A stretch of DNA of 64,000 bases from Tateyamaria pelophila (GTDB lineage: Bacteria; Pseudomonadota; Alphaproteobacteria; Rhodobacterales; Rhodobacteraceae): the NCBI RefSeq assembly GCF_019966495.1, contig NZ_JAIMIA010000006.1, positions 1 to 64,000 on the forward strand. Reading direction: 5' to 3'. Within the stretch, counting starts at the first letter, position 1. Every line of letters begins with the position of its first letter. The notes under the pieces are model-generated. The model ran no database searches, was not told the origin of the DNA, and saw only the letters and a program-made list of their open reading frames with translations. The translations under genes were made by a program, and so were the position numbers. Of this stretch, positions 1 to 64,000 are shown piece after piece.

Positions 1-149
1 ACGGCATATTGGTTGGGATGTTCATGGCATCAAATTAACCTAGCCATAACGGCCGAACAACTTGGCAATACCGTTGAACCACCAAGCGGAAAAGGTCCTG
101 TCGGCAAGCGTCGAAAATCAAATCTCCGCGCGTGCGAGCAATTTTCGGG

Positions 150-833
150 CTAAACCACCACCCGCACCTCGCTCACATCTCCGTCCACCTCACGGCAGGC
201 GGCCAGGATGCGCCGTTCCAGATGGGTCTGCACATAAGCACCGTGAAACCGCGACGGCGCGCGAAGGGTCAGCCGCCCGCCTGCCCGCTCCACCCGTTCA
301 AGCCCTGCAATCCAACTGGCATAGAGCCCCGGGTCATTGCCATGCAGCACGGCCTGCGCCAGCGCCCACTCCGTGCCGGGGCTGATATCGGGCGCGCGCA
401 CGTTTCCTTTGACCGGCATGGGCACGACGGTATCATCAGCCGCATCCCCCTGCCCCATCCGCAATTCGAAATCCGGTCCGACCGCTGGCCATTGCGGCGC
501 CGTGTCGTCCAGCATGCGACCCAGATCGAGACCATATTGGGTCACCCGCCCCCGTGTTCCCTGACGGCGCACCACCAACCATCCGCGCGCGCGCAACAGG
601 GCCATCTCGCGTTTGACGGTACGTTCATCGACCGACCACAGCCGCGCAATCTCGCGTTGCCCAACGGCAAGTTCATCGCGCGCCCAGTTATAGCGCGCCG
701 TCACCAGCGTCATCAGCCGCAGGACCCGGCGTTGATCGTGTTTGCCCTGCGCCAGCGCATAGGCCCCCAAGGCTGTCAGAATATCATATTTGCGCGCAGA
801 GGCTCCCTGGCCAACCGGCCTTAGCGTTTGCAT
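150..833 (-). CDS. DnaA-like plasmid replication initiator
   Basis: The 227-residue protein is probably the replication initiator of this replicon. Residues about 15-100 look like a winged-helix DNA-binding region (MTLVTARYNWARDELAVG, then EIARLWSVDERTVKREMALL). The C-terminal 60 residues resemble the N-terminal domain of chromosomal DnaA (ASWIAGLERV, LTLRAPSRFHGAYV, then LERRILAACREV). No AAA+ ATPase motifs are present, as is known for the short DnaA-like plasmid initiators of Rhodobacterales. The gene is divergent from parAB across a repeat-containing spacer, the layout reported for DnaA-like replicons. ATG at 833 is the first in-frame start. Plasmid photosynthesis clusters in this group use the same initiator class, so the context agrees. 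The exact subgroup cannot be assigned by eye. Confidence 0.8.
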   Translation of the reverse strand: MQTLRPVGQGASARKYDILTALGAYALAQGKHDQRRVLRLMTLVTARYNWARDELAVGQREIARLWSVDERTVKREMALLRARGWLVVRRQGTRGRVTQYGLDLGRMLDDTAPQWPAVGPDFELRMGQGDAADDTVVPMPVKGNVRAPDISPGTEWALAQAVLHGNDPGLYASWIAGLERVERAGGRLTLRAPSRFHGAYVQTHLERRILAACREVDGDVSEVRVVV

Positions 834-1035
834 AGCTGCCCTCGATGTTGAAAGAGCCGGGACATTGCCCGGGTCATACCTGCCTGCGGTGGGATCTGGT
901 CCCGGCGGTTCTGGCCGCTTTTCCGCGTCTCCCTCCGATTTGCGTCTTGAGTGACGATTCTGTCAAGGGTTGATCGCACAAAGGGCGATATCCCAACCCA
1001 ATTCAAAAACAAGATTTGAGGTATTAATGGTATAG

Positions 1036-1056
1036 GGGGACATGCAGGCTGTCCCC
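1036..1056. repeat. Inverted repeat with parS-like arms
   Basis: GGGGACA (1036-1042) is repeated inverted as TGTCCCC (1050-1056) with a 7-nt spacer. The arms equal the outer halves of the palindromes at 1298, 4174 and 5345. It could be a partial ParB site, an operator for the rep/par genes or a hairpin. Another single half, TGTCCCC, is at 1103-1109. Confidence 0.5.
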
Positions 1057-1220
1057 TGTTTGATCGCTTTTGTCACCCCATAGCTAGCGAAATGTTCCAA
1101 GCTGTCCCCCATATAAGCCGCCACATTCTAGAAAAACCTGGCATCCCGGCGAATCGCTCCCAGTCTTCAGACACCGTCAGATAAACAAGGCGTTCGGCAC
1201 GGTTACGAAATGATATTCCC

Positions 1221-1241
1221 CTTTTGCTTTTTTTGCAAAAG
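1221..1241. repeat. T-rich inverted repeat upstream of parA
   Basis: CTTTTGC (1221-1227) and GCAAAAG (1235-1241) are separated by seven T residues. The repeat lies about 90 bp before the chosen parA start. Possible roles are an operator for the par operon or part of the origin; the sequence alone does not decide. Confidence 0.4.
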
Positions 1242-1297
1242 CAGCGTAAATCAGAAATTGAGCACCAAAAGCGTCCCATGAGGGGCCGAAAACAGAC

Positions 1298-1311
1298 GTC
1301 CCCGCGGGGAC
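1298..1311. promoter_or_regulatory. Candidate parS palindrome 1
   Basis: GTCCCCGCGGGGAC is a perfect 14-bp palindrome, 17 bp upstream of the parA start. The same core recurs as 18-bp and 20-bp perfect palindromes at 4174 and 5345. Three copies clustered within 4.1 kb around parAB, and none seen elsewhere in the window, point to a ParB-binding centromere site. Function is inferred from position and repetition. Confidence 0.6.
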
Positions 1312-1328
1312 AAACCCACAGGCAGACC

Positions 1329-2633
1329 ATGTTTACCCATTCAGACCTCGCCAAATTACAAGCCCAGTCGCTCAAGATGCAGGGCTTTATCCGGCAGCAG
1401 ACCTACTCGCCGCAAAACGAGAAGACGCTGCGCCGGTTTTCCAGCTGGGAAGTGGCGGAGCTGATCTTCAAGGCCAACCAATCCACCCTGCGCGGACGTC
1501 TTGCCGCCGATCCCTCCCTGCCCCAGGGCATCGTCGAAGAGGACGGACGCCAGCGCTGGTATTCCCTCGAAGAGATCAACGAACTGCGCCGCCGCATCAA
1601 GGTGAACCGCAAGTCGCTCATGCCGTACCGCCCGCCCGGAAAACGCGCGATCCGCGCCGCCATCGCCAACTTCAAGGGCGGGGCCGGCAAGTCGACGGTG
1701 GCGCTGCACTTTGCCCATGCCGCCGCCCTCGATGGCTACCGGGTGCTTTGTATCGATTTCGACCCGCAGGCCACGCTCAGCCATTCCATGGGCCTCTCGG
1801 ACGTGGCCGAAGAATACACGGTCTGGGGGATCATGGCGCGCGATCTGGCCAATGAAACCGACCGGATGAACTCTGCCATGCACGGCGCGGAATCGGGCGC
1901 CGCCCTGCCGCAACGCCGCCTGCCCGCCGCGATCACCGACATGGGGCTGTCGGACCTGCGCGCCTCGGATTTCATCAAGCCGACGAACTGGCCCACCATC
2001 GATATCGTGCCCTCCTGCGCCAACGCGGCCTTTGTCGAATTTGCCTCCGCCCAATACCGGCACCTCAACCCGGAATGGTCCTTCTTTGCGCCGGTGTCGC
2101 GCTTCCTCGATCAGCTCAGCCCCGACGCCTACGACCTGATTATTTTCGACTGCCCACCCGCCATCGGCTATCAATCCATGAATGCGGTTTTTGCCGCCGA
2201 TGTGCTCTATGTCCCTTCTGGCCCCGGCTATTGGGAATACGATTCCACGACGTCCTTCATCGGCCAGCTTGCCGAAGCGCTGGAGGATCTCAGCCGTTTC
2301 AACGGGCTTGTCCCCGAGGGGACGATGACACTGCCCAAGACATTTCTCGACTTGCGGTTCCTGCTGACGCGCTACGAGTCCGGCAACGAATTGCACCGGG
2401 CCATGCAGGGCGCGTTCCAGAAAGTGTTCGGGGATCGGGTCTGTGAACATCCGATCGAGATGACACGGGCCGTCGAACAATCGGGGCGCTTTTTATCGAG
2501 CATCTATGAAATCGACTACCGCGACATGACGCGCGAAACCTGGCGCCGCGCCCGCGCCTCGTTCGACCGCGCCTATGATGAATTCAAGACCAATTTGGGT
2601 GACGCCTGGGACAAGCTGGAGGATGAGGCATGA
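1329..2633 (+). CDS. parA: ParA-type plasmid partition ATPase
   Basis: A 434-residue P-loop ATPase that moves or positions plasmid copies together with ParB. The deviant Walker A motif FKGGAGKST is at about residues 115-123, followed by CIDFDPQATLS and, later, the Walker B-like DLIIFDCPPAIGY. The N-terminal 110 residues carry a helix-turn-helix-like region (FSSWEVAELIFKANQSTLRGRL), typical of the larger plasmid ParA/RepA proteins that also repress their own operon. The frame is open back to 1224, but ATG 1329 is preferred because a longer start would translate through the palindrome at 1298 and add 35 residues without family resemblance. The stop overlaps the parB start (ATGA), so the two are translationally coupled. 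Confidence 0.9.
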   Translation: MFTHSDLAKLQAQSLKMQGFIRQQTYSPQNEKTLRRFSSWEVAELIFKANQSTLRGRLAADPSLPQGIVEEDGRQRWYSLEEINELRRRIKVNRKSLMPYRPPGKRAIRAAIANFKGGAGKSTVALHFAHAAALDGYRVLCIDFDPQATLSHSMGLSDVAEEYTVWGIMARDLANETDRMNSAMHGAESGAALPQRRLPAAITDMGLSDLRASDFIKPTNWPTIDIVPSCANAAFVEFASAQYRHLNPEWSFFAPVSRFLDQLSPDAYDLIIFDCPPAIGYQSMNAVFAADVLYVPSGPGYWEYDSTTSFIGQLAEALEDLSRFNGLVPEGTMTLPKTFLDLRFLLTRYESGNELHRAMQGAFQKVFGDRVCEHPIEMTRAVEQSGRFLSSIYEIDYRDMTRETWRRARASFDRAYDEFKTNLGDAWDKLEDEA

Positions 2634-3685
2634 GCAAGCGCCGCGTATTCGATATCGACTTTGAACCGGAAGCCGATATGGCTTCCGACACCCCTGCCCC
2701 GGCGGATGAACCCGCACGCCGCGGTCCGATGGCCGCTGCAATTTCCGAGAACGCCGACGCGCTGACGGAACGCAAGTCCGCCGAAGCCGCGATCCGTGCC
2801 GAAAACGATCGGCTGGCCCATGAATACGTCTCGCTGAAAAAAGACGGCGCAATCGTTGCGCGCCTCCCCATCGACGACGTGAAAATGACCAAGCTGACCC
2901 GCGACCGGGGCAAGGGTGAGGATACCGAGTTCAACGAATTGAAAACCTCGATCCGCGACATCGGCCTGTCCAATCCGATCCAGGTCGAAGACACGGGGCA
3001 TGGCTATGAGCTGATCCAGGGCTACCGCCGTCTTGCGGCTTATAGGTCCCTTTACCAGCAAACCGGGGACAAGAAATTTTTGACCATTCCCGCCACATTG
3101 GTGGCCAGGGGAGAGGCGCTTGAAAACCTCTACCGCCGGATGGTCGACGAAAACCTCGTGCGGCGCGACATTTCCTTTGCGGAGATGGGCCAGCTTGCCT
3201 CGTCCTATGCCCGCGAAACCGGGGTTCCGCTCGGCGATGCCATCGCCACGCTCTACGCATCGGCGGGCCGACAGAAACGGAACTACATCGCCCATTTCAG
3301 CACGCTGATGGACCTGATCGGTGACAAGCTGACATTCCCCGAAGCGATCCCACGGTCGCTTGGCCTGAAGCTGATCAAGGGGATGGAGGAGTATCCGCGG
3401 ATGCGGCGGCATCTTGGCACTGTTCTGGATAATCACAAACCGCATAACGCCGCGGCGGAACTGGCCCTGTTGAACAAGGTTCTGGCTCCCAAGACGGTCG
3501 ATGGCCCGACGGGTCCGTCGACGTCCTCCAAGACCACGATCCGCTTGAACCGACGTTCCGGGAACGTGAAAGTGACCGGCGCACGCGGCAAGATCGAAGT
3601 CCAGATGAACAAGGATTTCGGTGCCGTGGATGCCCGAAAACTTGAGGCCGGCGTGCGGGCGCTATTGGATCAATTGGGTCTCTAA
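2630..3685 (+). CDS. parB: ParB-type plasmid partition protein
   Basis: A 351-residue ParB family protein that binds parS sites and stimulates ParA. The N-terminal 60 residues are probably disordered. The ParB/sulfiredoxin-like CTP-binding domain spans about residues 80-165 (FNELKTSIRDIGLSNPIQV, then GYELIQGYRRLAAYR, the family's GERR-like box, and ENLVRRDISFAEMGQLA). A helix-turn-helix KorB-like region follows (LGDAIATLYASAGRQKRNYI), and the C-terminal 80 residues would dimerise. It overlaps parA by 4 bp. The stop codon overlaps the end of convergent bchO by 3 bp, so the plasmid backbone joins the photosynthesis cluster with no spacer. Confidence 0.9.
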   Translation: MSKRRVFDIDFEPEADMASDTPAPADEPARRGPMAAAISENADALTERKSAEAAIRAENDRLAHEYVSLKKDGAIVARLPIDDVKMTKLTRDRGKGEDTEFNELKTSIRDIGLSNPIQVEDTGHGYELIQGYRRLAAYRSLYQQTGDKKFLTIPATLVARGEALENLYRRMVDENLVRRDISFAEMGQLASSYARETGVPLGDAIATLYASAGRQKRNYIAHFSTLMDLIGDKLTFPEAIPRSLGLKLIKGMEEYPRMRRHLGTVLDNHKPHNAAAELALLNKVLAPKTVDGPTGPSTSSKTTIRLNRRSGNVKVTGARGKIEVQMNKDFGAVDARKLEAGVRALLDQLGL

Positions 3686-4554
3686 ACACCATGTTTGGCA
3701 ATGATTGAACGAACAAGGTCCGCAGTCTCTGCGGGCCTTTCTTCGTGCAGCAGATGGCCCAGCCCCTGCATGTGATGCACCTGCGCTCCGGGGATCAGCC
3801 GTGCGGCGTCCTCGGACACTTCGGGCGCCACGGTCTTGTCCTTGTCACCGACGATGAAATGCACCGGGCCCTGATGATCCGGCAGGCTGTCCAGCAATGG
3901 GTTGAGTTGCCATTGCGCCATCATCAAAAGCGTCCCGTCCACATGATTTCTGTCCGCAACAAGGCGGCGGTAGAGATCGAGGCCCTCGGCATCCAGATCA
4001 GAGCCGGTTGAGCCGATCAGGGATTTGATCCGGTCCGGGTTGGACGACGCGCCGGAGAACAATCTGGCGCTGAACGGGATGGCAGCCAGCGCCTTGGCCA
4101 TGGCGGGAAACAACAGACCGGCGAGGCCTTTGAATTCGCTGAGGGCCGCGTTGATGCCGATCACCAAGGGCGACTGTCCCCGCGGGGACAGATCCGGCTG
4201 CGCGAGCCGCAGCGCGACCGCTCCGCCCGCCGAATGCCCGATGATCACATCCGGATCCCATCCTTCCTGCGCGCAAAGCGCGGCGATGTCCTGCGCCATG
4301 GCATCGAGCCCGGATCGGTGGCGTGCGCCAAGCTGGGTGAAGCCATGGCCGGGCAGGTCCAGCGCGACAACGTGATGGGTTTCCGCAAGGATGCGCAGAA
4401 GCTCCCTGTAGCTGTGTGTGGAGCCACCGGCCCCATGGAGCATGAGAATGGTTTTGCCTTCGCCTGCTTCCTGAACATGCCAGCGGTGAACCGGCCCCTG
4501 AACGCGCCGGGACAACGCCGCGTTGGGCCAGTCAGAGATCGTGCTCCAGTCCAT
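3682..4554 (-). CDS. bchO: BchO, Mg-chelatase-associated alpha/beta hydrolase
   Basis: A 290-residue alpha/beta-hydrolase fold protein, conserved beside bchD and bchI in phototrophic proteobacteria and thought to assist magnesium chelation; its precise reaction is unknown. Visible motifs are the oxyanion-loop HGAGGS (about residue 40), the nucleophile elbow GHSAGG (about 105-110) and a C-terminal GLGHLLHEE with the catalytic-type His. It is the last gene of the leftward crtA-bchI-bchD-bchO operon and starts 3 bp after the bchD stop. An oddity is the peptide LSPRGQ in the middle, which is encoded by a perfect 18-bp palindrome (4174-4191) matching the candidate parS sites. Confidence 0.88.
   Translation of the reverse strand: MDWSTISDWPNAALSRRVQGPVHRWHVQEAGEGKTILMLHGAGGSTHSYRELLRILAETHHVVALDLPGHGFTQLGARHRSGLDAMAQDIAALCAQEGWDPDVIIGHSAGGAVALRLAQPDLSPRGQSPLVIGINAALSEFKGLAGLLFPAMAKALAAIPFSARLFSGASSNPDRIKSLIGSTGSDLDAEGLDLYRRLVADRNHVDGTLLMMAQWQLNPLLDSLPDHQGPVHFIVGDKDKTVAPEVSEDAARLIPGAQVHHMQGLGHLLHEERPAETADLVRSIIAKHGV
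4174..4191. promoter_or_regulatory. Candidate parS palindrome 2, inside bchO
   Basis: CTGTCCCCGCGGGGACAG is a perfect 18-bp palindrome with the same core as the sites at 1298 and 5345. It is read in frame as Leu-Ser-Pro-Arg-Gly-Gln in bchO, 0.5 kb past parB. A ParB-binding role is inferred. Confidence 0.6.
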
Positions 4555-4557
4555 GGC

Positions 4558-6210
4558 TCACGCGTCCAGCGCGGCAGTGACAGCGTCGGTGAGGCGCTCT
4601 GCGTTTGCGCGTGGCAACGGGATGTAAGGCGCATTCATAATGCGCCCCAAGGCTTGCAATGCAGGTTGTGGGCGGTTGGACATGTCGAGGACCAGAGCGG
4701 AAATGCCGGACCCGCGCAGCACGCTCGCCATTTGCTCGGCGTCCGCACCGGCTTGCGCCCGGTTTGCGCTCCCGTCCAGAGCGATGTTCGCACGGCCGTC
4801 GGTAATCAGGATCACAGTCGGCGTCAGACCCTTGGAGCGCGATTGTTGTCCCAGCAGCATCGCGTGCTGGAGCCCGGATGCCAGCGGCGTGCCGCCGCCA
4901 CCGGGCAGGGCGGACAAGCGCCGTTTTGTCTGGACCAGCGACCGGGTGGGCGGCAACAGTGTCTCCGCTTCGGTGCCGCGGAAGGCGATCAGTGCAACAT
5001 GATCGCGGCTTGCATAGGCTTCGGCCAGAAGCAATTCGATCGCGCCCTTGGCTTCGCCCAATCGGGACATTGCGGCAGAGCCGGAAGCGTCTACGCAAAA
5101 GATCAACAGGCGGTCGGATTGCTCGGCATAGCGCTTGAGGCGGATGTCGGACGGGCGGATCAGGAGGCCAGTGCGTCCGGGCTGCTGCTGCCGCCTGAGT
5201 GGCTGCCAAGGGGCGGCGGCGCGCAGGGTCGCCACAAGATCGATGCGCGCGCTGCTTTCCAGCCGACCGGGACGAGAGGGCAGGGGGCGTCCGCGCCGGT
5301 TGCCCGTGCGGGTTTGTCCTGCCCCGGCGCCGCCCGCGCTTCGGCTTGTCCCCGCGGGGACAAGCCCCTCCAGCAGACCGGGCGGCAACAACGCCTTGAC
5401 CGCCGCGATCAGCATGTCGCCGTCCGGCAGTTCAAGCTCATCGCTTTGTTGCTGCCCGTCCGCGTCATCCGGTTCGGGCGCGGGGTCTTGCTCGGGCGGG
5501 GGGGGATCGTCGGCCTCATCTTCTTGCGGAACGGTTGTTGCGCGGTGAGGAAAGACCAGCGCGGCGGCCGCTTCCACATCGCCTTCCATCAATGCATCCC
5601 GGCCATTCAGGCGCGCATGGGCCCGCGCCGCATGCAAGGCCAGCGTTGGCGCGCGCAGAGAGTGGATGCCGAAAGCTGCCGCCAGTTCGGTAAGCTGGAT
5701 CAGCGCATCGGCAATCTGGATCGGTGCGCCCGCCGCGATGGTCAGGGGGGCCGCCCAGTTGCGCGGGCGACGCCCCACGGGTTCGATGTGAAAGGCGAGC
5801 CGTTCGGAGAGGGCCGCCGCAACATGTTCGTCCGGCTCTGCGCCCTCGTCGATGGCCAAAATCCCCTGTGTCAGAGACTGATCCATCAAGCTCGCGAGCT
5901 TGGCTGCGAGTGTCGGGGTGCAGCGTTCGGCCATCGGGAGGATAACAATGCAAGGATTTGCAAAGAACCCTTTTGTTTCAATGATTTGAGAGGAGGCAAG
6001 TGTCGCGCTGAGATCAATGCCGCCAAAAAGCTGCTCATCGGAGATGGTGCCGGGCATCTTGCGCAGGGGCAGGGGGCTGTCGAAGCTGGCAAGCATCGCG
6101 TCCCGGTCAGGGCTTGCGCGCATGCGGATAACGGCACCGCCCAGTCCCGCAGGATCGACGGCCAGCAAGCGGAGCGCAAGGGCGGCCATATGCCAGCTGT
6201 GATCACTCAT
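4558..6210 (-). CDS. bchD: Magnesium chelatase subunit D
   Basis: A 550-residue subunit of the Mg-protoporphyrin IX chelatase (BchHID), which inserts Mg2+ at the first committed step of bacteriochlorophyll synthesis. The N-terminal part is AAA-like without an intact Walker A, as is normal for BchD. A Pro/Asp/Glu-rich linker lies at about residues 240-275 (ADDPPPPEQDPAPEP). The C-terminal integrin-I/VWA domain has the MIDAS motif DASGS at about residue 373, followed by GGGGTPLASGL and ITDGRANIAL. It forms an operon with bchI upstream (93-bp gap) and bchO downstream (3 bp). A 20-bp palindrome matching the putative parS encodes Leu-Val-Pro-Ala-Gly-Thr just after the acidic linker. Confidence 0.95.
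   Translation of the reverse strand: MSDHSWHMAALALRLLAVDPAGLGGAVIRMRASPDRDAMLASFDSPLPLRKMPGTISDEQLFGGIDLSATLASSQIIETKGFFANPCIVILPMAERCTPTLAAKLASLMDQSLTQGILAIDEGAEPDEHVAAALSERLAFHIEPVGRRPRNWAAPLTIAAGAPIQIADALIQLTELAAAFGIHSLRAPTLALHAARAHARLNGRDALMEGDVEAAAALVFPHRATTVPQEDEADDPPPPEQDPAPEPDDADGQQQSDELELPDGDMLIAAVKALLPPGLLEGLVPAGTSRSAGGAGAGQTRTGNRRGRPLPSRPGRLESSARIDLVATLRAAAPWQPLRRQQQPGRTGLLIRPSDIRLKRYAEQSDRLLIFCVDASGSAAMSRLGEAKGAIELLLAEAYASRDHVALIAFRGTEAETLLPPTRSLVQTKRRLSALPGGGGTPLASGLQHAMLLGQQSRSKGLTPTVILITDGRANIALDGSANRAQAGADAEQMASVLRGSGISALVLDMSNRPQPALQALGRIMNAPYIPLPRANAERLTDAVTAALDA
5345..5364. promoter_or_regulatory. Candidate parS palindrome 3, inside bchD
   Basis: CTTGTCCCCGCGGGGACAAG is a perfect 20-bp palindrome, the longest of the three copies. 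It falls in the loop between the acidic linker and the VWA domain of BchD, a position that should tolerate extra residues. ParB binding is inferred. Confidence 0.6.
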
Positions 6211-6303
6211 GGGGCAGGGCAGGGGGTGCGTGGGTTGGTCCCTCTGACGCCAACCCGTAAGGCGGAGGCATCCTCCGCCATGCCTCAGTCGCCACAGGCA
6301 CCA

Positions 6304-7311
6304 TCAGCCAAGCACCGTTTCGACGGTGCGGGCCACGCGGGTGCCGCTTCCGGCCTCGTCCAACGGGTCGCGGCGCAAACGGTGGCTGAGGGTGATGGGC
6401 GCGATGGCCTTGAGGTGGTCGCGAGTCAGCACCTTGTCCTTCTGATAGGCGGCCAGGGCGCGGGCGGCCCGCAGCAGGGTCAATTCGCCCCGCAGACCGT
6501 CGCTGCCTAAAGCGATGCAAAGCTCTGCGCAGTCGTGCAGGATGGCGTCAGGCGTTTCCACCGCTGGCAGGGCCTTGCGGGCAGCCAGGATCTTGCGTCG
6601 GATCGTGGCATCTTTCTTGGAGTAGATTTCCATGAAGCTGTCGAAATCCGTCTCGAAGGCATCGCGGCGCTTGATCACTTCGATCCGCTGGGCCACGTCG
6701 TTGGGGCTGCGCACCTCTACCGAAAGGCCAAAGCGGTCCAGCAATTGCGGGCGCAATTCGCCTTCTTCGGGGTTGCCGGAACCGACCAGAACAAAGCGCG
6801 CGGGATGGCGGATCGAGAGCCCTTCGCGCTCGACCACGTTTTCGCCCGATTGCGCCACGTCGAGCAGCAGATCGACGATGTGGTCTTCCAGCAGATTGAC
6901 CTCGTCGATGTAGAGATAGCCGCGATTGGCCCGCGCCAGCAGGCCCGGCTCAAACGCCTTTTCGCCCCGCGTCAGAGCCCGTTCGATATCGAGTGCGCCG
7001 ACGACCCGGTCTTCGGTCGCGCCGAGGGGCAGGTCGATCACCGGGGTCGGCTTGTTGACGGCCTTTGTGTTGGCGATCTCCGCCCAATCGGGGCATTCGT
7101 CATATGTGGCGGCGTTGATCGGGCACCCCGCCACGGCCTTGATCGGCGGCAAGAGGGCGGCCAGCGCCCGCACGGCGGTGGATTTGCCCGTGCCGCGATC
7201 CCCGAACACCAACACGCCGCCGATTCCGGGATCAATCGCAGTCAGGATCATCGCCTGTTTCATATCGGTCTGGCCGACGATTGCGGAAAAGGGGAAGGGG
7301 GTCTTGCTCAT
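6304..7311 (-). CDS. bchI: Magnesium chelatase subunit I (AAA+ ATPase)
   Basis: A 335-residue AAA+ motor of the Mg chelatase, which forms rings with BchD and drives Mg2+ insertion by BchH. Walker A is GDRGTGKST (about residues 38-46), Walker B is LYIDEVNLL (about 145) and a sensor-type segment VGSGNPEEGELRPQLLDRFG follows. The start at 7311 (MSKTPFPFSAIVGQ) matches the family N-terminus; an upstream in-frame start at 7404 would add 31 unrelated residues inside crtA. The start overlaps the crtA stop by 4 bp. bchH is not in the window. Confidence 0.96.
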   Translation of the reverse strand: MSKTPFPFSAIVGQTDMKQAMILTAIDPGIGGVLVFGDRGTGKSTAVRALAALLPPIKAVAGCPINAATYDECPDWAEIANTKAVNKPTPVIDLPLGATEDRVVGALDIERALTRGEKAFEPGLLARANRGYLYIDEVNLLEDHIVDLLLDVAQSGENVVEREGLSIRHPARFVLVGSGNPEEGELRPQLLDRFGLSVEVRSPNDVAQRIEVIKRRDAFETDFDSFMEIYSKKDATIRRKILAARKALPAVETPDAILHDCAELCIALGSDGLRGELTLLRAARALAAYQKDKVLTRDHLKAIAPITLSHRLRRDPLDEAGSGTRVARTVETVLG

Positions 7312-8018
7312 GAAAGGTCCAGTCCTTGCAAGGGGCTCTTGCCGCCCCAGGTGCCGGTATCGCCAAGGATTGCGAAGCGGGCATATAATTCTTCCTTGAA
7401 CCACGCGCCTTCGCGCACGGCCTTGATGGCTTCGGCATGGGGCCCGCCTTGCTGTCGTGCGAAGGCGGCCATTTCGGTGGCGCCGGGCCAGATCGAGAAG
7501 GTGATTTGGTGCAGCATCGGCACTTCGCCGATCCCGATCTTGAACACCACGTTCGGGTCCTTGCCGATCACGGCCGAAATATCGGGCACGCGGCTCCAGA
7601 ATCTGGGCAGGATGCCGGGCTTGATCGTCGCGCGGGTGAGCGCGGCCAGTGGCCCACTTTCAGGCTCTGACACGGGCAAAAACGGCTCTTGCCCGCTCCA
7701 GTTGCCCCGCGCCGAAGTCGGGGTCAGGAAAATCGTCCAGTCTTCGGTGGCGCGTGCGCGATATTTTTGGAAGATCGTGGTGTTGGCCACCCGGTCGCGG
7801 GCGGTCTCCACATCCGGCCATGTGCACAATATAGCATAGACTGCGGTGTTGGGCCGGGGCGTGAACCCTTCGCCCGTTCCGGAGCCGCAAAGTTTCCAGA
7901 ATCCGATATCCGGCACGCGCGGCATCGCCAGACGGGCAGCGCCCATCATGGTCAAAGCCCAGGCGCGGTCCTGCCACCGATCGAAGCGGAAGAAAGAAAG
8001 TGTCGTCGTCTGATTCAT
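7308..8018 (-). CDS. crtA: Spheroidene monooxygenase CrtA
   Basis: A 236-residue protein of the CrtA family, which oxidises spheroidene to the keto-carotenoid spheroidenone using O2. Segments such as TLSFFRFDRWQDRAWALTMM, GFWKLCGSGTGEGFTP and PFLPVSEPESGPLAALTRAT are characteristic. CrtA is the first gene of the leftward crtA-bchI-bchD-bchO operon, which links the aerobic carotenoid step to Mg chelation. The divergent spacer to crtI holds two PpsR-type sites. Spheroidenone is the main carotenoid of most phototrophic roseobacters, so the gene fits the context. Confidence 0.92.
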   Translation of the reverse strand: MNQTTTLSFFRFDRWQDRAWALTMMGAARLAMPRVPDIGFWKLCGSGTGEGFTPRPNTAVYAILCTWPDVETARDRVANTTIFQKYRARATEDWTIFLTPTSARGNWSGQEPFLPVSEPESGPLAALTRATIKPGILPRFWSRVPDISAVIGKDPNVVFKIGIGEVPMLHQITFSIWPGATEMAAFARQQGGPHAEAIKAVREGAWFKEELYARFAILGDTGTWGGKSPLQGLDLS

Positions 8019-8079
8019 GTCTTTGCACTGTATGCGTGCCTTTGGGCACAGAAGTTAAGCCTATCGGTCGAAAATAAAT

Positions 8080-8122
8080 TGTCAACTAAACTAGACACAT
8101 CTAGTGTGGTGAGAACATGACA
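8080..8122. promoter_or_regulatory. Tandem PpsR/CrtJ operator between crtA and crtI
   Basis: Two TGT-N12-ACA sites lie in tandem: TGTcaactaaactagACA at 8080-8097 and TGTggtgagaacatgACA at 8105-8122, 7 bp apart. This is the known recognition motif and close spacing of the redox/light-responsive repressor PpsR (CrtJ). A possible rightward sigma-70 promoter is TTGTCA 8079-8084 / TAGTGT 8102-8107 (17-bp spacer). The second site covers the crtI start codon. The pair would control both divergent operons. Confidence 0.8.
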
Positions 8123-9646
8123 CGCATTGAACATATCGAATCGACCGAAAGTGGGACAGCAAACCGGGCAATCGTGATTGGTGCCGGTCTGGGCGGTCTT
8201 GCATCAGCCATGCGCCTGGGCGCAAAGGGCTATAAAGTCACCGTCATCGACAAGCTGGATGTGCCGGGAGGGCGGGGTTCCGCCATCTGGCAGGACGGCT
8301 ATCGCTTTGACCTTGGCCCAACCATCGTGACGGTCCCGCAGTTGTACAAAGAGCTGTGGGCCGCCTGTGGCAGGGATTTTGCCAGCGATGTCGAGTTGAA
8401 GTCCCTCGACCCATTTTACGAGATCCGCTGGCCGGACGGGACCAAGTTCGTGGCCCAGCAGGACACCGACAAGATGCGCGCAGAAGTGGCCAAGATTGAG
8501 CCGCGTGACGTGGCCGGTTTCGACAAGTTCCTCAAGGACAGCGAGCGTCGGTACTGGTTCGGTTTCGAGGATCTGGGGCGCCGCTCCATGCACAAGCTGT
8601 GGGATCTGATCGAGGTCTTGCCCACTTTTGTGCGTTTACGGGCGGACCGGTCGGTTTACGCCCATGTGGCCAAGCGGTTTCGCAATGAAAAGCTGCGCAT
8701 GGCGTTTTCGTTCCATCCTTTATTCATCGGTGGGGACCCGTGCCATGTGACGTCGATGTATATTCTGGTCAGCTATCTCGAAAAGGAATTTGGCGTCCAT
8801 TATGCGATGGGCGGTGTGGCCGGTATGGCCCAGCGGATGGCCGAAGTGATCGAGGATCAGGGCGGCACATTGCTGATGCAGACCGAGGTGGACGAGATCG
8901 TCGTCCGCGATGGCAAAGTGCGCGGTGTGCGCCTGGGGTCGGGTCTTGAGCTTGGAGCCGATGTTGTCGTCAGCAACGCCGATGTGGCCCACACCTATGA
9001 CAGCCTGATGCGTTCCGCCCCCAAAAAGCGCTGGACGCCCAAGCGCCTCAAGAAGACCCGGTATTCGATGAGCCTGTTCGTCTGGTATTTCGGAACGAAG
9101 GGCACTCGGGGCGACTGGGCCGATGTGGGGCATCACACGATTCTGAATGCGCCGCGCTATACCGGCCTGCTGGACGATATCTTCATGAAGGGCAAGCTGG
9201 CGGACGACATGAGCCTTTACGTCCATCGGCCTTCCGTAACTGATCCGACCGTTGCGCCCAAAGGCGACGACACCTTCTATGTCCTGAGCCCGGTGCCCCA
9301 TCTGGGCCATGGTGGCGTAGACTGGAAAACAGAAGAAGCGGCTTACAAGGCCAAGATGCTCAAGGTTCTCGAAGACCAGCTTTTGCCCGGATTAGGGTCG
9401 AAAATTGTCAGTGAAAAGGTGTTCACCCCCGAGACGTTCCAGGATCGGTACCTGTCTAAACACGGGTCCGGTTTCTCGATCGAGCCGCGCATTTTCCAAA
9501 GCGCGTGGTTCCGACCCCATAACATCTCGGAAGAGGCAGAGGGCCTGTATCTGGCCGGGGCAGGGACCCACCCGGGCGCCGGTGTGCCGGGCGTCATCTC
9601 GACGGCCGAAGTGCTGAGCCAGCTTGTACCGGATGCCGTCAAATGA
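8117..9646 (+). CDS. crtI: Phytoene desaturase CrtI
   Basis: A 509-residue FAD-dependent desaturase converting phytoene to neurosporene/lycopene-level carotenes. The N-terminal dinucleotide-binding motif is VIGAGLGGLASAMRLGAKGY (from about residue 21), followed by the family signature PGGRGS and GPTIVTVP. The C-terminal bacterial phytoene-dehydrogenase signature GAGTHPGAGVPGV is at about 480-492. Start ATG 8117 has a GGTGAG-like Shine-Dalgarno 3-4 bp before it, and the N-terminus fits the family within a few residues. The stop overlaps the crtB start (ATGATG), so translation is coupled. Expression is probably repressed by PpsR. Confidence 0.96.
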   Translation: MTRIEHIESTESGTANRAIVIGAGLGGLASAMRLGAKGYKVTVIDKLDVPGGRGSAIWQDGYRFDLGPTIVTVPQLYKELWAACGRDFASDVELKSLDPFYEIRWPDGTKFVAQQDTDKMRAEVAKIEPRDVAGFDKFLKDSERRYWFGFEDLGRRSMHKLWDLIEVLPTFVRLRADRSVYAHVAKRFRNEKLRMAFSFHPLFIGGDPCHVTSMYILVSYLEKEFGVHYAMGGVAGMAQRMAEVIEDQGGTLLMQTEVDEIVVRDGKVRGVRLGSGLELGADVVVSNADVAHTYDSLMRSAPKKRWTPKRLKKTRYSMSLFVWYFGTKGTRGDWADVGHHTILNAPRYTGLLDDIFMKGKLADDMSLYVHRPSVTDPTVAPKGDDTFYVLSPVPHLGHGGVDWKTEEAAYKAKMLKVLEDQLLPGLGSKIVSEKVFTPETFQDRYLSKHGSGFSIEPRIFQSAWFRPHNISEEAEGLYLAGAGTHPGAGVPGVISTAEVLSQLVPDAVK

Positions 9647-10662
9647 TGGACCCGCGCGATCTTGAAGCCTGCAACGAAGCCATCCGCCACGGTTCCCTCT
9701 CTTTTCATGCGGCCTCGAAATTGCTGCCCAAACATGTGCGGGATCCAGCGCTTGCGCTTTACGCGTTTTGTCGGTTGGCCGATGACGAAGTGGACCTGAA
9801 GGCCGAAAAGGCCGACGCTGTGCTGCGGTTGCGCGATCGGCTGGACATGGTCTATGACGGTCGGCCGGAAAATGCGGCCCCTGACCGGGCGTTTGCGGCG
9901 GTGGTTGAACAGTTCGAGATGCCGCGCACGCTGCCGGATGCCCTGCTGGAAGGGCTGGCCTGGGACGCCGAAGGGCGGACCTATGCCACGCTGAGTGGTG
10001 TGCGGGATTATTCGGCGCGGGTCGCTTCGGCGGTGGGCGCGATGATGTGCGTCCTGATGGGCGTGCGCGATGCGGATGCGCTGGCGCGGGCCTGTGATCT
10101 GGGCGTGGCGATGCAGTTGACGAATATCGCCCGCGATGTGGGCGAGGATGCGCTGGAGGGGCGGCTCTATCTGCCGACCGACTGGCTGGACGAAGAAGGC
10201 ATCGATCGCGAAGCTTTCTTTGCAAACCCCTGCGCAGACAATGCTGTGCGGCGCATGGTCAAACGTTTGGTGATGGAAGCGAACCGGCTCTATTACCGGT
10301 CCGAGGCGGGCATTGCGGCCCTTCCGAAAGCGTGTCGGCCCGGGATCTATGGCGCACGATTCATTTATGCCGGGATTGCGGGACGGTTGACGGCGATGGA
10401 CTATGACAGCGTGTCGTCGCGGGCGCGGACCTCCAGGACGCAAAAGCTTGGCTGGATGGCGCAATCCCTGGCCCTGAGCGGGGTCAGCATGGTGATGCCG
10501 CAATCTGCGGTGCTCTACGCCAAACCTCTGCCGGAAGTGGCGTTTCTGGTGGACGCGGCGGCCCGGAACACCGCGCCGGATCGCAGCGACAGTCTGTTTG
10601 AAGCCCTGGCCGCGCTTGAGTTGCGGCGTCAATCTGATCGCGCCACCTTGCTAAGAGGCTAA
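9643..10662 (+). CDS. crtB: Phytoene synthase CrtB
   Basis: A 339-residue squalene/phytoene synthase family enzyme condensing two GGPP molecules to phytoene. The two Asp-rich motifs are visible: DDEVD at about residues 46-50 and RDVGEDALEGRLYLP (about 164-178). The signature LTNIARDVGEDA and YGARFIYAGIAGRL are typical. It overlaps crtI by 4 bp and is followed by tspO after 19 bp, so crtI-crtB-tspO is one operon. The substrate is made by CrtE, encoded 3 kb away. Confidence 0.95.
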   Translation: MMDPRDLEACNEAIRHGSLSFHAASKLLPKHVRDPALALYAFCRLADDEVDLKAEKADAVLRLRDRLDMVYDGRPENAAPDRAFAAVVEQFEMPRTLPDALLEGLAWDAEGRTYATLSGVRDYSARVASAVGAMMCVLMGVRDADALARACDLGVAMQLTNIARDVGEDALEGRLYLPTDWLDEEGIDREAFFANPCADNAVRRMVKRLVMEANRLYYRSEAGIAALPKACRPGIYGARFIYAGIAGRLTAMDYDSVSSRARTSRTQKLGWMAQSLALSGVSMVMPQSAVLYAKPLPEVAFLVDAAARNTAPDRSDSLFEALAALELRRQSDRATLLRG

Positions 10663-10681
10663 ATACCTCTATCTTGCAGGA

Positions 10682-11164
10682 ATGTTCTGGCTTCTTTTCT
10701 GCATATTCTTTGCCGCTTGCCTGGGGGCTGGTGTGACGGGTGGACTATTCTCGCCCGGCCCGTGGTATCGTGCGTTGTCGAAGCCGGCATGGACACCGCC
10801 GGACTGGGTGTTTCCGGTTGTCTGGATGGTGGTTTACACCTGTATGGCGGCGGCGGGGGCACGTGCTGCGATGGCCCCCGACAATGGAATGGCGATGGCG
10901 TTCTGGGCTATGCAAATCGCCTTCAACGGCCTCTGGACGCCCGTGTTTTTTGGACTTCAAAACATCCGGCTGGCCATGGGAGTAATTGTGATTCTCTGGC
11001 TGGCCGTCTTCAGCGCAATGCTGGCGCTCTGGCAGGTGGACATGATTGCCGGCCTGTTGTTCGTGCCTTATCTGGTGTGGGTCACCATTGCAGGCGCTCT
11101 AAATGCGTCTGTGTGGCGGTTGAACCGTGAAGAGGCCGCCAAAGCTCCTGTGCAAATCAGCTGA
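10682..11164 (+). CDS. tspO: TspO/MBR (CrtK) outer-membrane-type sensor protein
   Basis: A 160-residue TspO/MBR family protein with five hydrophobic helices. Typical motifs are PGPWYRALSKPAWTPPDWVF (residues about 24-43), WMVVYTCMAAAG, and a Trp-rich helix IAFNGLWTPVFFGL. In Rhodobacter, TspO binds tetrapyrroles and helps down-regulate pigment genes in response to oxygen. The position between crtB and crtC (the former crtK) is conserved in phototrophic Rhodobacterales. Its stop codon lies within the left arm of a 21-bp inverted repeat. Confidence 0.93.
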   Translation: MFWLLFCIFFAACLGAGVTGGLFSPGPWYRALSKPAWTPPDWVFPVVWMVVYTCMAAAGARAAMAPDNGMAMAFWAMQIAFNGLWTPVFFGLQNIRLAMGVIVILWLAVFSAMLALWQVDMIAGLLFVPYLVWVTIAGALNASVWRLNREEAAKAPVQIS

Positions 11165-11308
11165 TCCGCTCTTCATCTTGCAAGAAAAACTCCCCCCGGA
11201 GGGTCCCGCACGTGCAGCACGTGCGTTGCATTGGGTTGCTTGTGCGGGATGAGGGGCCAGCCCCTCATACTCCCCGGAGTTTTTTCAGCAAGATGAAGAG
11301 CGGATCAG
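11161..11308. terminator. Bidirectional terminator-like inverted repeat between tspO and crtC
   Basis: A perfect 21-bp inverted repeat (arms 11161-11181 and 11288-11308; arm contains CTCTTCATCTTGC) joins the ends of convergent tspO and crtC; both stop codons lie in the arms. Inside are further paired segments: AAAACTCC/GGAGTTTT next to the arms, a GCACGTGC direct repeat around 11208-11224, and a 9-bp stem ATGAGGGGC/GCCCCTCAT (11249-11268). The arms match the gene-end element seen at 19514 and 27165. Confidence 0.7.
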
Positions 11309-12242
11309 TCGAATGTCCATCTGGACCGTCGTGGCACACGCACGGCCAGCATGGGTTTGAGCAAGGCCGAGCGGAACCGCGTGAGATCGAGCGCTTCGTG
11401 CACGCCGGTGACCGTTTCGCCGTTCAATGTCGTCTCGACCGCGGACCGTGAATAAAATGGGGCATCCAGCATGCTTTGCACTTGCCGGGCCGGTTTGCCC
11501 GGGTCCCCGCGGGTTTCGCGTTTGACGGCCCAGAGCGAGCGTCGCATCGGGGCTTTGGGGGGCAATGGAATTGATTTCCCGGTGCCCTTTGCATCAAAGC
11601 TGAAGGCGGCGGCCAGTTCGGATCCGTCGCGCCGGGTGGCATCGTAAAAGCATGTGGCCCCGTTTGCGGTCGGGTATCGGCCCCAGGTCCAGTAGGAGAA
11701 GTCTTCTTCCAACGCGCGGGTGCCGAAATTGGCGTCAAAATATCCCTCGCCGGACCATTGCCAGCCGGGCCGGTCGATATCGACCTCGATGTGCGAGCGT
11801 GGCGCGAAGGGACGCCAGATATGCGCGCCATCGTCCGTGAGAGCCAGTTCGACGCGTGTCAGGGCGGAGGGCGTGACCCTGATCTGTCCCTTGATCCGGT
11901 TGATGAGTGGGGGCGATGACATCTCGTTGATGTCGATGATCAGTTGATCATTCTCCCACCGCATGGAGGACGGGCCCACCTCGAATTTCGTTTCGGACTG
12001 CCGCAGCGCCGATTGGCCCCGGTCCGTCATGGTGAACCTGCCGCCGGGCCCGTAGGTCGCGACGTTGATGCAGACGTGATTTTGCGGGTTCTTCCGCCCC
12101 GACCAACGGTACCAGGGGGAAAAGACCGACCCGATGAAGCCGATCACCGAGACCGCGCGCGTGCCGCAGTCGCTCAGGCCGTCGACATACCACCACGCAT
12201 AGCCGTTCGGCCCGACGGCGACGTCGAAGTTAGGTCGCTCAC
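11305..12242 (-). CDS. crtC: Hydroxyneurosporene synthase CrtC (start uncertain)
   Basis: Carotenoid 1,2-hydratase that adds water to neurosporene/lycopene on the way to spheroidene. Family segments are clear: GYAWWYVDGLSD, IGFIGSVFSPWYRW, WSGEGYFDANFGTRALE and FSYWTWGRYP. The expected N-terminus lies 5-10 residues before GYAWWYVD, overlapping the crtD 3' end, but no ATG, GTG or TTG is in frame between 12522 and 12147. The nearest GTG of the right position (12242-12240) is one base out of frame, which suggests a 1-bp indel, a sequencing error or an unusual start. The frame itself is open far upstream, but that part is crtD read in another frame. The first in-frame GTG (12147) would delete the conserved YAWWYVD. 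The feature start given is only the likely region. Confidence 0.75.
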
Positions 12243-13715
12243 GATCGCCTCGGCCGCGTGCCGGGCGGAGAGGGTGGCCATCGGCACCCCTGCCCCCGGA
12301 TGCGTCCCGCCCCCCGCCAGATAGAGGTTCGCGATTTGCGTGCGCGCTGTCGGCCTTTGCAGGGCGGCGGTCAGCCCGTGCGGCGTTTGCCCATAGAGTG
12401 CGCCCATGCTGGCCGGGAACATCTGCCCGAATTTCTGTGCTGTCGTTATCGAAGCTGTCGTAGGTGTCGGGCTGAAATGCATCCCGTGCACCGCCATCTG
12501 CTGTGTGATCTGATGAAGCCATGGGTCGAGGTCCTCGGGGTCTGTTGTCTCTGGGGTTGCCGGCGCATTGGTGATGATCTCGAACCGTTCGAGATCTGGC
12601 GGGGCTTTGTGTTGCCCTCGATCCAGTGCGCAGATGTAAAAGCTGGGATTTTCTGGAACGCGGTCGGCCATGAGGTCGCGAAACTCATCTTCGGCGTCGC
12701 AGTTGAAAAACACGTTGTGATGCGCCAGGTCCGGTCCGTGCGGCGTGGCCGCAAAGCTCAGCACGCGGGCGGAAAAGCTGCGCTCCGCCTTGCCAGTCTG
12801 CGCGGCGACATGGGATGTACTTGCCCCGAAAGCGCCGGTGGCCAGCGCCCGGGGGTCGCCTGCATGGACAAGCACATCACAGCCCATCCGCGTGCCGTCG
12901 CTCAGATGAATGGCCGCGATCCGTCCGGAGTCTGCTTCGATCCGGTCCACATGTGCGTCTGTCTGGATATCGACCCCTTGGGCGACAAGGATCCCCTGCA
13001 GCGCCTCCGTCAGCTTGTGCATGCCGCCTTTGACCACCCAGACGCCGCCTGCTTCGGCCTGCCAGATCAGCGACAGAAGGGCGGGCGCGTGCGTCGGGCT
13101 GCCCCCGACATAGGTGGCGTAGCGCCCGAAGAGTTGCCGCAGCCTTGGATCATCGAAGGAGGATTTGAGCAGCGATTTGAGCGTCGAAAGCGGCGCCATC
13201 GCGGGAATCAGTTTCGGGTGTCTCAGGACATGTGCCGTCAGAGCGCCGAGTTTTGGGGCCGGAGCCTGCATCATGGGAGCATCGAATGCGTCAAAGAGGG
13301 CGCGCGTGCGGGCGCAGAACCTTGTGAATTGCCGCGCCGCAGTGCTGCCTGCGAAGGTGGCGATTGCCGTGGTGCTGAGCGCTTCGTCTGCATAAAGGTC
13401 GAGCGACGTGCCGTCGGGCCAGAAGTGTCGTGCCACCGTATCCTGCCGCACGAGGGTCACGTGATCGTCCAGCGCTTCGCCTGCACAGGCAAAGAGGTCG
13501 TCAAAGACATGGCGCATGGTCAGGACGGTCGGTCCAGCGTCGATGGGCCCGGCGGGGGAGGGGATGGTTCTGATCTTGCCGCCCACCTCTGCGTGCCGCT
13601 CGAGCAGCGTCACATGCAACCCGGCGGCCCGCAAACGCAGCGCGCAGGCCAGACCCGCGATACCGGCGCCTATTATTATAGCGCGGGTGGGCGTTGAGGT
13701 GTCGGATGTGCGCAT
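12174..13715 (-). CDS. crtD: Hydroxyneurosporene (methoxyneurosporene) dehydrogenase CrtD
   Basis: A 513-residue FAD-dependent desaturase of the CrtI/CrtD group that introduces the 3,4 double bond in the spheroidene pathway. The N-terminal motif IIIGAGIAGLACALRLRAAG (from about residue 12) and GGKIRT follow the expected order, and the C-terminal signature AGGGTHPGAGVPMATLSARHAAEAI is present. Start ATG 13715 (MRTSDTSTPT) places the FAD motif correctly; the longer frame to 13874 runs through the PpsR operator. The last 20 residues after AEAIVSDL look non-conserved and overlap crtC, which may relate to the crtC start problem. It is transcribed away from crtE. Confidence 0.93.
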   Translation of the reverse strand: MRTSDTSTPTRAIIIGAGIAGLACALRLRAAGLHVTLLERHAEVGGKIRTIPSPAGPIDAGPTVLTMRHVFDDLFACAGEALDDHVTLVRQDTVARHFWPDGTSLDLYADEALSTTAIATFAGSTAARQFTRFCARTRALFDAFDAPMMQAPAPKLGALTAHVLRHPKLIPAMAPLSTLKSLLKSSFDDPRLRQLFGRYATYVGGSPTHAPALLSLIWQAEAGGVWVVKGGMHKLTEALQGILVAQGVDIQTDAHVDRIEADSGRIAAIHLSDGTRMGCDVLVHAGDPRALATGAFGASTSHVAAQTGKAERSFSARVLSFAATPHGPDLAHHNVFFNCDAEDEFRDLMADRVPENPSFYICALDRGQHKAPPDLERFEIITNAPATPETTDPEDLDPWLHQITQQMAVHGMHFSPTPTTASITTAQKFGQMFPASMGALYGQTPHGLTAALQRPTARTQIANLYLAGGGTHPGAGVPMATLSARHAAEAIVSDLTSTSPSGRTAMRGGMSTA

Positions 13716-13769
13716 TGGACCCTTTCGATCACAGGCTATGTTTGCGATTGTTGACTCGCGTAGCCAATG

Positions 13770-13811
13770 TGTCCAGTATGGTTTACACTTCAGTGTCGCG
13801 CAAGCATTACA
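13770..13811. promoter_or_regulatory. Tandem PpsR/CrtJ operator between crtD and crtE
   Basis: Two TGT-N12-ACA sites: TGTccagtatggtttACA at 13770-13787 and TGTcgcgcaagcattACA at 13794-13811, 6 bp apart. A TTTACA (13782-13787) at the end of the first site could be a -35, with a weak CATTAC -10 (13805-13810, 17-bp spacer) in the second, the same geometry as at bchC. The pair sits between divergent crtD and crtE and would repress both. Confidence 0.8.
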
Positions 13812-13835
13812 CTCCACCCCGCCGAGGAGGCATTT

Positions 13836-14714
13836 ATGGGTCTGAACACACGGATCGAAGCAGCGATCGCACACGCGGTCGAAGTGGGACAGGGACGCAC
13901 AGCGACACCCCCGAAATTGGCCAAGGCCCTTGAATATGCCACCGCGCCCGGTGGCGCGCGTATCCGGCCGACGATTCTAATGTCCGTGGCGATGGCCTGC
14001 GGCGATGACCGCCCGCAGGTTTCGGATGCGGCGGCGGCGGCTCTTGAGTTGATCCACTGTGCCAGCCTCGTACATGATGATCTGCCCTGCTTTGACGATG
14101 CAGATGTGCGCCGGGGCAAGCCTTCGGTGCATCGCGCCTTTTCCGAACCTTTGGCGGTGTTGACGGGGGACAGCCTGATTGTGCTGGCCTTCGAAATTCT
14201 GGCCCGCCAGTCGGCGCAGGCCCCGGACCGTGTGGCCCAATTGATCATGACGCTGGCCCAACGCACTGGCATGCCCGGTGGGATCTGTGCGGGTCAGGGC
14301 TGGGAGAGCGAAGACGAGATTGATCTGAGCGCCTATCATCAGGCCAAAACCGGGGCCTTGTTTATTGCCGCGACCCAGATGGGCGCGGTGGCCGCGGGCC
14401 AGGAGGCTGAGCCGTGGTTTGAGCTGGGCGCGCGCATCGGCGAGGCCTTTCAGGTCGCGGATGATCTGCGCGACGCGCTTTATGACAGTGAGACCCTCGG
14501 CAAGCCCGTGGGCCAGGACGATCTGCATGGTCGGCCCAACGCGGTGACCGAACTGGGCGTCCAGGGCGCAATCAGTCGTCTCAAGGATATTCTGGGCGGG
14601 GCTATCGCCTCGATCCCATCGTGCCCGGGCGAGGCGCAACTGGCCGAAATGGTGCGCATGTACGCGGAACGCCTGACACCTGTCGTGTCGAGCCAGCGCG
14701 TCCCCGGAGAGTGA
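13836..14714 (+). CDS. crtE: Geranylgeranyl diphosphate synthase CrtE
   Basis: A 292-residue trans-isoprenyl diphosphate synthase producing GGPP, the precursor of carotenoids and of the phytyl tail. The first Asp-rich motif DDLPCFDDADVRRGKPS lies at about residues 87-103 and the second, FQVADDLRDAL, at about 205-215. Start ATG 13836 has a good GAGGAGG Shine-Dalgarno 5 bp upstream. The stop overlaps crtF's ATG (TGATG), indicating coupled translation. With dxs at 25.1 kb this gives the cluster its own isoprenoid supply. Confidence 0.95.
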   Translation: MGLNTRIEAAIAHAVEVGQGRTATPPKLAKALEYATAPGGARIRPTILMSVAMACGDDRPQVSDAAAAALELIHCASLVHDDLPCFDDADVRRGKPSVHRAFSEPLAVLTGDSLIVLAFEILARQSAQAPDRVAQLIMTLAQRTGMPGGICAGQGWESEDEIDLSAYHQAKTGALFIAATQMGAVAAGQEAEPWFELGARIGEAFQVADDLRDALYDSETLGKPVGQDDLHGRPNAVTELGVQGAISRLKDILGGAIASIPSCPGEAQLAEMVRMYAERLTPVVSSQRVPGE

Positions 14715-15829
14715 TGTCAGAGACGAGTGACATGCCGGTTTGGCGGGGCGGTTGGATCAATCGCCTTGTGGCCAAGCCCGGATTTCAAAGCTGGGCCAGC
14801 CGCTTTCCCCTGACCCGGGGCCGCGCGCGCGCGGATGGGTCTGCGCTTTTCGATATTGTTCAGGGATTTGTTCAAAGTCAGGTGCTGCTGGCGCTGGTCG
14901 AGTTGCAGGTGTTTCACCGCCTCACGGCGGGGCCGTTGTCGGCCAAGGATCTGGGCCATGCGCTGGATATTCCTGTCGACCGGATGCAGGTCGCGTTGCA
15001 GGCCGGGGCGGCGCTTGGGTTGCTCAAGCGCAAACGGGATGGGCGCTTTGCTCTGGCGCGCAAGGGGGCTGCCCTGATGGGTGTGCCCGGACTGGAGGCG
15101 ATGATTCGCCATCACCGCGCCTTTTACGATGACCTGCGGGACCCGGTGAAATTGCTGCGCGGGCCGGACGAGACCGAGCTGTCCAAGTTCTGGCCCTATG
15201 TTTTTGGCGCGGACGTGCCCGCTCCCGAAGCGGCGGTCTATTCCGATCTGATGGCCCAATCCCAAAAGCTGGTGGCGGAAGACACGTTGCGTGTCGTGTC
15301 CTTCAAGGATGTGTCACATTTATTAGACATAGGCGGTGGCACGGGCGCGTTCCTGGAAGCGGCGGGCAACGCAGCGCCGAATATGCAAATGACCCTGTTT
15401 GATTTGCCGCCCGTGGTCCCGGATGCCGAGGCGCGTTTTGCAAAGGCGGCGATGGCCGATCGGGTGACGATTGTACCCGGTTCTTTCCGCGATGATTCTT
15501 TGCCCGGCGGGGTCGATGCGATTTCCTTGGTGCGCGTTCTGTATGATCATGCCGATGACACGGTGCGTGCGCTTTTGGCCAAGATTTACGAGGCTTTGCC
15601 TGTCGGTGGGCGTCTGATCGTGTCAGAGCCGATGGGCGGTGGCGCGCGCCCGGATCGGGCGGGCGACGTTTATTTCGCCCTTTATACAATGGCGATGCAA
15701 ACCGGGCGGGCCCGGTCCGCCGGGGAGATTTCCGACCTGTTGGCAGAGGCGGGATTTGACCGGATCACGGCGCATAAATCGGCGCGTCCCTTTGTGACGC
15801 AGGTGGTCACGGCCGTGCGCTCAGAATGA
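14714..15829 (+). CDS. crtF: Hydroxyneurosporene O-methyltransferase CrtF
   Basis: A 371-residue SAM-dependent O-methyltransferase that makes the 1-methoxy group of spheroidene. An N-terminal dimerisation/winged-helix region (residues about 35-120) precedes the SAM-binding motif LLDIGGGTGAFLEAA (about 200-214) and the C-terminal motif GGRLIVSEPMGGG. It follows crtE with a 1-bp overlap. The next gene, bchC, begins about 130 bp later behind its own promoter and operator, the crtEF-bchCXYZ-puf superoperon layout. Confidence 0.94.
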   Translation: MSETSDMPVWRGGWINRLVAKPGFQSWASRFPLTRGRARADGSALFDIVQGFVQSQVLLALVELQVFHRLTAGPLSAKDLGHALDIPVDRMQVALQAGAALGLLKRKRDGRFALARKGAALMGVPGLEAMIRHHRAFYDDLRDPVKLLRGPDETELSKFWPYVFGADVPAPEAAVYSDLMAQSQKLVAEDTLRVVSFKDVSHLLDIGGGTGAFLEAAGNAAPNMQMTLFDLPPVVPDAEARFAKAAMADRVTIVPGSFRDDSLPGGVDAISLVRVLYDHADDTVRALLAKIYEALPVGGRLIVSEPMGGGARPDRAGDVYFALYTMAMQTGRARSAGEISDLLAEAGFDRITAHKSARPFVTQVVTAVRSE

Positions 15830-15842
15830 AAGTGATCCAATG

Positions 15843-15886
15843 TGTCAATTCTAATTGACACATTGCCCTGTCTAACTAATATGACA
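15843..15886. promoter_or_regulatory. Tandem PpsR/CrtJ operator of bchC
   Basis: Two TGT-N12-ACA sites 8 bp apart: 15843-15860 (TGTcaattctaattgACA, embedded in a 22-bp near-perfect palindrome 15841-15862) and 15869-15886 (TGTctaactaatatgACA). The 8-bp spacing is the one described for cooperative CrtJ/PpsR binding at Rhodobacter bchC. The sites cover the -35 and -10 elements of the promoter given separately. Confidence 0.88.
15855..15882 (+). promoter_or_regulatory. Sigma-70-type promoter of bchC
   Basis: A consensus -35 TTGACA (15855-15860) and a near-consensus -10 TAATAT (15877-15882) are separated by 16 bp. Each hexamer lies in the 3' part of one PpsR site. Transcription would start at about 15889, downstream of the ATG at 15886, which argues that bchC really starts at the TTG at 15961. 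Confidence 0.75.
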
Positions 15887-15960
15887 TGAAAGACATAAAC
15901 CGCGCTTCTGAGTCTCTGCTCGGAGATCGCGGGCCACAGCCAGCAACCCGGGAGATCGCA

Positions 15961-16896
15961 TTGGAAACCGCAGCCGTCCTTCTGAAAGGTCCGAAAGATC
16001 TCGATCTGGACACTCTGGTGCTGAACGCGCCGGGCGCTTCGGATCTGGTGGTCGATGTCACTCATTCCGGGATCTCGACCGGGACCGAAAAACTGTTCTG
16101 GACCGGTGAGATGCCGCCCTTTCCGGGCATGGGTTATCCGCTGGTGCCGGGATACGAAGCTGCTGGTGAAGTGGTGGAGGCGGGTCCGCTGACAGGCTTC
16201 AAGCCGGGCGACCGCGTTTTTGTTCCGGGGGCCAATTGTTACGAAGACGCCTTTGGCCTTTTCGGCGGCGCGGCGGCGCGCGTTGTGACCGATGCCGCAC
16301 GTGTGACGCGAATCGATGCAGGTTTTGGCGCGGAAGGCGCATTGCTGGCTCTCGCGGCCACGGCGCGCCACTCGATGGCCGGAATGAACAAGGCCGTGCC
16401 GGACCTGATCGTGGGTCACGGCGTGTTGGGCCGGTTGCTGGCGCGCCTTACCATTGCCGCCGGTGCACCGGCTCCGATGGTCTGGGAGATTGACCCGGCC
16501 CGCCGCGAAGGGGCGATGGGCTATGAGGTTATGGATCCGGCCGAAGATGAGCGCCGCGATTACACATCCATCTATGACGCGTCGGGGCAGGGCAGCCTGC
16601 TGAACGATCTGGTGGGCCGCATCGCCAAGGGTGGCGAGATCGTCCTGGCCGGGTTTTATACGACGCCTTTGTCTTTCGCCTTTCCGCCGGCCTTCATGAA
16701 GGAAGCCCGGTTCCGCGTGGCCGCCGAATGGACCCGCGAAGATCTGTCCGCGACCCGTGCGTTGGTCGAGGCCGGGGCGCTGAGCCTTGGTGGATTGATC
16801 ACACATACAAGACCCGCCGCCGATGCGCGGATGGCTTACGAGCAGGCGTTTACGGACGCGTCCTGCCTGAAAATGATTTTGAAGTGGGAGCATTGA
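15961..16896 (+). CDS. bchC: Bacteriochlorophyllide a hydroxyethyl dehydrogenase BchC
   Basis: A 311-residue MDR-type dehydrogenase oxidising the 3-hydroxyethyl to the 3-acetyl group of bacteriochlorophyllide a. Characteristic stretches are [37 protein letters not shown] and [20 protein letters not shown]. The TTG at 15961 is chosen although an ATG at 15886 is in frame: the encoded [11 protein letters not shown] matches the family N-terminus, a GGGAG Shine-Dalgarno lies 6 bp before it, and the promoter -10 overlaps the upstream ATG. It is the first gene of the bchCXYZ-puf run; bchX begins 2 bp after its stop. Confidence 0.93.
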
Positions 16897-16898
16897 CC

Positions 16899-17900
16899 GT
16901 GAAAGACGAAGTACCGAATCTCAAGGATTTCGATCAACGCCTGCGTGATGAAGCTCATGAGGATCTGGCGGATATCGTTTCTGAAGAGCCCACATCGAAA
17001 ACCCAGATCATTGCGATCTATGGCAAGGGCGGCATCGGTAAATCGTTCACGCTGGCCAACCTCAGCCACATGATGGCCGAGCAGGGCAAGCGCGTGCTGT
17101 TGATTGGCTGCGACCCGAAATCCGATACGACCAGCCTGTTGTTTGGCGGCAAGGCGTGCCCGACCATCATCGAGACATCGACCAAGAAGAAGCTGGCCGG
17201 TGAAGAGGTCAAGATCGGCGACGTCTGCTTCAAGCGCGGTGGCGTGTTCGCCATGGAGCTGGGTGGCCCCGAAGTCGGTCGTGGCTGTGGGGGTCGTGGG
17301 ATCATTCACGGGTTTGAGCTGCTCGAAAAGCTGGGCTTTCACGATTGGGACTTTGATTACGTTCTGCTGGACTTCCTTGGCGACGTGGTCTGCGGCGGCT
17401 TTGGTCTGCCCATCGCGCGCGACATGGCGCAAAAGGTGATCCTGGTTGCGTCGAATGATTTGCAATCGCTTTATGTGGCCAACAACGTCTGTTCGGCGGT
17501 GGAGTATTTCCGCAAGCTGGGCGGCAATGTCGGCGTGGCCGGTCTGGTCATCAACAAGGATGACGGATCGGGCGAGGCGGCTGCCTTTGCTGAAGCGGTC
17601 AACATTCCGGTGCTGGCCTCCATCCCGCAGAACGATGACCTGCGCAAGAAATCTGCCAACTATCAGATTGTCGGCACCGCCGAATCTGAATGGGGTGCGA
17701 TGTTTGCCAGCCTTGGCGACAATGTGGCCGTGGCCCCGCCGGTGCGTCCGGCTCCGCTGGACCCCGACGCCTTGCTGAACCTGTTTGATGCGTCCGAGAC
17801 GGGCGGCGATTACGTCCTTGTCCCGGCAACGGATATCGACATGCGTGGCAAGAATGCCGAGCCGGTCGCGTCCCTCGAAGTTGTGTATGACGACGCATGA
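16899..17900 (+). CDS. bchX: Chlorophyllide a reductase iron protein BchX
   Basis: A 333-residue NifH-like ATP-dependent reductase that donates electrons to BchYZ for reduction of ring B of chlorophyllide a. P-loop YGKGGIGKS (about residues 38-46), LLIGCDPKSDTTSLL and the two [4Fe-4S] cluster Cys regions GGPEVGRGCGGRG and DFLGDVVCGGFG are intact. GTG 16899 is the likely start, 2 bp after bchC; a TTG at 16893 is an alternative. The stop overlaps bchY (ATGA). Confidence 0.96.
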   Translation: MKDEVPNLKDFDQRLRDEAHEDLADIVSEEPTSKTQIIAIYGKGGIGKSFTLANLSHMMAEQGKRVLLIGCDPKSDTTSLLFGGKACPTIIETSTKKKLAGEEVKIGDVCFKRGGVFAMELGGPEVGRGCGGRGIIHGFELLEKLGFHDWDFDYVLLDFLGDVVCGGFGLPIARDMAQKVILVASNDLQSLYVANNVCSAVEYFRKLGGNVGVAGLVINKDDGSGEAAAFAEAVNIPVLASIPQNDDLRKKSANYQIVGTAESEWGAMFASLGDNVAVAPPVRPAPLDPDALLNLFDASETGGDYVLVPATDIDMRGKNAEPVASLEVVYDDA

Positions 17901-19465
17901 GTGATGAGGTGACATATGACGCCGCCGCTGAGGCAAAGGTGACCGTGGGACATCCGCGGGACTCCGAGATGCCAGCGGTCGAAGCGGGCGTGGACGGCCT
18001 CGGCTGCCACTCCGGTTCCGAGATGGAGAAGGCGGCCCGCATGGCTGGCAACTCCGAGATGCTGGACAAGTTCGCGGCAGACTATCCGCAAGGCCCGCAC
18101 GACAAGCCGCAATCCATGTGCCCTGCCTTTGGCAGCTTGCGCGTCGGTCTGCGGATGCGTCGGACCGCCACCGTTCTGAGTGGCTCGGCCTGCTGTGTGT
18201 ACGGTCTGACTTTTGTGTCGCATTTCTACGGTGCGCGCCGATCGGTGGGTTATGTGCCCTTCAACTCCGAGACGTTGGTGACCGGAAAACTGTTCGAGGA
18301 CATCCGCGAAAGCGTGCATGACCTGGCCGATCCCGACAAATATGACGCCATTGTGGTGACGAACCTGTGTGTTCCCACCGCCTCTGGTGTGCCGTTGCGG
18401 CTACTGCCCAACGAAATCAATGGTGTCCGGATCGTCGGTATCGACGTGCCCGGATTTGGTATTCCCACTCACGCTGAAGCCAAAGATGTTCTGGCTGGAG
18501 CAATGCTGAACTATGCCCGTGCCGAGGTAGAGGCAGGGCCGGTGGCGGCTCCCGTGGGTGGGAAGTCTGATCGCCCGACCGTCGCGATGCTGGGAGAGAT
18601 GTTCCCGGCCGATCCGATGATGATCGGGCAGATGCTGGCGCCTCTGGGTCTGGCGGCGGGGCCGGTTGTGCCGTGCCGGGAATGGCGTGAACTTTATGCA
18701 GCGCTGGACTGTTCCGTCGTGGCCGCAATCCATCCGTTTTACACCGCCTCTGTGCGTGAGTTCGAAGCGGCGGGCCGTCCGATTGTCGGATCTGCGCCCG
18801 TGGGCCGGGACGGCACCGCCACGTGGCTGGCCAATATCGGGGCCGCTTATGGCGTGAGCGCCGAGAAGATTGCCGAAGCGCAGAATGCTGTGCTGCCTGC
18901 TATCACAGGTGCTTTGGCCGCGACGCCGATTTTGGGAACCATCACGCTGTCGGGCTATGAAGGCTCTGAATTGCTGGTCGCCCGTCTGTTGATCGAAAGC
19001 GGTGCGGATGTGCCGTATGTGGGCACCGCCTGCCCGCGCACACCGTGGAATTCGGACGATCAGGCGTGGCTGGAAGCGCGCGGCGTCAAGGTCAAGTTCC
19101 GCGCATCGCTGGAAGACGACTGTGCCGCGATGGAAGCGGTTCAGCCCGATCTGGCCATCGGGACGACGCCTGTTGTGCAAAAGGCCAAAGAGCTGGGTAT
19201 TCCCGGCCTCTATTTCACCAACCTGATTTCGGCGCGTCCCCTGATGGGTGTGGCCGGGGCCGGATCGTTGGCCACCGTCATCAACGCCGCCATCGGGAAC
19301 AAGACCCGCATGGATCACATGAAGGCGTTTTTTGAAGGTGTGGGCACGGGCGATACGGCAGGTGTCTGGGAAGGTACGCCGAATGTGCGTCCCGATTTCC
19401 GGGCGCAGAATCAGAAGAAGCTTGAGCGTCAGGCCAAGGCTGCCAAAGCGGCGGAGATGATCTGA
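17897..19465 (+). CDS. bchY: Chlorophyllide a reductase subunit Y
   Basis: A 522-residue NifD-like subunit of the BchYZ catalytic heterotetramer that reduces chlorophyllide a to bacteriochlorophyllide. The N-terminal Cys-containing stretches (GLGCHSGSEMEKAARMAG, SMCPAFGSLRVGLRM, SGSACCVYGLTFVSHFYGA) are the conserved cluster- and substrate-binding segments. It overlaps bchX by 4 bp. A 94-bp spacer to bchZ carries a Rhodobacterales gene-end repeat, which is unusual within an operon. Confidence 0.95.
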   Translation: MSDEVTYDAAAEAKVTVGHPRDSEMPAVEAGVDGLGCHSGSEMEKAARMAGNSEMLDKFAADYPQGPHDKPQSMCPAFGSLRVGLRMRRTATVLSGSACCVYGLTFVSHFYGARRSVGYVPFNSETLVTGKLFEDIRESVHDLADPDKYDAIVVTNLCVPTASGVPLRLLPNEINGVRIVGIDVPGFGIPTHAEAKDVLAGAMLNYARAEVEAGPVAAPVGGKSDRPTVAMLGEMFPADPMMIGQMLAPLGLAAGPVVPCREWRELYAALDCSVVAAIHPFYTASVREFEAAGRPIVGSAPVGRDGTATWLANIGAAYGVSAEKIAEAQNAVLPAITGALAATPILGTITLSGYEGSELLVARLLIESGADVPYVGTACPRTPWNSDDQAWLEARGVKVKFRASLEDDCAAMEAVQPDLAIGTTPVVQKAKELGIPGLYFTNLISARPLMGVAGAGSLATVINAAIGNKTRMDHMKAFFEGVGTGDTAGVWEGTPNVRPDFRAQNQKKLERQAKAAKAAEMI

Positions 19466-19513
19466 TGGGTGCGCAGGCGACATATGTCGGACTGGGGGTT
19501 TCACACCCCCAAA

Positions 19514-19543
19514 CCCCCGTGGAGTTTATCTTGCAAGATGAAG
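19514..19543. repeat. Gene-end repeat element between bchY and bchZ
   Basis: The segment CCCCGTGGAGTTTATCTTG continues into CAAGATGAAGC and matches the element at the ends of tspO/crtC (11161-11308) and dxs/TPR gene (27165-27192): consensus CGGAGTTTatttGGC followed by AAGATGAAG. No strong stem is evident here. It lies 17 bp before the bchZ GTG. Confidence 0.55.
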
Positions 19544-19559
19544 CAGGGGAGGTTTCCTC

Positions 19560-21053
19560 GTGCTGATTGTGGATCATGATCGTGCTGGTGGCTATTGGGG
19601 TGCAGTCTATGCGTTCTGTGCCGTCAAGGGGTTGCAGGTTGTCATCGACGGCCCTGTGGGCTGTGAGAACCTACCGGTCACGTCTGTGTTGCATTACACC
19701 GATGCCTTGCCGCCCCATGAGTTGCCCATCGTGACCACGGGTCTGGGCGAAGAAGAACTGGGCCGTGACGGGACCGAGGGCGCGATGAAGCGCGCCTGGG
19801 GTACCCTTGATCCGGCATTGCCTGCCGTTGTTGTCACAGGCTCCATCGCCGAGATGATCGGCGGGGGCGTGACCCCGATGGGCACCAACATTCAGAGATT
19901 CCTGCCACGCACCATTGATGAAGATCAGTGGGAAGCGGCGGATCGTGCCATGACCTGGATCTTTACCGAGTTTGGCATGACGAAAGGGCGCATGCCGCCC
20001 GAAAAGAAACGCGAGGAAGGTGCGCGTCCTCGCGTCAATATCCTTGGTCCGATGTATGGCACGTTCAATATGCCATCCGATCTGGCCGAGATCCGGCGCC
20101 TTGTTGAAGGCATCGGCTGTGAGGTCAACATGGTCCACCCCCTGGGTGCGCATGTGGCCGAAATGCGAAATCTGGTAAATGCGGATGTGAACATCTGCAT
20201 GTACCGCGAGTTCGGGCGTGGATTGTGTGAGCTTCTTGCCAAGCCATACTTGCAAGCCCCGATAGGGGTCGAGAGTACCACCAAATTCCTGCGCGCACTG
20301 GGGACCTTGGTGGGCCTCGACCCCGAACCTTTTATCGAGCGCGAGAAACACTCGACGCTCAAACCTGTGTGGGACCTCTGGCGGTCTGTCACGCAGGATT
20401 TCTTTGCCACAGCGTCCTTTGCGATCGTTGCAAACGAGACCTACACCCGCGGCATCCGTCAGTTCCTCGAGGACGACATGGGGCTGCCCTGTGCCTTTGC
20501 GGTGGCCCGCGTGGCAGGCAAGAAGACCAACAACGAAGAAGTCCGCGCATGGATGAGTCAGAAACGCCCGTTGATCGTGATGGGCAGCATCAACGAAAAG
20601 ATGTATCTGGCCGAGCTCAAGGCGGGCTTTGGCCCGGCCCCGGCCTTTATTCCGGCGTCGTTTCCCGGTGCCGCCATTCGGCGGGCCACAGGTACCCCAT
20701 TTATGGGATATGCGGGCGCGACCTATCTTATTCAAGAAGTGTGTAACGGACTGTTTGACGCACTCTTTCACATTCTGCCTCTGGCTACCGATATGGATGC
20801 GGCCGAGGCGACCCCGACGACCCTGCGACGCGACTTCCCATGGGATGCCGATGCGCAGGCCATGCTCGATAAGATTGTCGAGCAGCACCCCATCCTGACC
20901 CGAATTTCCGCAGCAAAAACCTTGCGCGATGCGGCTGAGCAAGCAGCCCTCGCATCTGGGGCGGACCGGGTTGTGATTGAAACTGTGCGCGCCCTCGATC
21001 CGACGCTGGCTGGATCGATTGAGACTGTTTCCGAGGAGGAAAACCATGACTGA
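19560..21053 (+). CDS. bchZ: Chlorophyllide a reductase subunit Z
   Basis: A 497-residue NifK-like subunit of chlorophyllide a reductase. The N-terminus [18 protein letters not shown] and [20 protein letters not shown] (with the cluster Cys) match BchZ exactly in order. The GTG start at 19560 is preceded by a GGGGAGG Shine-Dalgarno about 6 bp away. The 3' end overlaps pufQ by 8 bp, so puf translation and transcription can follow directly from bch. Confidence 0.95.
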
Positions 21054-21279
21054 CATGACTTCGAATGTGGCCGAGCATACCCACGCCCAGTCAAAGCGCA
21101 AAACGAACAAGACCGAGTTCATGGTCTATTTCGCGATCATCTTTCTGGCGACTTTGCCGCTGGCCTGCCTGACCTGGGCCTTGGCCGCGTTCAAATCGCG
21201 CAGTTTTACAGACAAAGGACCGATGGCCCGTGCCTGGTCGCAAGCGCAGATCATCACGCCGATGATCTTCAACGCGTGA
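21046..21279 (+). CDS. pufQ: PufQ, pigment synthesis/assembly cofactor
   Basis: A 77-residue single-pass protein (hydrophobic helix [22 protein letters not shown]) of the PufQ family, which in Rhodobacter stimulates bacteriochlorophyll formation and probably carries tetrapyrrole intermediates to the membrane. ATG 21046 follows GAGGAGG by 7 bp and lies inside the bchZ end; a longer in-frame reading would only extend into bchZ. It is followed by a 159-bp spacer with hairpins and then pufB. Confidence 0.85.
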
Positions 21280-21342
21280 ATGCGCAGAAAAATCATATGA
21301 GTTTCTTCAGCATGTGTGCGCCTGCTGAAGCACGAGACTGGA

Positions 21343-21358
21343 CGCCTGGAGACAGGCG
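21343..21358 (+). promoter_or_regulatory. Hairpin between pufQ and pufB
   Basis: CGCCTG (21343-21348) and CAGGCG (21353-21358) form a perfect 6-bp stem with a GAGA tetraloop (a GNRA loop). In Rhodobacter, structures at the 5' side of pufBA influence mRNA processing; a similar role is inferred. Confidence 0.5.
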
Positions 21359-21420
21359 GACAGAGCCCGGAGGGGCTTGCCCCAAAGGACCCGGCCGCGG
21401 GGTGCGCGGTGTCAGCATAA

Positions 21421-21435
21421 AATTCCGGAGGAATT
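21421..21435 (+). promoter_or_regulatory. pufB ribosome binding site inside a 6-bp inverted repeat
   Basis: AATTCC-GGA-GGAATT places the Shine-Dalgarno core GGAGG within an inverted repeat, 3-4 bp before the pufB ATG region (ATG at 21439). With only a 3-nt loop the stem would be weak, but it could mask the site transiently. Confidence 0.4.
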
Positions 21436-21438
21436 ACT

Positions 21439-21582
21439 ATGGCTGAAAACCTGTCTTTCACAGGTCTCACAGACGAGCAGGCGCAAGAGTTGCACGCTGT
21501 CTACATGAGCGGGCTCTGGCTGTTCACAGCCGTGGCGGTTGTCGCTCACTTGGCAGTGTTCATCTGGCGTCCGTGGTTCTAG
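21439..21582 (+). CDS. pufB: Light-harvesting 1 beta subunit
   Basis: A 47-residue LH1 beta polypeptide. One transmembrane helix (about residues 22-42) carries the bacteriochlorophyll-ligating His37 ([14 protein letters not shown]), with the second conserved His at residue 19 and the usual C-terminal WRPWF. It is followed after 15 bp by pufA. It forms the ring antenna around the reaction centre with PufA. Confidence 0.95.
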
Positions 21583-21597
21583 AGAGGGATTGAAATA

Positions 21598-21756
21598 ATG
21601 GCAAAGTTCTACAAGATCTGGCTTATCTTTGATCCCCGCCGTGTGTTTGTCGCACAAGGCGTTTTCCTGTTCCTGCTGGCGGCGATGATTCACCTCGTCC
21701 TGCTGAGCACGGAACACTTCAACTGGTTCGAACTGGCTGCTCAAAGCGCCCAGTAA
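21598..21756 (+). CDS. pufA: Light-harvesting 1 alpha subunit
   Basis: A 52-residue LH1 alpha polypeptide. The N-terminus [20 protein letters not shown] is typical, the helix spans about residues 15-37, and His32 in [10 protein letters not shown] ligates bacteriochlorophyll. Shine-Dalgarno GAGAGGG lies upstream. A large hairpin follows 27 bp after the stop. Confidence 0.96.
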
Positions 21757-21783
21757 GATCTCGCTGAAGCGGATCATATCATA

Positions 21784-21825
21784 GCTGCGGGCGGGGCGAA
21801 CAGTGCGTCATCGCCCGCCCGCAGC
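21784..21825 (+). terminator. pufBA-pufL intercistronic hairpin
   Basis: A stem of 15 bp with one bulged G (left arm 21784-21799, right arm 21811-21825, 11-nt loop) contains GCTGCGGGCGGG paired with CCCGCCCGCAGC. It is followed by ACTTTTTAA. In Rhodobacter the equivalent hairpin stabilises the pufBA part of the mRNA so that antenna subunits exceed reaction-centre subunits; it may also terminate part of the transcripts. Confidence 0.8.
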
Positions 21826-21896
21826 CGACCACACTTTTTAAACGACGACTGACGACCCTGCATTGGGCCGCCCCGTCAAACGTGGAGATTATGAAG

Positions 21897-22745
21897 ATGG
21901 CGTTGCTCAGCTTCGAAAGAAAGTATCGCGTCCGCGGAGGGACGCTGATCGGCGGCGATCTGTTCGACTTCTGGGTGGGCCCTTTTTACGTGGGTTTTTT
22001 CGGTGTCACGACTGCCTTTTTTAGCCTTCTGGGCACCATTCTGATATTCTGGGGGGCGTCCCAGCAGGGCACGTTCAACCCCTGGCTGATCAATATCGCG
22101 CCCCCTGACCTGAGCTATGGTCTGGGCATGGCGCCGCTCTTGGAAGGCGGACTGTGGCAGATCATCACGTTCTGCGCGACGGGTGCGTTCATCAGCTGGG
22201 CACTGCGCGAAGTCGAGATCTGTCGCAAGCTGGGTATGGGATACCATGTGCCGGTCGGTTTCGCCTTTGCGATCCTGGCTTATGTGACGCTGGTCATTTT
22301 CCGCCCCTTGCTGATGGGGGCGTGGGGGCATGGGTTTCCCTACGGAATTTTCAGCCACCTCGATTGGGTGAGCAACACCGGCTATGCCTATCTGCACTTC
22401 CATTACAATCCGGCGCACATGCTGGCGGTAACGTTGTTCTTTACCACCACGATCGCGCTGGCGCTGCATGGCGGGCTGATCCTGTCGGCGGCCAACCCTG
22501 AAAAGGGCGAAGAGGCCAAGACCCCGGATCACGAAGATACGTTTTTCCGCGATTATATCGGCTATTCGGTCGGCACATTGGGCATCCACCGCGTGGGGTA
22601 TCTGCTGGCGCTGAACGCGGTCTTTTTCTCGGCGGTCTGCATCATCATTTCAGGCCCGGTCTGGACGGCCGGTTGGCCGGAGTGGTGGAACTGGTGGCTT
22701 GAGCTGCCGATCTGGGGTGCGAACCCGATGCCAGTGGGGATGTAA
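21897..22745 (+). CDS. pufL: Photosynthetic reaction centre L subunit
   Basis: A 282-residue integral membrane subunit holding the special pair, accessory bacteriochlorophylls, bacteriopheophytin and quinone with PufM. The N-terminus [17 protein letters not shown] is canonical, so ATG 21897 is chosen over upstream GTG 21882 and ATG 21891. Five helices are evident. Key segments: [36 protein letters not shown] (pigment His) and [16 protein letters not shown] (iron-ligating region). pufM follows after 2 bp. Confidence 0.96.
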
Positions 22746-22747
22746 GC

Positions 22748-23734
22748 ATGATTGAGTATCAGAATATTTTCACGCAGGTGCAGGTCCAGGGCAAGCCCGA
22801 ATGGGGTATGGACGACAGCGGAGAGATGAGCGCAGAGCGCGCCGGCAAACCGTTCTTTTCCAAGCTCTTCGGCCTTTTCGGCAATGCGCAAATCGGACCG
22901 ATCAACGTCAGCAGCTACGGCGTCATCTCGGCGGTCTGCTTCATGATCTGGTTCAACATCGTTGGCTTTTCGATGTTGGCGCAGGTCGGATGGTCGGTAC
23001 CTGAATTCCTCCGGCAGCTGTTCTGGCTGGCGCTTGAACCTCCGGGCCCTGAATACGGTCTGAGCATACCGCCGCTGAATGAAGGTGGTGCGTTCATAAT
23101 CGCGGGCATGTTCTTTCTGGTGGGCTGTGTAACCTGGTGGTTGCGGACCTATCAACTGGCGCAAGAGCACAAGATGGGCAAGCACCTCGCCTGGGCCTTT
23201 GGTGCCCTGTTGTGGCTGATCCTTGTCCTCGGTCTGTTCCGTCCGATCCTGATGGGATCGTGGAGCGAGGCGGTGCCTTACGGGATCTTCCCGCACCTGG
23301 ATTGGACGACGGCCTTCTCGATCCGCTACGGCAACCTGTACTACAACCCGTTCCACTGTCTTTCGATCGTGTTTCTGTATGGATCTGTCCTGCTCTTTGC
23401 GATGCATGGCGGTACCATTCTGGCGGTCACCCGTTACGGCGGCGACCGTGAGTTGGAGCAGATCTATGACCGCGGCACGGCAACCGAACGGGCGGCATTG
23501 TTCTGGCGCTGGACCATGGGCTTCAACGCCACCATGGAAGGAATCCACCGCTGGGCGTGGTGGTTCGCAGTCCTTACCCCGATCACGGGCGGTATCGGGA
23601 TCCTGCTGACCGGCACAGTCGTCGACAACTGGTTCATCTGGGCGCAAGAGCACAATTTTGCACCGATGTATGATGGCGCTTATGGCTACGAAGACTACGG
23701 GTCCTACGAAGCCTTCATTGGGAAGGAGAACTGA
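22748..23734 (+). CDS. pufM: Photosynthetic reaction centre M subunit
   Basis: A 328-residue partner of PufL. Typical segments are [12 protein letters not shown] at the N-terminus, [41 protein letters not shown] with the special-pair His, and [22 protein letters not shown] with iron/quinone ligands. The C-terminal tail ([16 protein letters not shown]) is the length expected for RCs with a bound cytochrome. pufC starts 1 bp after the stop. Confidence 0.97.
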
Positions 23735-23735
23735 T

Positions 23736-24851
23736 ATGTTTCCCAAGTGGTTCGATAAATGGAACGCGGATAACCCGACCAACATCTTTGGTCCGGCGAT
23801 CCTGGTCGGTGCAATCGGAAGCGCAGTCTTCGTGGCGGCCTTGGTCGTTACATGGGGCAACCCGGCGCAAACGGCCTCTCTGCAAACCGGCCCACGCGGT
23901 ACGGGGATGTCGGTTCCGGAGTTCAACGTGGCCCGTCTGGCGCCCGATCCTTCGATCGAGGAGTACTACACGGAGGCGCCCTATGTGCCGGAAGGTGGCG
24001 AGGAACTGGCGAAGGACATTTACGAAAATGTTCAGGTGCTGGGTGATCTGACCGATGACAACTTCAACCGCCTCATGCTGGCCATGACGCAGTGGGTGTC
24101 GCCGGACGAAGGCTGCGCCTATTGCCACGGCGATGTGGATGTGTCGGAATACGGGGCTGATGATCTTTATACCAAGGTTGTCGCGCGCCGCATGATCCAG
24201 ATGACGCAGACGATCAATGACGACTGGTACGGCCATGTGAACGCCGTCGCCGAAGTGGGGGTCAACTGCTATACCTGCCACCGCGGCGAGAATGTCCCGA
24301 GCGACATCTGGTTCCGCATAAGTCCGGTCAACGAGAATGTCGCGGGGTGGTCCGCGAACCAGAACCGTGCCACCTCTCAGAGCCAATCGACCTCACTGCC
24401 ATCGGATGCGTTGGAAAAGTACCTCGAAGATGCCGAGGTGATTGCTGTGCATTCGCTCGTAAGCCGCGAGGCCGGTGTGCCGGGATTTGACGGCGTTGCC
24501 GCCATACAGAACACGGAGCGGACCTATTCGCTGATGAACTATTTCTCCAATAGTCTTGGGGTGAACTGTGTCTTCTGTCACAACAGCCGTGCGTTCTATG
24601 ACGGTGCGCAAAACACGCCGCAGTGGTCTACGGCGAGCCTCGGCATCGCGATGGTTCAATCCTTGAATGCCGATTATCTGGTACCGCTGCAGGATGTCTA
24701 TCCGCCAGAGCGCCTCGGCCCGATCTATGCAGATGCGCCCAAAGCGGCATGCAAGACCTGCCATAAAGGATATCAACGTCCTTTGCAGGGTCTGAACATG
24801 ATCGCTGACTGGCCTGAACTGGCAGCGCCCGGAGCGCCGGTCTACGAATGA
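23736..24851 (+). CDS. pufC: Reaction-centre-bound tetraheme cytochrome c
   Basis: A 371-residue cytochrome that re-reduces the photo-oxidised special pair. Four c-type heme motifs are at about residues 127-131 (CAYCH), 178-182 (CYTCH), 278-282 (CVFCH) and 339-343 (CKTCH), arranged as two pairs as in known PufC proteins. The N-terminal hydrophobic segment (about residues 18-40) contains no Cys, so the protein is probably held by an uncleaved helix and not by a lipid anchor. ATG 23736 follows GGAAGGAG in the pufM end. pufC takes the place of pufX of Rhodobacter. Confidence 0.95.
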   Translation: MFPKWFDKWNADNPTNIFGPAILVGAIGSAVFVAALVVTWGNPAQTASLQTGPRGTGMSVPEFNVARLAPDPSIEEYYTEAPYVPEGGEELAKDIYENVQVLGDLTDDNFNRLMLAMTQWVSPDEGCAYCHGDVDVSEYGADDLYTKVVARRMIQMTQTINDDWYGHVNAVAEVGVNCYTCHRGENVPSDIWFRISPVNENVAGWSANQNRATSQSQSTSLPSDALEKYLEDAEVIAVHSLVSREAGVPGFDGVAAIQNTERTYSLMNYFSNSLGVNCVFCHNSRAFYDGAQNTPQWSTASLGIAMVQSLNADYLVPLQDVYPPERLGPIYADAPKAACKTCHKGYQRPLQGLNMIADWPELAAPGAPVYE

Positions 24852-24858
24852 GCCGCCA

Positions 24859-24884
24859 AGGCGGGGGGGTACCCTCCCCCGCCT
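24859..24884 (+). terminator. Hairpin after pufC
   Basis: AGGCGGGGG (24859-24867) pairs perfectly with CCCCCGCCT (24876-24884) across an 8-nt loop, 7 bp after the pufC stop. No T-run follows, so it may be a mRNA 3'-end stabiliser or a weak terminator of the puf operon. Confidence 0.65.
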
Positions 24885-25010
24885 GTGCGGTGAAGATGCT
24901 GCGGGGCGCATCAAGTCTGCCCCGTGACGCCAGGCGCGGACCATTGGCTTCCTTGGTCCGGGTGCGGGATTGCAAGATCCCGGTTCCCTTCCTGTTGGCT
25001 ACAGGAACCT

Positions 25011-25044
25011 GGCGCCGTGCTTGAATAATTTCCGGCACGGCGCC
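25011..25044 (+). terminator. Second hairpin between pufC and dxs
   Basis: GGCGCCGTGC (25011-25020) pairs with GCACGGCGCC (25035-25044), a perfect 10-bp stem with a 14-nt loop, followed by TATTTG. It lies 60 bp before dxs and could be a terminator or a leader structure controlling read-through into dxs. Confidence 0.55.
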
Positions 25045-25104
25045 TATTTGCCTCTTGGACCCGCGGGCAAGGCGGGGAGGCTGCAACGTGAAAGGATGTG
25101 CGCA

Positions 25105-27024
25105 ATGTCTCAGACCCCTTTATTGGACCGCGTCGCGGGCCCGGCCGACCTCAGGAAGATGTCAGACAAGGAACTGACGCAAGTGGCGCACGAGTTGCGA
25201 TCAGACGTGATCGAGGCGGTCAGCCGGACGGGTGGCCATCTGGGATCGTCATTGGGCGTCGTGGAACTGACCGTGGGCATTCATGCCGTTTTTGACACCC
25301 CGCGCGACAAGCTGATCTGGGACGTGGGTCACCAGTGTTACCCGCACAAGATCCTGACGGGCCGCCGCGACCGCATGGGCACGTTGCGCCAGAAAGACGG
25401 GCTGAGCGGCTTTACCAAACGCGCGGAGAGCGAGTACGACCCCTTTGGCGCGGCGCATTCGTCCACGTCCATTTCCGCCGCTTTGGGCTTTACGGTTGGC
25501 CGCGATATGGGGATGCCCACCGGCGATGCGATCGCCGTGATCGGGGATGGCTCCATCAGTGCCGGCATGGCCTATGAAGCGTTGAACAATGCGGGTCACG
25601 AGGGCCGCCGTTTGTTCGTCATCCTGAACGACAATGAAATGTCGATTGCACCGCCGACCGGCGCGATGAGCACGTATCTGTCGAGTCTGGGCCGCAACTC
25701 ACCGCTTGCGCCGTTGCAGGCCCTTGCCGAAGGCGTCGAGGCAGCGCTGCCCAAACCTGTGCGCGATGGGGCCCGGCGGGCCCGTGAGATGGTCACGGGT
25801 GTCGAGGGCAAAGGCACGTTTTTTGAAGAGCTCGGGTTTGATTATATCGGTCCGATTGACGGGCACGACATGGGGCAGGTGATGTCGGTTTTGCGCGCGG
25901 CTCGTGCCCGTGCAACCGGTCCTGTTCTGATCCATGCCTGTACGATCAAAGGCAAGGGCTATGCCCCCGCCGAAGGGTCTGCAGACAAATATCACGGTGT
26001 GTCCAAATTCAACGTGGAGACGGGTGCGCAGTCCAAAGGCAAAAGCAATGCGCCGTCCTATACATCGGTCTTCGGTTCTACCTTATGCGACCTTGCCGCC
26101 CAGGATCCCAGGATCGTGGCGGTTACGGCGGCGATGCCGGGGGGCACCGGTCTCGACAAGATGATGGAGCGTTTCCCGGCCCGTGTCTTTGACGTGGGGA
26201 TCGCAGAGCAACACGGCGTCACCTTTGCGGCGGCGATGGCGGCTTCGGGACTGAAACCGTTCTGCGCGATTTACTCGACGTTCCTGCAACGGGGCTATGA
26301 TCAGGTGGTGCATGATGTGGCCTTGCAAGGGTTGCCGGTGCGCTTTGCCATCGACCGGGCGGGTCTGGTGGGCGCCGACGGGGCCACGCACGCGGGATCC
26401 TTTGATATCGGCTATCTGGCGGCATTGCCGGGGATGGTTGTCATGGCGGCGTCAGACGAGGCCGAATTGCTGCATATGGTCACGACTGCGGCGGATTATG
26501 ACAGCGGTCCGATTGCGTTCCGCTATCCGCGTGGCAACGGACGCGGGGTGGAGATGCCCGAGCGCGGCGAGATCCTGGAGATCGGCAAGGGGCGGATGAT
26601 CCAGGACGGGACGGATGTGGCCTTGCTGTCGCTGGGCACCCATCTGGACGAATGTGAGAAAGCGGCTGCTGTGCTGGAAGCCGAGGGCCTGTCCGTCAGC
26701 ATCGCGGATGCCCGGTTTGCCAAGCCACTGGATATGGAGATGATCCGCGATCTTGCGGCCCGTCACGCTGTACTGGTGACTGTCGAACAGGGTGCCATGG
26801 GTGGCTTTGGCGCGATGGTCTTGCAAGCGATGGCCGCCGAAGGGCTATTGGACCAAGGATTGAAAGTGCGCAGTATGCATCTACCGGATGTGTTCATTGA
26901 CCAGGCCGGACCGGATGAGATGTATGCGGCCGCGGGGTTGAACGCCGATGGAATTATCGAGACGGTGAAAGCGGCTCTTGGTCAAGTCTCAGGCAATGTG
27001 GTGGATATGAAACGCGGTGCCTGA
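25105..27024 (+). CDS. dxs: 1-deoxy-D-xylulose-5-phosphate synthase
   Basis: A 639-residue thiamine-diphosphate enzyme that joins pyruvate and glyceraldehyde 3-phosphate, the entry step of the MEP isoprenoid pathway. Visible signatures: [16 protein letters not shown], the ThDP motif region [18 protein letters not shown], and in the transketolase-like part [17 protein letters not shown] and [18 protein letters not shown] 25105 gives good spacing (9 bp) to AAAGG; ATG 25096 is an alternative. dxs next to puf is conserved in Rhodobacter-type clusters and boosts precursor supply for pigments. Confidence 0.95.
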
Positions 27025-27050
27025 GGGGACTCTCTTGGCTAAAAATATCC

Positions 27051-27192
27051 CCGCCGGAGGTTCCGGCGGTTGCAGCACATGATCCGTCGGAATGGACGCG
27101 CATGCGCGCGGCTTGATGTTTTGCAGCCACCTGCGGCGTCTGCGCATATGGGGCTCTGCCCCATACCCCGGAGTTTATTTGGCAAGATGAAG
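27051..27192. terminator. dxs/TPR convergent terminator region with gene-end repeat
   Basis: The convergent spacer holds a perfect 8-bp hairpin CCGCCGGA/TCCGGCGG (27051-27069, 3-nt loop) and a second, ATGGGGC-TCT-GCCCCAT (27148-27164), followed by the repeat CCCCGGAGTTTATTTGG and AAGATGAAG. On the minus strand this repeat encodes the last residues (Leu-Ala-Lys-stop) of the TPR gene. It is a likely bidirectional terminator. Confidence 0.65.
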
Positions 27193-28536
27193 TCTGGATC
27201 GTTTCCGGGCGATGTTGGCCTGCTCTGGCAAACCTGACTTGTCGTAGGCGTCTGCCAGCATCCGATTGAGCGGTACGCCGTCGGGATCATAGCTGCGCCG
27301 CATTTCGAGGACCTGTTGTGCCCGGCTGGACCGGCCCGAGCGGATCAGCGCGTCAAGGTGGATTTGCTCGAAAAGGTCGCGCTGCGCATGGCTGCCACCT
27401 GTTTCGGCCAGTCTGGGCAGGGCTTTTGAGAGAAAGCGAATCGCATCGTCGTCGTCTCCTGCGGCGTGAGCGGCAATGCCGTGGGCGGCCCACAGCGCCA
27501 CGTCGCGCCAAGCTGCGTGGTCGTGTTGCGTGGTATCTTCGGCCCGCGCTTCGATGGCGTGTAACAGCGTTTCCGCCTCGGGTCTTCCGGTGCGCCCCAG
27601 CGCGTAGAGGTATTGCAGCGTCAGGAAAGGGCTGACCGTATCGGCGCCCCGTTTGGCGATGTGATCGGCAACGTCGTTCCAGCGGTCACCTACATTGATG
27701 CCCGCGAACTCCATCCGCGCCAGCAGGGAGACCGCGCCCACCTGATCCTGCGAATAGTCCTTGGCCAGTCCCCACACATGGGTGTCATAGGTTTTCAGCA
27801 GATCATCAGTCCGCCCGGTGGAGATGTAGAAGAGCGCGAGATGCCACCAATTGTGGCTGTGCATGAAGCTGTTGAGCTCGCTCCAGTGATGGGCGACGGA
27901 TTCCAGGAAGGCCGTGCCTTCGGCCACTTGTCCGCGGGTCAGGTAGATATGTGCCAATGCGTGATGAGCCCAGGGTTCTGACGGGTCAATCGTCAGGGCA
28001 TGGCGCGCGGCGGCTTCGGCCTCGTCGAGCAGGTGGCATTCCTCGAAGCCGAAGGCCAGCATGCCATGGGCATAAGCAATGTCAGCCGCCTCTGGCTGGG
28101 CTTTGTGCGCGATCCGCAACATGGCGGGGAAATCGCCGATGTTGAATGTGTGGTACTGGCCGAGTTTGAGCATGACCATGTCGCGGGGATAGGCGCTGAC
28201 CGTGGCTTCGCACAGTTCGATCAGTTTCGGGATCTTGCCGGCTACAAAAAGCCGTGCCGCCTCGACCGCGGCCTGTTCGCGGGCTGTCAGCCCGGTGGCC
28301 TTGCGCGCGTTGGCGAGGAAGGGGGCGGCGAGTTTGGGCGCAATCGGTGCTTCGAGCAACATGTAGAGGATGGCGGCGTAGGCGTTGGCCAGCCCATTGT
28401 CCGCGTCCGCCCTGGCCACGTCGATCACGTTGGCCGCCTTGGGTTGAAAACTGATGAACCCGTGCACGAAGTCGTCGATGCCCTGCCGCGTGGCATCGAT
28501 CTCGCAGGTGATGGGCAGGCCGTAGAGATCGTGCAT
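27175..28536 (-). CDS. TPR-repeat protein (TTC38-like)
   Basis: A 453-residue, probably soluble all-helical protein resembling the tetratricopeptide-repeat protein 38 family. The N-terminus has no signal peptide. TPR-like helices are visible, e.g. EEAGGGHALTIDP-type pattern in DEAEAAARHALTIDPSEPWAHHALAHIYLTRGQ split over residues about 170-205, and a conserved His/Trp-rich stretch FMHSHNWWHLALFYI (about 245). The function of this family in bacteria is unknown. It is the last gene of a leftward operon with an alpha/beta hydrolase (9 bp upstream) and a P1-type peptidase. Confidence 0.7.
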   Translation of the reverse strand: MHDLYGLPITCEIDATRQGIDDFVHGFISFQPKAANVIDVARADADNGLANAYAAILYMLLEAPIAPKLAAPFLANARKATGLTAREQAAVEAARLFVAGKIPKLIELCEATVSAYPRDMVMLKLGQYHTFNIGDFPAMLRIAHKAQPEAADIAYAHGMLAFGFEECHLLDEAEAAARHALTIDPSEPWAHHALAHIYLTRGQVAEGTAFLESVAHHWSELNSFMHSHNWWHLALFYISTGRTDDLLKTYDTHVWGLAKDYSQDQVGAVSLLARMEFAGINVGDRWNDVADHIAKRGADTVSPFLTLQYLYALGRTGRPEAETLLHAIEARAEDTTQHDHAAWRDVALWAAHGIAAHAAGDDDDAIRFLSKALPRLAETGGSHAQRDLFEQIHLDALIRSGRSSRAQQVLEMRRSYDPDGVPLNRMLADAYDKSGLPEQANIARKRSRLHLAK

Positions 28537-28545
28537 ATGTTGTCC

Positions 28546-29337
28546 TTAGATGCTGTTCTGCTTGGCGAAGGCGACGATGTGCCCGGCCACTGCGTCCGGT
28601 GCGTCCCAGTGGATCGAATGCCCGGCCCCGTCGATGATGTGGTGCGGCAGATGCCCGAGCACTGCTTTGATATGGGGCGGCGGGATAAGCAGATCAACCG
28701 CGCCCATCAACGCCTGCGCGGGGCAGGCGGGGTGTGCAAGTAACTTGCCATCAAAGTCGCGCAGGGCGGTCAGTTGATGTTCCATGGCATCTGCGCTTTG
28801 CCCGTGCGGGTAGGCGAGGCTTTCGGCGACGGCCGTTTCCACGGCATCGGGATTTTTGTAGAGGTCCGGATTGAAAAGCCACGGAAACAGCGCGCGCAGC
28901 CATGTATCGGGAGCGGCGTTGCTGCGCCGGATGGCGATCAGGCTGGCAAAGAGCGCGGTGTTTCGTGGCAGTCTGACGGGGGCCGAGGCGGCGACAGAGG
29001 CTGAGGCAACGCGTGCGGGCGTCTGATGAGCGATGTCCAGCGCAATAATCCCGCCCATGGAGTGCCCCACCACGTGAAAGCGCTCATGGCCGAGGTGATC
29101 CATCAGCGCGGTGGCGTCATCCGCCATATGGGTGATCGAGACAGGCGCGTCCCAGGGTGTCGTTCGCCCGGTCGTCCGGTTGTCGGGACGGATGCAGGTG
29201 AAGTGCGCGCTCAGCAGAGGCACCAGCGGTGTCCAACTGGCGTGATCCGACATGAACCCGGCCAGCATCAGGAGCGGCGGGCCGTTGCCGGTCATTTCAT
29301 AGTGCAGAGACAGATCGGGGCGGTCAAGATTGGGCAT
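28546..29337 (-). CDS. Alpha/beta-fold hydrolase
   Basis: A 263-residue alpha/beta hydrolase. The oxyanion region LLMLAGFMSDHASW, nucleophile elbow GHSMGG (Ser at about residue 94) and C-terminal GAGHSIHWDAP with the catalytic His are present, as in esterase/lactonase-like enzymes of the 3-oxoadipate enol-lactonase/BioH type. The substrate cannot be named. ATG 29337 is inside the 3' end of the upstream peptidase gene (14-bp overlap), so the genes are coupled. Confidence 0.8.
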   Translation of the reverse strand: MPNLDRPDLSLHYEMTGNGPPLLMLAGFMSDHASWTPLVPLLSAHFTCIRPDNRTTGRTTPWDAPVSITHMADDATALMDHLGHERFHVVGHSMGGIIALDIAHQTPARVASASVAASAPVRLPRNTALFASLIAIRRSNAAPDTWLRALFPWLFNPDLYKNPDAVETAVAESLAYPHGQSADAMEHQLTALRDFDGKLLAHPACPAQALMGAVDLLIPPPHIKAVLGHLPHHIIDGAGHSIHWDAPDAVAGHIVAFAKQNSI

Positions 29338-30328
29338 TGATCTGGCTCCAGGTTGGCAGCAGGTCGTTTGGGGCAGGGGTTGCGGCATAGACGCCACGTG
29401 CGATGGCGCGGCTCAGGCACAGCGCGGCGGCGTGACCGATCAGGGCCAGATCGCGCTCGCAGGTCAAAGGGATCTCGCCGGTTGCAGCGGCAAAAATCAG
29501 ATCGCCGTCGCCGGGACTGTGGGCCGGGACGCAGGCACGCCCGATCCCGTCATGGGCCGCCCAGGCGACGCGCTGGCATTGCGCCTTGTCGAGCGCTGCG
29601 TTTGTGGCGACGATGGCGATTGTGGTGTTGGAGCGCTCGGCCATGGCCGTGAGTTTGCGGCTTTCGAGGCTGCGCCCAAGCCCTGTGGCGGGATCCGGAC
29701 CGAGCCCACCGAATTCGCTGTCAATTTCGAACGGCGCGGCCCAGAAGTGCCGCTCGCCCGGTGTTGTCACGCTGCCCATGGGGTTGGCGGCGACCAGTGC
29801 GCCAACGGTGATCCTATTATCCAGGGTGAGGGAAGCCGTGCCGAGCCCGCCTTTCATCATGGCCGTCATTGCCCCGGTGCCGGCACCGATTGTGCCGATG
29901 GGTGTTGTTGTTGTGATGGCCTCGAAAGCTGTGCGCCCAAGCGCCGGGTAGGGTGTTTCGGACCAGGTGTGATCGCCGCCGGAGAGCAGATCAAATATGA
30001 TCGCACCGGGCACCAGCGGGATAATCGCGTTGCCCACTTGAAATCCACGCCCTTGCGCCCGCAAACCGGCAACAACGCCGGAACAGGCATCCAGCCCATA
30101 GGCAGAGCCACCTGACAGCACCAGTGCATCAACTTTGGCGACGGATTTGTCCGGGGCCAGAAGATCGGTTTCGCGCGTGCCCGGCGCTCCGCCCATGACA
30201 GCTACGGAGGCGGTGAAAGGTGCATCTGCCGTCAGAACCGTCACGCCGGATTTCAGCGCGGCGTCCTGCGCGTTGCCGACCTTGAGCCCGGCGATATCCG
30301 TGATTGCGTTTTGCGGGCCTGGGATCAT
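29324..30328 (-). CDS. P1-family (DmpA-like) aminopeptidase
   Basis: A 334-residue Ntn-like self-processing peptidase of the DmpA/BapA group, enzymes that release N-terminal or beta-amino acids. Motifs: VGNAQD near the N-terminus, LSGGSAYGLDACSGV (about 71-85), TPIGTIGAGTGAM (about 142-154) and the segment SNTTIAIVATNAAL (about 233-246), which corresponds to the processing/nucleophile region with Thr235 or Thr236. It heads the operon with the hydrolase and TPR genes. Substrate unknown. Confidence 0.82.
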   Translation of the reverse strand: MIPGPQNAITDIAGLKVGNAQDAALKSGVTVLTADAPFTASVAVMGGAPGTRETDLLAPDKSVAKVDALVLSGGSAYGLDACSGVVAGLRAQGRGFQVGNAIIPLVPGAIIFDLLSGGDHTWSETPYPALGRTAFEAITTTTPIGTIGAGTGAMTAMMKGGLGTASLTLDNRITVGALVAANPMGSVTTPGERHFWAAPFEIDSEFGGLGPDPATGLGRSLESRKLTAMAERSNTTIAIVATNAALDKAQCQRVAWAAHDGIGRACVPAHSPGDGDLIFAAATGEIPLTCERDLALIGHAAALCLSRAIARGVYAATPAPNDLLPTWSQINAQS

Positions 30329-30340
30329 TTTGATTTCATG

Positions 30341-30370
30341 CCTCCGGCGGGGATTTTTTGGAACAGAGAA
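30341..30370. repeat. Gene-end repeat, copy A
   Basis: GGATTTTTTGGAACAGAG followed by AAG matches the copies at 40809 and 43832. As there, it lies just downstream (17 bp) of the stop of a leftward gene and upstream of the next leftward gene. Confidence 0.6.
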
Positions 30371-30386
30371 GGGGACGGTGGCGCAT

Positions 30387-30737
30387 TCAGATCCGCGGTT
30401 TGGGGGCGGCTGTGGCCGGATCGCCGGTGTTCGGTTCGCCCTTGGGTTCGATTAGCAGCACCTTGCATTCGTGTGCGGCGCGCGGGCGGTGGGTGATGCC
30501 TTTTGGAACGACGAACAGCTCACCGGTTTTGACCAGATGGCTCTCCTCTTCGAGGTCCATTATCATTTCGCCGTCCAGGACGAGAAAGAAATCATCGGTG
30601 TCTTCGTGCAGGTGGAAAGGGAATTCGCCCTGGAATTTGACCACCATCACATCGTTGTCGTTATAATCGGCAACCACGTGCGGGTCCCAGTGGCTGCCGA
30701 ATTGGGCGAGCTTTTCGTTGAGGTTGATCGGTTTCAT
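30387..30737 (-). CDS. Small cupin-domain protein
   Basis: A 116-residue single-domain cupin. The two metal-binding cupin motifs are seen: FPFHLHEDTDDFFLVLDGE (His/Glu, residues about 39-57) and GELFVVPKGITHRPRA with its His. Such proteins are mannose-6-phosphate-isomerase-like small cupins of varied function. It is translated together with the upstream SDR gene (4-bp overlap), suggesting a shared pathway. The substrate cannot be inferred. Confidence 0.75.
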   Translation of the reverse strand: MKPINLNEKLAQFGSHWDPHVVADYNDNDVMVVKFQGEFPFHLHEDTDDFFLVLDGEMIMDLEEESHLVKTGELFVVPKGITHRPRAAHECKVLLIEPKGEPNTGDPATAAPKPRI

Positions 30738-31474
30738 ATGCAGCGCCCTCCGTCCACTTCCAAAGCTACGCCGGTGATCATCGAAGCCGCGTCCGAGCAC
30801 AGGAATGTTGCGGCCGCCCCCATGTCTTCGGGCGTCGAAAAGCGCCCCAGAGGGATGGTGGCGAGGAATTTGGCGCGAATCTCTGGCGTGTCTTCGCCCA
30901 TGAAGCTTTTGAGCAGGGGGGTTTCGCCCGCCACCGGGTTCAACGCGTTGACGCGGATGCCCTCGGGGGCCAGTTCCACGGCCATCGCCTTGGTTGCGGT
31001 GATCATCCAGCCCTTGGACGCATTGTACCAGTTCAGGCGAGGTCGCGGGGAGACGCCTGCGGTGGAGGCGATGTTGAGGATGGCACCCGACTTACGGGAT
31101 TTGAAATGTGGCACGAGACTGCGGGCCGTCAAATACACCGACTTGGCGTTGACGGCGAGGACGCGGTCAAAATCGTCCTCGCTCACCTCTTCGAGGGCTT
31201 GGGGCAGGTGGGTGATGCCCGCGTTGTTCACGAGGATATCGACGTGTCCGAAGCTGGCGAGCGCCTGATCCGCCATTGCCTGAACGGAACTTCCGTTTGA
31301 GACGTCGACCTGCACCGCTATGCCGTCGATTTCCTGTGCAACGGTCTTGGCGCCGTCGTGGTTCAGGTCGGCCACTATAACGCGGGCTCCTGCCGCGGCG
31401 AAGGCGCGTGCGATGCCGTGGCCAAAGCCGCTGGCCGCTCCGGTGACAATGGCGGTTTTGCCGTCAAGTTGCAT
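30734..31474 (-). CDS. SDR-family oxidoreductase
   Basis: A 246-residue classical short-chain dehydrogenase/reductase. Cofactor motif TGAASGFGHG (about residues 12-21), Asp after beta2 (VIVADLNHDG) suggests NAD(H), NNAG at about 84, catalytic Ser in NIASTAG and Tyr-x-x-x-Lys in WYNASKGW. Overall it resembles FabG/3-oxoacyl-reductase and sugar or hydroxy-acid dehydrogenases; the substrate is unknown. First gene of a two-gene unit with the cupin. Confidence 0.82.
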   Translation of the reverse strand: MQLDGKTAIVTGAASGFGHGIARAFAAAGARVIVADLNHDGAKTVAQEIDGIAVQVDVSNGSSVQAMADQALASFGHVDILVNNAGITHLPQALEEVSEDDFDRVLAVNAKSVYLTARSLVPHFKSRKSGAILNIASTAGVSPRPRLNWYNASKGWMITATKAMAVELAPEGIRVNALNPVAGETPLLKSFMGEDTPEIRAKFLATIPLGRFSTPEDMGAAATFLCSDAASMITGVALEVDGGRCI

Positions 31475-31681
31475 GTGGGGTCTCCGGTATCAAGTGGTGC
31501 GTGTGGGTGAAAAAGGCGTCATACGCATCATGCTCCAGCAGGTGGGCTGCGTTTTCAAGCCCATTACCGCGCATGGGCTGTTAGGTGATGGATACTAGCG
31601 GAAAAGCATACGTGGCAGGAGCAGATCGCTCCGCCATCCCGCCTTTGCGTTCTCAACAAAAGCCGTTCCCCGCAATCCGCA

Positions 31682-32407
31682 TCAGTAGGTAGCCCGCCCG
31701 CCCGACTGATCAAAGCAGAATCCGGTGGTAAAGCTCGCTTCTTCTGACGCCAGCCAACAGGCCATGGCGGCAATTTCATTGACCGTGCCAAAGCGGCCCA
31801 TGGGGATTTTGGATTGCATGAAGTCGATGTGCTCCTGCGTCATCTGGTCAAAGATCGCGGTATGCACGGCGGCGGGCGCAATAGCGTTTGCGGTGACGCC
31901 GGATGTGGCCAGTTCCTTGCCCAGCGATTTGGTCAGCCCGATGACACCGGCTTTGGACGTGGAATAGGCCGAGGCGTTGGGGTTGCCCTCTTTGCCCGCA
32001 ATGGACGCGATGTTGACGATCCGGCCCCAGCCCTTGGCCTGCATGATCGGTGCTGCGGCGCGGCAGCAATAAAAGATCGCATTCAGGTTCAGGTCATGCA
32101 CCTTCAGCCAGTCGTCGATCGGATAGTCCCATGTGGTGGTGTTGGGCCCGGTGATCCCGGCGGAACAGACAAGGATATCGGGATTGGTCTCTGCCATAGC
32201 AGCGGCGACGGCCGCCGCATCGGTTACATCGATCTGGCGGGTGCTTGTCCGATCGCGGTCGACCGCCGCAAGTGCGCCGGGGTCGATATCCCAGACTTCG
32301 ACGCTGCCTCCTTCGGCGGCGATACGTGTCGCGATGCCTTCACCAAGCCCGGCTGCCCCGCCGGTGATGACCGCATGGCGGCCCTTGAATCGGTTTTCAA
32401 AAATCAT
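31682..32407 (-). CDS. SDR-family oxidoreductase
   Basis: A 241-residue SDR with TGGAAGLGEG at the N-terminus, an acidic residue after beta2 (VEVWDIDPGAL, NAD-type), CSAG in place of NNAG, Ser in NIASIAG and Tyr-x-x-x-Lys in AYSTSKAG. Tail FDQSGGRATY is typical of FabG-like enzymes. It lies downstream of the aldehyde dehydrogenase and peptide-transporter genes on the same strand (137-bp gap), so it may belong to that unit. A role as keto-deoxy-fuconate dehydrogenase for the fucose genes at 55 kb is possible but unproven. Confidence 0.8.
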   Translation of the reverse strand: MIFENRFKGRHAVITGGAAGLGEGIATRIAAEGGSVEVWDIDPGALAAVDRDRTSTRQIDVTDAAAVAAAMAETNPDILVCSAGITGPNTTTWDYPIDDWLKVHDLNLNAIFYCCRAAAPIMQAKGWGRIVNIASIAGKEGNPNASAYSTSKAGVIGLTKSLGKELATSGVTANAIAPAAVHTAIFDQMTQEHIDFMQSKIPMGRFGTVNEIAAMACWLASEEASFTTGFCFDQSGGRATY

Positions 32408-32544
32408 GCAGTCGGTTCCTTTTCTGTAAGATCAGGGTGGAGAACGTAGCATCGGCTGCCATCTCCGCCGGTAGAAGATTTTTCGTAGAAAAATCTGAGC
32501 CGTTCCGGCAAGGCGTGTCTTGCGGAAAGCCAAGCGCGTCCACC

Positions 32545-33987
32545 TCAGCCATGATGGGCTGCCACAGTTTTCAGGGTGGAAAAGCCATAGAGCGCCTCGA
32601 ACCCTTTTTCCCGTCCATGGCCGGATCTGCCAACGCCGCCAAAAGGCAGTTCGACCCCGCCCCCGGCACCGTAATTGTTGATAAAGATCTGGCCTGCCTG
32701 CAACGCTTTGGCCAGTCGCATCTGGCGCGCGCCATTGGCCGTCCAGATGCTGGCGACAAGGCCGTAATCGGTGCCGTTGGCGATGCGCACGGCCTCCTGT
32801 TCGGTGTCGAACGGGATCAAGACCTGGACGGGGCCAAAGATCTCGTCGCGGGCGAGGCTGTGATCGGGTGGGACGTCCTGGAACAGGGTGGGCAGAACGT
32901 AGGCCCCGGTGTCGGGCGCGTCTTGCAGGTACCCTTGCGCCGCGATCTTCAGATCCGCCCCTCCGTTGAGAAAGCCGGTCACGATGTCTTTTTGGCGGGC
33001 CGATATCAGTGGACCAATGCGCAGGTCGTTCATTGCGGGGCCAACACTGAGGGAAGCATAGGCCTCGGCCATACGATCTCGCACGGCATCGTAAACGCCC
33101 CTTTGGACCAAAATCCGCGACGATGCGGAACAGGTCTGGCCCGCGTTCTGAATCCCCGCATTGACAAGAAAGGGCAATGCAGCGTCAATATCGGCGTCCT
33201 CGAACACCAGTTGCGGGGATTTGCCGCCCAGTTCCAGCGTTACAGGCACCACATGCGCGCCTGCCGCCTGCTGTACAAGCGCGCCGGTGCGCACCGATCC
33301 GGTAAAGCTGATGTGCTGCACATGCGGGTGCCCGGCCAATGCAGCCCCGGCTTCGGCCCCCAGTCCCGGTACGACATTCAGCGCGCCATCCGGCAAGCCC
33401 GCCTCGTTGCAAATGCGGGCAAAGGCGAGCGCCGTAAGACAGGCTTCTTCCGCCGGTTTCAGCACGCAGGCATTGCCCATGGCCAATGCGGCCCCGACGG
33501 ACCGGCCAATGATCTGCATCGGGTAGTTCCACGGCACGATATGCCCCGTGACCCCATGCGGTTCGCGCAGGGTATAGACGGTGTAGCCGTCCAGATAGGG
33601 GATGGTTTCGCCCATCACCTTGTCCGCCGCCCCGCCGTAGAATTCCATGTAGCGGGCCAGCGCCACGGCGTCGGCGCGGGCCTGGGTGAGCGGCTTGCCC
33701 ACATCATGCGCTTCGATCTCGGCCAAGGTGTCGACCCGGTTCAGCACTTTGCGGCCTATTTCGGTCAGGATGCGTCCGCGTTCCAGAGCGGTCATCCGTC
33801 CCCAATCCCCGGCGCGTGCGGCCTGCGCGGCCGTGACGGCGGCGTCGATATCCCGCGACGTTCCGCGTGCGATGTCGGCCAGATGACTGCCGTCGGACGG
33901 ATTTGTCAGCGCCAGCGTGTCAGCGGCGGCCTGCCACGTCCCACCGATCAGCATTTCGGTGGGGTCGAACCAGAGGGCGTCAAGCAT
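32545..33987 (-). CDS. NAD(P)-dependent aldehyde dehydrogenase
   Basis: A 480-residue ALDH superfamily enzyme oxidising an aldehyde to the acid. Motifs: VPWNYPMQIIGRSVGAALAMGN, ISFTGSVRTG (cofactor), the catalytic Glu in ELGGKSPQLVFED and the catalytic Cys in NAGQTCSASSRI, with EIFGPVQVLIPFD near the C-terminus. Best resemblance by eye is to betaine-/gamma-aminobutyraldehyde-type ALDHs. Its start overlaps the end of the ABC ATPase gene by 8 bp, so it is co-expressed with the transporter and probably handles an imported compound. Confidence 0.88.
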   Translation of the reverse strand: MLDALWFDPTEMLIGGTWQAAADTLALTNPSDGSHLADIARGTSRDIDAAVTAAQAARAGDWGRMTALERGRILTEIGRKVLNRVDTLAEIEAHDVGKPLTQARADAVALARYMEFYGGAADKVMGETIPYLDGYTVYTLREPHGVTGHIVPWNYPMQIIGRSVGAALAMGNACVLKPAEEACLTALAFARICNEAGLPDGALNVVPGLGAEAGAALAGHPHVQHISFTGSVRTGALVQQAAGAHVVPVTLELGGKSPQLVFEDADIDAALPFLVNAGIQNAGQTCSASSRILVQRGVYDAVRDRMAEAYASLSVGPAMNDLRIGPLISARQKDIVTGFLNGGADLKIAAQGYLQDAPDTGAYVLPTLFQDVPPDHSLARDEIFGPVQVLIPFDTEQEAVRIANGTDYGLVASIWTANGARQMRLAKALQAGQIFINNYGAGGGVELPFGGVGRSGHGREKGFEALYGFSTLKTVAAHHG

Positions 33988-35569
33988 GATGCATCCTTTC
34001 GGGAAGGGTGGGTGCAGCGGCGATCAAGGTTTGAGTATAGGGATGCCGGGCGGTCGTGAACACGTCTTCGGTCGGGCCTTGTTCGACAATTTCACCGGAC
34101 TTCATGACCAGAACGTGGTCCGTGATGGTGCGGACAACGCTCAGGTCATGCGAGATGAAGAGGTAGGTCAGATTGTACTGCCCACAAAGCGCGGCGATCA
34201 GATCGAGGATCTGCGCCCGGACCGAGACATCGAGCGCGCTGACCGCCTCGTCAAACACGATCAGTTCGGGGCGAATGATCAGAGCGCGGGCGATGGCGAT
34301 CCGCTGGCGCTGCCCGCCCGAGAATTGGTGCGGATATTTTTGCGCGTCTGCGGGAGACAGGCCGACGGCGATGAGTGCTTCGGCCACCCGGTCGGCCCTT
34401 TCAGTCGCCGATGGCTTGCTTTCAAGCAGGTGAAACGGTTCGGTAATCAGCCGCGCGACCCGGTGACGCGGATTGAAGCTGCCGTAAGGGTCCTGAAACA
34501 CCACCTGCATCCGGCGGCGCACGGCGAGGTTGGGCCGCCCTGCGCTGAATACCGGTTCACCGCCCAGCGTGATGGTGCCACTTTGGACAGGCTCCAACCC
34601 CAGAATGGCCCGCGTGAGGGTGGATTTGCCGCACCCGCTTTCGCCGACAAGGCCGATGCGCGCGCCCTTGGGAATGTCAAAGCTGACGTCATTGACCGCG
34701 CGCATCGTCCCCGGTGCCTTGAAGAGGGTGGTGCGGGGCAGGGCATAGTCCCGCACCACGTTTTGCACCCGTAACAGAGGGGCGTCCTGATGCGTTTCGG
34801 GCAGGATGACGCGATGGTTTGAGGCAGCAAAGAGCGCCTTGGTGTAGGGGTGCTGCGGGTCGGCCAGTAAGACGGGCGTGTCGCCCGCCTCCACCACATG
34901 GCCATGTTGCATGACGGCGATACGGTCCGCCATCTGCGCCACAACCGCCAGATCATGGGTGATCATCATCAGGCCCATGCCGTCCTCGGACGCGAGCTGC
35001 TTGAGCAGGTCTAGGATTTGCGCCTGTGTCGTGACGTCCAGCGCTGTTGTCGGCTCGTCCGCGATCAACAGTTTCGGGCCGCAGGCGATGGCGATGGCGA
35101 TCACGACCCGCTGGCGCTGGCCCCCCGACAACTCATGCGGATAGCGCGACAGCGGGATTTTGCCCGGTGGCAGGCCCACGCGGGTCAGGACCTCGGCGGC
35201 GCGCGCCATCGGATCAAGGTCGGGTCGGTGCAAGCGCACGGTTTCCGCCACCTGCGCGCCGATGGTCTGAACGGGGTTGAGCGCAGTCATCGGTTCCTGA
35301 AAAACCATGCCCACTGCATTGCCCCGCAGACCGCACATGGCGGCCTCGCCAAGCTGCGTCACATCCTGACCGCTCAAGACGATCTGGCCCGTTGTTTCCG
35401 CGCCATCGGGCAACAATTGCATGGTGGCGAGCGCGGTCATGGATTTGCCGGATCCGCTTTCACCGGTGATCGCGACCACCTCGCCCGGGGCGATATCGAC
35501 GGACACATCGTGCAGGATGGCCGTTCCATTGATGGACAGTGTGAGGTTGCGGATCTGCAAAAGGCTCAT
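33980..35569 (-). CDS. Dipeptide/oligopeptide-type ABC transporter, fused ATPases
   Basis: A 529-residue protein with two ABC ATPase domains in tandem, equivalent to a DppD-DppF fusion (GsiA-like). Domain 1: Walker A GESGSGKS (about 38-45), signature LSGGQRQRV, Walker B LLIADEPT. Domain 2: Walker A GESGCGKS, signature FSGGQRQRI, Walker [16 protein letters not shown] 35569 (MSLLQIRN) is chosen; the open frame upstream overlaps the permease gene. Overlaps by 4 bp with the permease before it and by 8 bp with the ALDH after it. Confidence 0.92.
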
Positions 35570-36381
35570 GTCCGCGCCTCGCGTAGGCGCGGATCTAGCG
35601 CGTCGCGCAATCCATCGCCCAGCAGGTTCAGGCCCAGCACTGTCAGAATGATTGCGAACCCCGGCACCAGCGCCATATGCGGCGCGATGCTGACCAACGT
35701 TTGGGCGTCCGCCAGCATCCGCCCCCAACTGGGGGTGGGCGGCTGTGCGCCAAGGCCCACGTACGACAGTGCGGCTTCGGCCAGAATGCCCAACGAGAAT
35801 TGTATGGTCGCCTGCACGATCAACAGATTGGCGAGGTTGGGCAGGATATGTTCGACACTGATCCGCGCTGCGCCCTTGCCCGCAACCCGAGCGGCCAGAA
35901 TGAACTCGCGCGCCCAAAGGGGCAGGGCACCGCCGCGTGTAACACGGGCAAAGACGGGGATGTTGAAGATGCCAATGGCGATGATCGCGTTGACCGCTCC
36001 GGCCCCGAAAATCGCTGTGATCAGGATGGCGATGACCAGCGACGGAAAGGCAAAGATCAGGTCATTGCCGCGCATGATGATCTCGTCCACCCAGCCGCCT
36101 TGCCGCGCTGCGGCCCACAGGCCCAGCGGCACACCGAGACCCACGCCAATCCCGACGGCCACAAAGGCCACGGCGATCGAGGTACGCGCGCCCACCATGA
36201 TCATCGACAGGATATCGCGCCCGAAATGATCCGTACCCAGCCAATGGGTGCCGTTTGGCGGTTGCAGCTTGGCGGGAATGTCCATCGCCGTGTGCGCGAA
36301 CGGCGTCCAGACGAAGGACACCAACGCCGCCAGCACCATCAGCGCAGAGAGCGCGCCGCCGATCATCAGGTTCCGCCTCAT
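35566..36381 (-). CDS. ABC transporter permease, DppC type
   Basis: A 271-residue inner-membrane permease with about six helices. The family hallmarks are HWLGTDHFGRDILSMIMVGARTS (split here by the first extracellular loop) and the coupling-helix EAA-like region EFILAARVAGKGAARISVEHILPN. The C-terminus NLLGDGLRDALDPRLRE is the standard DppC ending. It overlaps its partner permease and the ATPase gene by 4 bp each. Confidence 0.92.
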   Translation of the reverse strand: MRRNLMIGGALSALMVLAALVSFVWTPFAHTAMDIPAKLQPPNGTHWLGTDHFGRDILSMIMVGARTSIAVAFVAVGIGVGLGVPLGLWAAARQGGWVDEIIMRGNDLIFAFPSLVIAILITAIFGAGAVNAIIAIGIFNIPVFARVTRGGALPLWAREFILAARVAGKGAARISVEHILPNLANLLIVQATIQFSLGILAEAALSYVGLGAQPPTPSWGRMLADAQTLVSIAPHMALVPGFAIILTVLGLNLLGDGLRDALDPRLREART

Positions 36382-37325
36382 GTCCGCGCCCTCAGCCGGG
36401 GATCAACGGCAGCATAGGCAAGATCGACGGCAAAGTTCACCATGATCACCGCAAAGACCAGCAGCATCGTCACGGATTCCACGACAATCAGATCACGGGC
36501 CGAGATCGACTGGAAGATCAGCCGCCCCAGGCCGGGTAGGTAAAACACCTGTTCAATGATGATCCCGCCGGCCAGCAGGAACGAAAACTGCAGCCCCAGA
36601 ATCGTCAGCACCGGGATCATCGCGTTGCGCAGCCCGTGGCGTCGCAGAGCTTGGCCGCGGCTGAGGCCCTTGGCGCGGGCGGTGCGCATGAAATCCTCGC
36701 CCAGAACATCGAGCAGGGCGGAACGCATGACCCGTGCGAGGATGGCGGCCTGCGGCAGGGCGAGGGCGATGGCCGGCAAAGTGAGCGATTTGAGCGCGGC
36801 AAATACGCCCTTGTCCCAGCCCGTAAAGCCGCCTGCGGAGAACCAGCGCAGATTGATTGCAAAGATCAGGACCAGCATCATGGCAAACCAGAAATTGGGG
36901 ATCGCGACGCCCAGTTGCGTGGCCCCCATCACGCCCATGTCGCCGGGCTTGCCGCGCCGGGCCGCTGCGTAGATGCCCGCCGGAAAGGCAATCGCGGTCG
37001 AGAGGAGGAGCGCATAGAGCGCCAGAGGCAACGACACCCACAGCCGGTCTGCGATCATCCCGGCCACAGGGGTGCGGTATTGATACGAGGTGCCGAAATC
37101 GCCCTGCATCATCCCGGTGACCCAGGTCAGATACCGCTGAAATTTCGACTGATCGAGACCCAGTTCCGCCCGCAGGGCGGCGAGCGTATCTTCTTGCGCA
37201 TTCATCCCGAGCATAAAGGATGCGGGATCACCGGGGGCCACCTCGATCACGGCAAAAATCACCAGCGATGCGATGGCAAGGCTGATCAGCAGGGACAGAA
37301 GCCGTTTCAATGTATAGCGCAACAT
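36378..37325 (-). CDS. ABC transporter permease, DppB type
   Basis: A 315-residue permease: N-terminal MLRYTLKRLLSLLISLAIAS, FAVIEVAPGDPA, and the EAA-like loop DFMRTARAKGLSRGQALRRHGLRNAMIPVLT, ending DLAYAAVDPRLRART, all typical of DppB. ATG 37325 gives the family N-terminus. First gene of the dppBC-DF-ALDH unit. The matching binding protein is probably the one at 40879-42351. Confidence 0.92.
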   Translation of the reverse strand: MLRYTLKRLLSLLISLAIASLVIFAVIEVAPGDPASFMLGMNAQEDTLAALRAELGLDQSKFQRYLTWVTGMMQGDFGTSYQYRTPVAGMIADRLWVSLPLALYALLLSTAIAFPAGIYAAARRGKPGDMGVMGATQLGVAIPNFWFAMMLVLIFAINLRWFSAGGFTGWDKGVFAALKSLTLPAIALALPQAAILARVMRSALLDVLGEDFMRTARAKGLSRGQALRRHGLRNAMIPVLTILGLQFSFLLAGGIIIEQVFYLPGLGRLIFQSISARDLIVVESVTMLLVFAVIMVNFAVDLAYAAVDPRLRART

Positions 37326-37335
37326 TGCGCTGACG

Positions 37336-37968
37336 TTAGGCGGGTGGTTCGGGACAGGCAAGCGCGTCTGTCAGGGGGCCCGTATCTTGGGTCAGTGTCG
37401 CAACGGCCATCGCCCGGATTGTCATGGCATAGCGGGACTGTTCCCAGCCGCAGGTTTGCGTCAGGTTTTCCCAGTTTCGGATCGAGAGCAGGGCCCAGAG
37501 CAGGTCGGTGGCTTTGGCCTGATCCATGCTGTCGGGCAGGGTGCCATCGCGGGCCAGCGCGGCAACGGCGGCGGCGCAGCCTTCGCGCAGATCGGTCATG
37601 CGGATATCCCACGCGGCTTTTGCTTCGGCATCGGTGCTGGTGAGAGCCATGATCGCGCGAGCCACCCCATGGATCTTGGGCACATGATTGCACCAGGCGG
37701 TCACGAAAGCATCCAGCCTTTCACGTCCATTTGCAGCGGTCCGGCTGGGCGCGAGGGCGGTGTCCATGTCCAGCATCTGATCCTGATATCGCGTGGCCGC
37801 GATCAGCACATCGGTGCGGCTGGGATAATGCAGATAGACGGCCTGCCTGCTGACGCCGGCGGCTTTTGCGATGTCAGACATGGTTGGCAGTTTGCCGCCC
37901 GGCGCTTCAAGCAGGGCCAGAGTGGATTCGAGAATGCGGGTCGGAGTATCGGAGTTTGCACTTGACAT
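37336..37968 (-). CDS. TetR-family transcriptional regulator
   Basis: A 210-residue repressor-type regulator. The N-terminal helix-turn-helix spans about residues 28-50 (SDIAKAAGVSRQAVYLHYPS); the remainder is the variable ligand-binding domain. It is divergent from the quinone-reductase gene at 38043, with three palindromes in the spacer, so it probably represses both itself and that gene in response to a small molecule. It stops 10 bp before the dppB start on the same strand and may also affect the transporter. Confidence 0.88.
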   Translation of the reverse strand: MSSANSDTPTRILESTLALLEAPGGKLPTMSDIAKAAGVSRQAVYLHYPSRTDVLIAATRYQDQMLDMDTALAPSRTAANGRERLDAFVTAWCNHVPKIHGVARAIMALTSTDAEAKAAWDIRMTDLREGCAAAVAALARDGTLPDSMDQAKATDLLWALLSIRNWENLTQTCGWEQSRYAMTIRAMAVATLTQDTGPLTDALACPEPPA

Positions 37969-37969
37969 A

Positions 37970-38017
37970 GTGTAAAGTTACACATACTTGACAGGCTGTC
38001 AATTGACACTGTGTCAA
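37970..38017. promoter_or_regulatory. Three palindromic operators between tetR and the quinone reductase
   Basis: Perfect inverted repeats: GTGTAA-AG-TTACAC (37970-37983), TTGACA-GGC-TGTCAA (37988-38002) and TTGACAC-T-GTGTCAA (38003-38017). They fill nearly the whole 74-bp divergent spacer and are probably TetR-regulator binding sites; two contain TTGACA, possibly a -35. Confidence 0.7.
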
Positions 38018-38042
38018 GCTGGAAGCTTTGAAAGGACAACCT

Positions 38043-38639
38043 ATGGCCAAACGTATTTTCATCTGGGTCGCGCACCCCAAACCCGGCTCTTTGAATGCCG
38101 CCCTTGCGGCCCGCTATGCGGACGGGGCAAGAGCGCGCGGCGCCGAGGTTCGGATCATGGAGCTTTCGGATATGCAGTTCGCTGCCGATTTTGACGGTTA
38201 CGGTGCGGATCATGACGCGACCCGGCTCGCCCCGGATTTGCAACGCTGGCAAGACGACGTCACATGGGCGGATCATGTTCTGATTGTGCATCCCTACTGG
38301 TGGGGCGCGATGCCGGCACGGGCCAAAGCGGTTCTGGATACGGCGCTGTTGCCCGGATTTGGGTTTAAATACCACAAGCGTGGCATGGGCTGGGACAAGC
38401 TGCTGGCTGGTCGGACTGGGGATGCGATCATCACGTCGGACACGCCGCCATGGCTGGACACGCTTGTCTATCATCGGCCCGCCCGGCGGGTCATGCGCAA
38501 TCAGGTGCTGAAGTTTTGTGGCATTCAGCCGCGAGCTGTCGTGCAGTTCGGATCGGTTAAACTGGCCAAGGACGGACAAGTGGACAAATGGCTTGCACGT
38601 GCCAAGAACATGGGTGCCGCCGCGGCACTGGCGGGGTAG
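38043..38639 (+). CDS. NAD(P)H:quinone reductase-like flavodoxin-fold protein
   Basis: A 198-residue protein of the NQO1/KefF/MdaB family that reduces quinones by two electrons using FMN or FAD. N-terminal AHPKPGSLNAALA is the flavin-phosphate loop; HVLIVHPYWWGAMPARAKAVLDTALLPGFGF is the classical family signature region (split at residues about 80-110). AAAGGAC Shine-Dalgarno is 5-6 bp before ATG 38043. It is controlled by the divergent TetR regulator and probably deals with electrophile or quinone stress. Confidence 0.88.
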   Translation: MAKRIFIWVAHPKPGSLNAALAARYADGARARGAEVRIMELSDMQFAADFDGYGADHDATRLAPDLQRWQDDVTWADHVLIVHPYWWGAMPARAKAVLDTALLPGFGFKYHKRGMGWDKLLAGRTGDAIITSDTPPWLDTLVYHRPARRVMRNQVLKFCGIQPRAVVQFGSVKLAKDGQVDKWLARAKNMGAAAALAG

Positions 38640-38643
38640 GGTC

Positions 38644-39120
38644 ATGGTGATTTTCCTGTCATTGATGGCCTTTGCCACATGTCTTGTCGCGGGCGTCTTC
38701 TATGCTTTTTCGGATTTTGTAATGCGCGCCCTCGGAGGGCTTCCCATGCCACAGGGGGCGGCAGCCATGGTCTCCATCAATCGCGTGATTTTGCGTGCGA
38801 GTTTTGTGCCCTTGTTGCTGGTGCTCGGCCCGTTGGCATTGGGGGTCGCATTTTGGATTTTTTGGGCTGGGTCGCCGCAGGGCGCGGGTTGGGTATTTTT
38901 GGCAAGCGGCGTTTATTGTGTTGGCGTGCTCGGCGTAACCATGTTGGGCAATGTCCCGATGAACAACAGGCTGGATCGTGCGGACGATCCCGCAAAGTAT
39001 TGGCCAACTTATTTGACCCACTGGACCCGGCTGAACACGGTGCGCACGCTGGCGGCCGGGATTGCGAGCCTTTGCTATTTGCAAGCAGCGCTCGCTATTG
39101 GGACGCATCCCCTTACATAA
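38644..39120 (+). CDS. DUF1772 membrane protein
   Basis: A 158-residue membrane protein with four predicted helices, of the DUF1772 (anthrone-oxygenase-like) family. The segment GNVPMNNRLDRADDP and WTRLNTVRTLAAGIASLCYL are typical for the family. It starts 4 bp after the quinone-reductase stop and is in the same operon, which fits a role in oxidation of aromatic/quinone compounds. The reaction is unknown. Confidence 0.75.
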   Translation: MVIFLSLMAFATCLVAGVFYAFSDFVMRALGGLPMPQGAAAMVSINRVILRASFVPLLLVLGPLALGVAFWIFWAGSPQGAGWVFLASGVYCVGVLGVTMLGNVPMNNRLDRADDPAKYWPTYLTHWTRLNTVRTLAAGIASLCYLQAALAIGTHPLT

Positions 39121-39126
39121 CACTGC

Positions 39127-40236
39127 ATGAAATCGCCCATCTTTATCGGATCCGAGATTTATCGCCGCTCAACCTATGGCAGGTGGCATCCCTTGCGGGT
39201 GCCACGCGTCTCGACCGTGATGGACCTCAGCCGTGCGATGGGGTGGTTGCCGTCTGAACGCTTTATGCCCAGCCCGCGTGTCAAACCGATTGCCCTGACC
39301 GCGTGGCATACGCCGGACTATGTGGCGGCCCTGCATGCGGCCGAGGCGGCGCAAGAGGTGAGTGATAGTGTCAAAGCCCGACATGCTTTGGGGACGCCGT
39401 CAAACCCGATTTTTCCGGAAATGTACCGCCGCCCGGCCACTGCAGCAGGAGGCTCGTTTCTGGCGGGTGAGCTGCTGGCGGAGGGCGGTATCGTGTATCA
39501 CCCCGCAGGCGGCACGCATCACGGTATGCCGGATCGGGCGGGGGGATTTTGCTATCTAAACGATCCGGTCCTGGCGATCTTGTCGTTGCAGCGACACGGC
39601 GCGCGTCGCGTCGCCTACATCGATATCGACGCGCATCACCCGGATGGGGTTGAGGTCGCTTTTGGCGACGACACCGATGTGCTGATGATTTCGGTGCATG
39701 AAGACGGGCTCTGGCCGCGCACAGGGGCCTTGGGGGTGACGGGGCAGGGCAGCACGGTCAATCTGCCGGTGCCGCGCGGGTTGAATGATGACGAGATGGC
39801 CTTGATCCGCGACGATATGATTTTGCCCCGCGTGATAGCGCATCGCCCTGATGCGATCGTTCTGCAATGTGGCGCGGACGGGGTCGAAGAAGACCCGCAA
39901 GCGCATCTGTCACTGTCCAATCAGGCGCATTGGTCGATTGTGAAAGGCTTGATGAGAGTGGCGCCGCGTTTTCTGGTGCTGGGTGGCGGCGGGTATAATC
40001 CATGGTCTGTCGGGCGGCTTTGGACCGGCGTGTGGGCCACGCTGAACGGGTTCGAAGTGCCCGATCGTCTGGACCTAAAGGCCGAGGCCGTCCTGCGTGC
40101 GCTGCGCTTTGAGGGCAACAGCCGTGGGCGTAACCCGCCGGATCACTGGTTTACGACGCTGGCCGACGCGCCGCGTCATGGCCCGATCCGTCAAGACGTG
40201 CGAAGGCGGATCTCTGCGCTTGGCGGGGAGCCGTGA
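39127..40236 (+). CDS. Histone-deacetylase-superfamily hydrolase (AcuC-like)
   Basis: A 369-residue zinc-dependent deacetylase/amidohydrolase of the HDAC superfamily. Motifs: HPLRVPRVSTV near residue 21, GGTHHGMPDRAGGFCYLND (about 126-144, catalytic His-His and Gly-Phe-Cys), the zinc site Asp/His in YIDIDAHHPDG, QCGADGVEEDP and GGGGYNP. Bacterial members cleave acetyl-lysine or acetyl-polyamines. In place of the usual HHGDG there is HHPDG. It follows DUF1772 by 6 bp, so it may be in the TetR-controlled operon. Confidence 0.85.
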   Translation: MKSPIFIGSEIYRRSTYGRWHPLRVPRVSTVMDLSRAMGWLPSERFMPSPRVKPIALTAWHTPDYVAALHAAEAAQEVSDSVKARHALGTPSNPIFPEMYRRPATAAGGSFLAGELLAEGGIVYHPAGGTHHGMPDRAGGFCYLNDPVLAILSLQRHGARRVAYIDIDAHHPDGVEVAFGDDTDVLMISVHEDGLWPRTGALGVTGQGSTVNLPVPRGLNDDEMALIRDDMILPRVIAHRPDAIVLQCGADGVEEDPQAHLSLSNQAHWSIVKGLMRVAPRFLVLGGGGYNPWSVGRLWTGVWATLNGFEVPDRLDLKAEAVLRALRFEGNSRGRNPPDHWFTTLADAPRHGPIRQDVRRRISALGGEP

Positions 40237-40321
40237 CGATCAGCGGAACGGCGACTTGCTCTTGGATGAAGCGATGCGGTGGTGATGTCCACATTCTCCA
40301 CCGCGTGTTTTGGACGTGTAA

Positions 40322-40723
40322 TCAGCTTCCGTAATCCTGATCCGAGACCTGTTCGAGCCAGGTTGCTGCGCCGTTTTCGTCGCATTCCTGCATCGCGATA
40401 TGTGTCATGCAAGTGGTGGGCCCGGCCCCATGCCAGTGTTCCACGCACGCAGGAATCCACACCGTGTCGCCTGCGCGAATGCTCTGTGGTGTTTCGCCCC
40501 GTTTGCAGATCAGCCCGGACCCTTGCGTGACATGCAGCGTTTGCCCCAGCGGATGGGTGTGCCACGCCGTTCGTGCGCCCGGTTCGAAATATACGGTCAG
40601 CGCATGCAGGCGCGCCGGTTCGGGGGCCATGATGATCGGATCTTGCCAGACGGTGCCGGTGAAGTAATCGGGGTTCGCCCGTTGGCTGGGGCGACTGCCT
40701 GCCGGATGTATCTGCATGTGCAT
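40322..40723 (-). CDS. Cupin of the manganese hydroxynitrile-lyase-like group
   Basis: A 133-residue cupin. The segments FTGTVWQDPIIMAPEP, FEPGARTAWHTHPLGQTL (metal-binding His-x-His and Gln) and CVEHWHGAGPTTCMTH (third His) closely follow the small cupins that include bacterial (R)-hydroxynitrile lyases such as that of Granulicella. Many relatives have other roles, so only the fold and metal site are certain. It stands alone, convergent with the deacetylase gene. Confidence 0.78.
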   Translation of the reverse strand: MHMQIHPAGSRPSQRANPDYFTGTVWQDPIIMAPEPARLHALTVYFEPGARTAWHTHPLGQTLHVTQGSGLICKRGETPQSIRAGDTVWIPACVEHWHGAGPTTCMTHIAMQECDENGAATWLEQVSDQDYGS

Positions 40724-40808
40724 ATCCTATGCTGTGAACTGGAACGGTGGCGCTCCGACAGGTGCGCCTTACGGGACAGATATCTGCCGTTTTGCCCCTG
40801 TGTCCGGT

Positions 40809-40841
40809 CGACCCTTCGGGGAGGATTTTTTGGAACAGAGA
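40809..40841. repeat. Gene-end repeat, copy B (33 bp)
   Basis: A 33-bp segment (starts CGACCCTTCGGGGAGG, ends GGAACAGAGA) identical to 43832-43864 and related to 30341-30370. It lies 37 bp downstream of the stop of the leftward binding-protein gene. Confidence 0.75.
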
Positions 40842-40878
40842 AGTGTCAGGCGGCTTGTTGCCCGCCTGACGTTTCGGG

Positions 40879-42351
40879 CTATTCGCCCCAGCTGACCCCG
40901 GTCAGGTCGGTGGCCTGTGTCGGCGCGTTGGTCCAAAGGCCCTGAATTTCGGCCTTGGCCACAGACAATTGTGCCAGCTGGAAGAGGTAGGCGTTCACGG
41001 CATCCTCTGCGATAATCTTTTGCGCATCACCCATGAGGGTCGCGCGCGCTTCGGGGTCGGTTGTGCTGTTGAGCGTTGTGATCAACTCCTGGAAGGCGGG
41101 GTTATCGTATTGGAAATAGTAGTCGGGATTGGCGTAGATGCCGATATCCATCGGTTCTGTGTGACTGACGATGGTCAGACCAAAGTTCTTGCCGCGAAAC
41201 ACGGTTTCCAGCCACTGGGCCCATTCGACGTTGATGATTTCGGCCTTGATCCCGACATCGGCCAGTTGGGCCGCGATGATCTCTCCGCCACGCCGCGCAT
41301 AAGAGGGCGGCGGCAGGTGCAGCGTGGTCTCAAACCCGTCGGGCAGGCCTGCTTCAGCCAGAAGGGCGCGCGCCTTGTCGGGGTCAAAGGCAGAGCCGTC
41401 CGTGAGATCCACATAGGCCGGATTGTGAGGGGCAAAATGGGTGCCGATAGGTGTGCCATAGCCGAACATGGCTCCGTCGATGATCGCCTGACGGTCGATG
41501 GCGTGGGCCAGGGCCTGACGCACGCGCACATCGTCGAAGGGCTCCTGCTTGTTGTTCGTCGACAGGATTGTTTCGCCCTCGGTGGAGCCGACGAGGACCT
41601 GAAAACGCGGATCCGCTTCAAATTGCGGCAGGTTTTCGGGGGCGGGGAAGCCGCTGAATACATCCACATCTTCGGCCATCACGGCGGCGAAAGCGGCGGT
41701 GGGGTCGGAGATGAATTTGAACGTCGCTTTGTCCAGAGCCGGGGCATCGCCCCAATACTTGTCATATCGGCTCATTTCGATCCGGTCGCCCTGGTTCCAG
41801 AGGTCGAACTTGAAGGGGCCGGTGCCGATGGGCGTTTGCTTGATGCTCTCGATGCTTTCGGGGGCTACGATTACGGCATCGCCCCAGGCCAGGTTGAAGA
41901 GCATGTTGCCATTGGGCTCGGAGAGGGTCAGCCGAACGGTCTGCGGGTCAACGACCTCGACGTTGCTGATCGCGCTATAGAGCGCTTTCTGCGCGTTTGC
42001 GCTGTCTTCGGCGAGGATACGATCGAGAGAAAACTTGACGTCTTCCGCGTCCATCGTCGTGCCGTCATGAAAGGTCACACCGCTGCGCAGGGTGAACGTG
42101 TAGGTCAGCCCATCGTCGGAGATTTCCCAGGAGGAGGCAAGGCCAGGCACGATGGCACCGTCGCCCGTGAACCGGGTCAACCCTTCGAAGACATTGGAAT
42201 AGAGCACGGAATCGATGGCCCCGGCGGCAGCCGAGGTCGGATCCAGATGCGGTGGCTCAAGTTGCAGCGCGACCGTGATATCGGTCTTTGCCCACAAGGT
42301 GCCCGCGCTGAGCGCCAGTACAGCGGCGGTCATGGTCAGTGTCTTAAGCAT
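40879..42351 (-). CDS. Peptide/opine-type ABC transporter substrate-binding protein
   Basis: A 490-residue family-5 periplasmic binding protein (DppA/OppA-like). A cleavable signal peptide is visible (MLKTLTMTAAVLALSAGTLWA). Family signatures are LQLEPPHLDPTSAAAG, YTFTLRSGVTFHDGTTMDAEDVKFS and FNLAWGDAVIVAPES. It stands on the same strand as the dppBC-type genes 3.5 kb away and probably serves them, with intervening genes inserted. The ligand is unknown. Confidence 0.9.
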   Translation of the reverse strand: MLKTLTMTAAVLALSAGTLWAKTDITVALQLEPPHLDPTSAAAGAIDSVLYSNVFEGLTRFTGDGAIVPGLASSWEISDDGLTYTFTLRSGVTFHDGTTMDAEDVKFSLDRILAEDSANAQKALYSAISNVEVVDPQTVRLTLSEPNGNMLFNLAWGDAVIVAPESIESIKQTPIGTGPFKFDLWNQGDRIEMSRYDKYWGDAPALDKATFKFISDPTAAFAAVMAEDVDVFSGFPAPENLPQFEADPRFQVLVGSTEGETILSTNNKQEPFDDVRVRQALAHAIDRQAIIDGAMFGYGTPIGTHFAPHNPAYVDLTDGSAFDPDKARALLAEAGLPDGFETTLHLPPPSYARRGGEIIAAQLADVGIKAEIINVEWAQWLETVFRGKNFGLTIVSHTEPMDIGIYANPDYYFQYDNPAFQELITTLNSTTDPEARATLMGDAQKIIAEDAVNAYLFQLAQLSVAKAEIQGLWTNAPTQATDLTGVSWGE

Positions 42352-42504
42352 CGTGATCTCCCAATCGGTGGACTTTACCCGTTAGCTTTCCCTTAAACGG
42401 CGCATTCTGCAAGCACGCTTTGCCGCGATGATGTGACGGATTGTTCTGTGGCGCAACGGACTTCGACACGAAGTCCGGCCGCTTTCCGTGCCGGAAAGCG
42501 CGTT

Positions 42505-43776
42505 CTAGGCCGGCAAGAGAAGCGTTTCCAAAGCGTGTCCCATGACCTTGGCGCTGTCCAGCATATCGGTAATCCCGATCCATTCGTCCGGTTTGTGCGC
42601 CAGCTCCAGTTCGCCCGGTCCATAGGCGATGCAATTGCGCAATTTTCCGATCCGGTCGATATGCTTTTGATCGTAGGACCCGGGAGAGGCGACATAAGTA
42701 GGTGCGACCCCGAGGATGGCTTCTATGGCGGCATGGACGGTTTCGACCACAGGGGCCGTTCGGTCCGTCATGGACGGCAGCACGACATTGAGCTCGCGCA
42801 TTTCATAATCGAACCGGTCGCGCGAGGCTTTCAAACCCTCCAGCAAGGCGACGATTTCGCCGCGCACATCGTCGACGTTTTCCTCGACCAGGAACCGCCG
42901 GTCGATCACAATGCGGCAACTGTCCGGGACGCAATGCGCGGGCAGGCCATCATAATCGGCGGTTTGTTCCGCCTGACCTCCATGGATCGAATTGATGTTC
43001 ATCGTCGAATTCCGCGCGCCTTCGGGCACAACGGGCATTTCGGTAAAGCGGTTCGCCATGGCGGGGTACAGATCGGTTTCGAACCGGTCCAGCACGGCCC
43101 CCATATGGCGCACGGCGCAATCGCCGAGAAAGGGCATGCAGCCATGTGCAATTTCGCCTTTCGTCTCGATCTCGGCCCACCAGCCGCCACGGTGGCCAAG
43201 GCAAATCCGGTCCTTGTTCAGCGGCTCGGGGATAATGACATGCTGGACCCGCTGCGGAGAAAAATACCCTTTCTCCGCCAGATAGGCGACGCCGCCGTAG
43301 CCACCGGATTCTTCGTCCGCGGTCGCACTGATTTCGATTGCGCCTTGAAACTCCGGAAATTCTTCGATGAACGCCTCGGCGGCGATGATCGAGGATGCCA
43401 GCCCGCCTTTCATGTCGCAGGCGCCGCGCCCATAGATCTTGTCGCCTTCCACCGCTGCACCGAAGGGATCACGGGTCCAGCCGTGTCCGACCTCGACAAC
43501 GTCGTGATGGCTGTTGAAATGCACGCAATCGCCGGGGCGCTTGCCGCTGCGTCTGGCGACAAGGTTCCAGCGCGGGTATGTTGCGCTGTCGCCGGGTGTG
43601 CCAAAGGCCCGGATCATCTCCGTTTCGAATCCGTGCGCCTTTAGCCGCGCGTCCAGAAGCGCGCAGATATCATGATAATGCCTGCCGGGGGGGTTCAGCG
43701 TCGGGATCCGGATGAGCGCCTGTGTCAGTGCGATCAGGTCGTCCCGTTTTGCGTCTATGCGGTCTGTGAGCGTCAT
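42505..43776 (-). CDS. M20-family metallopeptidase/deacylase (ArgE/DapE-like)
   Basis: A 423-residue zinc-dependent amidohydrolase. Zinc ligands and catalytic residues are at FNSHHDVVEVG (about 87-97), GRGACDMKGG (about 115-124) and ADEESGGYGG (Glu pair, about 153-162), with a dimerisation domain in the middle. ATG 43776 is the likely start; upstream sequence contains a repeat element. It shares strand and neighbourhood with the peptide-binding protein (152-bp gap), consistent with cleaving an imported N-acyl amino acid or peptide. Confidence 0.88.
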   Translation of the reverse strand: MTLTDRIDAKRDDLIALTQALIRIPTLNPPGRHYHDICALLDARLKAHGFETEMIRAFGTPGDSATYPRWNLVARRSGKRPGDCVHFNSHHDVVEVGHGWTRDPFGAAVEGDKIYGRGACDMKGGLASSIIAAEAFIEEFPEFQGAIEISATADEESGGYGGVAYLAEKGYFSPQRVQHVIIPEPLNKDRICLGHRGGWWAEIETKGEIAHGCMPFLGDCAVRHMGAVLDRFETDLYPAMANRFTEMPVVPEGARNSTMNINSIHGGQAEQTADYDGLPAHCVPDSCRIVIDRRFLVEENVDDVRGEIVALLEGLKASRDRFDYEMRELNVVLPSMTDRTAPVVETVHAAIEAILGVAPTYVASPGSYDQKHIDRIGKLRNCIAYGPGELELAHKPDEWIGITDMLDSAKVMGHALETLLLPA

Positions 43777-43831
43777 GATGCGAGTGTTGGCCCGTGCGCA
43801 CAGATTGGCAAGACCAGAACATGCATCTGGC

Positions 43832-43864
43832 CGACCCTTCGGGGAGGATTTTTTGGAACAGAGA
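43832..43864. repeat. Gene-end repeat, copy C (33 bp)
   Basis: Identical over 33 bp to 40809-40841. It lies 15 bp downstream of the stop of the leftward MBL gene and 55 bp upstream of the M20 gene, the same position and orientation as the other copies. Confidence 0.75.
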
Positions 43865-43879
43865 CGCCGGACCGATAGG

Positions 43880-44755
43880 TTAGAGTTTGCCCAAGGGGAC
43901 TTTGAGGGCCATGTCGCCCGCAGCATCGCGGGGGATTTCACCTGCGCGCATGTTCACTTGCAAGGCTGGAATGATCAGGCTGGGCATGGCCAGTTGGGCG
44001 TCGCGTTCGGTCCTGAATTTGATGAAGTCGTCACGGGTCTTGCCGCCGCCCACATGGATGTTCTTTTCACGTTCCTCGGCAACGGTTGTTTCCCAGGAAA
44101 TGGCCCGTCCGCCCGGTCCGTAGTCGTGGCAGATAAAGAGCCGCATTTCGTCTGGCAGGGACAGGACGCGCATGATGCTGTCGTAAAGTGCGCCTGCATC
44201 TCCGCCCGGAAAATCCGCACGGGCCGAGCCGCCATCGGGCATGAACAGCGTGTCCCCTACAAAGGCGGCATCGCCCATCACATGCACCATGCAGGCGGGT
44301 GTGTGGCCCGGCGTGTGCATCGCGAAACAGGTCATGGCTCCGATCTGGTAGGTATCGTTATCTTCGAACAGCGCATCGAACTGCGAGCCGTCGCGCTGAA
44401 ATTCGGTGCCTTCGTTGAACACCTTGCCGAAGGTATCCTGTATTTCCGTGATCCTGGCGCCGATGCCGATTTTGCCCCCAAGCGTCTGCTGAATATAGGG
44501 CGCGCCGGAAAGGTGATCAGCATGCACATGCGTTTCTATGATCCATTCAAGGATCAGATCGTGGTCTCTGATATGGGCAATAATCGCGTCGGCCCCGTCG
44601 AAATTGAGCGCCCCGGCGGCATAGTTGATATCCATCACCGCATCGATCACGGCACAGTTGCGTCCGTTCGGTTCCTGCACGACATAAGAAATGGTGTTGG
44701 ACCGCGCGTCAAAAAACGGTGTGACAATGGGGTGCTGGGACATGTCCGGCGTCAT
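43880..44755 (-). CDS. MBL-fold persulfide-dioxygenase-like hydrolase
   Basis: A 291-residue metallo-beta-lactamase fold protein of the ETHE1/Blh group, which oxidise glutathione persulfide to sulfite. The metal motif ETHVHADHLSG (about residues 73-83), MHTPGHTPACMVH, GDTLFMPDGGSARADFPGG and FICHDYGPGG are characteristic. It overlaps the rhodanese gene by 4 bp; this pairing is common for sulfide detoxification modules. No BigR-type regulator is adjacent. Confidence 0.85.
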   Translation of the reverse strand: MTPDMSQHPIVTPFFDARSNTISYVVQEPNGRNCAVIDAVMDINYAAGALNFDGADAIIAHIRDHDLILEWIIETHVHADHLSGAPYIQQTLGGKIGIGARITEIQDTFGKVFNEGTEFQRDGSQFDALFEDNDTYQIGAMTCFAMHTPGHTPACMVHVMGDAAFVGDTLFMPDGGSARADFPGGDAGALYDSIMRVLSLPDEMRLFICHDYGPGGRAISWETTVAEEREKNIHVGGGKTRDDFIKFRTERDAQLAMPSLIIPALQVNMRAGEIPRDAAGDMALKVPLGKL

Positions 44756-45162
44756 TTGGCCCCCTCGTTTTTGGTATCGTGCGAGACAGGTCCGCCTTGT
44801 TTTTCCCAGGTCGAGAACCCTTCGCGCAAGTGCGCTGCGTCAAAGCCCATGTCTTGCAGGGTGGCCACCGTCAACGCCGACCGCCAGCCAGAAGCGCAAT
44901 GAAAGAGGTAGCTCTTGTCGGATTGTCCGAACACTTCCTTGAAATAGGGACTGTCGGGGTCGACCCAGAACTCGATCATGCCGCGCGGCGCGTGGACAGA
45001 GCCGGGGATGTATCCGCTGCGCTGTCGTTCGCGCACATCTCGGATGTCGACAATGATCACATCGGGGTCGTCTACCATTGCGATTGCATCTGATGTGTCG
45101 ACCTCTTTGATCCGTGCGCGGGCATTGGCCACAAGGGTGGCTGCTGAGGTTTTGAGGGCCAT
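44752..45162 (-). CDS. Rhodanese-domain sulfurtransferase
   Basis: A 136-residue single-domain rhodanese. The active-site loop is FHCASGWRS with Cys at about residue 89; VDIRDVRERQRSGYIPGSVHAPRGMIEFW is the family's N-terminal part. It transfers sulfane sulfur, here probably in concert with the adjoining persulfide-dioxygenase-like enzyme. First gene of the leftward pair, divergent from the Bat operon across a 263-bp spacer. Confidence 0.88.
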   Translation of the reverse strand: MALKTSAATLVANARARIKEVDTSDAIAMVDDPDVIIVDIRDVRERQRSGYIPGSVHAPRGMIEFWVDPDSPYFKEVFGQSDKSYLFHCASGWRSALTVATLQDMGFDAAHLREGFSTWEKQGGPVSHDTKNEGAK

Positions 45163-45425
45163 GATAAATCCTAATCCAGTCGCTTCGGACTGTGCCAGTC
45201 ATGTCTGGTTTGAGCAAGGTCGTTCGAGATTACGAGCGGTCCGGCCGCGAGCCGCCTTCGGTTTTTGACCCTGGCCATTTGTTGTGCATGATCCGCGTCC
45301 TTCGCCGGGGCCGGGCGACTTTGACCTTGCCAATGGGGATGTGGCAGAAGCTATACTGTCCCTTCAGGCCGGACCCGATGTGGCCTTTGACCCAATGAGC
45401 GCTCTCTTAGTAAACGGATGATATC
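45163..45425. other. Divergent spacer between sulfur genes and Bat operon
   Basis: The 263-bp spacer must hold promoters for both directions. A possible -10 TATACT is at 45352-45357 for the rightward operon, with only a weak TTGCCA at 45327 (19-bp spacing). A short CAGTCGC/GACTG-type hairpin is near 45177-45200. No clear operator was seen. Confidence 0.3.
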
Positions 45426-46421
45426 GTGACTGCACTTGCCCAGATCGAAGACCTAAAAACCCGAATGGGCGCTTCCATAATCGGTCAGCGTGACGTCGTT
45501 GAACGACTGGTGATCGGCTTGCTGGCCAACGGCAATCTGTTGATCGAGGGCTTGCCGGGCCTTGCCAAGACCCGTGCCGTAAAGGCGATGGCCGAGAACA
45601 TGGACGCCGCGTTCAGCCGTATTCAGTTCACGCCTGATCTTTTGCCTTCGGATGTGACAGGCACGGAAGTGTATCACCAGACACCCGAGGGGGCGTCGTT
45701 CAAGTTTGACCCGGGTCCGATCTTTGCCAATATCGTGTTGGCAGACGAGATTAACCGCGCCCCTGCCAAGGTGCAGGCGGCCTTGCTTGAAGCCATGGAA
45801 GAACGCCAGGTCACGGTGGCCGGGACCACGCACAAGATGCCGCCCTTGTTCATCGTGATGGCGACCCAAAACCCCATCGAACAAGAGGGTACCTATCCCT
45901 TGCCCGAAGCGCAGATGGACCGGTTTTTAATGCATGTCCGCGTGGATTATCCACCGATTGAAGACGAAGTGAAGGTCATTCGGCTGGTTCGGGCCGAGGA
46001 AGCCGCCAAGCAAGAGGCCGACGCGGGCCAGACGCCTGACACAGAGGGAAAGGTGCCAGACATCCCGCAGGATGCCGTTTTTCAGGCCCGCAGGGAGATT
46101 GCGGATATCCACGTCTCGGAGGCGATGGAACGCTACATGGCCGATCTGGTTTACGGAACGCGCATGCCTGCCGCGCTGTCCGAGGATCTTGGGCGATGGA
46201 TCGAAGTTGGCGGCAGCCCGCGCGCGTCGCTGGCCTTTGACAAATGCGGACGGGCCCATGCGTGGCTGGCGGGGCGCGACTATGTTGACCCCGAAGATGT
46301 GCGCGCGGTGGCCCATGATGTTTTGCGGCATCGTCTGACCCTGTCTTACGAGGCGCAGGGGGAGGGCGTTTCGCCAGACGATGTGATCGATGTTTTGTTG
46401 TCCAAGGTGGCCTTGCCGTAA
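45426..46421 (+). CDS. MoxR-family AAA+ ATPase
   Basis: A 331-residue AAA+ chaperone-like ATPase. Walker A GLPGLAKTRAVKAMA (about residues 42-56), Walker B NIVLADEINRAPAKVQAALLEAMEE, and sensor region MATQNPIEQEGTYPLPEAQMDRF are all MoxR hallmarks. It starts with GTG at 45426. MoxR ATPases work with VWA proteins encoded next door, here the two VWA proteins of the operon, probably in assembly or activation of envelope or redox proteins. Confidence 0.93.
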   Translation: MTALAQIEDLKTRMGASIIGQRDVVERLVIGLLANGNLLIEGLPGLAKTRAVKAMAENMDAAFSRIQFTPDLLPSDVTGTEVYHQTPEGASFKFDPGPIFANIVLADEINRAPAKVQAALLEAMEERQVTVAGTTHKMPPLFIVMATQNPIEQEGTYPLPEAQMDRFLMHVRVDYPPIEDEVKVIRLVRAEEAAKQEADAGQTPDTEGKVPDIPQDAVFQARREIADIHVSEAMERYMADLVYGTRMPAALSEDLGRWIEVGGSPRASLAFDKCGRAHAWLAGRDYVDPEDVRAVAHDVLRHRLTLSYEAQGEGVSPDDVIDVLLSKVALP

Positions 46422-46430
46422 GGAGGCACC

Positions 46431-47366
46431 ATGTCCGAGCCACTCGATCCGCGCATTCATGTCGACCTCGCTCATTTGCGTGCCTTGAAAGGACGTGCCC
46501 GGTCGATCACGTTTCGACCCCGGCAACCCTCCAACAGTATTCTGAATGGCCAACATGCCTCCAAGATCAAAGGACGGGGGCTCAATTTCGAGGAATTGCG
46601 CCATTACGCGATAGGCGATGACGTGCGCACCATCGACTGGAAGGTGACGGCACGCACTGGCACGCCCTATGTTCGGGTTTATACCGAAGAGCGGGACCGG
46701 CCGGTGTTGCTGGTGGTGGATCAGCGGATGTCGATGTTTTTCGGCAGCAAACTGAACATGAAATCCGTGACGGCGGCAGAGGCGGCGGCCTTGTCTGCCT
46801 TCCGCGTGCGCGCCAAGGGCGACCGGGTAGGTGGCATTATCTTTGATGATACCGGCATGACGGAAATTCGCCCGCAATCCTCCGCCCGCGCGCTCAACCG
46901 GTTTCTGGATGATCTGGCGCAGGCCAATTGCAGGCTGAACGCCCAAGCACCCTCGGTCAGGCCTATTCCGCTAAGCCAACCGATCAAGGCGGCGGCGCGG
47001 ATCGCGAAATCGGGGGGGCTCGTCATCGTGTTCAGCGATTTCGATGGCTGGGACGATGCGACCGAAAAGAGCCTCCGCCGGATCGCTCAGCACAATGAGT
47101 TGATCCTGTTCAGTGTCTCTGATCCGACGTCCCAACAGTTGCCGCCGGATTTGAACATGATCGTTTCGGATGGCGAATTGCAGGCGCAGGTCAATGTAGG
47201 TGACGAAACCGTGCGCCGCCGTTTGGCGGAGTATAGCAGCGGCCGCCTGAAGTCTTTGTTCGACTTTTCGGGTAAGTACGGCGTGCCGGTGGTGCCCCTG
47301 ACCACCGCCGAGGAAACCTTGCCGCAACTTGTGCGTCTTTTGGGCGGGGGAGGGGCGCGCAGATGA
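46431..47366 (+). CDS. DUF58 protein of the Bat operon
   Basis: A 311-residue cytoplasmic DUF58 protein. The family signature GRGLNFEELRHYAIGDDVRTIDW (around residues 45-67, motif split here) is well preserved, and the following region is a VWA-like fold (LLVVDQRMSMFFG). It follows moxR by 9 bp and overlaps the next gene by 4 bp. It is a constant partner of MoxR and VWA proteins; its biochemical role is unknown. Confidence 0.88.
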   Translation: MSEPLDPRIHVDLAHLRALKGRARSITFRPRQPSNSILNGQHASKIKGRGLNFEELRHYAIGDDVRTIDWKVTARTGTPYVRVYTEERDRPVLLVVDQRMSMFFGSKLNMKSVTAAEAAALSAFRVRAKGDRVGGIIFDDTGMTEIRPQSSARALNRFLDDLAQANCRLNAQAPSVRPIPLSQPIKAAARIAKSGGLVIVFSDFDGWDDATEKSLRRIAQHNELILFSVSDPTSQQLPPDLNMIVSDGELQAQVNVGDETVRRRLAEYSSGRLKSLFDFSGKYGVPVVPLTTAEETLPQLVRLLGGGGARR

Positions 47367-47842
47367 GTGAGGAAGATCTTGCCAATCTGGATCTGGTCGA
47401 ACTTTACGATCTGCTAATACGTCCGGACGCGCCCGACGCGATCTCGATGTGGCCTCAGACGGCGGGATGGATCTGGGTTGCTGCGCTGGTTCTTGTTGCA
47501 CTGGGTGTGTTGGTCTGGGCCTTGGTTGCACGGCATCGCGCAAACGCGTATCGGCGCGCGGCATTGGTCGCGCTCAATCAGGCGGGCGACGATCCCGCCC
47601 GGATTGCGGACGTTCTACGCCGAACGGCGCTGTCTGCCTTTCCGCGTGAGACGGTGTCTCAGTTACATGGTGTGCAGTGGCTTGCGTTTCTGGATCAGGC
47701 GGCGCCTGGGGTAAAGTTCGCCAGTTCCGATGCGGGACGTGTTCTGGCGGCATCTCCGTACCGCCCGCAAGACCCGAACAAGGACCTGCCCGCCATGGCC
47801 GCGCAATGGATCAAGAGCCATCGCAAAGCGGGGCCAACCTGA
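47363..47842 (+). CDS. DUF4381 single-pass membrane protein
   Basis: A 159-residue protein with one transmembrane helix at about residues 33-58 (AGWIWVAALVLVALGVLVWALVA, central part) and a cytoplasmic tail with HGVQWLAFLD, typical of the DUF4381 family found in Bat-type operons. Overlaps DUF58 by 4 bp and the next gene by 1 bp (TGATG). Confidence 0.8.
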   Translation: MSEEDLANLDLVELYDLLIRPDAPDAISMWPQTAGWIWVAALVLVALGVLVWALVARHRANAYRRAALVALNQAGDDPARIADVLRRTALSAFPRETVSQLHGVQWLAFLDQAAPGVKFASSDAGRVLAASPYRPQDPNKDLPAMAAQWIKSHRKAGPT

Positions 47843-48834
47843 TGTTGTCCTTTGCGTTTCCATGGGCGTTCCTTGTGCTGCCGTTGCCGTTGCCGTTTCT
47901 GGTCTGGAAATTTGCGCCCGCACACCGTGAGCAGGCGCAGGCCTTGCGGGTTCCGTTTTTCCGCAGCCTTGCTGAGGCCGCAGGCGAAGAACCCGCGCAA
48001 GGGGCCGTGATCCGCAAGCGGGGCCGGTGGCAGATGGCCGTCGCCATTTGTTGCTGGTGTCTGACGGTGATCGGTCTGGCGCGCCCCGAAATTCTGGGCG
48101 ACCCCATCGTGATCGAAAAGGCAGCGCGTGATCTGGTGCTGGCCGTTGATATATCAGGCTCCATGGATGAACGGGATTTGCGGGACGAAAACGACAAGCC
48201 CCTGCAACGGCTCGATGCGGTCAAAAGTGTGATCAACGACTTCATCGCGGAGCGTGACGGCGACCGGATCGCGTTGATCGTGTTTGGATCAAGCGCCTAT
48301 CTGCAGACCCCCTTTACCGAAGACCTCGACAGTGCGGCCGAACTGATGGAACAGACTCAGGTCGGGATGGCAGGGCCACATACCGCTATCGGGGATGCCA
48401 TCGGGCTTGCCTTGCGCACATTTGAAGCCTCAGACGTTGAGCAACGCCTGTTGGTTCTGCTCAGTGATGGGGCCGATACAAACAGTCAGATGAGCCCGGA
48501 GAACGCGACCGAGATTGCAGCAAGCAAAGGCGTTAAAATCTATACGATCGGGGTCGGTGATCCGAACGGGAGCGGAGAGCAGCGGGTGGATCTGGCGACG
48601 CTTGAAGCAATCGCGACGCGCGCAGGCGGCGGTTTCTACCAGACCAATGACACCGAAGGCCTGCGCGAGATCTATGCGGAGATTGACCGATTGAACCCCC
48701 GGCTGGTTGAGACGACGACCTTCCAGCCCAAGACCTCGGTGGGTTATTATGCCTTTGCGGCGACCGTTCTTTTGGGGATCGTTCTGTTTTTGGGCCTCAT
48801 GCTGTCTGCGCGGCGGAGGGTAGCGCATGGCTGA
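47842..48834 (+). CDS. BatA-like VWA-domain membrane protein
   Basis: A 330-residue protein with an N-terminal membrane segment pair (about residues 5-22 and 65-82), a von Willebrand A domain and a C-terminal helix (about 300-322). The MIDAS motif VDISGSMDERD is intact (Asp-x-Ser-x-Ser), with later LLSDGADTNSQ. It resembles BatA of the Bacteroides aerotolerance operon. It is likely a metal-dependent protein-interaction module exposed to the periplasm or cytoplasm and a client of MoxR. Confidence 0.88.
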   Translation: MLSFAFPWAFLVLPLPLPFLVWKFAPAHREQAQALRVPFFRSLAEAAGEEPAQGAVIRKRGRWQMAVAICCWCLTVIGLARPEILGDPIVIEKAARDLVLAVDISGSMDERDLRDENDKPLQRLDAVKSVINDFIAERDGDRIALIVFGSSAYLQTPFTEDLDSAAELMEQTQVGMAGPHTAIGDAIGLALRTFEASDVEQRLLVLLSDGADTNSQMSPENATEIAASKGVKIYTIGVGDPNGSGEQRVDLATLEAIATRAGGGFYQTNDTEGLREIYAEIDRLNPRLVETTTFQPKTSVGYYAFAATVLLGIVLFLGLMLSARRRVAHG

Positions 48835-50347
48835 CCTGATCGGCGTCTTTCATTTCCTGCGTCCGTTTTGGTTGCTGGCGCTTGTGCCCATTGCCTTGAT
48901 CTGGTGGCAGGTTCGTCCGCGCCGTGTCGCCCGAGAGGATATGGCCGAAGGGCTTGCACCCCATCTGGCGCGCGCGCTGACCGTTGGATCGCAGAGCGGA
49001 CGCCGCGTCTATCCCATCGACGGGATGGCGCTGACACTTGCCATGCTGGTCGTTGCAACGGCCGGGCCGACATGGAGCCGTATGACCAATCCGCTCTTGG
49101 CCCAGACTGCGCCTTTGGCAGTCGTGCTCAAGGTCACGCCGTCGATGGAGAATGTCGATGTCCAACCGACGCGGCACAAACGGGCATCGTTCAAGATCCT
49201 CGACCTGATCGAACGGCGTGGGGGGGCGCAGACAGCGCTTTTTGCCTATGCAGGATCGGCCCACCGGGTCACACCTCTGACCGAAGATCCCAACATCGTG
49301 CGCTCTTATCTGTCCGGCCTTTCACCGGATATCATGCCACAGGAAGGCGATCGTGCCGACCAGGCACTGGCCCTCGCGCAGGGGGAAATTGCAAAGTCTG
49401 ACACGCCCGGCGCAATCCTGTTTGTTCTTGACGATCTGAACCCGGCCAACGTGGCGGCCTTCAACGAAGGTGCCGCAGAACGCGCTCCTGTGATCTTTTT
49501 TGTGGTTGCGGGGCAGGGTGTGCAAATCCCGCAACTGGATCAGATCGACAATGCATCCGTTGTGCGGATCACGCCGGATGATACCGATCTGGATCAGATT
49601 GAGCGGCGGGTCTTGTCGGCGTACCGTGAGGCGCTTTTGGAAGATACGCGGCAGGATTGGGAAGACAAAGGCTGGCTGCTGGCATGGCCCGCGCTCTTGC
49701 TGTTCTTGCCATGGTTCCGGCGTGGCTGGACCATGCGCTGGGGATTGGCATTCCTGCTGGTTGGATCGTTTGGCAAACCCGCGCAGGCTGAGGGGTGGAG
49801 AGACTGGTTTCTGACGCCGGATCAGCAAGGCCAGATCAGTTTCAACACCAAGGATTTCAGCGGGGCTGCCGACCAGTTTCAGGATGCGGACTGGCGCGCC
49901 TATGCGCTGCTTGTTGCGGGCCGGTATGAAGAGGCAGCCGAGGCCTATGGGTTTATCGAAACATCGGCAGGTGCGAACGGCGAAGGGATCGCCCTTTTGC
50001 GCCACCGCAAATATCACGACGGCATACGCGCCTTTGAAAAGGCGTTGGAACGCGATCCGAGCAACGTGACTGCACAGAAAAACCTCGCGACGGCCAAGGC
50101 CATTGTCGCTTATGTTGAAAGCACCCAAGCGGCGTCGGACACAGGCGAGCAGTCGGGGATCGGAGCCGATGAGACGGTCTTTGACAACGAAAGCGGGCAG
50201 GGCGAAGAGATGCAGATCGAACGCGAACCGTCAGAAGATGCGCCCGCAGGCCTTTCGACCGAAGACTGGATGCGGGCCGTGGATACACAGGTCGGAGAAT
50301 TCCTGCAGTCCCGGTTCCGGTTGGAAAATGCGCAGGGGGACAACTGA
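48827..50347 (+). CDS. BatB/BatC-like VWA-TPR fusion protein
   Basis: A 506-residue protein: two N-terminal membrane helices, a VWA-like domain (about 85-265), another membrane region (about 275-312) and a C-terminal TPR region (about 340-420, e.g. GIRAFEKALERDPSNVTAQKN) ending in an acidic, low-complexity tail. The VWA domain lacks a MIDAS: VLKVTPSMENVD stands where Asp-x-Ser-x-Ser is expected. It overlaps the BatA-like gene by 8 bp and ends 1 bp into the batD start. Confidence 0.85.
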   Translation: MADLIGVFHFLRPFWLLALVPIALIWWQVRPRRVAREDMAEGLAPHLARALTVGSQSGRRVYPIDGMALTLAMLVVATAGPTWSRMTNPLLAQTAPLAVVLKVTPSMENVDVQPTRHKRASFKILDLIERRGGAQTALFAYAGSAHRVTPLTEDPNIVRSYLSGLSPDIMPQEGDRADQALALAQGEIAKSDTPGAILFVLDDLNPANVAAFNEGAAERAPVIFFVVAGQGVQIPQLDQIDNASVVRITPDDTDLDQIERRVLSAYREALLEDTRQDWEDKGWLLAWPALLLFLPWFRRGWTMRWGLAFLLVGSFGKPAQAEGWRDWFLTPDQQGQISFNTKDFSGAADQFQDADWRAYALLVAGRYEEAAEAYGFIETSAGANGEGIALLRHRKYHDGIRAFEKALERDPSNVTAQKNLATAKAIVAYVESTQAASDTGEQSGIGADETVFDNESGQGEEMQIEREPSEDAPAGLSTEDWMRAVDTQVGEFLQSRFRLENAQGDN

Positions 50348-51684
50348 TGCGCAGGTTGCTTACTTTGGTGTTCTTGTTTGCGTCTCTGCTTGGCAGCTTC
50401 GGCTGGGCACAAGACCCGAGGATCACGGTGACGGCGGACCAGGAAGAGGTGGTCGTCGGCCAGCCCTATCTGCTGCGGATCGAAGTGTTGGTGCCGACGT
50501 TCATGCCAAGCGCGCCCGTGTTCCCCACATTCGAAATGCCCGGTCTGATTGTCCGCCTGCCAGAAAAATCAACGTTGCCCGTCAGTGAGAAAATCGATGG
50601 CGACACATGGTCTGGCGTGACCCGCACTTATCGGATATATCCTACCCGTGCCGGAGAGATTGAGATATCGGCGCAAACGCTGTCCCTCGTCTACAAGAAC
50701 ACGGACACGAACGAGGATGTTTCGCTGACCGTGGACGTCCCGGCGACCACGATCCGCGCAACCGTACCGCAGGGCGCGCGTGCCCTTGATCCGCTGATCA
50801 TCGCGCAGGAGGTTACGATTGACCAAAGCTGGCAGGTGGCGGAGGGCGCGCTGGCGGTCGGTGATGCGGTGGTCAGAGCGCTTGACATCTCGGTTGACGG
50901 AGCCTCCGCCCTGTTTGTCCCGCCTTTGCTGGACACTGCGCCGCCGCGCTCGGACAGCGTGCAGCCGGAAGATGCGGACGCCGAAGCGTTGCCGTTTCTG
51001 GCCTACCCGGAAGACGCAAAAGTGACTGAAAAAATTGAGCGAGGTGTCATGTCTGGCACACGCCACGAACAGGTCAGCTATATCGCGCAGGCCGGTGGCG
51101 GTGTCGTCTTCCCCGATATCACCCTCAGATGGTACAATATCGAAACCAATGGGATCGAAGAGATCGTATTGAAAGGCCGCAGTGTCGAGGTCGCAATGCC
51201 GCCCGTCGAACGCACGCCGCCGGACCCCGCCACAATCCTTCGATGGGTCATTATTGCGGGCTTGTTGGCGGTATTGGCCTGGGGGGCTCGCAGGATCCTG
51301 TGGCCACCTCTGGCAAAAAAATATCAAAACCTTCAGATGCGCTACGCTGCCACTGCCAATGCGGTACATCGCAACGCTGCGAAACAGGCAAAGGCACGGA
51401 ATTTGAATGGCGTGCTAACTGCGCTGGATGAACGGACACGCCGGGGATATCCCGTCGCGCCCGATCTGGCGCAGGCCATCCGGGCGTTGACGCAAAAGAC
51501 ATACAGCGATGACCCTGCGAGCGATGAGGATACGACATACTGGCCCGCGATCCAAAGCGCCTTGCGCGCCGATCAACCACGCGTTTTTGTGCGTCACGCC
51601 AAGGGCGGACAGGATGCCTTGCCCGCACTCAACCCCTTTACCCAAGCGGGTCGTCAGACGATCTCCTTCAAAGAGCAGCAATAG
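50347..51684 (+). CDS. BatD-like protein
   Basis: A 445-residue exported protein with a signal peptide (MRRLLTLVFLFASLLGSFGWA), a long periplasmic beta-rich region and one transmembrane helix at about 298-320 (WVIIAGLLAVLAWGA), followed by a helical cytoplasmic tail. The segment YLLRIEVLVPTFMPSAPVFP near the N-terminus and GEIEISAQTLSL are typical of BatD (oxygen-tolerance) proteins. Last member of the six-gene Bat unit; the octaheme cytochrome follows after 100 bp. Confidence 0.85.
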   Translation: MRRLLTLVFLFASLLGSFGWAQDPRITVTADQEEVVVGQPYLLRIEVLVPTFMPSAPVFPTFEMPGLIVRLPEKSTLPVSEKIDGDTWSGVTRTYRIYPTRAGEIEISAQTLSLVYKNTDTNEDVSLTVDVPATTIRATVPQGARALDPLIIAQEVTIDQSWQVAEGALAVGDAVVRALDISVDGASALFVPPLLDTAPPRSDSVQPEDADAEALPFLAYPEDAKVTEKIERGVMSGTRHEQVSYIAQAGGGVVFPDITLRWYNIETNGIEEIVLKGRSVEVAMPPVERTPPDPATILRWVIIAGLLAVLAWGARRILWPPLAKKYQNLQMRYAATANAVHRNAAKQAKARNLNGVLTALDERTRRGYPVAPDLAQAIRALTQKTYSDDPASDEDTTYWPAIQSALRADQPRVFVRHAKGGQDALPALNPFTQAGRQTISFKEQQ

Positions 51685-51784
51685 GCGCATTGCAACGACC
51701 CGCCGGACGGTGTTTGAGGGTTGCCTCTGCGTTGGTGTTCCTTAGGGTAAGCCGCTTGAAGGGTACGAAAGGTCGCCTGTCGCT

Positions 51785-53728
51785 ATGATCAATAACATCA
51801 AAACAGTCCTCTGGGCGGTTGGGCTTGTGTTGACCACGACACTTGCGGTTTTTGCACAAGAAAACGCTATGCCAAACTATGTCGGTACGGCGGCTTGCGC
51901 CGATTGCCATATTGACGCGATCGAGGCGTGGGAAGGGTCACACCATGCCAAGGCCTGGACCCCGACATTGCCGGAGAATGTTCTGGGTGATTTTGACGAC
52001 ACCACCTTTACCCTCAACGGTGTGACGTCGCGGTTTTACCGCGAAGACGGCACTTATATGATCGAAACCGATGGCCCCACGGGCGACATCACCAGCTATC
52101 CGGTTCACAGCGTGGTCGGCATCGAACCCTTGCAGCAATATCTGCTGGAAACCGAACCGGGCAAGCTTCAGTCCTTTGATGTGGTCTGGGACACCGAAGA
52201 AAAGCGCTGGTATCACCTTTATCCGGATCAGGCGCTTTATGCGGGGAACGGACTGCACTGGACCGGTCCCTACAAGAACTGGAACGCGCGCTGCGCGGAG
52301 TGCCACGCTACGGATTTCGACAAGAACTACTCTCCGGTCACCCGCAGTTATTCCAGTATGCAAGCCGAAATCGGTGTCGGCTGCGAAGCCTGCCACGGGC
52401 CCGGTGAGGCGCATCTGGCCTGGGCCAACCAGCTTGAAACCACGCAATCTCTCTGGACCGGCCTGACGGAAATGGGCTTTACCATCGATATGTCCGCAGG
52501 GGGCGAAGCATATGTGCAGCAATGTGCAACCTGCCATTCGCGCCGCGAACCTTTTGACGACGGCAACCCGCTGCCCGGAACGCCCTATCACGATGCCTAT
52601 CGCCTGAGCCCGTTGCGCGACGGAAGCTATCATGCGGACGGACAGATCCTCGACGAGGTCTATGTTTACGGCTCGTTCCTGCAGTCCAAAATGTATGCCA
52701 AGGGGGTGACCTGCAAAAACTGCCATGAGCCACATTCGGCGGAGCTGCGTGTGGAGGGCAACGGGCTTTGTACGCAATGCCATTCCGAGGCGGGCAACCC
52801 GGATTTCCCGACACTGACCCGTCAGATCTACGACGATCCGTCCCACCACTTTCATGAGGTCGGGACTGAAGGTGCACAGTGCAAAAATTGTCACATGATC
52901 GAACGTGATTACATGGTCGTGGACGGGCGACGGGATCACTCGTTCCGTATTCCGAGGCCCGATCTGAGTATCGAGACCCGGTCGCCGAACGCCTGTAACG
53001 ACTGTCACAGCGAAGAAACCGCATCATGGGCCGCTGCGGCCATCGAAAGCCGGTTTCCGGACAGTTTGCACCGTGGGCCGCATTATGGGCAGATCATATC
53101 GGCGGCCCGCTCGAACCTTGCCGCCAATACCGACGCTTTGGCGGGGCTTGCCGAATACCCCGAGATGCCCGGTATCGTGCGCGCAACCGCGCTTGAAATG
53201 CTGACCAATGTCGCGTCGCCCGATCTTGCCGAACGGTTGGAACCCTTGTTGCGCGACCCGGATCCGTTGGTGCGTGCGGCGGCGGTCGGCGTTCAACGCG
53301 GCGCACCTGAAACCGTTCGGCCTGCCCGGCTTACAAATCTGTTGGCGGACCCGGTCAAGACGGTGCGGATCGCGGCGGCGCGCGAATTCCTGAGCTTGCG
53401 GATCGCGCGTATGCCAGACCGTATTTCGCAGAACCTGAGCGCCGCGATGGGCGACTGGCAGGGGTCGTTGACGGCCAAGATGGATTTCCCCGAAACGCAT
53501 ATCGTCATGGGCGGGATCGGGCTGACGACGCGTCGGATGGACTCTGCTTTGCGTGCGTTTGGCGAGGCGACCGTGCTTGATCCACAGTTGATCCAAGCCT
53601 GGGTGATGATGATCCGAATCCATGCCGCCATGGGCAATGCCGAAGCCGCATTGGAAACGGCCGATCGCGCCATTGCAGCCAACCCTGATAGTGTCGAGCT
53701 GTATCTGTTGCGGGCGGATTTGCTGTAA
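51785..53728 (+). CDS. Octaheme c-type cytochrome with HEAT/TPR tail
   Basis: A 647-residue periplasmic protein with signal peptide (LWAVGLVLTTTLAVFAQ). Eight CxxCH motifs are at about residues 38, 170, 200, 247, 310, 329, 366 and 404; the pattern resembles the cytochrome c554-like multiheme family. The C-terminal 230 residues contain HEAT-like repeats (e.g. EPLLRDPDPLVRAAAVGV) and a TPR pair. Function is probably electron transfer, but no substrate-reductase partner is visible. It follows the Bat genes on the same strand and may be a client of, or electron partner for, that system. Confidence 0.88.
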   Translation: MINNIKTVLWAVGLVLTTTLAVFAQENAMPNYVGTAACADCHIDAIEAWEGSHHAKAWTPTLPENVLGDFDDTTFTLNGVTSRFYREDGTYMIETDGPTGDITSYPVHSVVGIEPLQQYLLETEPGKLQSFDVVWDTEEKRWYHLYPDQALYAGNGLHWTGPYKNWNARCAECHATDFDKNYSPVTRSYSSMQAEIGVGCEACHGPGEAHLAWANQLETTQSLWTGLTEMGFTIDMSAGGEAYVQQCATCHSRREPFDDGNPLPGTPYHDAYRLSPLRDGSYHADGQILDEVYVYGSFLQSKMYAKGVTCKNCHEPHSAELRVEGNGLCTQCHSEAGNPDFPTLTRQIYDDPSHHFHEVGTEGAQCKNCHMIERDYMVVDGRRDHSFRIPRPDLSIETRSPNACNDCHSEETASWAAAAIESRFPDSLHRGPHYGQIISAARSNLAANTDALAGLAEYPEMPGIVRATALEMLTNVASPDLAERLEPLLRDPDPLVRAAAVGVQRGAPETVRPARLTNLLADPVKTVRIAAAREFLSLRIARMPDRISQNLSAAMGDWQGSLTAKMDFPETHIVMGGIGLTTRRMDSALRAFGEATVLDPQLIQAWVMMIRIHAAMGNAEAALETADRAIAANPDSVELYLLRADLL

Positions 53729-54389
53729 GGAAAAGCGACTGTGTCCCGGAGTGGGTGCGGGTGACGTGATTTGCGACACACCCTTACGTGGCATATTGAA
53801 GTCTGCGTGCTTCGGGTATCTACGGTGCGTCCCATCTGCCGAAGAGCTACAACCAAGTTTTGCTGGCTGGCATAGGGCGCAAATCTCGCCAGAAGCTGTC
53901 CTGGCAGCGTGGTGACTGCGCTCGATACAATCTGTTGACTTGGCATATGGCTTCGTCATGGAACCGCATCAACCTGTTCGAAATGAATTTTGCACCGACA
54001 AAAAGCGCGACTTCTACACGAAGTTGCTTTCACGGCTGAAGGTCGGGTGGCCTTCGTCGCACCTATTCTATTCTCATATTGCGCTATATGACTGAAACGG
54101 CAGCGCATTCAGAAAGGTCATGGCGGCGCGTTCGAGATCGCGCATTTCCGGAAAACCTCGGAGCTTCACAATAAAGGCCATGTTGGGACAGCGCGCGCAC
54201 AGACGGTTACGAATGGCGATTTCTTGGGGCGAATTGGTGAAGGCAGGTTTTCGAACCATTCCGTCGTGACCGATGCGCCGTTCGGCAGATCCCGTGTCAG
54301 CACCGCGTAGGTGGCGAATGTCGTACCGTGCAGGATGAGCCCGTGTCGAAACCAAAACGCACTCCCGCAAGGATGATAGCGTCTGTCGG

Positions 54390-54562
54390 GTGGGGCGCTT
54401 TGTGTCAGATCGCAGCTGGGACATCCATGCACTAGGTCTTCCGCAGCCGAAACATCTGCCGCTTGGTCAAATCCAACGTGTCCGCGCCGTTCTGAACACT
54501 CAGCCATCCATCATCGACCTGGGCCAACACTTCTACACGGCCAACTCGCGCTCGCTCATCAT
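54390..54562 (-). pseudogene. Remnant of an ISNCY-like transposase N-terminus
   Basis: Read leftward, the sequence gives MSERELAV, then after a frame change DDGWLSVQNGADTLDLTKRQ and MFRLRK followed by a stop, and soon after PAAI-stop-HKA. This is the helix-turn-helix start of transposases that begin MSEREL and contain LTKRQMFRLL. At least one frameshift and two stops make it dead; the catalytic part was not found. Family assignment is from memory of the motif and uncertain. Confidence 0.5.
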
Positions 54563-54605
54563 CACCGATCCCATGCCTGATCACTCTCAATCGTTTTAGG
54601 GCAGA

Positions 54606-54646
54606 GTGACACCTCTGCTTCGCTTATGGGTGACACTTCGGCTTTG
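54606..54646. repeat. IS-end-like direct repeats
   Basis: GTGACACCTCTGCTTCG (54606-54622) and GTGACACTTCGGCTTTG (54630-54646) are similar 17-mers in tandem, about 45-85 bp upstream of the transposase remnant start. They look like subterminal transposase-binding repeats of one IS end; the opposite end was not seen. Confidence 0.45.
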
Positions 54647-54836
54647 AGATCAAATTCCGATTTATTTTATAATCTGTATTATGGTGTTTAATCTACGGCC
54701 TGCCCTTTGAAATCTATCGCATATATGTCCGGGATACACTATGACTGTTGCCTTTTTTGTTGATGTGTTCAAAGCCGTGGTACCGTGCAAAGGTCTCCCT
54801 CGGGCGACGCTGAGCCAGACGATACCGCACCGCCGA

Positions 54837-55808
54837 TCAGACCAGCGCGGCCTCGGCCCCCTCGGGCAGTTCCTGCCGTAAAGCCTTGAGGTTACGTTCC
54901 AGGGTTGAGGCCTTGGCGGTGCCCAATAGCACAGATGTCGTCGCCGGATGGCGAGACGCAAAATGCAGCGCGGCGGTGGGCAAGGGCAGACCCGCGGCCT
55001 CGGCCCGGGATTGCAGCGACGCGACGCGATCCAGTATCTCTCGTGAGGCGGGACCGTAACCGTAGGTTGCCCCCTCGACCGGGCCTGTGGCAAGGATGCC
55101 GGAGTTGAAGACACCACCCAACACCAGACTGCTTCCGTCCTCGCGGCAACGTGGCACCAGGTCTGTTTCGGCCGATCGGTCGAGCAAGGTCAGTCGCCCG
55201 GCCAGCAGGATCGCGTCAAGCGGCCCATGGTCAATCACCTCAAGGCAGACCTCGCATTCGTTAACGCCCAGCCCAAAGGCACCGATGCGCCCTGCCTCCT
55301 TCAGTCGGACCAGACGCTCATAGCCGGAACCGAAAAAATCCTCCATATGCCCGGCATTTTCATCGCCATGGGTGAAGCGCCCGATGTCATGCACATAGAG
55401 GATCTCAATGTGATTCCGATCCAACCGTTCGCAGCTTTGCTCGAAACTCTCTTCGATGCCGTCACCGGAATAGTCATAGCGCACGTCGTTCTGGGCGGGG
55501 TTTACGAAACCGTCAGCCTCCGCGATCGGTGCAGCGGCAGGCGACAGAACGCGCCCGACCTTGGTCGAGACCACTGCCGCGTCGCGCCCCTTGAGGAACC
55601 GCCCGAGGCGTTGTTCCGCCAGACCCCGGCCATAGTGCGGCGCGGTGTCGAAATATCGCAGGCCTCCCGCCCATGCCGCCTCCAGCACGTCTGCCGCGTC
55701 GGCATCGTCAACCTCGCGATACAGATTGCCGATGCTGGCGGTGCCAAAGGAAACTTCCGTCACTTTCACGCCGGTTCGGCCAAGTTGTTTCCATGCCATC
55801 GCTGTCAT
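54837..55808 (-). CDS. Aldo/keto reductase, L-fucose/D-threo-aldose dehydrogenase type
   Basis: A 323-residue aldo/keto reductase, a TIM-barrel NAD(P) enzyme. LGRTGVKVTEVSFGTASIG at the N-terminus, YFDTAPHYGRGLAEQRLG (catalytic Asp and Tyr) and VVSTKVGRVLSP (catalytic Lys) are clear. The best resemblance is to D-threo-aldose 1-dehydrogenases, which oxidise L-fucose to the lactone. The overlap with the fuconate dehydratase gene (4 bp) supports that role. ATG 55808 or 55799 could start; 55808 gives the coupling overlap. Confidence 0.85.
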   Translation of the reverse strand: MTAMAWKQLGRTGVKVTEVSFGTASIGNLYREVDDADAADVLEAAWAGGLRYFDTAPHYGRGLAEQRLGRFLKGRDAAVVSTKVGRVLSPAAAPIAEADGFVNPAQNDVRYDYSGDGIEESFEQSCERLDRNHIEILYVHDIGRFTHGDENAGHMEDFFGSGYERLVRLKEAGRIGAFGLGVNECEVCLEVIDHGPLDAILLAGRLTLLDRSAETDLVPRCREDGSSLVLGGVFNSGILATGPVEGATYGYGPASREILDRVASLQSRAEAAGLPLPTAALHFASRHPATTSVLLGTAKASTLERNLKALRQELPEGAEAALV

Positions 55809-57085
55809 GTCCCGGCCCCCTTGAACCGGTAGGTTTCGAGGCTGTCCGGTTTCATCTGGATCGAAAAACCCGGTTGCTCGGGCGGCATGTAGGCCGCGTC
55901 GCGGATCACGCAGGGGTCTTCGAAATGCTCGTGCAGGTGATCGACAAATTCGATCACCCGGCCTTCGCGGGTGCCTGCAATGCAAAGATAGTCGATCATC
56001 GACATATGCTGGACGTATTCGCAAAGGCCGACACCGCCGGCATGGGGACAGACCTTCAACCCGTATTTCGCCGCCATCAACATGACCGCCAGCACCTCGT
56101 TCAGCCCGCCCAGGCGGCAGCTATCGATTTGCACGACGTCGATGGCGCCTTCCATGATGAACTGTTTGAACATGATGCGGTTCTGGCACATCTCGCCGGT
56201 CGCCACCTGCACCGGGGCCACGGCCTCGCGTATGCGGCGGTGTCCGGCGATGTCGTCAGGGCTGGTCGGTTCCTCGATGAACCACGGCTTGGCGAAGGCG
56301 AGCTTTTTTGTCCATTCGATTGCCTCGTCCACCTCCCAGACCTGGTTGGCGTCAATCATCAGATTGACGTCCGGGCCAACCGCCTCACGGGCGATGGTCA
56401 GGCGGCGGATGTCGTCCTCCAGGTCGCGGCCGACCTTCAGCTTGATGTGGTTGAAGCCTGCATTCACCGCTTCCCGGCACAGGCGGCGCAGCTTGTCGTC
56501 ACCGTAGCCCAGCCAGCCGGCAGAGGTCGTGTAGCAAGGATAGCCCTCGGCCTTGAGCGTTGCAATACGGTCAACTTTCCCGGCCTCCAAGCTGCGCAGA
56601 TGTTCCAGCGCCCATTCCGGTGTGATGCAGTCCGTCAGGTAACGAAAGTCTATGCAGCGCACGAGGTCCTCAGGGGCCATGTCTGCGACCAACTGCCAGA
56701 CCGGCTTGCCCTCGGTCTTGGCCCAGAGATCCCAAGCAGCATTGACCACGGCACCCGTAGCGAGGTGGATCGCGCCCTTGTCCGGCCCGATCCAGCGCAA
56801 CTGGCTGTCGCCTGTTATATGACGCCAGAAGCGGCCCATGTCCTCGGCGATCCAGTCGAGCTCCAAACCTGTCACCAAAGGGCGCAAGGCCTCGATACCG
56901 GCGATGCAAATCTCGTTGCCGCGCCCGATGGTAAAGGTCAGGCCGTGCCCTTCGTGCGCGCCGTCCGTCTCCAACACCACATAGGCGGCCGAATAATCCG
57001 GGTCCGGGTTCATTGCGTCCGAACCGTCGCGCGAGTCGGACGTGGGAAAGCGGACATCGACCGTTCTCAGACCGGTGATCTTCAT
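55805..57085 (-). CDS. fucD: L-fuconate dehydratase (enolase superfamily)
   Basis: A 426-residue enolase-superfamily dehydratase. Family-specific features: FPTSDSRDGSDAMNPDPDYS at the N-terminus, the catalytic Lys in GFNHIKLKVGRDLEDD, metal ligands Asp in MIDANQVW, Glu in FIEEPTSPDD and Glu in QVATGEMCQNR, and CPHAGGVGLCEYVQH near the C-terminus. These match the FucD/ENOSF1 group that converts L-fuconate to 2-keto-3-deoxy-L-fuconate. Coupled on both sides by 4-bp overlaps. Confidence 0.92.
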   Translation of the reverse strand: MKITGLRTVDVRFPTSDSRDGSDAMNPDPDYSAAYVVLETDGAHEGHGLTFTIGRGNEICIAGIEALRPLVTGLELDWIAEDMGRFWRHITGDSQLRWIGPDKGAIHLATGAVVNAAWDLWAKTEGKPVWQLVADMAPEDLVRCIDFRYLTDCITPEWALEHLRSLEAGKVDRIATLKAEGYPCYTTSAGWLGYGDDKLRRLCREAVNAGFNHIKLKVGRDLEDDIRRLTIAREAVGPDVNLMIDANQVWEVDEAIEWTKKLAFAKPWFIEEPTSPDDIAGHRRIREAVAPVQVATGEMCQNRIMFKQFIMEGAIDVVQIDSCRLGGLNEVLAVMLMAAKYGLKVCPHAGGVGLCEYVQHMSMIDYLCIAGTREGRVIEFVDHLHEHFEDPCVIRDAAYMPPEQPGFSIQMKPDSLETYRFKGAGT

Positions 57086-57924
57086 GCCTGCACAACCTTT
57101 TGCGTCTGCTCGCCCAGCCCCTCAATGCCCAGGCGCATGGTTTCGCCGCCCTTGAGGTAGACCTGCGGGTCCTGCCCCATTCCGACACCCGGCGGCGTCC
57201 CGGTCGAAATCACGTCGCCGGATTGCAGCGACAGGAATTGGCTGACGTAGTGAATGATATGGGCAATGCCGAAGATCATCGTCGCGGTGGATCCGTCCTG
57301 ATACCGTTTGCCGTCAACCTCGAGCCACATCCTCAGGTTGCCGACGTCGCCAGCCTCGTCCGGCGTGACCAGCCAGGGTCCGGTCGGTCCGAAGGTGTCG
57401 CAGCCCTTGCCCTTGTCCCAGGATCCGCCACGCTCAATCTGCCATTCGCGTTCGGAGACGTCATTGATCACGCAATAGCCTGCAACATGGTCCAGCGCGT
57501 CGGCCTCGTCGATGTAGCGGCCGGGCTTGCCGATGACGATGCCGAGTTCAACTTCCCAGTCGGTCTTCTTCGAGCCGCGTGGGATTTCGACATCATCATT
57601 GGGGCCGCAGATTGCCGAGGTCCATTTGTTGAACACCACCGGTTCGTCGGGAACCGGCAGGCCGCTTTCGGCGGCGTGGTCTGCGTAATTGAGACCGATG
57701 CAGATGAATTTTCCAACGCGCCCGACGCAAGGGCCGATACGCGATGCGCCGTCGACGGCAGGCAGATCGTCGGCAATGATCTTGCCCAGTCGCGCCAGTC
57801 CGTCGGGGGTCAGCACATCGCCAGCGATATCGTCTACATGGGCGGACAGGTCGCGGATCGTGCCTGTGTTATCCATTAATCCGGGTTTCTCGTGACCTTT
57901 GGGTCCATATCGCAAGAGCTTCAT
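57082..57924 (-). CDS. Fumarylacetoacetase-family hydrolase, diketo-deoxy-fuconate type
   Basis: A 280-residue FAH-fold metal-dependent hydrolase. GKFICIGLNYADHAAESG (about 71-88), DWEVELGIVIG with the metal-binding acidic residues, and SGDVISTGTPPGVGMG are the family motifs. In L-fucose pathways such enzymes cleave 2,4-diketo-3-deoxy-L-fuconate to pyruvate and lactate. It is the first gene of the three-gene operon; the oxidoreductase for the step before it is not adjacent. Confidence 0.88.
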   Translation of the reverse strand: MKLLRYGPKGHEKPGLMDNTGTIRDLSAHVDDIAGDVLTPDGLARLGKIIADDLPAVDGASRIGPCVGRVGKFICIGLNYADHAAESGLPVPDEPVVFNKWTSAICGPNDDVEIPRGSKKTDWEVELGIVIGKPGRYIDEADALDHVAGYCVINDVSEREWQIERGGSWDKGKGCDTFGPTGPWLVTPDEAGDVGNLRMWLEVDGKRYQDGSTATMIFGIAHIIHYVSQFLSLQSGDVISTGTPPGVGMGQDPQVYLKGGETMRLGIEGLGEQTQKVVQA

Positions 57925-57988
57925 CGCTGCCTCGTGTCTTCAGGTAAGTGGAACCGGACGCCACATGGGCGCCCGGTCGTGGGATAGG

Positions 57989-58411
57989 TTACTTGTAGAG
58001 AACCGCGGCGATCTCGGGATCGTCGATGTTCGTGGCGTCGTACCAATAGAAACCGGTGTCGATATCGGCTGCAACCGCTTCACCCTTGGCGGCAGCGACG
58101 GCGGCCTTTACCGTTTCGTAGCCGATGCCGACCGGGTTCTGAGTGATCGCACCGGCCATCAGGCCCTCGCGGATCGCGTCCATCTGCGCCTGACCGCTGT
58201 CATAACCGACGATCGTGATGCCTTCCGCGCCGCTCTCGCGGACACCATTGACGACGCCGATGGCCGAGCCTTCATTGGTGCCAAAAATACCCTTCAGGTC
58301 GGGATGCGCGGCCAGCAAGGCACGGGTGATCTCGGTCGATTCCAGCTGGTCGCCGCCGCCATATTGGCCCAACAGGCCCGAGCGTGCATATTTGATCGTT
58401 TGACGGAACAA
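57989..58411 (-). pseudogene. 3' fragment of a sugar ABC transporter binding protein
   Basis: The remaining about 140 residues are the C-terminal lobe of a ribose-type (Peripla_BP_4) binding protein: TRALLAAHPDLKGIFGTNEG, ESGAEGITIVGYDSG, and GAITQNPVGIGYETVKAAV. Signal peptide and N-terminal lobe (roughly 180 residues) are missing; the sequence changes at about 58380-58415 to that of the resolvase-linked element. Position directly upstream of the fucose genes suggests it was the fucose-uptake binding protein. No transporter ATPase or permease remains. Confidence 0.82.
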
Positions 58412-58423
58412 AAGGCGTACGAG

Positions 58424-58903
58424 CTATGCGCCTGAATGCTGCAGGTACATGACGACGTTTTCGGCGGGGAACTTGAAGCCCCGCCCATCCGACACGCGTT
58501 CAGCACTGACCGGATATTTCGGCCTGTTGGGATTGATGGCGACGATGCGGAACAGCTCATCCTTCGAGCGGAATGTGCGGCCGTAGTCTGACGGCTCCAG
58601 CCCAAAATGAGGTGCAAGAACCTCGAACATGGCCTTGTCCGGGGAATAGATCGCGCCGTCCTCCTGCGGGATGCCGACGCGGAAGCTGATCTCAAAACTG
58701 TGGCGCAGGTCGATATCCGCGAGATCGCCCCCTTCGACTGTCAGCCCGTGGGTTTCTGCCACGGCGAGGCATGCCTTCATCATGTCCCGGCGTAGCTGAT
58801 CGCAAAGCGCTGGGGTCAGGTTACGTGGTGGTGGCACCTTGACCTGTGTTTGCGCAGGCGCCTTGGACGCGGACGGCTTTCGCTTGCGCGGGGGCTTCTT
58901 CAT
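58424..58903 (-). CDS. Hypothetical protein coupled to the resolvase
   Basis: A 159-residue protein not recognised. The N-terminal 30 residues are basic and Pro/Lys-rich (MKKPPRKRKPSASKAPAQ), a likely nucleic-acid-binding tail; the rest is a mixed alpha/beta domain without known motifs. The start overlaps the resolvase stop by 4 bp (ATGA), so the two are translated together. It could be an accessory factor of the element or a cargo gene. Confidence 0.65.
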   Translation of the reverse strand: MKKPPRKRKPSASKAPAQTQVKVPPPRNLTPALCDQLRRDMMKACLAVAETHGLTVEGGDLADIDLRHSFEISFRVGIPQEDGAIYSPDKAMFEVLAPHFGLEPSDYGRTFRSKDELFRIVAINPNRPKYPVSAERVSDGRGFKFPAENVVMYLQHSGA

Positions 58904-59493
58904 GCAGTTGGCACCTCTGTGGTCTCGTTGACAGCCAGCATTTCAGCCTTTGCTTTATAGACAGTCCCGCGCGAGATCCCCATCTCGCGGGCAATTTCCG
59001 TTGGGGAGAGGCCAGCACCGAGTTTGGTCTGAATGGCCGCCATATCGATTTTGGGCGGGCGACCCCGATAGACGCCTTTGCGTTTGGCGGCCTTGATCCC
59101 TTCGGTCTGCCGCTCGCGGCGGAGGTTGGTCTCAAACTCCGCAAAGACGCCAAGCATGTCGAAGAATGCTTTGCCCGTCGCCGTGGAGGTATCCACGGGC
59201 TGCTCGGTGGCCGCCAGATGGGCACCCTTTTCCTTCAGCCTGGCGACAATGGCCTGAAGATCCTGCATAGAGCGGGCCAGGCGGTCGATCCGTGTGACCA
59301 TCAGGGTTTCACCTGGATGGATGAAGTCGAGGATCGTCTTCAGCTCGGGACGACCCTCAAGCGTGGCCCCACTGCGCTGTTCCTGGCGCACCATCCCACA
59401 TCCTGCGGCTGTCAGCGCCTCGATTTGGGCATCGAGGTTCTGATCGACGGTAGATGTTCGGGCATAGCCGATTTTGGGGCTCGATCTGTTCAT
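58900..59493 (-). CDS. Serine recombinase (resolvase/invertase family)
   Basis: A 197-residue small serine recombinase. Nucleophile region IGYARTSTVDQNLDAQ (Ser at about 15), GETLMVTRIDRLARSMQDLQ (conserved Arg residues, about 63-80), FAEFETNLRRERQTEGI, and a C-terminal helix-turn-helix (LSPTEIAREMGISRGTVYKA). Length and layout fit Tn3-type resolvases. An array of 12-bp repeats and a palindrome lie directly upstream and overlap the start codon, probably its res site and operator. No transposase is nearby. Confidence 0.92.
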   Translation of the reverse strand: MNRSSPKIGYARTSTVDQNLDAQIEALTAAGCGMVRQEQRSGATLEGRPELKTILDFIHPGETLMVTRIDRLARSMQDLQAIVARLKEKGAHLAATEQPVDTSTATGKAFFDMLGVFAEFETNLRRERQTEGIKAAKRKGVYRGRPPKIDMAAIQTKLGAGLSPTEIAREMGISRGTVYKAKAEMLAVNETTEVPTA

Positions 59494-59611
59494 TTTGGGT
59501 GTGCCTATGACGATATGTGTTCAATATATCAAAATAGGCCCAAAATGAACAGGTATTCCACGGCGGTTGGTGTTCATGCGCCGCGCCGCTTTGGGTATAC
59601 CCAAAATGAAC
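59488..59611. promoter_or_regulatory. res-like recombination/operator site
   Basis: Three exact copies of a 12-mer: GTTCATTTTGGG (59488-59499) inverted relative to CCCAAAATGAAC at 59539-59550 and 59600-59611. The last copy is part of a perfect 16-bp palindrome TTTGGGTATACCCAAA (59590-59605). The first covers the resolvase start codon. The 124-bp array is the size of a resolvase res site and probably also autoregulates the gene. Confidence 0.75.
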
Positions 59612-59667
59612 TCGTTGTGACTGCATACAGGGCTATGGTTTGATGACATGGAAAGGGAGAGAATACC

Positions 59668-59952
59668 ATGTCGTCCAATCTGCACCCCGTCGATGAGATT
59701 CAGAAAATTCGGGAGCAAGTTAAGGTGCTCAAGACCAGAGAGGCGGAATTGAAGGCGATGATCGTATCCGGAGAAGCGAGTAAGGAAGGCCAGTTTGTTC
59801 GGGCGCAGCTTATCACCCGGAAGTCTAAGCGGTTTAACCGTCAAGCCGCTGAGGCGGAGTTGGGTAGCATTGATCGGTTTTTAGTGGAGACAGAAGCAAC
59901 CATTCTGAAGTTGGAAATCATTGGGGATGATGACTTTGGTTTGCTGGAATAG
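59668..59952 (+). CDS. Hypothetical coiled-coil protein
   Basis: A 94-residue, charged, mostly helical protein without recognised family. Residues 8-35 (DEIQKIREQVKVLKTREAELKA, first part) have coiled-coil heptads. A GGGAG Shine-Dalgarno lies 10 bp before the ATG. It is divergent from the resolvase and lies just beyond the res-like array, so it belongs to the mobile segment. Not identifiable further. Confidence 0.55.
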   Translation: MSSNLHPVDEIQKIREQVKVLKTREAELKAMIVSGEASKEGQFVRAQLITRKSKRFNRQAAEAELGSIDRFLVETEATILKLEIIGDDDFGLLE

Positions 59953-60131
59953 GGCGGGTTTTGTTCTCGGCGTGTTCTCTCAGAAGCCCAAATATGCAGC
60001 TTCGGGCCCCTTGGGCCAACTCGTACCAATTCCGTACTCCATCAGCCCTTGCGTGGCGTTACCTCTGCATGTGCTTGTAGCGTTGCTGCGCTCCGTTACA
60101 AGGAATACAAAACCCAGAAGGTAAGAAACCA

Positions 60132-60326
60132 ATGGCACCAAAACACACATCGGCCCGAGAGCAGCTGGCCAGAGAACTGATCCGACACGCCCAGGAACTG
60201 GCCCTGACCACGCCGGGGAGCGGGATATCAACGGAGATCGCTTTGGCCGCCTTGATTGGCGCTGAGAACAACATCACACTGCGGCGGGTGGCAGACGCGA
60301 TGGAAAAGCTTAGCGGAACAGAATAG
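60132..60326 (+). CDS. Small hypothetical helical protein
   Basis: A 64-residue protein (MAPKHTSAREQLARELIRHA start) predicted to be helical; ENNITLRRVADAMEKLS at the end resembles part of a DNA-binding bundle, but no family is recognised. AAGG lies about 10 bp upstream of the ATG. The next gene begins 5 bp after its stop. Confidence 0.45.
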   Translation: MAPKHTSAREQLARELIRHAQELALTTPGSGISTEIALAALIGAENNITLRRVADAMEKLSGTE

Positions 60327-60331
60327 CGCCT

Positions 60332-60604
60332 ATGGTCACACAACTCAAACGCGGCGGAACGCGGCTCACAACAATACCCCAGCATGTGATCTGGATGGAA
60401 TGCGGCTGCGGGCGGAATGCGCCTGTCAGGGTGTCTCACCTGCTGGCCTGTGATAACCCGCCTGAGACTGTTACCGATGTTGTTGAGCGGGTGCGGTGCA
60501 GCGGGTGCGGTGTTCGTGGGGCCAAGGACTTCAGGATAGTTTACAACCCCGAGGGCGGCGCTGCGTTTAATGCGATGCGAGGTTCTGAGCAAAGGCAGGA
60601 CTAG
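60332..60604 (+). CDS. Small Cys-rich hypothetical protein
   Basis: A 90-residue protein with Cys pairs MECGCGRNAPV (about 22-32) and RCSGCGVRGAK (about 56-66) that could bind zinc, in the manner of a zinc-ribbon. It is probably co-transcribed with the 64-residue gene before it. No family was recognised; small proteins of this kind are common on alphaproteobacterial plasmids and prophages. Confidence 0.5.
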   Translation: MVTQLKRGGTRLTTIPQHVIWMECGCGRNAPVRVSHLLACDNPPETVTDVVERVRCSGCGVRGAKDFRIVYNPEGGAAFNAMRGSEQRQD

Positions 60605-61179
60605 AGGCCCATTATTCGTCCGTCAGTGGTTGGGGTGATTGACCGGCTACAGCTGCGTTTACTGCTCGTACGGAACGATAGCTTGCCCACCAATCCAAGC
60701 AGGCAAAAGCTGCGGCGGATAGCGGCGGCGGCGGGATCGAAGGCAACTTACGGCAACGAGGAAAACTTAAGCCAATTGGTCCCATCGCCGCCGTCATTTT
60801 CGGCCCTTACCTGCCGCTGGTCGGACAAGTTTTTTGCTGCGATGCGGCCCGTCGAACCTGCCGTTCGCTGCATGAGCAAAGCCTAGCATCGCTCGAAGTC
60901 ACAGACTCCGGACAAAGCGTGCTTTCGCTGCGGCTGCGTCAATGGCGGCTATAGATGGCGTTTCAGACCTTCACGTTTGACTGCAAAGGTCTGTGCGCCT
61001 TCACTGGTTAAAACTCTGAGCGAGAAGCACCGGCCGTCATTGGGCACTCTGCTGCCTGAAAACCAGCGCGTTTGGAGGTAAAGTTTTCTACTATTTATCC
61101 TCGGCTTTCATTGCAATCGATGTATCGCAAAGCCCACTAACACCCTGGCTTTAGGTCCAGTTGCAGATGCCCTGAGCTT
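60605..61179. other. Gene-free spacer
   Basis: About 575 bp between the small-gene cluster and the polyamine-type transporter operon. An open frame of 86 codons at 60626-60886 has no Shine-Dalgarno or family resemblance and is not called. The part after 60960 is A/T-richer (e.g. 61080-61140). No repeat end of the mobile segment could be pinpointed. A transporter terminator may lie at 61140-61180. Confidence 0.5.
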
Positions 61180-62259
61180 TTAGTCTCGCAAGACCGCCAT
61201 GCTGTCGCTGTCCCACGCCGCCCAGATCGGGTCATCGCCGATGGAGTGTCCGGTGTCGGCATCCACAAAAGCCCGCAGTTTTGCCCCATCGGTCTGATCC
61301 ACGACCATATCCACGGCCATGCGACTGCCAAGGAACGTCTTGCTGACCACATGGCCCTGCACCGCATTGGGCAAATCAGGGCGCGCCTTGTGAAAGCCAA
61401 GCTTTTCCAGCCTGACAGAGGCCGTGATTGATGCGCCTTCTGTGGGAACACCAGATGGGGCATGGCCGCGAAGCGTCTGTCCGAACCAGTCCATGACAAC
61501 CGCCTCACCGTCGACGCCGCGCATCTTGCCGGAAAGCAGGTTTGTCTCACCAATAAATTCAGCCACAAACCGGCTTTGCGGGTGGAAATACAGGTCTTCA
61601 GGTGTGCCATCCTGTTCGACGCGGCCTTTGTTCATCACGACGATCCTGTCCGACATCGTCAGGGCCTCTTCCTGATCGTGGGTGACAAAAAAGAACGTCT
61701 TATGGGTCTGACGCTGAATGGATTTCAGTTCGCGCTGCACCTGTCCGCGCAGCTTGGCGTCCAGCGCGCCGAGTGGTTCGTCCAGTAGCAAAAGCGCCGG
61801 GTCCGGGGCCAATGCCCGCGCCAGTGCCACACGCTGTCGTTGCCCGCCCGACAGCTGACCGGGGTAGCGATCCCCGAAACCGTCAAGTTCAAGGAACGAC
61901 GTGATCTCGTCCAGCCGCCGCTTGATCGCGGATTTGTCCATGCCCTTAAGTTCCAACGCAAACGAGATGTTCTGCTGCACGGTCATGTGCGGAAAAAGTG
62001 CATAATCCTGAAACACCATATTCACATGGCGTCTTTCGGGCGGTTGGTTTGTGACGTCCTCTCCGTCGAGGATCACGCGCCCGGTGTCGGGGCGCTCAAA
62101 CCCGCCAAGGATGCGCAGAGTCGTGGATTTGCCGCAGCCCGACGGGCCAAGGAACGTCACGAATTCGCCTTCTGCGATATCTAGCGACAGGTTCTCCAGT
62201 GCGACCGCATCCCCGAAGCGTTTGGATATTCCGTCGATGTGGACAAGCGGTGACGTCAT
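61180..62259 (-). CDS. Polyamine-type ABC transporter ATPase (PotA-like)
   Basis: A 359-residue ATPase of the spermidine/putrescine (PotA) group. Walker A GPSGCGKS (about residues 38-45), Q-loop VFQDYALFPHMTV, signature [15 protein letters not shown], Walker B LLLLDEPLGALD, and a C-terminal TOBE domain (from about 270). Overlaps the permease gene upstream by 4 bp. The binding protein is not in the window and probably lies to the right, beyond the edge. Confidence 0.92.
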   Translation of the reverse strand: MTSPLVHIDGISKRFGDAVALENLSLDIAEGEFVTFLGPSGCGKSTTLRILGGFERPDTGRVILDGEDVTNQPPERRHVNMVFQDYALFPHMTVQQNISFALELKGMDKSAIKRRLDEITSFLELDGFGDRYPGQLSGGQRQRVALARALAPDPALLLLDEPLGALDAKLRGQVQRELKSIQRQTHKTFFFVTHDQEEALTMSDRIVVMNKGRVEQDGTPEDLYFHPQSRFVAEFIGETNLLSGKMRGVDGEAVVMDWFGQTLRGHAPSGVPTEGASITASVRLEKLGFHKARPDLPNAVQGHVVSKTFLGSRMAVDMVVDQTDGAKLRAFVDADTGHSIGDDPIWAAWDSDSMAVLRD

Positions 62260-63065
62260 GTCTGACTCTCCTTGTTAGCGCGGCGGGTAAACCGTTCGGC
62301 CCAAATGCCGATGGCGGCGGTCAGCACAAGCGCCACCGTGGCAATCGCATTGATTTCAGGCGACATGCCGGACCGCAACATTGCGAAGATAAGCACTGGC
62401 AGTGTCGGCTCGTATCCTCCAAGGAAGAAGGACCGCACAAAATCGTCAAAGCTCAGCAGCAGGCAAAACACGCTGGCACCCAAGATCGCAGGGACGAGAT
62501 ACGGCAATGTAATCCGCATGAACGCCATCAGCGGGTCAGCGCCCAGATCACGCGCCGCTTCGATCTGGCTTTTGGGCAAGGTCGACAGTCGCGCCATCAC
62601 GACCAGTGTTACAAACGGCACGTTATGTACGGCGTGGGCCCAGATAATCGCGCCCATACCCGGCTCGATCCCCAGCATGCGGGCGTAGATGCGGAACGCG
62701 ATGGCGGAAATGATCCCCGGCACCAATGCGGGCAGGACCATCAGTCCAAACGTCACCGCGCGGCCCCAGAATTTACGGCCTTCCAACAGCACCGCGATCC
62801 ATGTTCCGACGATAACGGAAATGAGTGTCGACAGGATAGCGATGACAACGGAATAGCCGAAGGTGTACAGCACCTCTGCATCGGAAAATACGCCTGTGTA
62901 CCAATCCAGTGTCCAGGACCGGATCGGAAAGCCGATGAACTTGCTGTCCTTGAACCCCATTACAATCATCAAAATGAGGGGCACAAAGACGTACAAGACA
63001 AACGCCCAGTACACGCAGGCCAGAAAGATGCGATTGCCACGGTTCAGTTCAACCCGGCGGTTCAT
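62256..63065 (-). CDS. Polyamine-type ABC permease (PotC-like)
   Basis: A 269-residue inner-membrane permease with six helices. VFVPLILMIVMGFKDSKF near the N-terminus and the EAA loop EAARDLGADPLMAFMRITLPYL are typical of PotC. ATG 63065 is chosen since the longer frame overlaps the preceding permease gene. Overlaps both neighbours by 4 bp, so the transporter genes are a single operon. Confidence 0.9.
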   Translation of the reverse strand: MNRRVELNRGNRIFLACVYWAFVLYVFVPLILMIVMGFKDSKFIGFPIRSWTLDWYTGVFSDAEVLYTFGYSVVIAILSTLISVIVGTWIAVLLEGRKFWGRAVTFGLMVLPALVPGIISAIAFRIYARMLGIEPGMGAIIWAHAVHNVPFVTLVVMARLSTLPKSQIEAARDLGADPLMAFMRITLPYLVPAILGASVFCLLLSFDDFVRSFFLGGYEPTLPVLIFAMLRSGMSPEINAIATVALVLTAAIGIWAERFTRRANKESQT

Positions 63066-64000
63066 TTCGTGTCTCCTTTGCGGAGCATGTTCATCACTTT
63101 CTGAAAGACGCCGGTGATAACCAAAGCAGCGGCGAACATGATGACGGCAAAGGCCGCGCCCGTTGGCCATTCGTCGCCCGCGACATGGAAGAAGCCTGCA
63201 ATGGTCTCTGCAAAGACCGTTGTTGATGGTCCACCCAGCAGCACCGGCGTTGCGTAGAACCCTGTTGAGATCAGAAACACCAAAATGCACCCCGATGAGA
63301 TGCCTTCGATGGTCAAGGGCAGCGATATGCGCCGGAACCGGGTCCAGGCGCCTGCTCCAAGATCTGCGGCGGCTTCGTTCATGCTCTGCGGCAGTTTTTC
63401 AAGCGCTGAATAAAGCGGCAGCAGCATGTAAAGCGCGGTCAGGTAGACGATACCAATCCCCATCGAAAAGCTGGTATACATGAAGGGAATAGGCCGGTCG
63501 ATCAGCCCCAGCCATTTAAGAGCAAGGTTCACAGCGCCCGTGTTGCCCAGCAGGATCATGATCGCATAGGTGCGCACAATTTCCCCAACCCAGAACGGGA
63601 TCAGCAGCAGCAACAGCATCAGCATCTGGTTCTTGCGGCTGACGTGGCGGGCAAGGAAATAAGCGACCGGATAGGTTAGGATCAGCGTGCAGAAGGTGAA
63701 CACCGCAGCAAAGGTCAGGGTGCGAAAGAACGGCTGCCAGAAAATGCGATCTCCGAAAAACCGCATGTAATTGTCGAAGGTGAACGCTTGCGGTGTGCCC
63801 GGTGCCACAGGATAGGCGTCAATCAAAGACACGCGCAGCATCTGAAGCATCGGTCCAAGATGCTGCGTCAGAAGCCAGAGGATCGGGAACGCAGCAAGGA
63901 TGATAAACTGCCTGCGCGGCGACGCCGTCAAAATAGCCGAGAATGCGCGATACGGACCCCAATTGGCGACCCGCCCCCAAAACGGACGATCACCCGACGG
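63062..64000 (-). CDS. Polyamine-type ABC permease (PotB-like), 5' end beyond window
   Basis: A PotB-like permease; the six-helix core and EAA loop EAAADLGAGAWTRFRRISLPLT are present. The reading frame stays open through the right edge (upstream residues read FWGRVANWGPYRAFSAILTA), which resembles the N-terminal extension of this permease subgroup, so the true start is probably outside the window. The TTG at 63931 would be an internal start and is less likely. Confidence 0.85.
   Translation of the reverse strand, partial: PSGDRPFWGRVANWGPYRAFSAILTASPRRQFIILAAFPILWLLTQHLGPMLQMLRVSLIDAYPVAPGTPQAFTFDNYMRFFGDRIFWQPFFRTLTFAAVFTFCTLILTYPVAYFLARHVSRKNQMLMLLLLLIPFWVGEIVRTYAIMILLGNTGAVNLALKWLGLIDRPIPFMYTSFSMGIGIVYLTALYMLLPLYSALEKLPQSMNEAAADLGAGAWTRFRRISLPLTIEGISSGCILVFLISTGFYATPVLLGGPSTTVFAETIAGFFHVAGDEWPTGAAFAVIMFAAALVITGVFQKVMNMLRKGDTK

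Follow-up and report, generated by a model that had tools for sequence, protein, structure and literature searches.

Why do perfect palindromes with one common core surround the partition genes of a photosynthesis plasmid, and why are two of them written into genes of bacteriochlorophyll synthesis? The question was raised by a 64,000-nt stretch of DNA from Tateyamaria pelophila, here called the window, which is a photosynthesis plasmid of the Tateyamaria type that carries parAB and a DnaA-like replicase gene. A first-pass annotation of the window had suggested that the palindromes are parS sites, restricted to this replicon, which help to fix the photosynthesis cluster on it. From comparison with the sequences of related plasmids and chromosomes, we consider it very probable that a photosynthesis plasmid of the DnaA-like I type uses them as the parS of its ParABS system. 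In their linkage to ParB and in their frozen codons they behave as predicted for parS, whereas the restriction to the replicon fails in sister species and the fixing of the cluster is not supported by the data.

Results

The partition module and its palindromes

The features discussed below are, by position in the window:

150..833, minus strand: DnaA-like plasmid replicase (RepA); Pfam DnaA_N at 23.6 bits, slightly below the cut-off of 24.6
1036..1056: everted pair of parS half-sites, GGGGACA-N7-TGTCCCC, presumed origin element in the rep-parA gap
1103..1109, plus strand: extra TGTCCCC half-site of the presumed origin, 53 bp past the half-site at 1050
1298..1311: parS-like palindrome 1, exact 14-mer, directly 5' of parA
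1329..2633, plus strand: parA, Walker-type partition ATPase (AAA_31, E 5.6e-24; CbiA)
2310..2323: one-mismatch parS-like palindrome in parA, offset 981 nt, reads GLVPEGT
2630..3685, plus strand: parB, predicted CTPase and centromere-binding protein; ParB_N at 25.1 bits, slightly below the cut-off of 26.3
3682..4554, minus strand: bchO, alpha/beta hydrolase of bacteriochlorophyll synthesis, annotated as BchO in relatives
4174..4191: 18-bp palindrome in bchO, reads LSPRGQ; codon column common to 32 of 36 bchO genes that adjoin parAB
4558..6210, minus strand: bchD, magnesium chelatase subunit D, same annotation in relatives
5343..5366: 24-bp palindrome in bchD, reads LVPAGT

The replicase gene is divergent from parAB, and this gene order together with the DnaA_N match places the plasmid among the DnaA-like I plasmids, where the type 'I' is taken from the available text on T. 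omphalii DOK1-4 (PMC6739100) rather than typed on the window itself. Rhodobacterales plasmids show the identical order rep-parA-parB, with rep annotated as 'DnaA N-terminal domain-containing protein'. The Walker-type parA, which 13 further genomes of the genus share at 91–94% identity, overlaps the adjoining parB by 4 bases, as expected of a ParABS operon. The T. omphalii orthologue of ParB reaches 26.8 bits for ParB_N, above the cut-off. An AlphaFold model of the window ParB, weak overall (mean pLDDT 71, pTM 0.37), has solved chains of ParB, Noc and KorB as its closest Foldseek matches, and the protein is predicted to have the CTPase fold, the helix-turn-helix and the C-terminal domain of a ParABS ParB.

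All three palindromes contain the exact 14-mer core GTCCCCGCGGGGAC (1298–1311, 4176–4189 and 5348–5361), and the in-frame readings first reported for BchO and BchD are right. The full lengths are 14 bp (1298–1311), 18 bp (4174–4191) and 24 bp (5343–5366, GGCTTGTCCCCGCGGGGACAAGCC), the last having initially been given as 20 bp. The window contains no further exact copy, as had been stated; what was overlooked is a copy with one mismatch, GTCCCCGAGGGGAC, within parA (2310–2323). In the organism's own genome (5.65 Mb, 280 contigs), allowing one mismatch, no copy exists besides these four. The view that the palindromes cannot be due to chance is borne out, as a first-order Markov model predicts 0.001 exact copies per 64 kb and 0.09 per 5.65 Mb, and the chance that three random sites all fall within 4.06 kb is ~1.6e-6.

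The palindrome accompanies parAB on related plasmids

Many related plasmids likewise have a parS-like site shortly upstream of parA, and the site inside parA lies at the identical offset of 981 in three other loci (L005, L313 and L318). Five related plasmids searched over their whole length contained 12, 6, 6, 8 and 3 copies (at most one mismatch), all at the par or par-bch region except for two, both on Thalassococcus pS3A. Plasmids without photosynthesis genes carry exact copies at parAB as well, 16 in Leisingera (L313) and 18 in Alloyangia (L318). Thus the palindromes cluster at parAB, as parS sites of a ParABS system do. One locus (L136), on a 584-kb contig, has decaying copies of the site with no adjoining parB; the photosynthesis cluster can therefore leave, and the idea that the sites fix it on the replicon is not supported.

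The site is spread over chromosomes, alongside ParB

Within the genus, the exact site is found in 14/14 genomes that encode this ParB and in none of the six that lack an orthologue. Twelve of the 14 carry 17–91 extra copies outside the par locus (of the 19 other genomes of the genus, 12 contain 24–102 exact copies each); the window's genome and G014, both with this ParB, have none. In the wider family, all 33 other genomes with the 16-mer encode a ParB homologue (E 7e-53 or better). A point against the linkage is that 7 of the 29 site-negative genomes have an orthologue at 43–50% identity. The restriction of the site to the replicon, which the first-pass annotation had expected, is therefore true of the window's own genome and fails in sister species, where the palindrome is frequent on the chromosome. 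Such frequency had been named as grounds for rejecting the parS reading; since copies in the genus occur only with this ParB and many are conserved in place, we take them instead as a wider set of ParB sites.

Conservation in place was assessed between two strains of T. omphalii, where 28 of 50 checked off-locus sites were identical at the orthologous base, with a flanking identity of 73–90%; at 80% identity only ~4% would be expected. The 50 listed chromosomal sites of T. omphalii DOK1-4 are uniformly distributed between origin and terminus (KS p 0.46), with no terminus gap. Plasmid and chromosomal sites share preferences beyond the 14-mer: half-sites have A at flank position +1 in 93–98% of cases if they come from chromosomes or photosynthesis plasmids and in 87% if from other plasmids, and position +2 is T in only 3–4%. 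The number of plasmid copies correlates with the off-locus count of the genome (Spearman 0.80), which is only suggestive, because some loci are incomplete (L107, L109, L111) and the genomes are related.

What else could the sites be?

The chromosomal copies could be operators at which ParB serves as a transcription regulator, similar to KorB or VirB. Intergenic sites are indeed enriched (24/50 and 20/50, by home-made gene calls, against ~13% non-coding sequence), but the gaps concerned are seldom of the promoter type: divergent gaps hold just 2/50 and 3/50 sites, ~2- to 3-fold over a baseline of 2.2%, whereas convergent gaps hold 11/50 and 5/50 against an expected 1.5%, and about half of the chromosomal sites lie within genes. 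We consider the operator explanation unlikely, and the count in divergent gaps led us to reject promoter control as the main use of these sites.

Alternatively, the palindromes might belong to the DnaA-like replicase, for copy control or titration, and ParB would just be encoded next to them. The everted TGTCCCC heptamers are a conserved element of the rep-parA gap, the pair with its 14-bp spacing being present in 17 of the 32 gaps listed, and the half-site spacing of +53 is repeated on several related plasmids. As the half-site is thus conserved in the presumed origin, the motif could be read by the replicase as well. In Paracoccus plasmids, however, CTTCCCCGCGGGGAAG takes the place of the palindrome within parB and behind it, yet ~228 bp upstream of parA a TGTCCCC heptamer is kept (the everted pair was looked for on these plasmids and not found). 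Furthermore, parB and palindromes occur without any match to the window RepA, and without the everted element, on contigs of two genomes from other genera (G082 and G265). We therefore hold a replicase site to be very improbable.

The scatter over the genome in several lineages, with some copies in doublets or triplets (in G414, with starts 23–45 bp apart), could also suggest a very short REP-like or mobile repeat, dispersed and unconnected with partition. Against this, the flanks have only two neighboring bases per side in common, the palindrome occurs within the genus only alongside this ParB, and the sites stay in place between strains far more often than expected. Insertion as a mobile unit was rejected because an alignment of 19 genomes at a single chromosomal locus showed no indel at the site. 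A dispersed repeat is, in our judgment, even harder to sustain than a replicase site.

The sites in bchO and bchD appear to be selected as DNA

The bchO site is present in 32 of the 36 loci with adjoining parAB (the exceptions being L144, L160, L168 and L171) and in only 1 of 49 without (Fisher p 7e-18, a statistic on related genomes that ignores shared ancestry). In bchD, a site with at most one mismatch occupies the LVPAGT column in 29 of 33 rows beside parAB, with codons GTC, GGG and ACA conserved at 1.00 and CCC at 0.93, and the parA-internal site is found, by the same threshold, in 33 of 34 parA rows. Codon conservation at the sites is 0.91–1.00 in parA, bchO and bchD (LVPAGT), compared with gene means of 0.65, 0.53 and 0.56. 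The codons of another site, close to where parB starts (18/36 rows), are not frozen (CCC 0.53). A stray one-mismatch copy occurs outside bchO and bchD at two parAB-less loci (L151 and L174). Because the bchO site follows parAB and its codons are near-frozen, it appears that the DNA rather than the peptide is under selection in bchO and bchD.

That the enzymes need LSPRGQ and LVPAGT, the palindrome being incidental, is hardly credible: the residues are almost invariant in the first five plasmid-borne homologues aligned, but they are absent or altered in most of the listed homologues without parAB (as the first-pass annotation had predicted), synonymous positions are likewise frozen, chromosomal sites are read in all three frames (VPAGT, SPRGQ, CPRGD), and two parAB-less Tateyamaria clusters (L116, L138) keep the LVP-GT residues of BchD and have lost the palindrome.

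Discussion

In the parS reading that we favor, TGTCCCCGCGGGGACA would be recognized by ParB dimers, which presumably load there as CTP-dependent clamps and spread into the adjacent DNA, and clamps on the flanking DNA would then allow ParA to separate the plasmid copies. The centromere would be a scattered field of sites, beginning upstream of parA and running through parA into bchO and bchD, where selection would hold the DNA sequence and the protein would tolerate the encoded peptide.

In the available parts of the literature, the closest parallel is found in repABC replicons of Rhodobacterales, which have palindromic centromere sites at their partition genes, several of them inside open reading frames (cas genes) downstream of repC, and for which positive selection for parS in coding sequence has been proposed (PMC9040568). 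The likeness lies in palindromic sites at partition genes, some of them inside open reading frames. The replicon family is a different one: the replicase beside parAB is DnaA-like, in place of a repABC operon with RepC, photosynthesis genes, as well as parA, harbor the sites, a single codon column of bchO recurs in 32 loci, and sister species have chromosomal sites. For DnaA-like I plasmids, the type to which the window plasmid belongs, the module has been described as occupying a constant, central position within the photosynthesis gene cluster, with Tateyamaria strains among the examples; the terms 'palindrom' and 'parB' do not occur in the text available from these two papers (PMC6052148, PMC6739100).

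A chromosomal role of this ParB is probable too, as most genomes of the genus that encode it, and two or more lineages beyond, have its predicted site spread over the chromosome, and the site is kept where this was tested. In Vibrio cholerae, according to the available part of the source, one of ten parS2 sites of ParB2 lies outside chromosome II, one parS2 lies in a replication-control element, and additional copies titrate ParB2 (PMC3141006); a single off-replicon site there compares with 17–91 outside the par locus here. Noc of Bacillus subtilis, a ParB-family protein with ~70 palindromic sites around the chromosome (PMC4331003, as far as available), can be compared with the ParBs of G082 and G265, whose genomes carry 64–89 copies. 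Their parB is kept, in or near the photosynthesis cluster, and the cognate ParA, which the window encodes as do 13 more genomes of the genus with this ParB, was searched for in both and not found. These orphan ParBs also lack the conserved N-terminal stretch. The ParB of T. omphalii differs from Noc in that it remains plasmid-borne with ParA and that its sites extend through the terminus. For the pair of genes that lies past the orphan parB in G082, a Pfam search found no family. We also considered whether the G082 and G265 sites are orthologues of those in Tateyamaria; neighborhoods are in common, but, judged by alignment offsets for part of the sites, none of those worked out lay on the same base, so that they look like separate acquisitions. 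ParB-CTPase proteins outside parAB operons have been described as widespread (PMC12704722, in whose main text, as available, the term 'rhodobacter' does not occur); the orphans seen here differ in lying within or close to a photosynthesis cluster, and also in the matching sites of the genome.

We lean, by a modest degree, towards the view that a plasmid centromere protein has been recruited repeatedly as a chromosome-wide DNA-organizing factor, with the orphan ParBs as natural intermediates toward a Noc-like protein. In Tateyamaria, the plasmid ParB and the host chromosome would have dozens of conserved sites in common, which would tie the plasmid to its host, and two lineages would have lost parA and the replicase from the locus and kept a parB lacking that N-terminal stretch, together with its sites.

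In conclusion, a predicted centromere sequence is now available for the DnaA-like plasmid family of Rhodobacterales. With part of the predicted centromere lying within bchO and bchD, the constant position of the partition module inside the photosynthesis cluster has a candidate physical explanation, and the sites may act as scars that mark clusters formerly on such a plasmid, as at L136. As the same sequence is scattered over and kept on the chromosomes of sister species, it suggests that a plasmid-partition protein took on a chromosome-wide job there. These species may thus provide living intermediates in a possible conversion of a plasmid ParB into a factor that, like Noc, works chromosome-wide, a question that can be tested in marine bacteria that grow in culture, T. 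omphalii among them.

The palindromes at parAB

We predict with high confidence that the palindromes around parAB are centromere (parS) sites. The first-pass annotation had put them forward as candidate parS sites, and their clustering at parAB, their co-occurrence with ParB and the freezing of the codons in which they lie agree with this. The window covers the opening 64 kb of a contig 98.8 kb long and contains the following features.

150-833, DnaA-like replicase
1036-1056, everted half-sites GGGGACA-N7-TGTCCCC, in the rep-parA gap
1103-1109, further TGTCCCC at fixed spacing, in the rep-parA gap
1298, 4176 and 5348, exact copies of the 14-bp palindrome GTCCCCGCGGGGAC
1329-2633, parA
2310, one-mismatch copy of GTCCCCGCGGGGAC, inside parA
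2630-3685, parB
after parB, bchO and then bchD, of the photosynthesis gene cluster

The earlier description of three perfect palindromes with one core, of 14, 18 and 20 bp, is correct except for the last length, as the perfect palindromes at the three exact sites measure 14, 18 and 24 bp. That no other copy lies in the 64 kb is true of exact copies, but the one-mismatch copy in parA had been overlooked. Besides these four, a search of the 5.65-Mb assembly with up to one mismatch returned no copy of GTCCCCGCGGGGAC; 0.09 exact copies are expected in an assembly of this size. The window also holds two 16-bp perfect palindromes unrelated to the parS core, CAAGCTCGCGAGCTTG in bchD (5887-5902) and TTTGGGTATACCCAAA (59590-59605).

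Co-occurrence with ParB

Of the 20 genomes of the genus, 14 contain the exact palindrome and 6 do not, and a ParB orthologue (at least 70% identity) is found in precisely those 14. Across the family, the 16-mer TGTCCCCGCGGGGACA occurs in 34 of 394 genomes, and each of the 33 besides the window's own encodes a homologue of ParB (E no higher than 7e-53). Where a genome has one to five sites of listed position (23 genomes), at least one of them is always found on the contig of parB, about 0.6 kb or less from the gene. Among 29 site-negative genomes from the top of the same family list, 18 have no ParB match, 4 have weak matches and 7 have clear orthologues (43-50% identity); these seven count against a strict one-to-one link between site and ParB, and in them the site may have diverged, as it has in Paracoccus. 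The compared genomes share descent, so that p-values overstate their independence.

Related plasmids and the presumed replication origin

The parA-parB-bchO-bchD junction is common to Tateyamaria omphalii pDOK1-4-3, Roseobacter litoralis pRLO149_94, R. ponti p1 and Thalassococcus pS3A. Allowing up to one mismatch, whole-plasmid searches of these four and of one Aliiroseovarius plasmid gave 12, 6, 6, 8 and 3 copies. Only two of them fall outside the par or par-bch region; both are on pS3A (NZ_CP022304.1, positions 32079 and 34668; one exact, one with one mismatch), about 30 kb from parAB. Sites also occur on DnaA-like plasmids in whose par regions no photosynthesis genes are seen: centromere-like arrays lie at parAB in Leisingera (L313, 16 exact palindromes in 2054-6112) and Alloyangia (L318, 18 in 3256-6449), and plasmids of Phaeobacter, Parasedimentitalea, Sulfitobacter and Salipiger have 2-4 exact copies. 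The window, the locus L005 and both array plasmids all have the copy within parA at the same place, offset 981 nt. In three Paracoccus plasmids the palindrome at the parB 5' end reads CTTCCCCGCGGGGAAG, which recurs near the end of parB or after it, depending on the plasmid; two of the three have a hybrid, GTCCCCGCGGGGAA, near the parB end, and P. aminovorans has a one-mismatch form near parA offset 981.

The element made up of the everted half-site pair and the further TGTCCCC, 226-293 bp upstream of parA in the window, is presumed to be the origin, and cross-talk between replication and partition through it is possible. The replicase could read the heptamer that the palindromes also contain, and the recurrence of the everted pair in 17 of the 32 rep-parA gaps compared among DnaA-like plasmids speaks for such a role. 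Against the replicase as reader of the palindromes themselves, the Paracoccus plasmids have an altered palindrome yet still have TGTCCCC about 228 bp upstream of parA (the everted pair was not found there), and the contigs of G082 and G265, two genomes of other genera with an orphan parB, have palindromes but no match to the window's replicase.

Sites inside the photosynthesis genes

From a bchO scan of 84,980 species genomes, the best 80 of 146 relatives, together with the window and the four plasmids, gave 85 loci, 36 with parB nearby and 49 without, the latter judged on up to about 21 kb of locus DNA. A bchO site (at most one mismatch) is present in 32 of the 36 versus 1 of the 49. The four exceptions with parB (L144, L160, L168, L171) all carry an exact copy in the bchO-parB interval, and in three of them parA and parB contain more sites. 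The one exception without adjacent parB, L136, on a 584-kb contig, retains three copies in bchD and bchO, one exact and two with one mismatch (8798, 9191, 10366), likely a scar of past plasmid life, as expected of a cluster recently off its plasmid. In two others without parB (L151, L174) a one-mismatch copy lies outside both genes.

Among the alignment rows listed, most loci without parB have a gap or other residues at the site, in line with the earlier prediction. Two Tateyamaria clusters without parB (L116, L138) retain BchD LVP-GT and have lost the palindrome. In the parB loci the site codons rank with the best-conserved degenerate codons of parA (0.91-1.00 versus a gene mean of 0.65), bchO (0.97-1.00 versus 0.53) and bchD (LVPAGT site, 0.93-1.00 versus 0.56), and therefore selection appears to act on the DNA itself at these sites. 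At the site near the parB 5' end (18 of 36 rows) the codons are not frozen (0.53). Intragenic parS has already been proposed for repABC replicons (PMC9040568), and a DnaA-like I module at a fixed place in the photosynthesis cluster is known (PMC6052148). In the papers within reach of our literature search we found neither the 14-mer, nor a report of the motif as a centromere, nor one of a plasmid ParB with sites across the chromosome.

Chromosomal sites in Tateyamaria

The expectation that the sites are restricted to this replicon holds in the window's own genome (5.65 Mb) and fails in sister species. Outside the par-bchD locus, the 14 ParB-bearing Tateyamaria genomes have no exact copies (the window's genome and G014), 17 (G018) or 48-91 (the 11 others), counts that may include a few plasmid copies since three par loci are incomplete. 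The chromosomal copies are bare motifs whose flanks share only A at +1 and the rarity of T at +2, as at the plasmid sites. We took 50 of 76 sites in T. omphalii KCTC 12333 and 50 of 63 in T. omphalii DOK1-4. For 28 of the 50 KCTC 12333 sites the identical 14-mer stands at the orthologous DOK1-4 base, in surrounding DNA that is 73-90% identical, where about 4% would be expected at 80% identity. One site was aligned in 19 genomes (G015, a partial match only, was left out): all 11 that have more than 50 copies show it intact, all 8 others lack it, and the alignment has no indel there. Along the closed DOK1-4 chromosome the 50 sites listed are spread uniformly from origin to terminus (KS p 0.46), with the origin at what we take to be the chromosomal parS, at 3.30 Mb. 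In the two 50-site sets 26 and 30 sites are intragenic, in all reading frames, versus a baseline of 87%, and sites are enriched about 7- to 15-fold in convergent gaps and about 2- to 3-fold in gaps of the other two kinds, divergent and co-directional. These figures rest on simple gene calling, with 18 stretches of 12 kb of DOK1-4 as the baseline. As sequence conservation, the chromosome-wide extension of the predicted sites holds.

Genomes with an orphan ParB

G082 has 89 exact copies and G265 has 64 copies. In G082 parB follows bchI-bchD-bchO with no parA there; in G265 (L269) its neighbours are a ParA-family gene and a repC of repABC type (Pfam RP-C, E 1.6e-56), and bchO and bchD are on the same contig. 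No orthologue of the window's ParA was found in either genome; the best matches, at 60% in G082 and at 47% over 135 residues in G265, appear to belong to other plasmid types. A genome of the same genus as G265 (G414) has 41 palindromes, many in doublets or triplets with starts 23-45 bp apart, and copies are absent from 12 of the genus's 15 genomes. In both orphan ParBs the CTPase boxes and the helix-turn-helix region are preserved, whereas the conserved N-terminal 60 residues, a stretch that we infer contacts ParA, appear to be missing, their start codons being uncertain. In G265 it seems that the DnaA-like module for replication and partition has been replaced, with parB alone kept.
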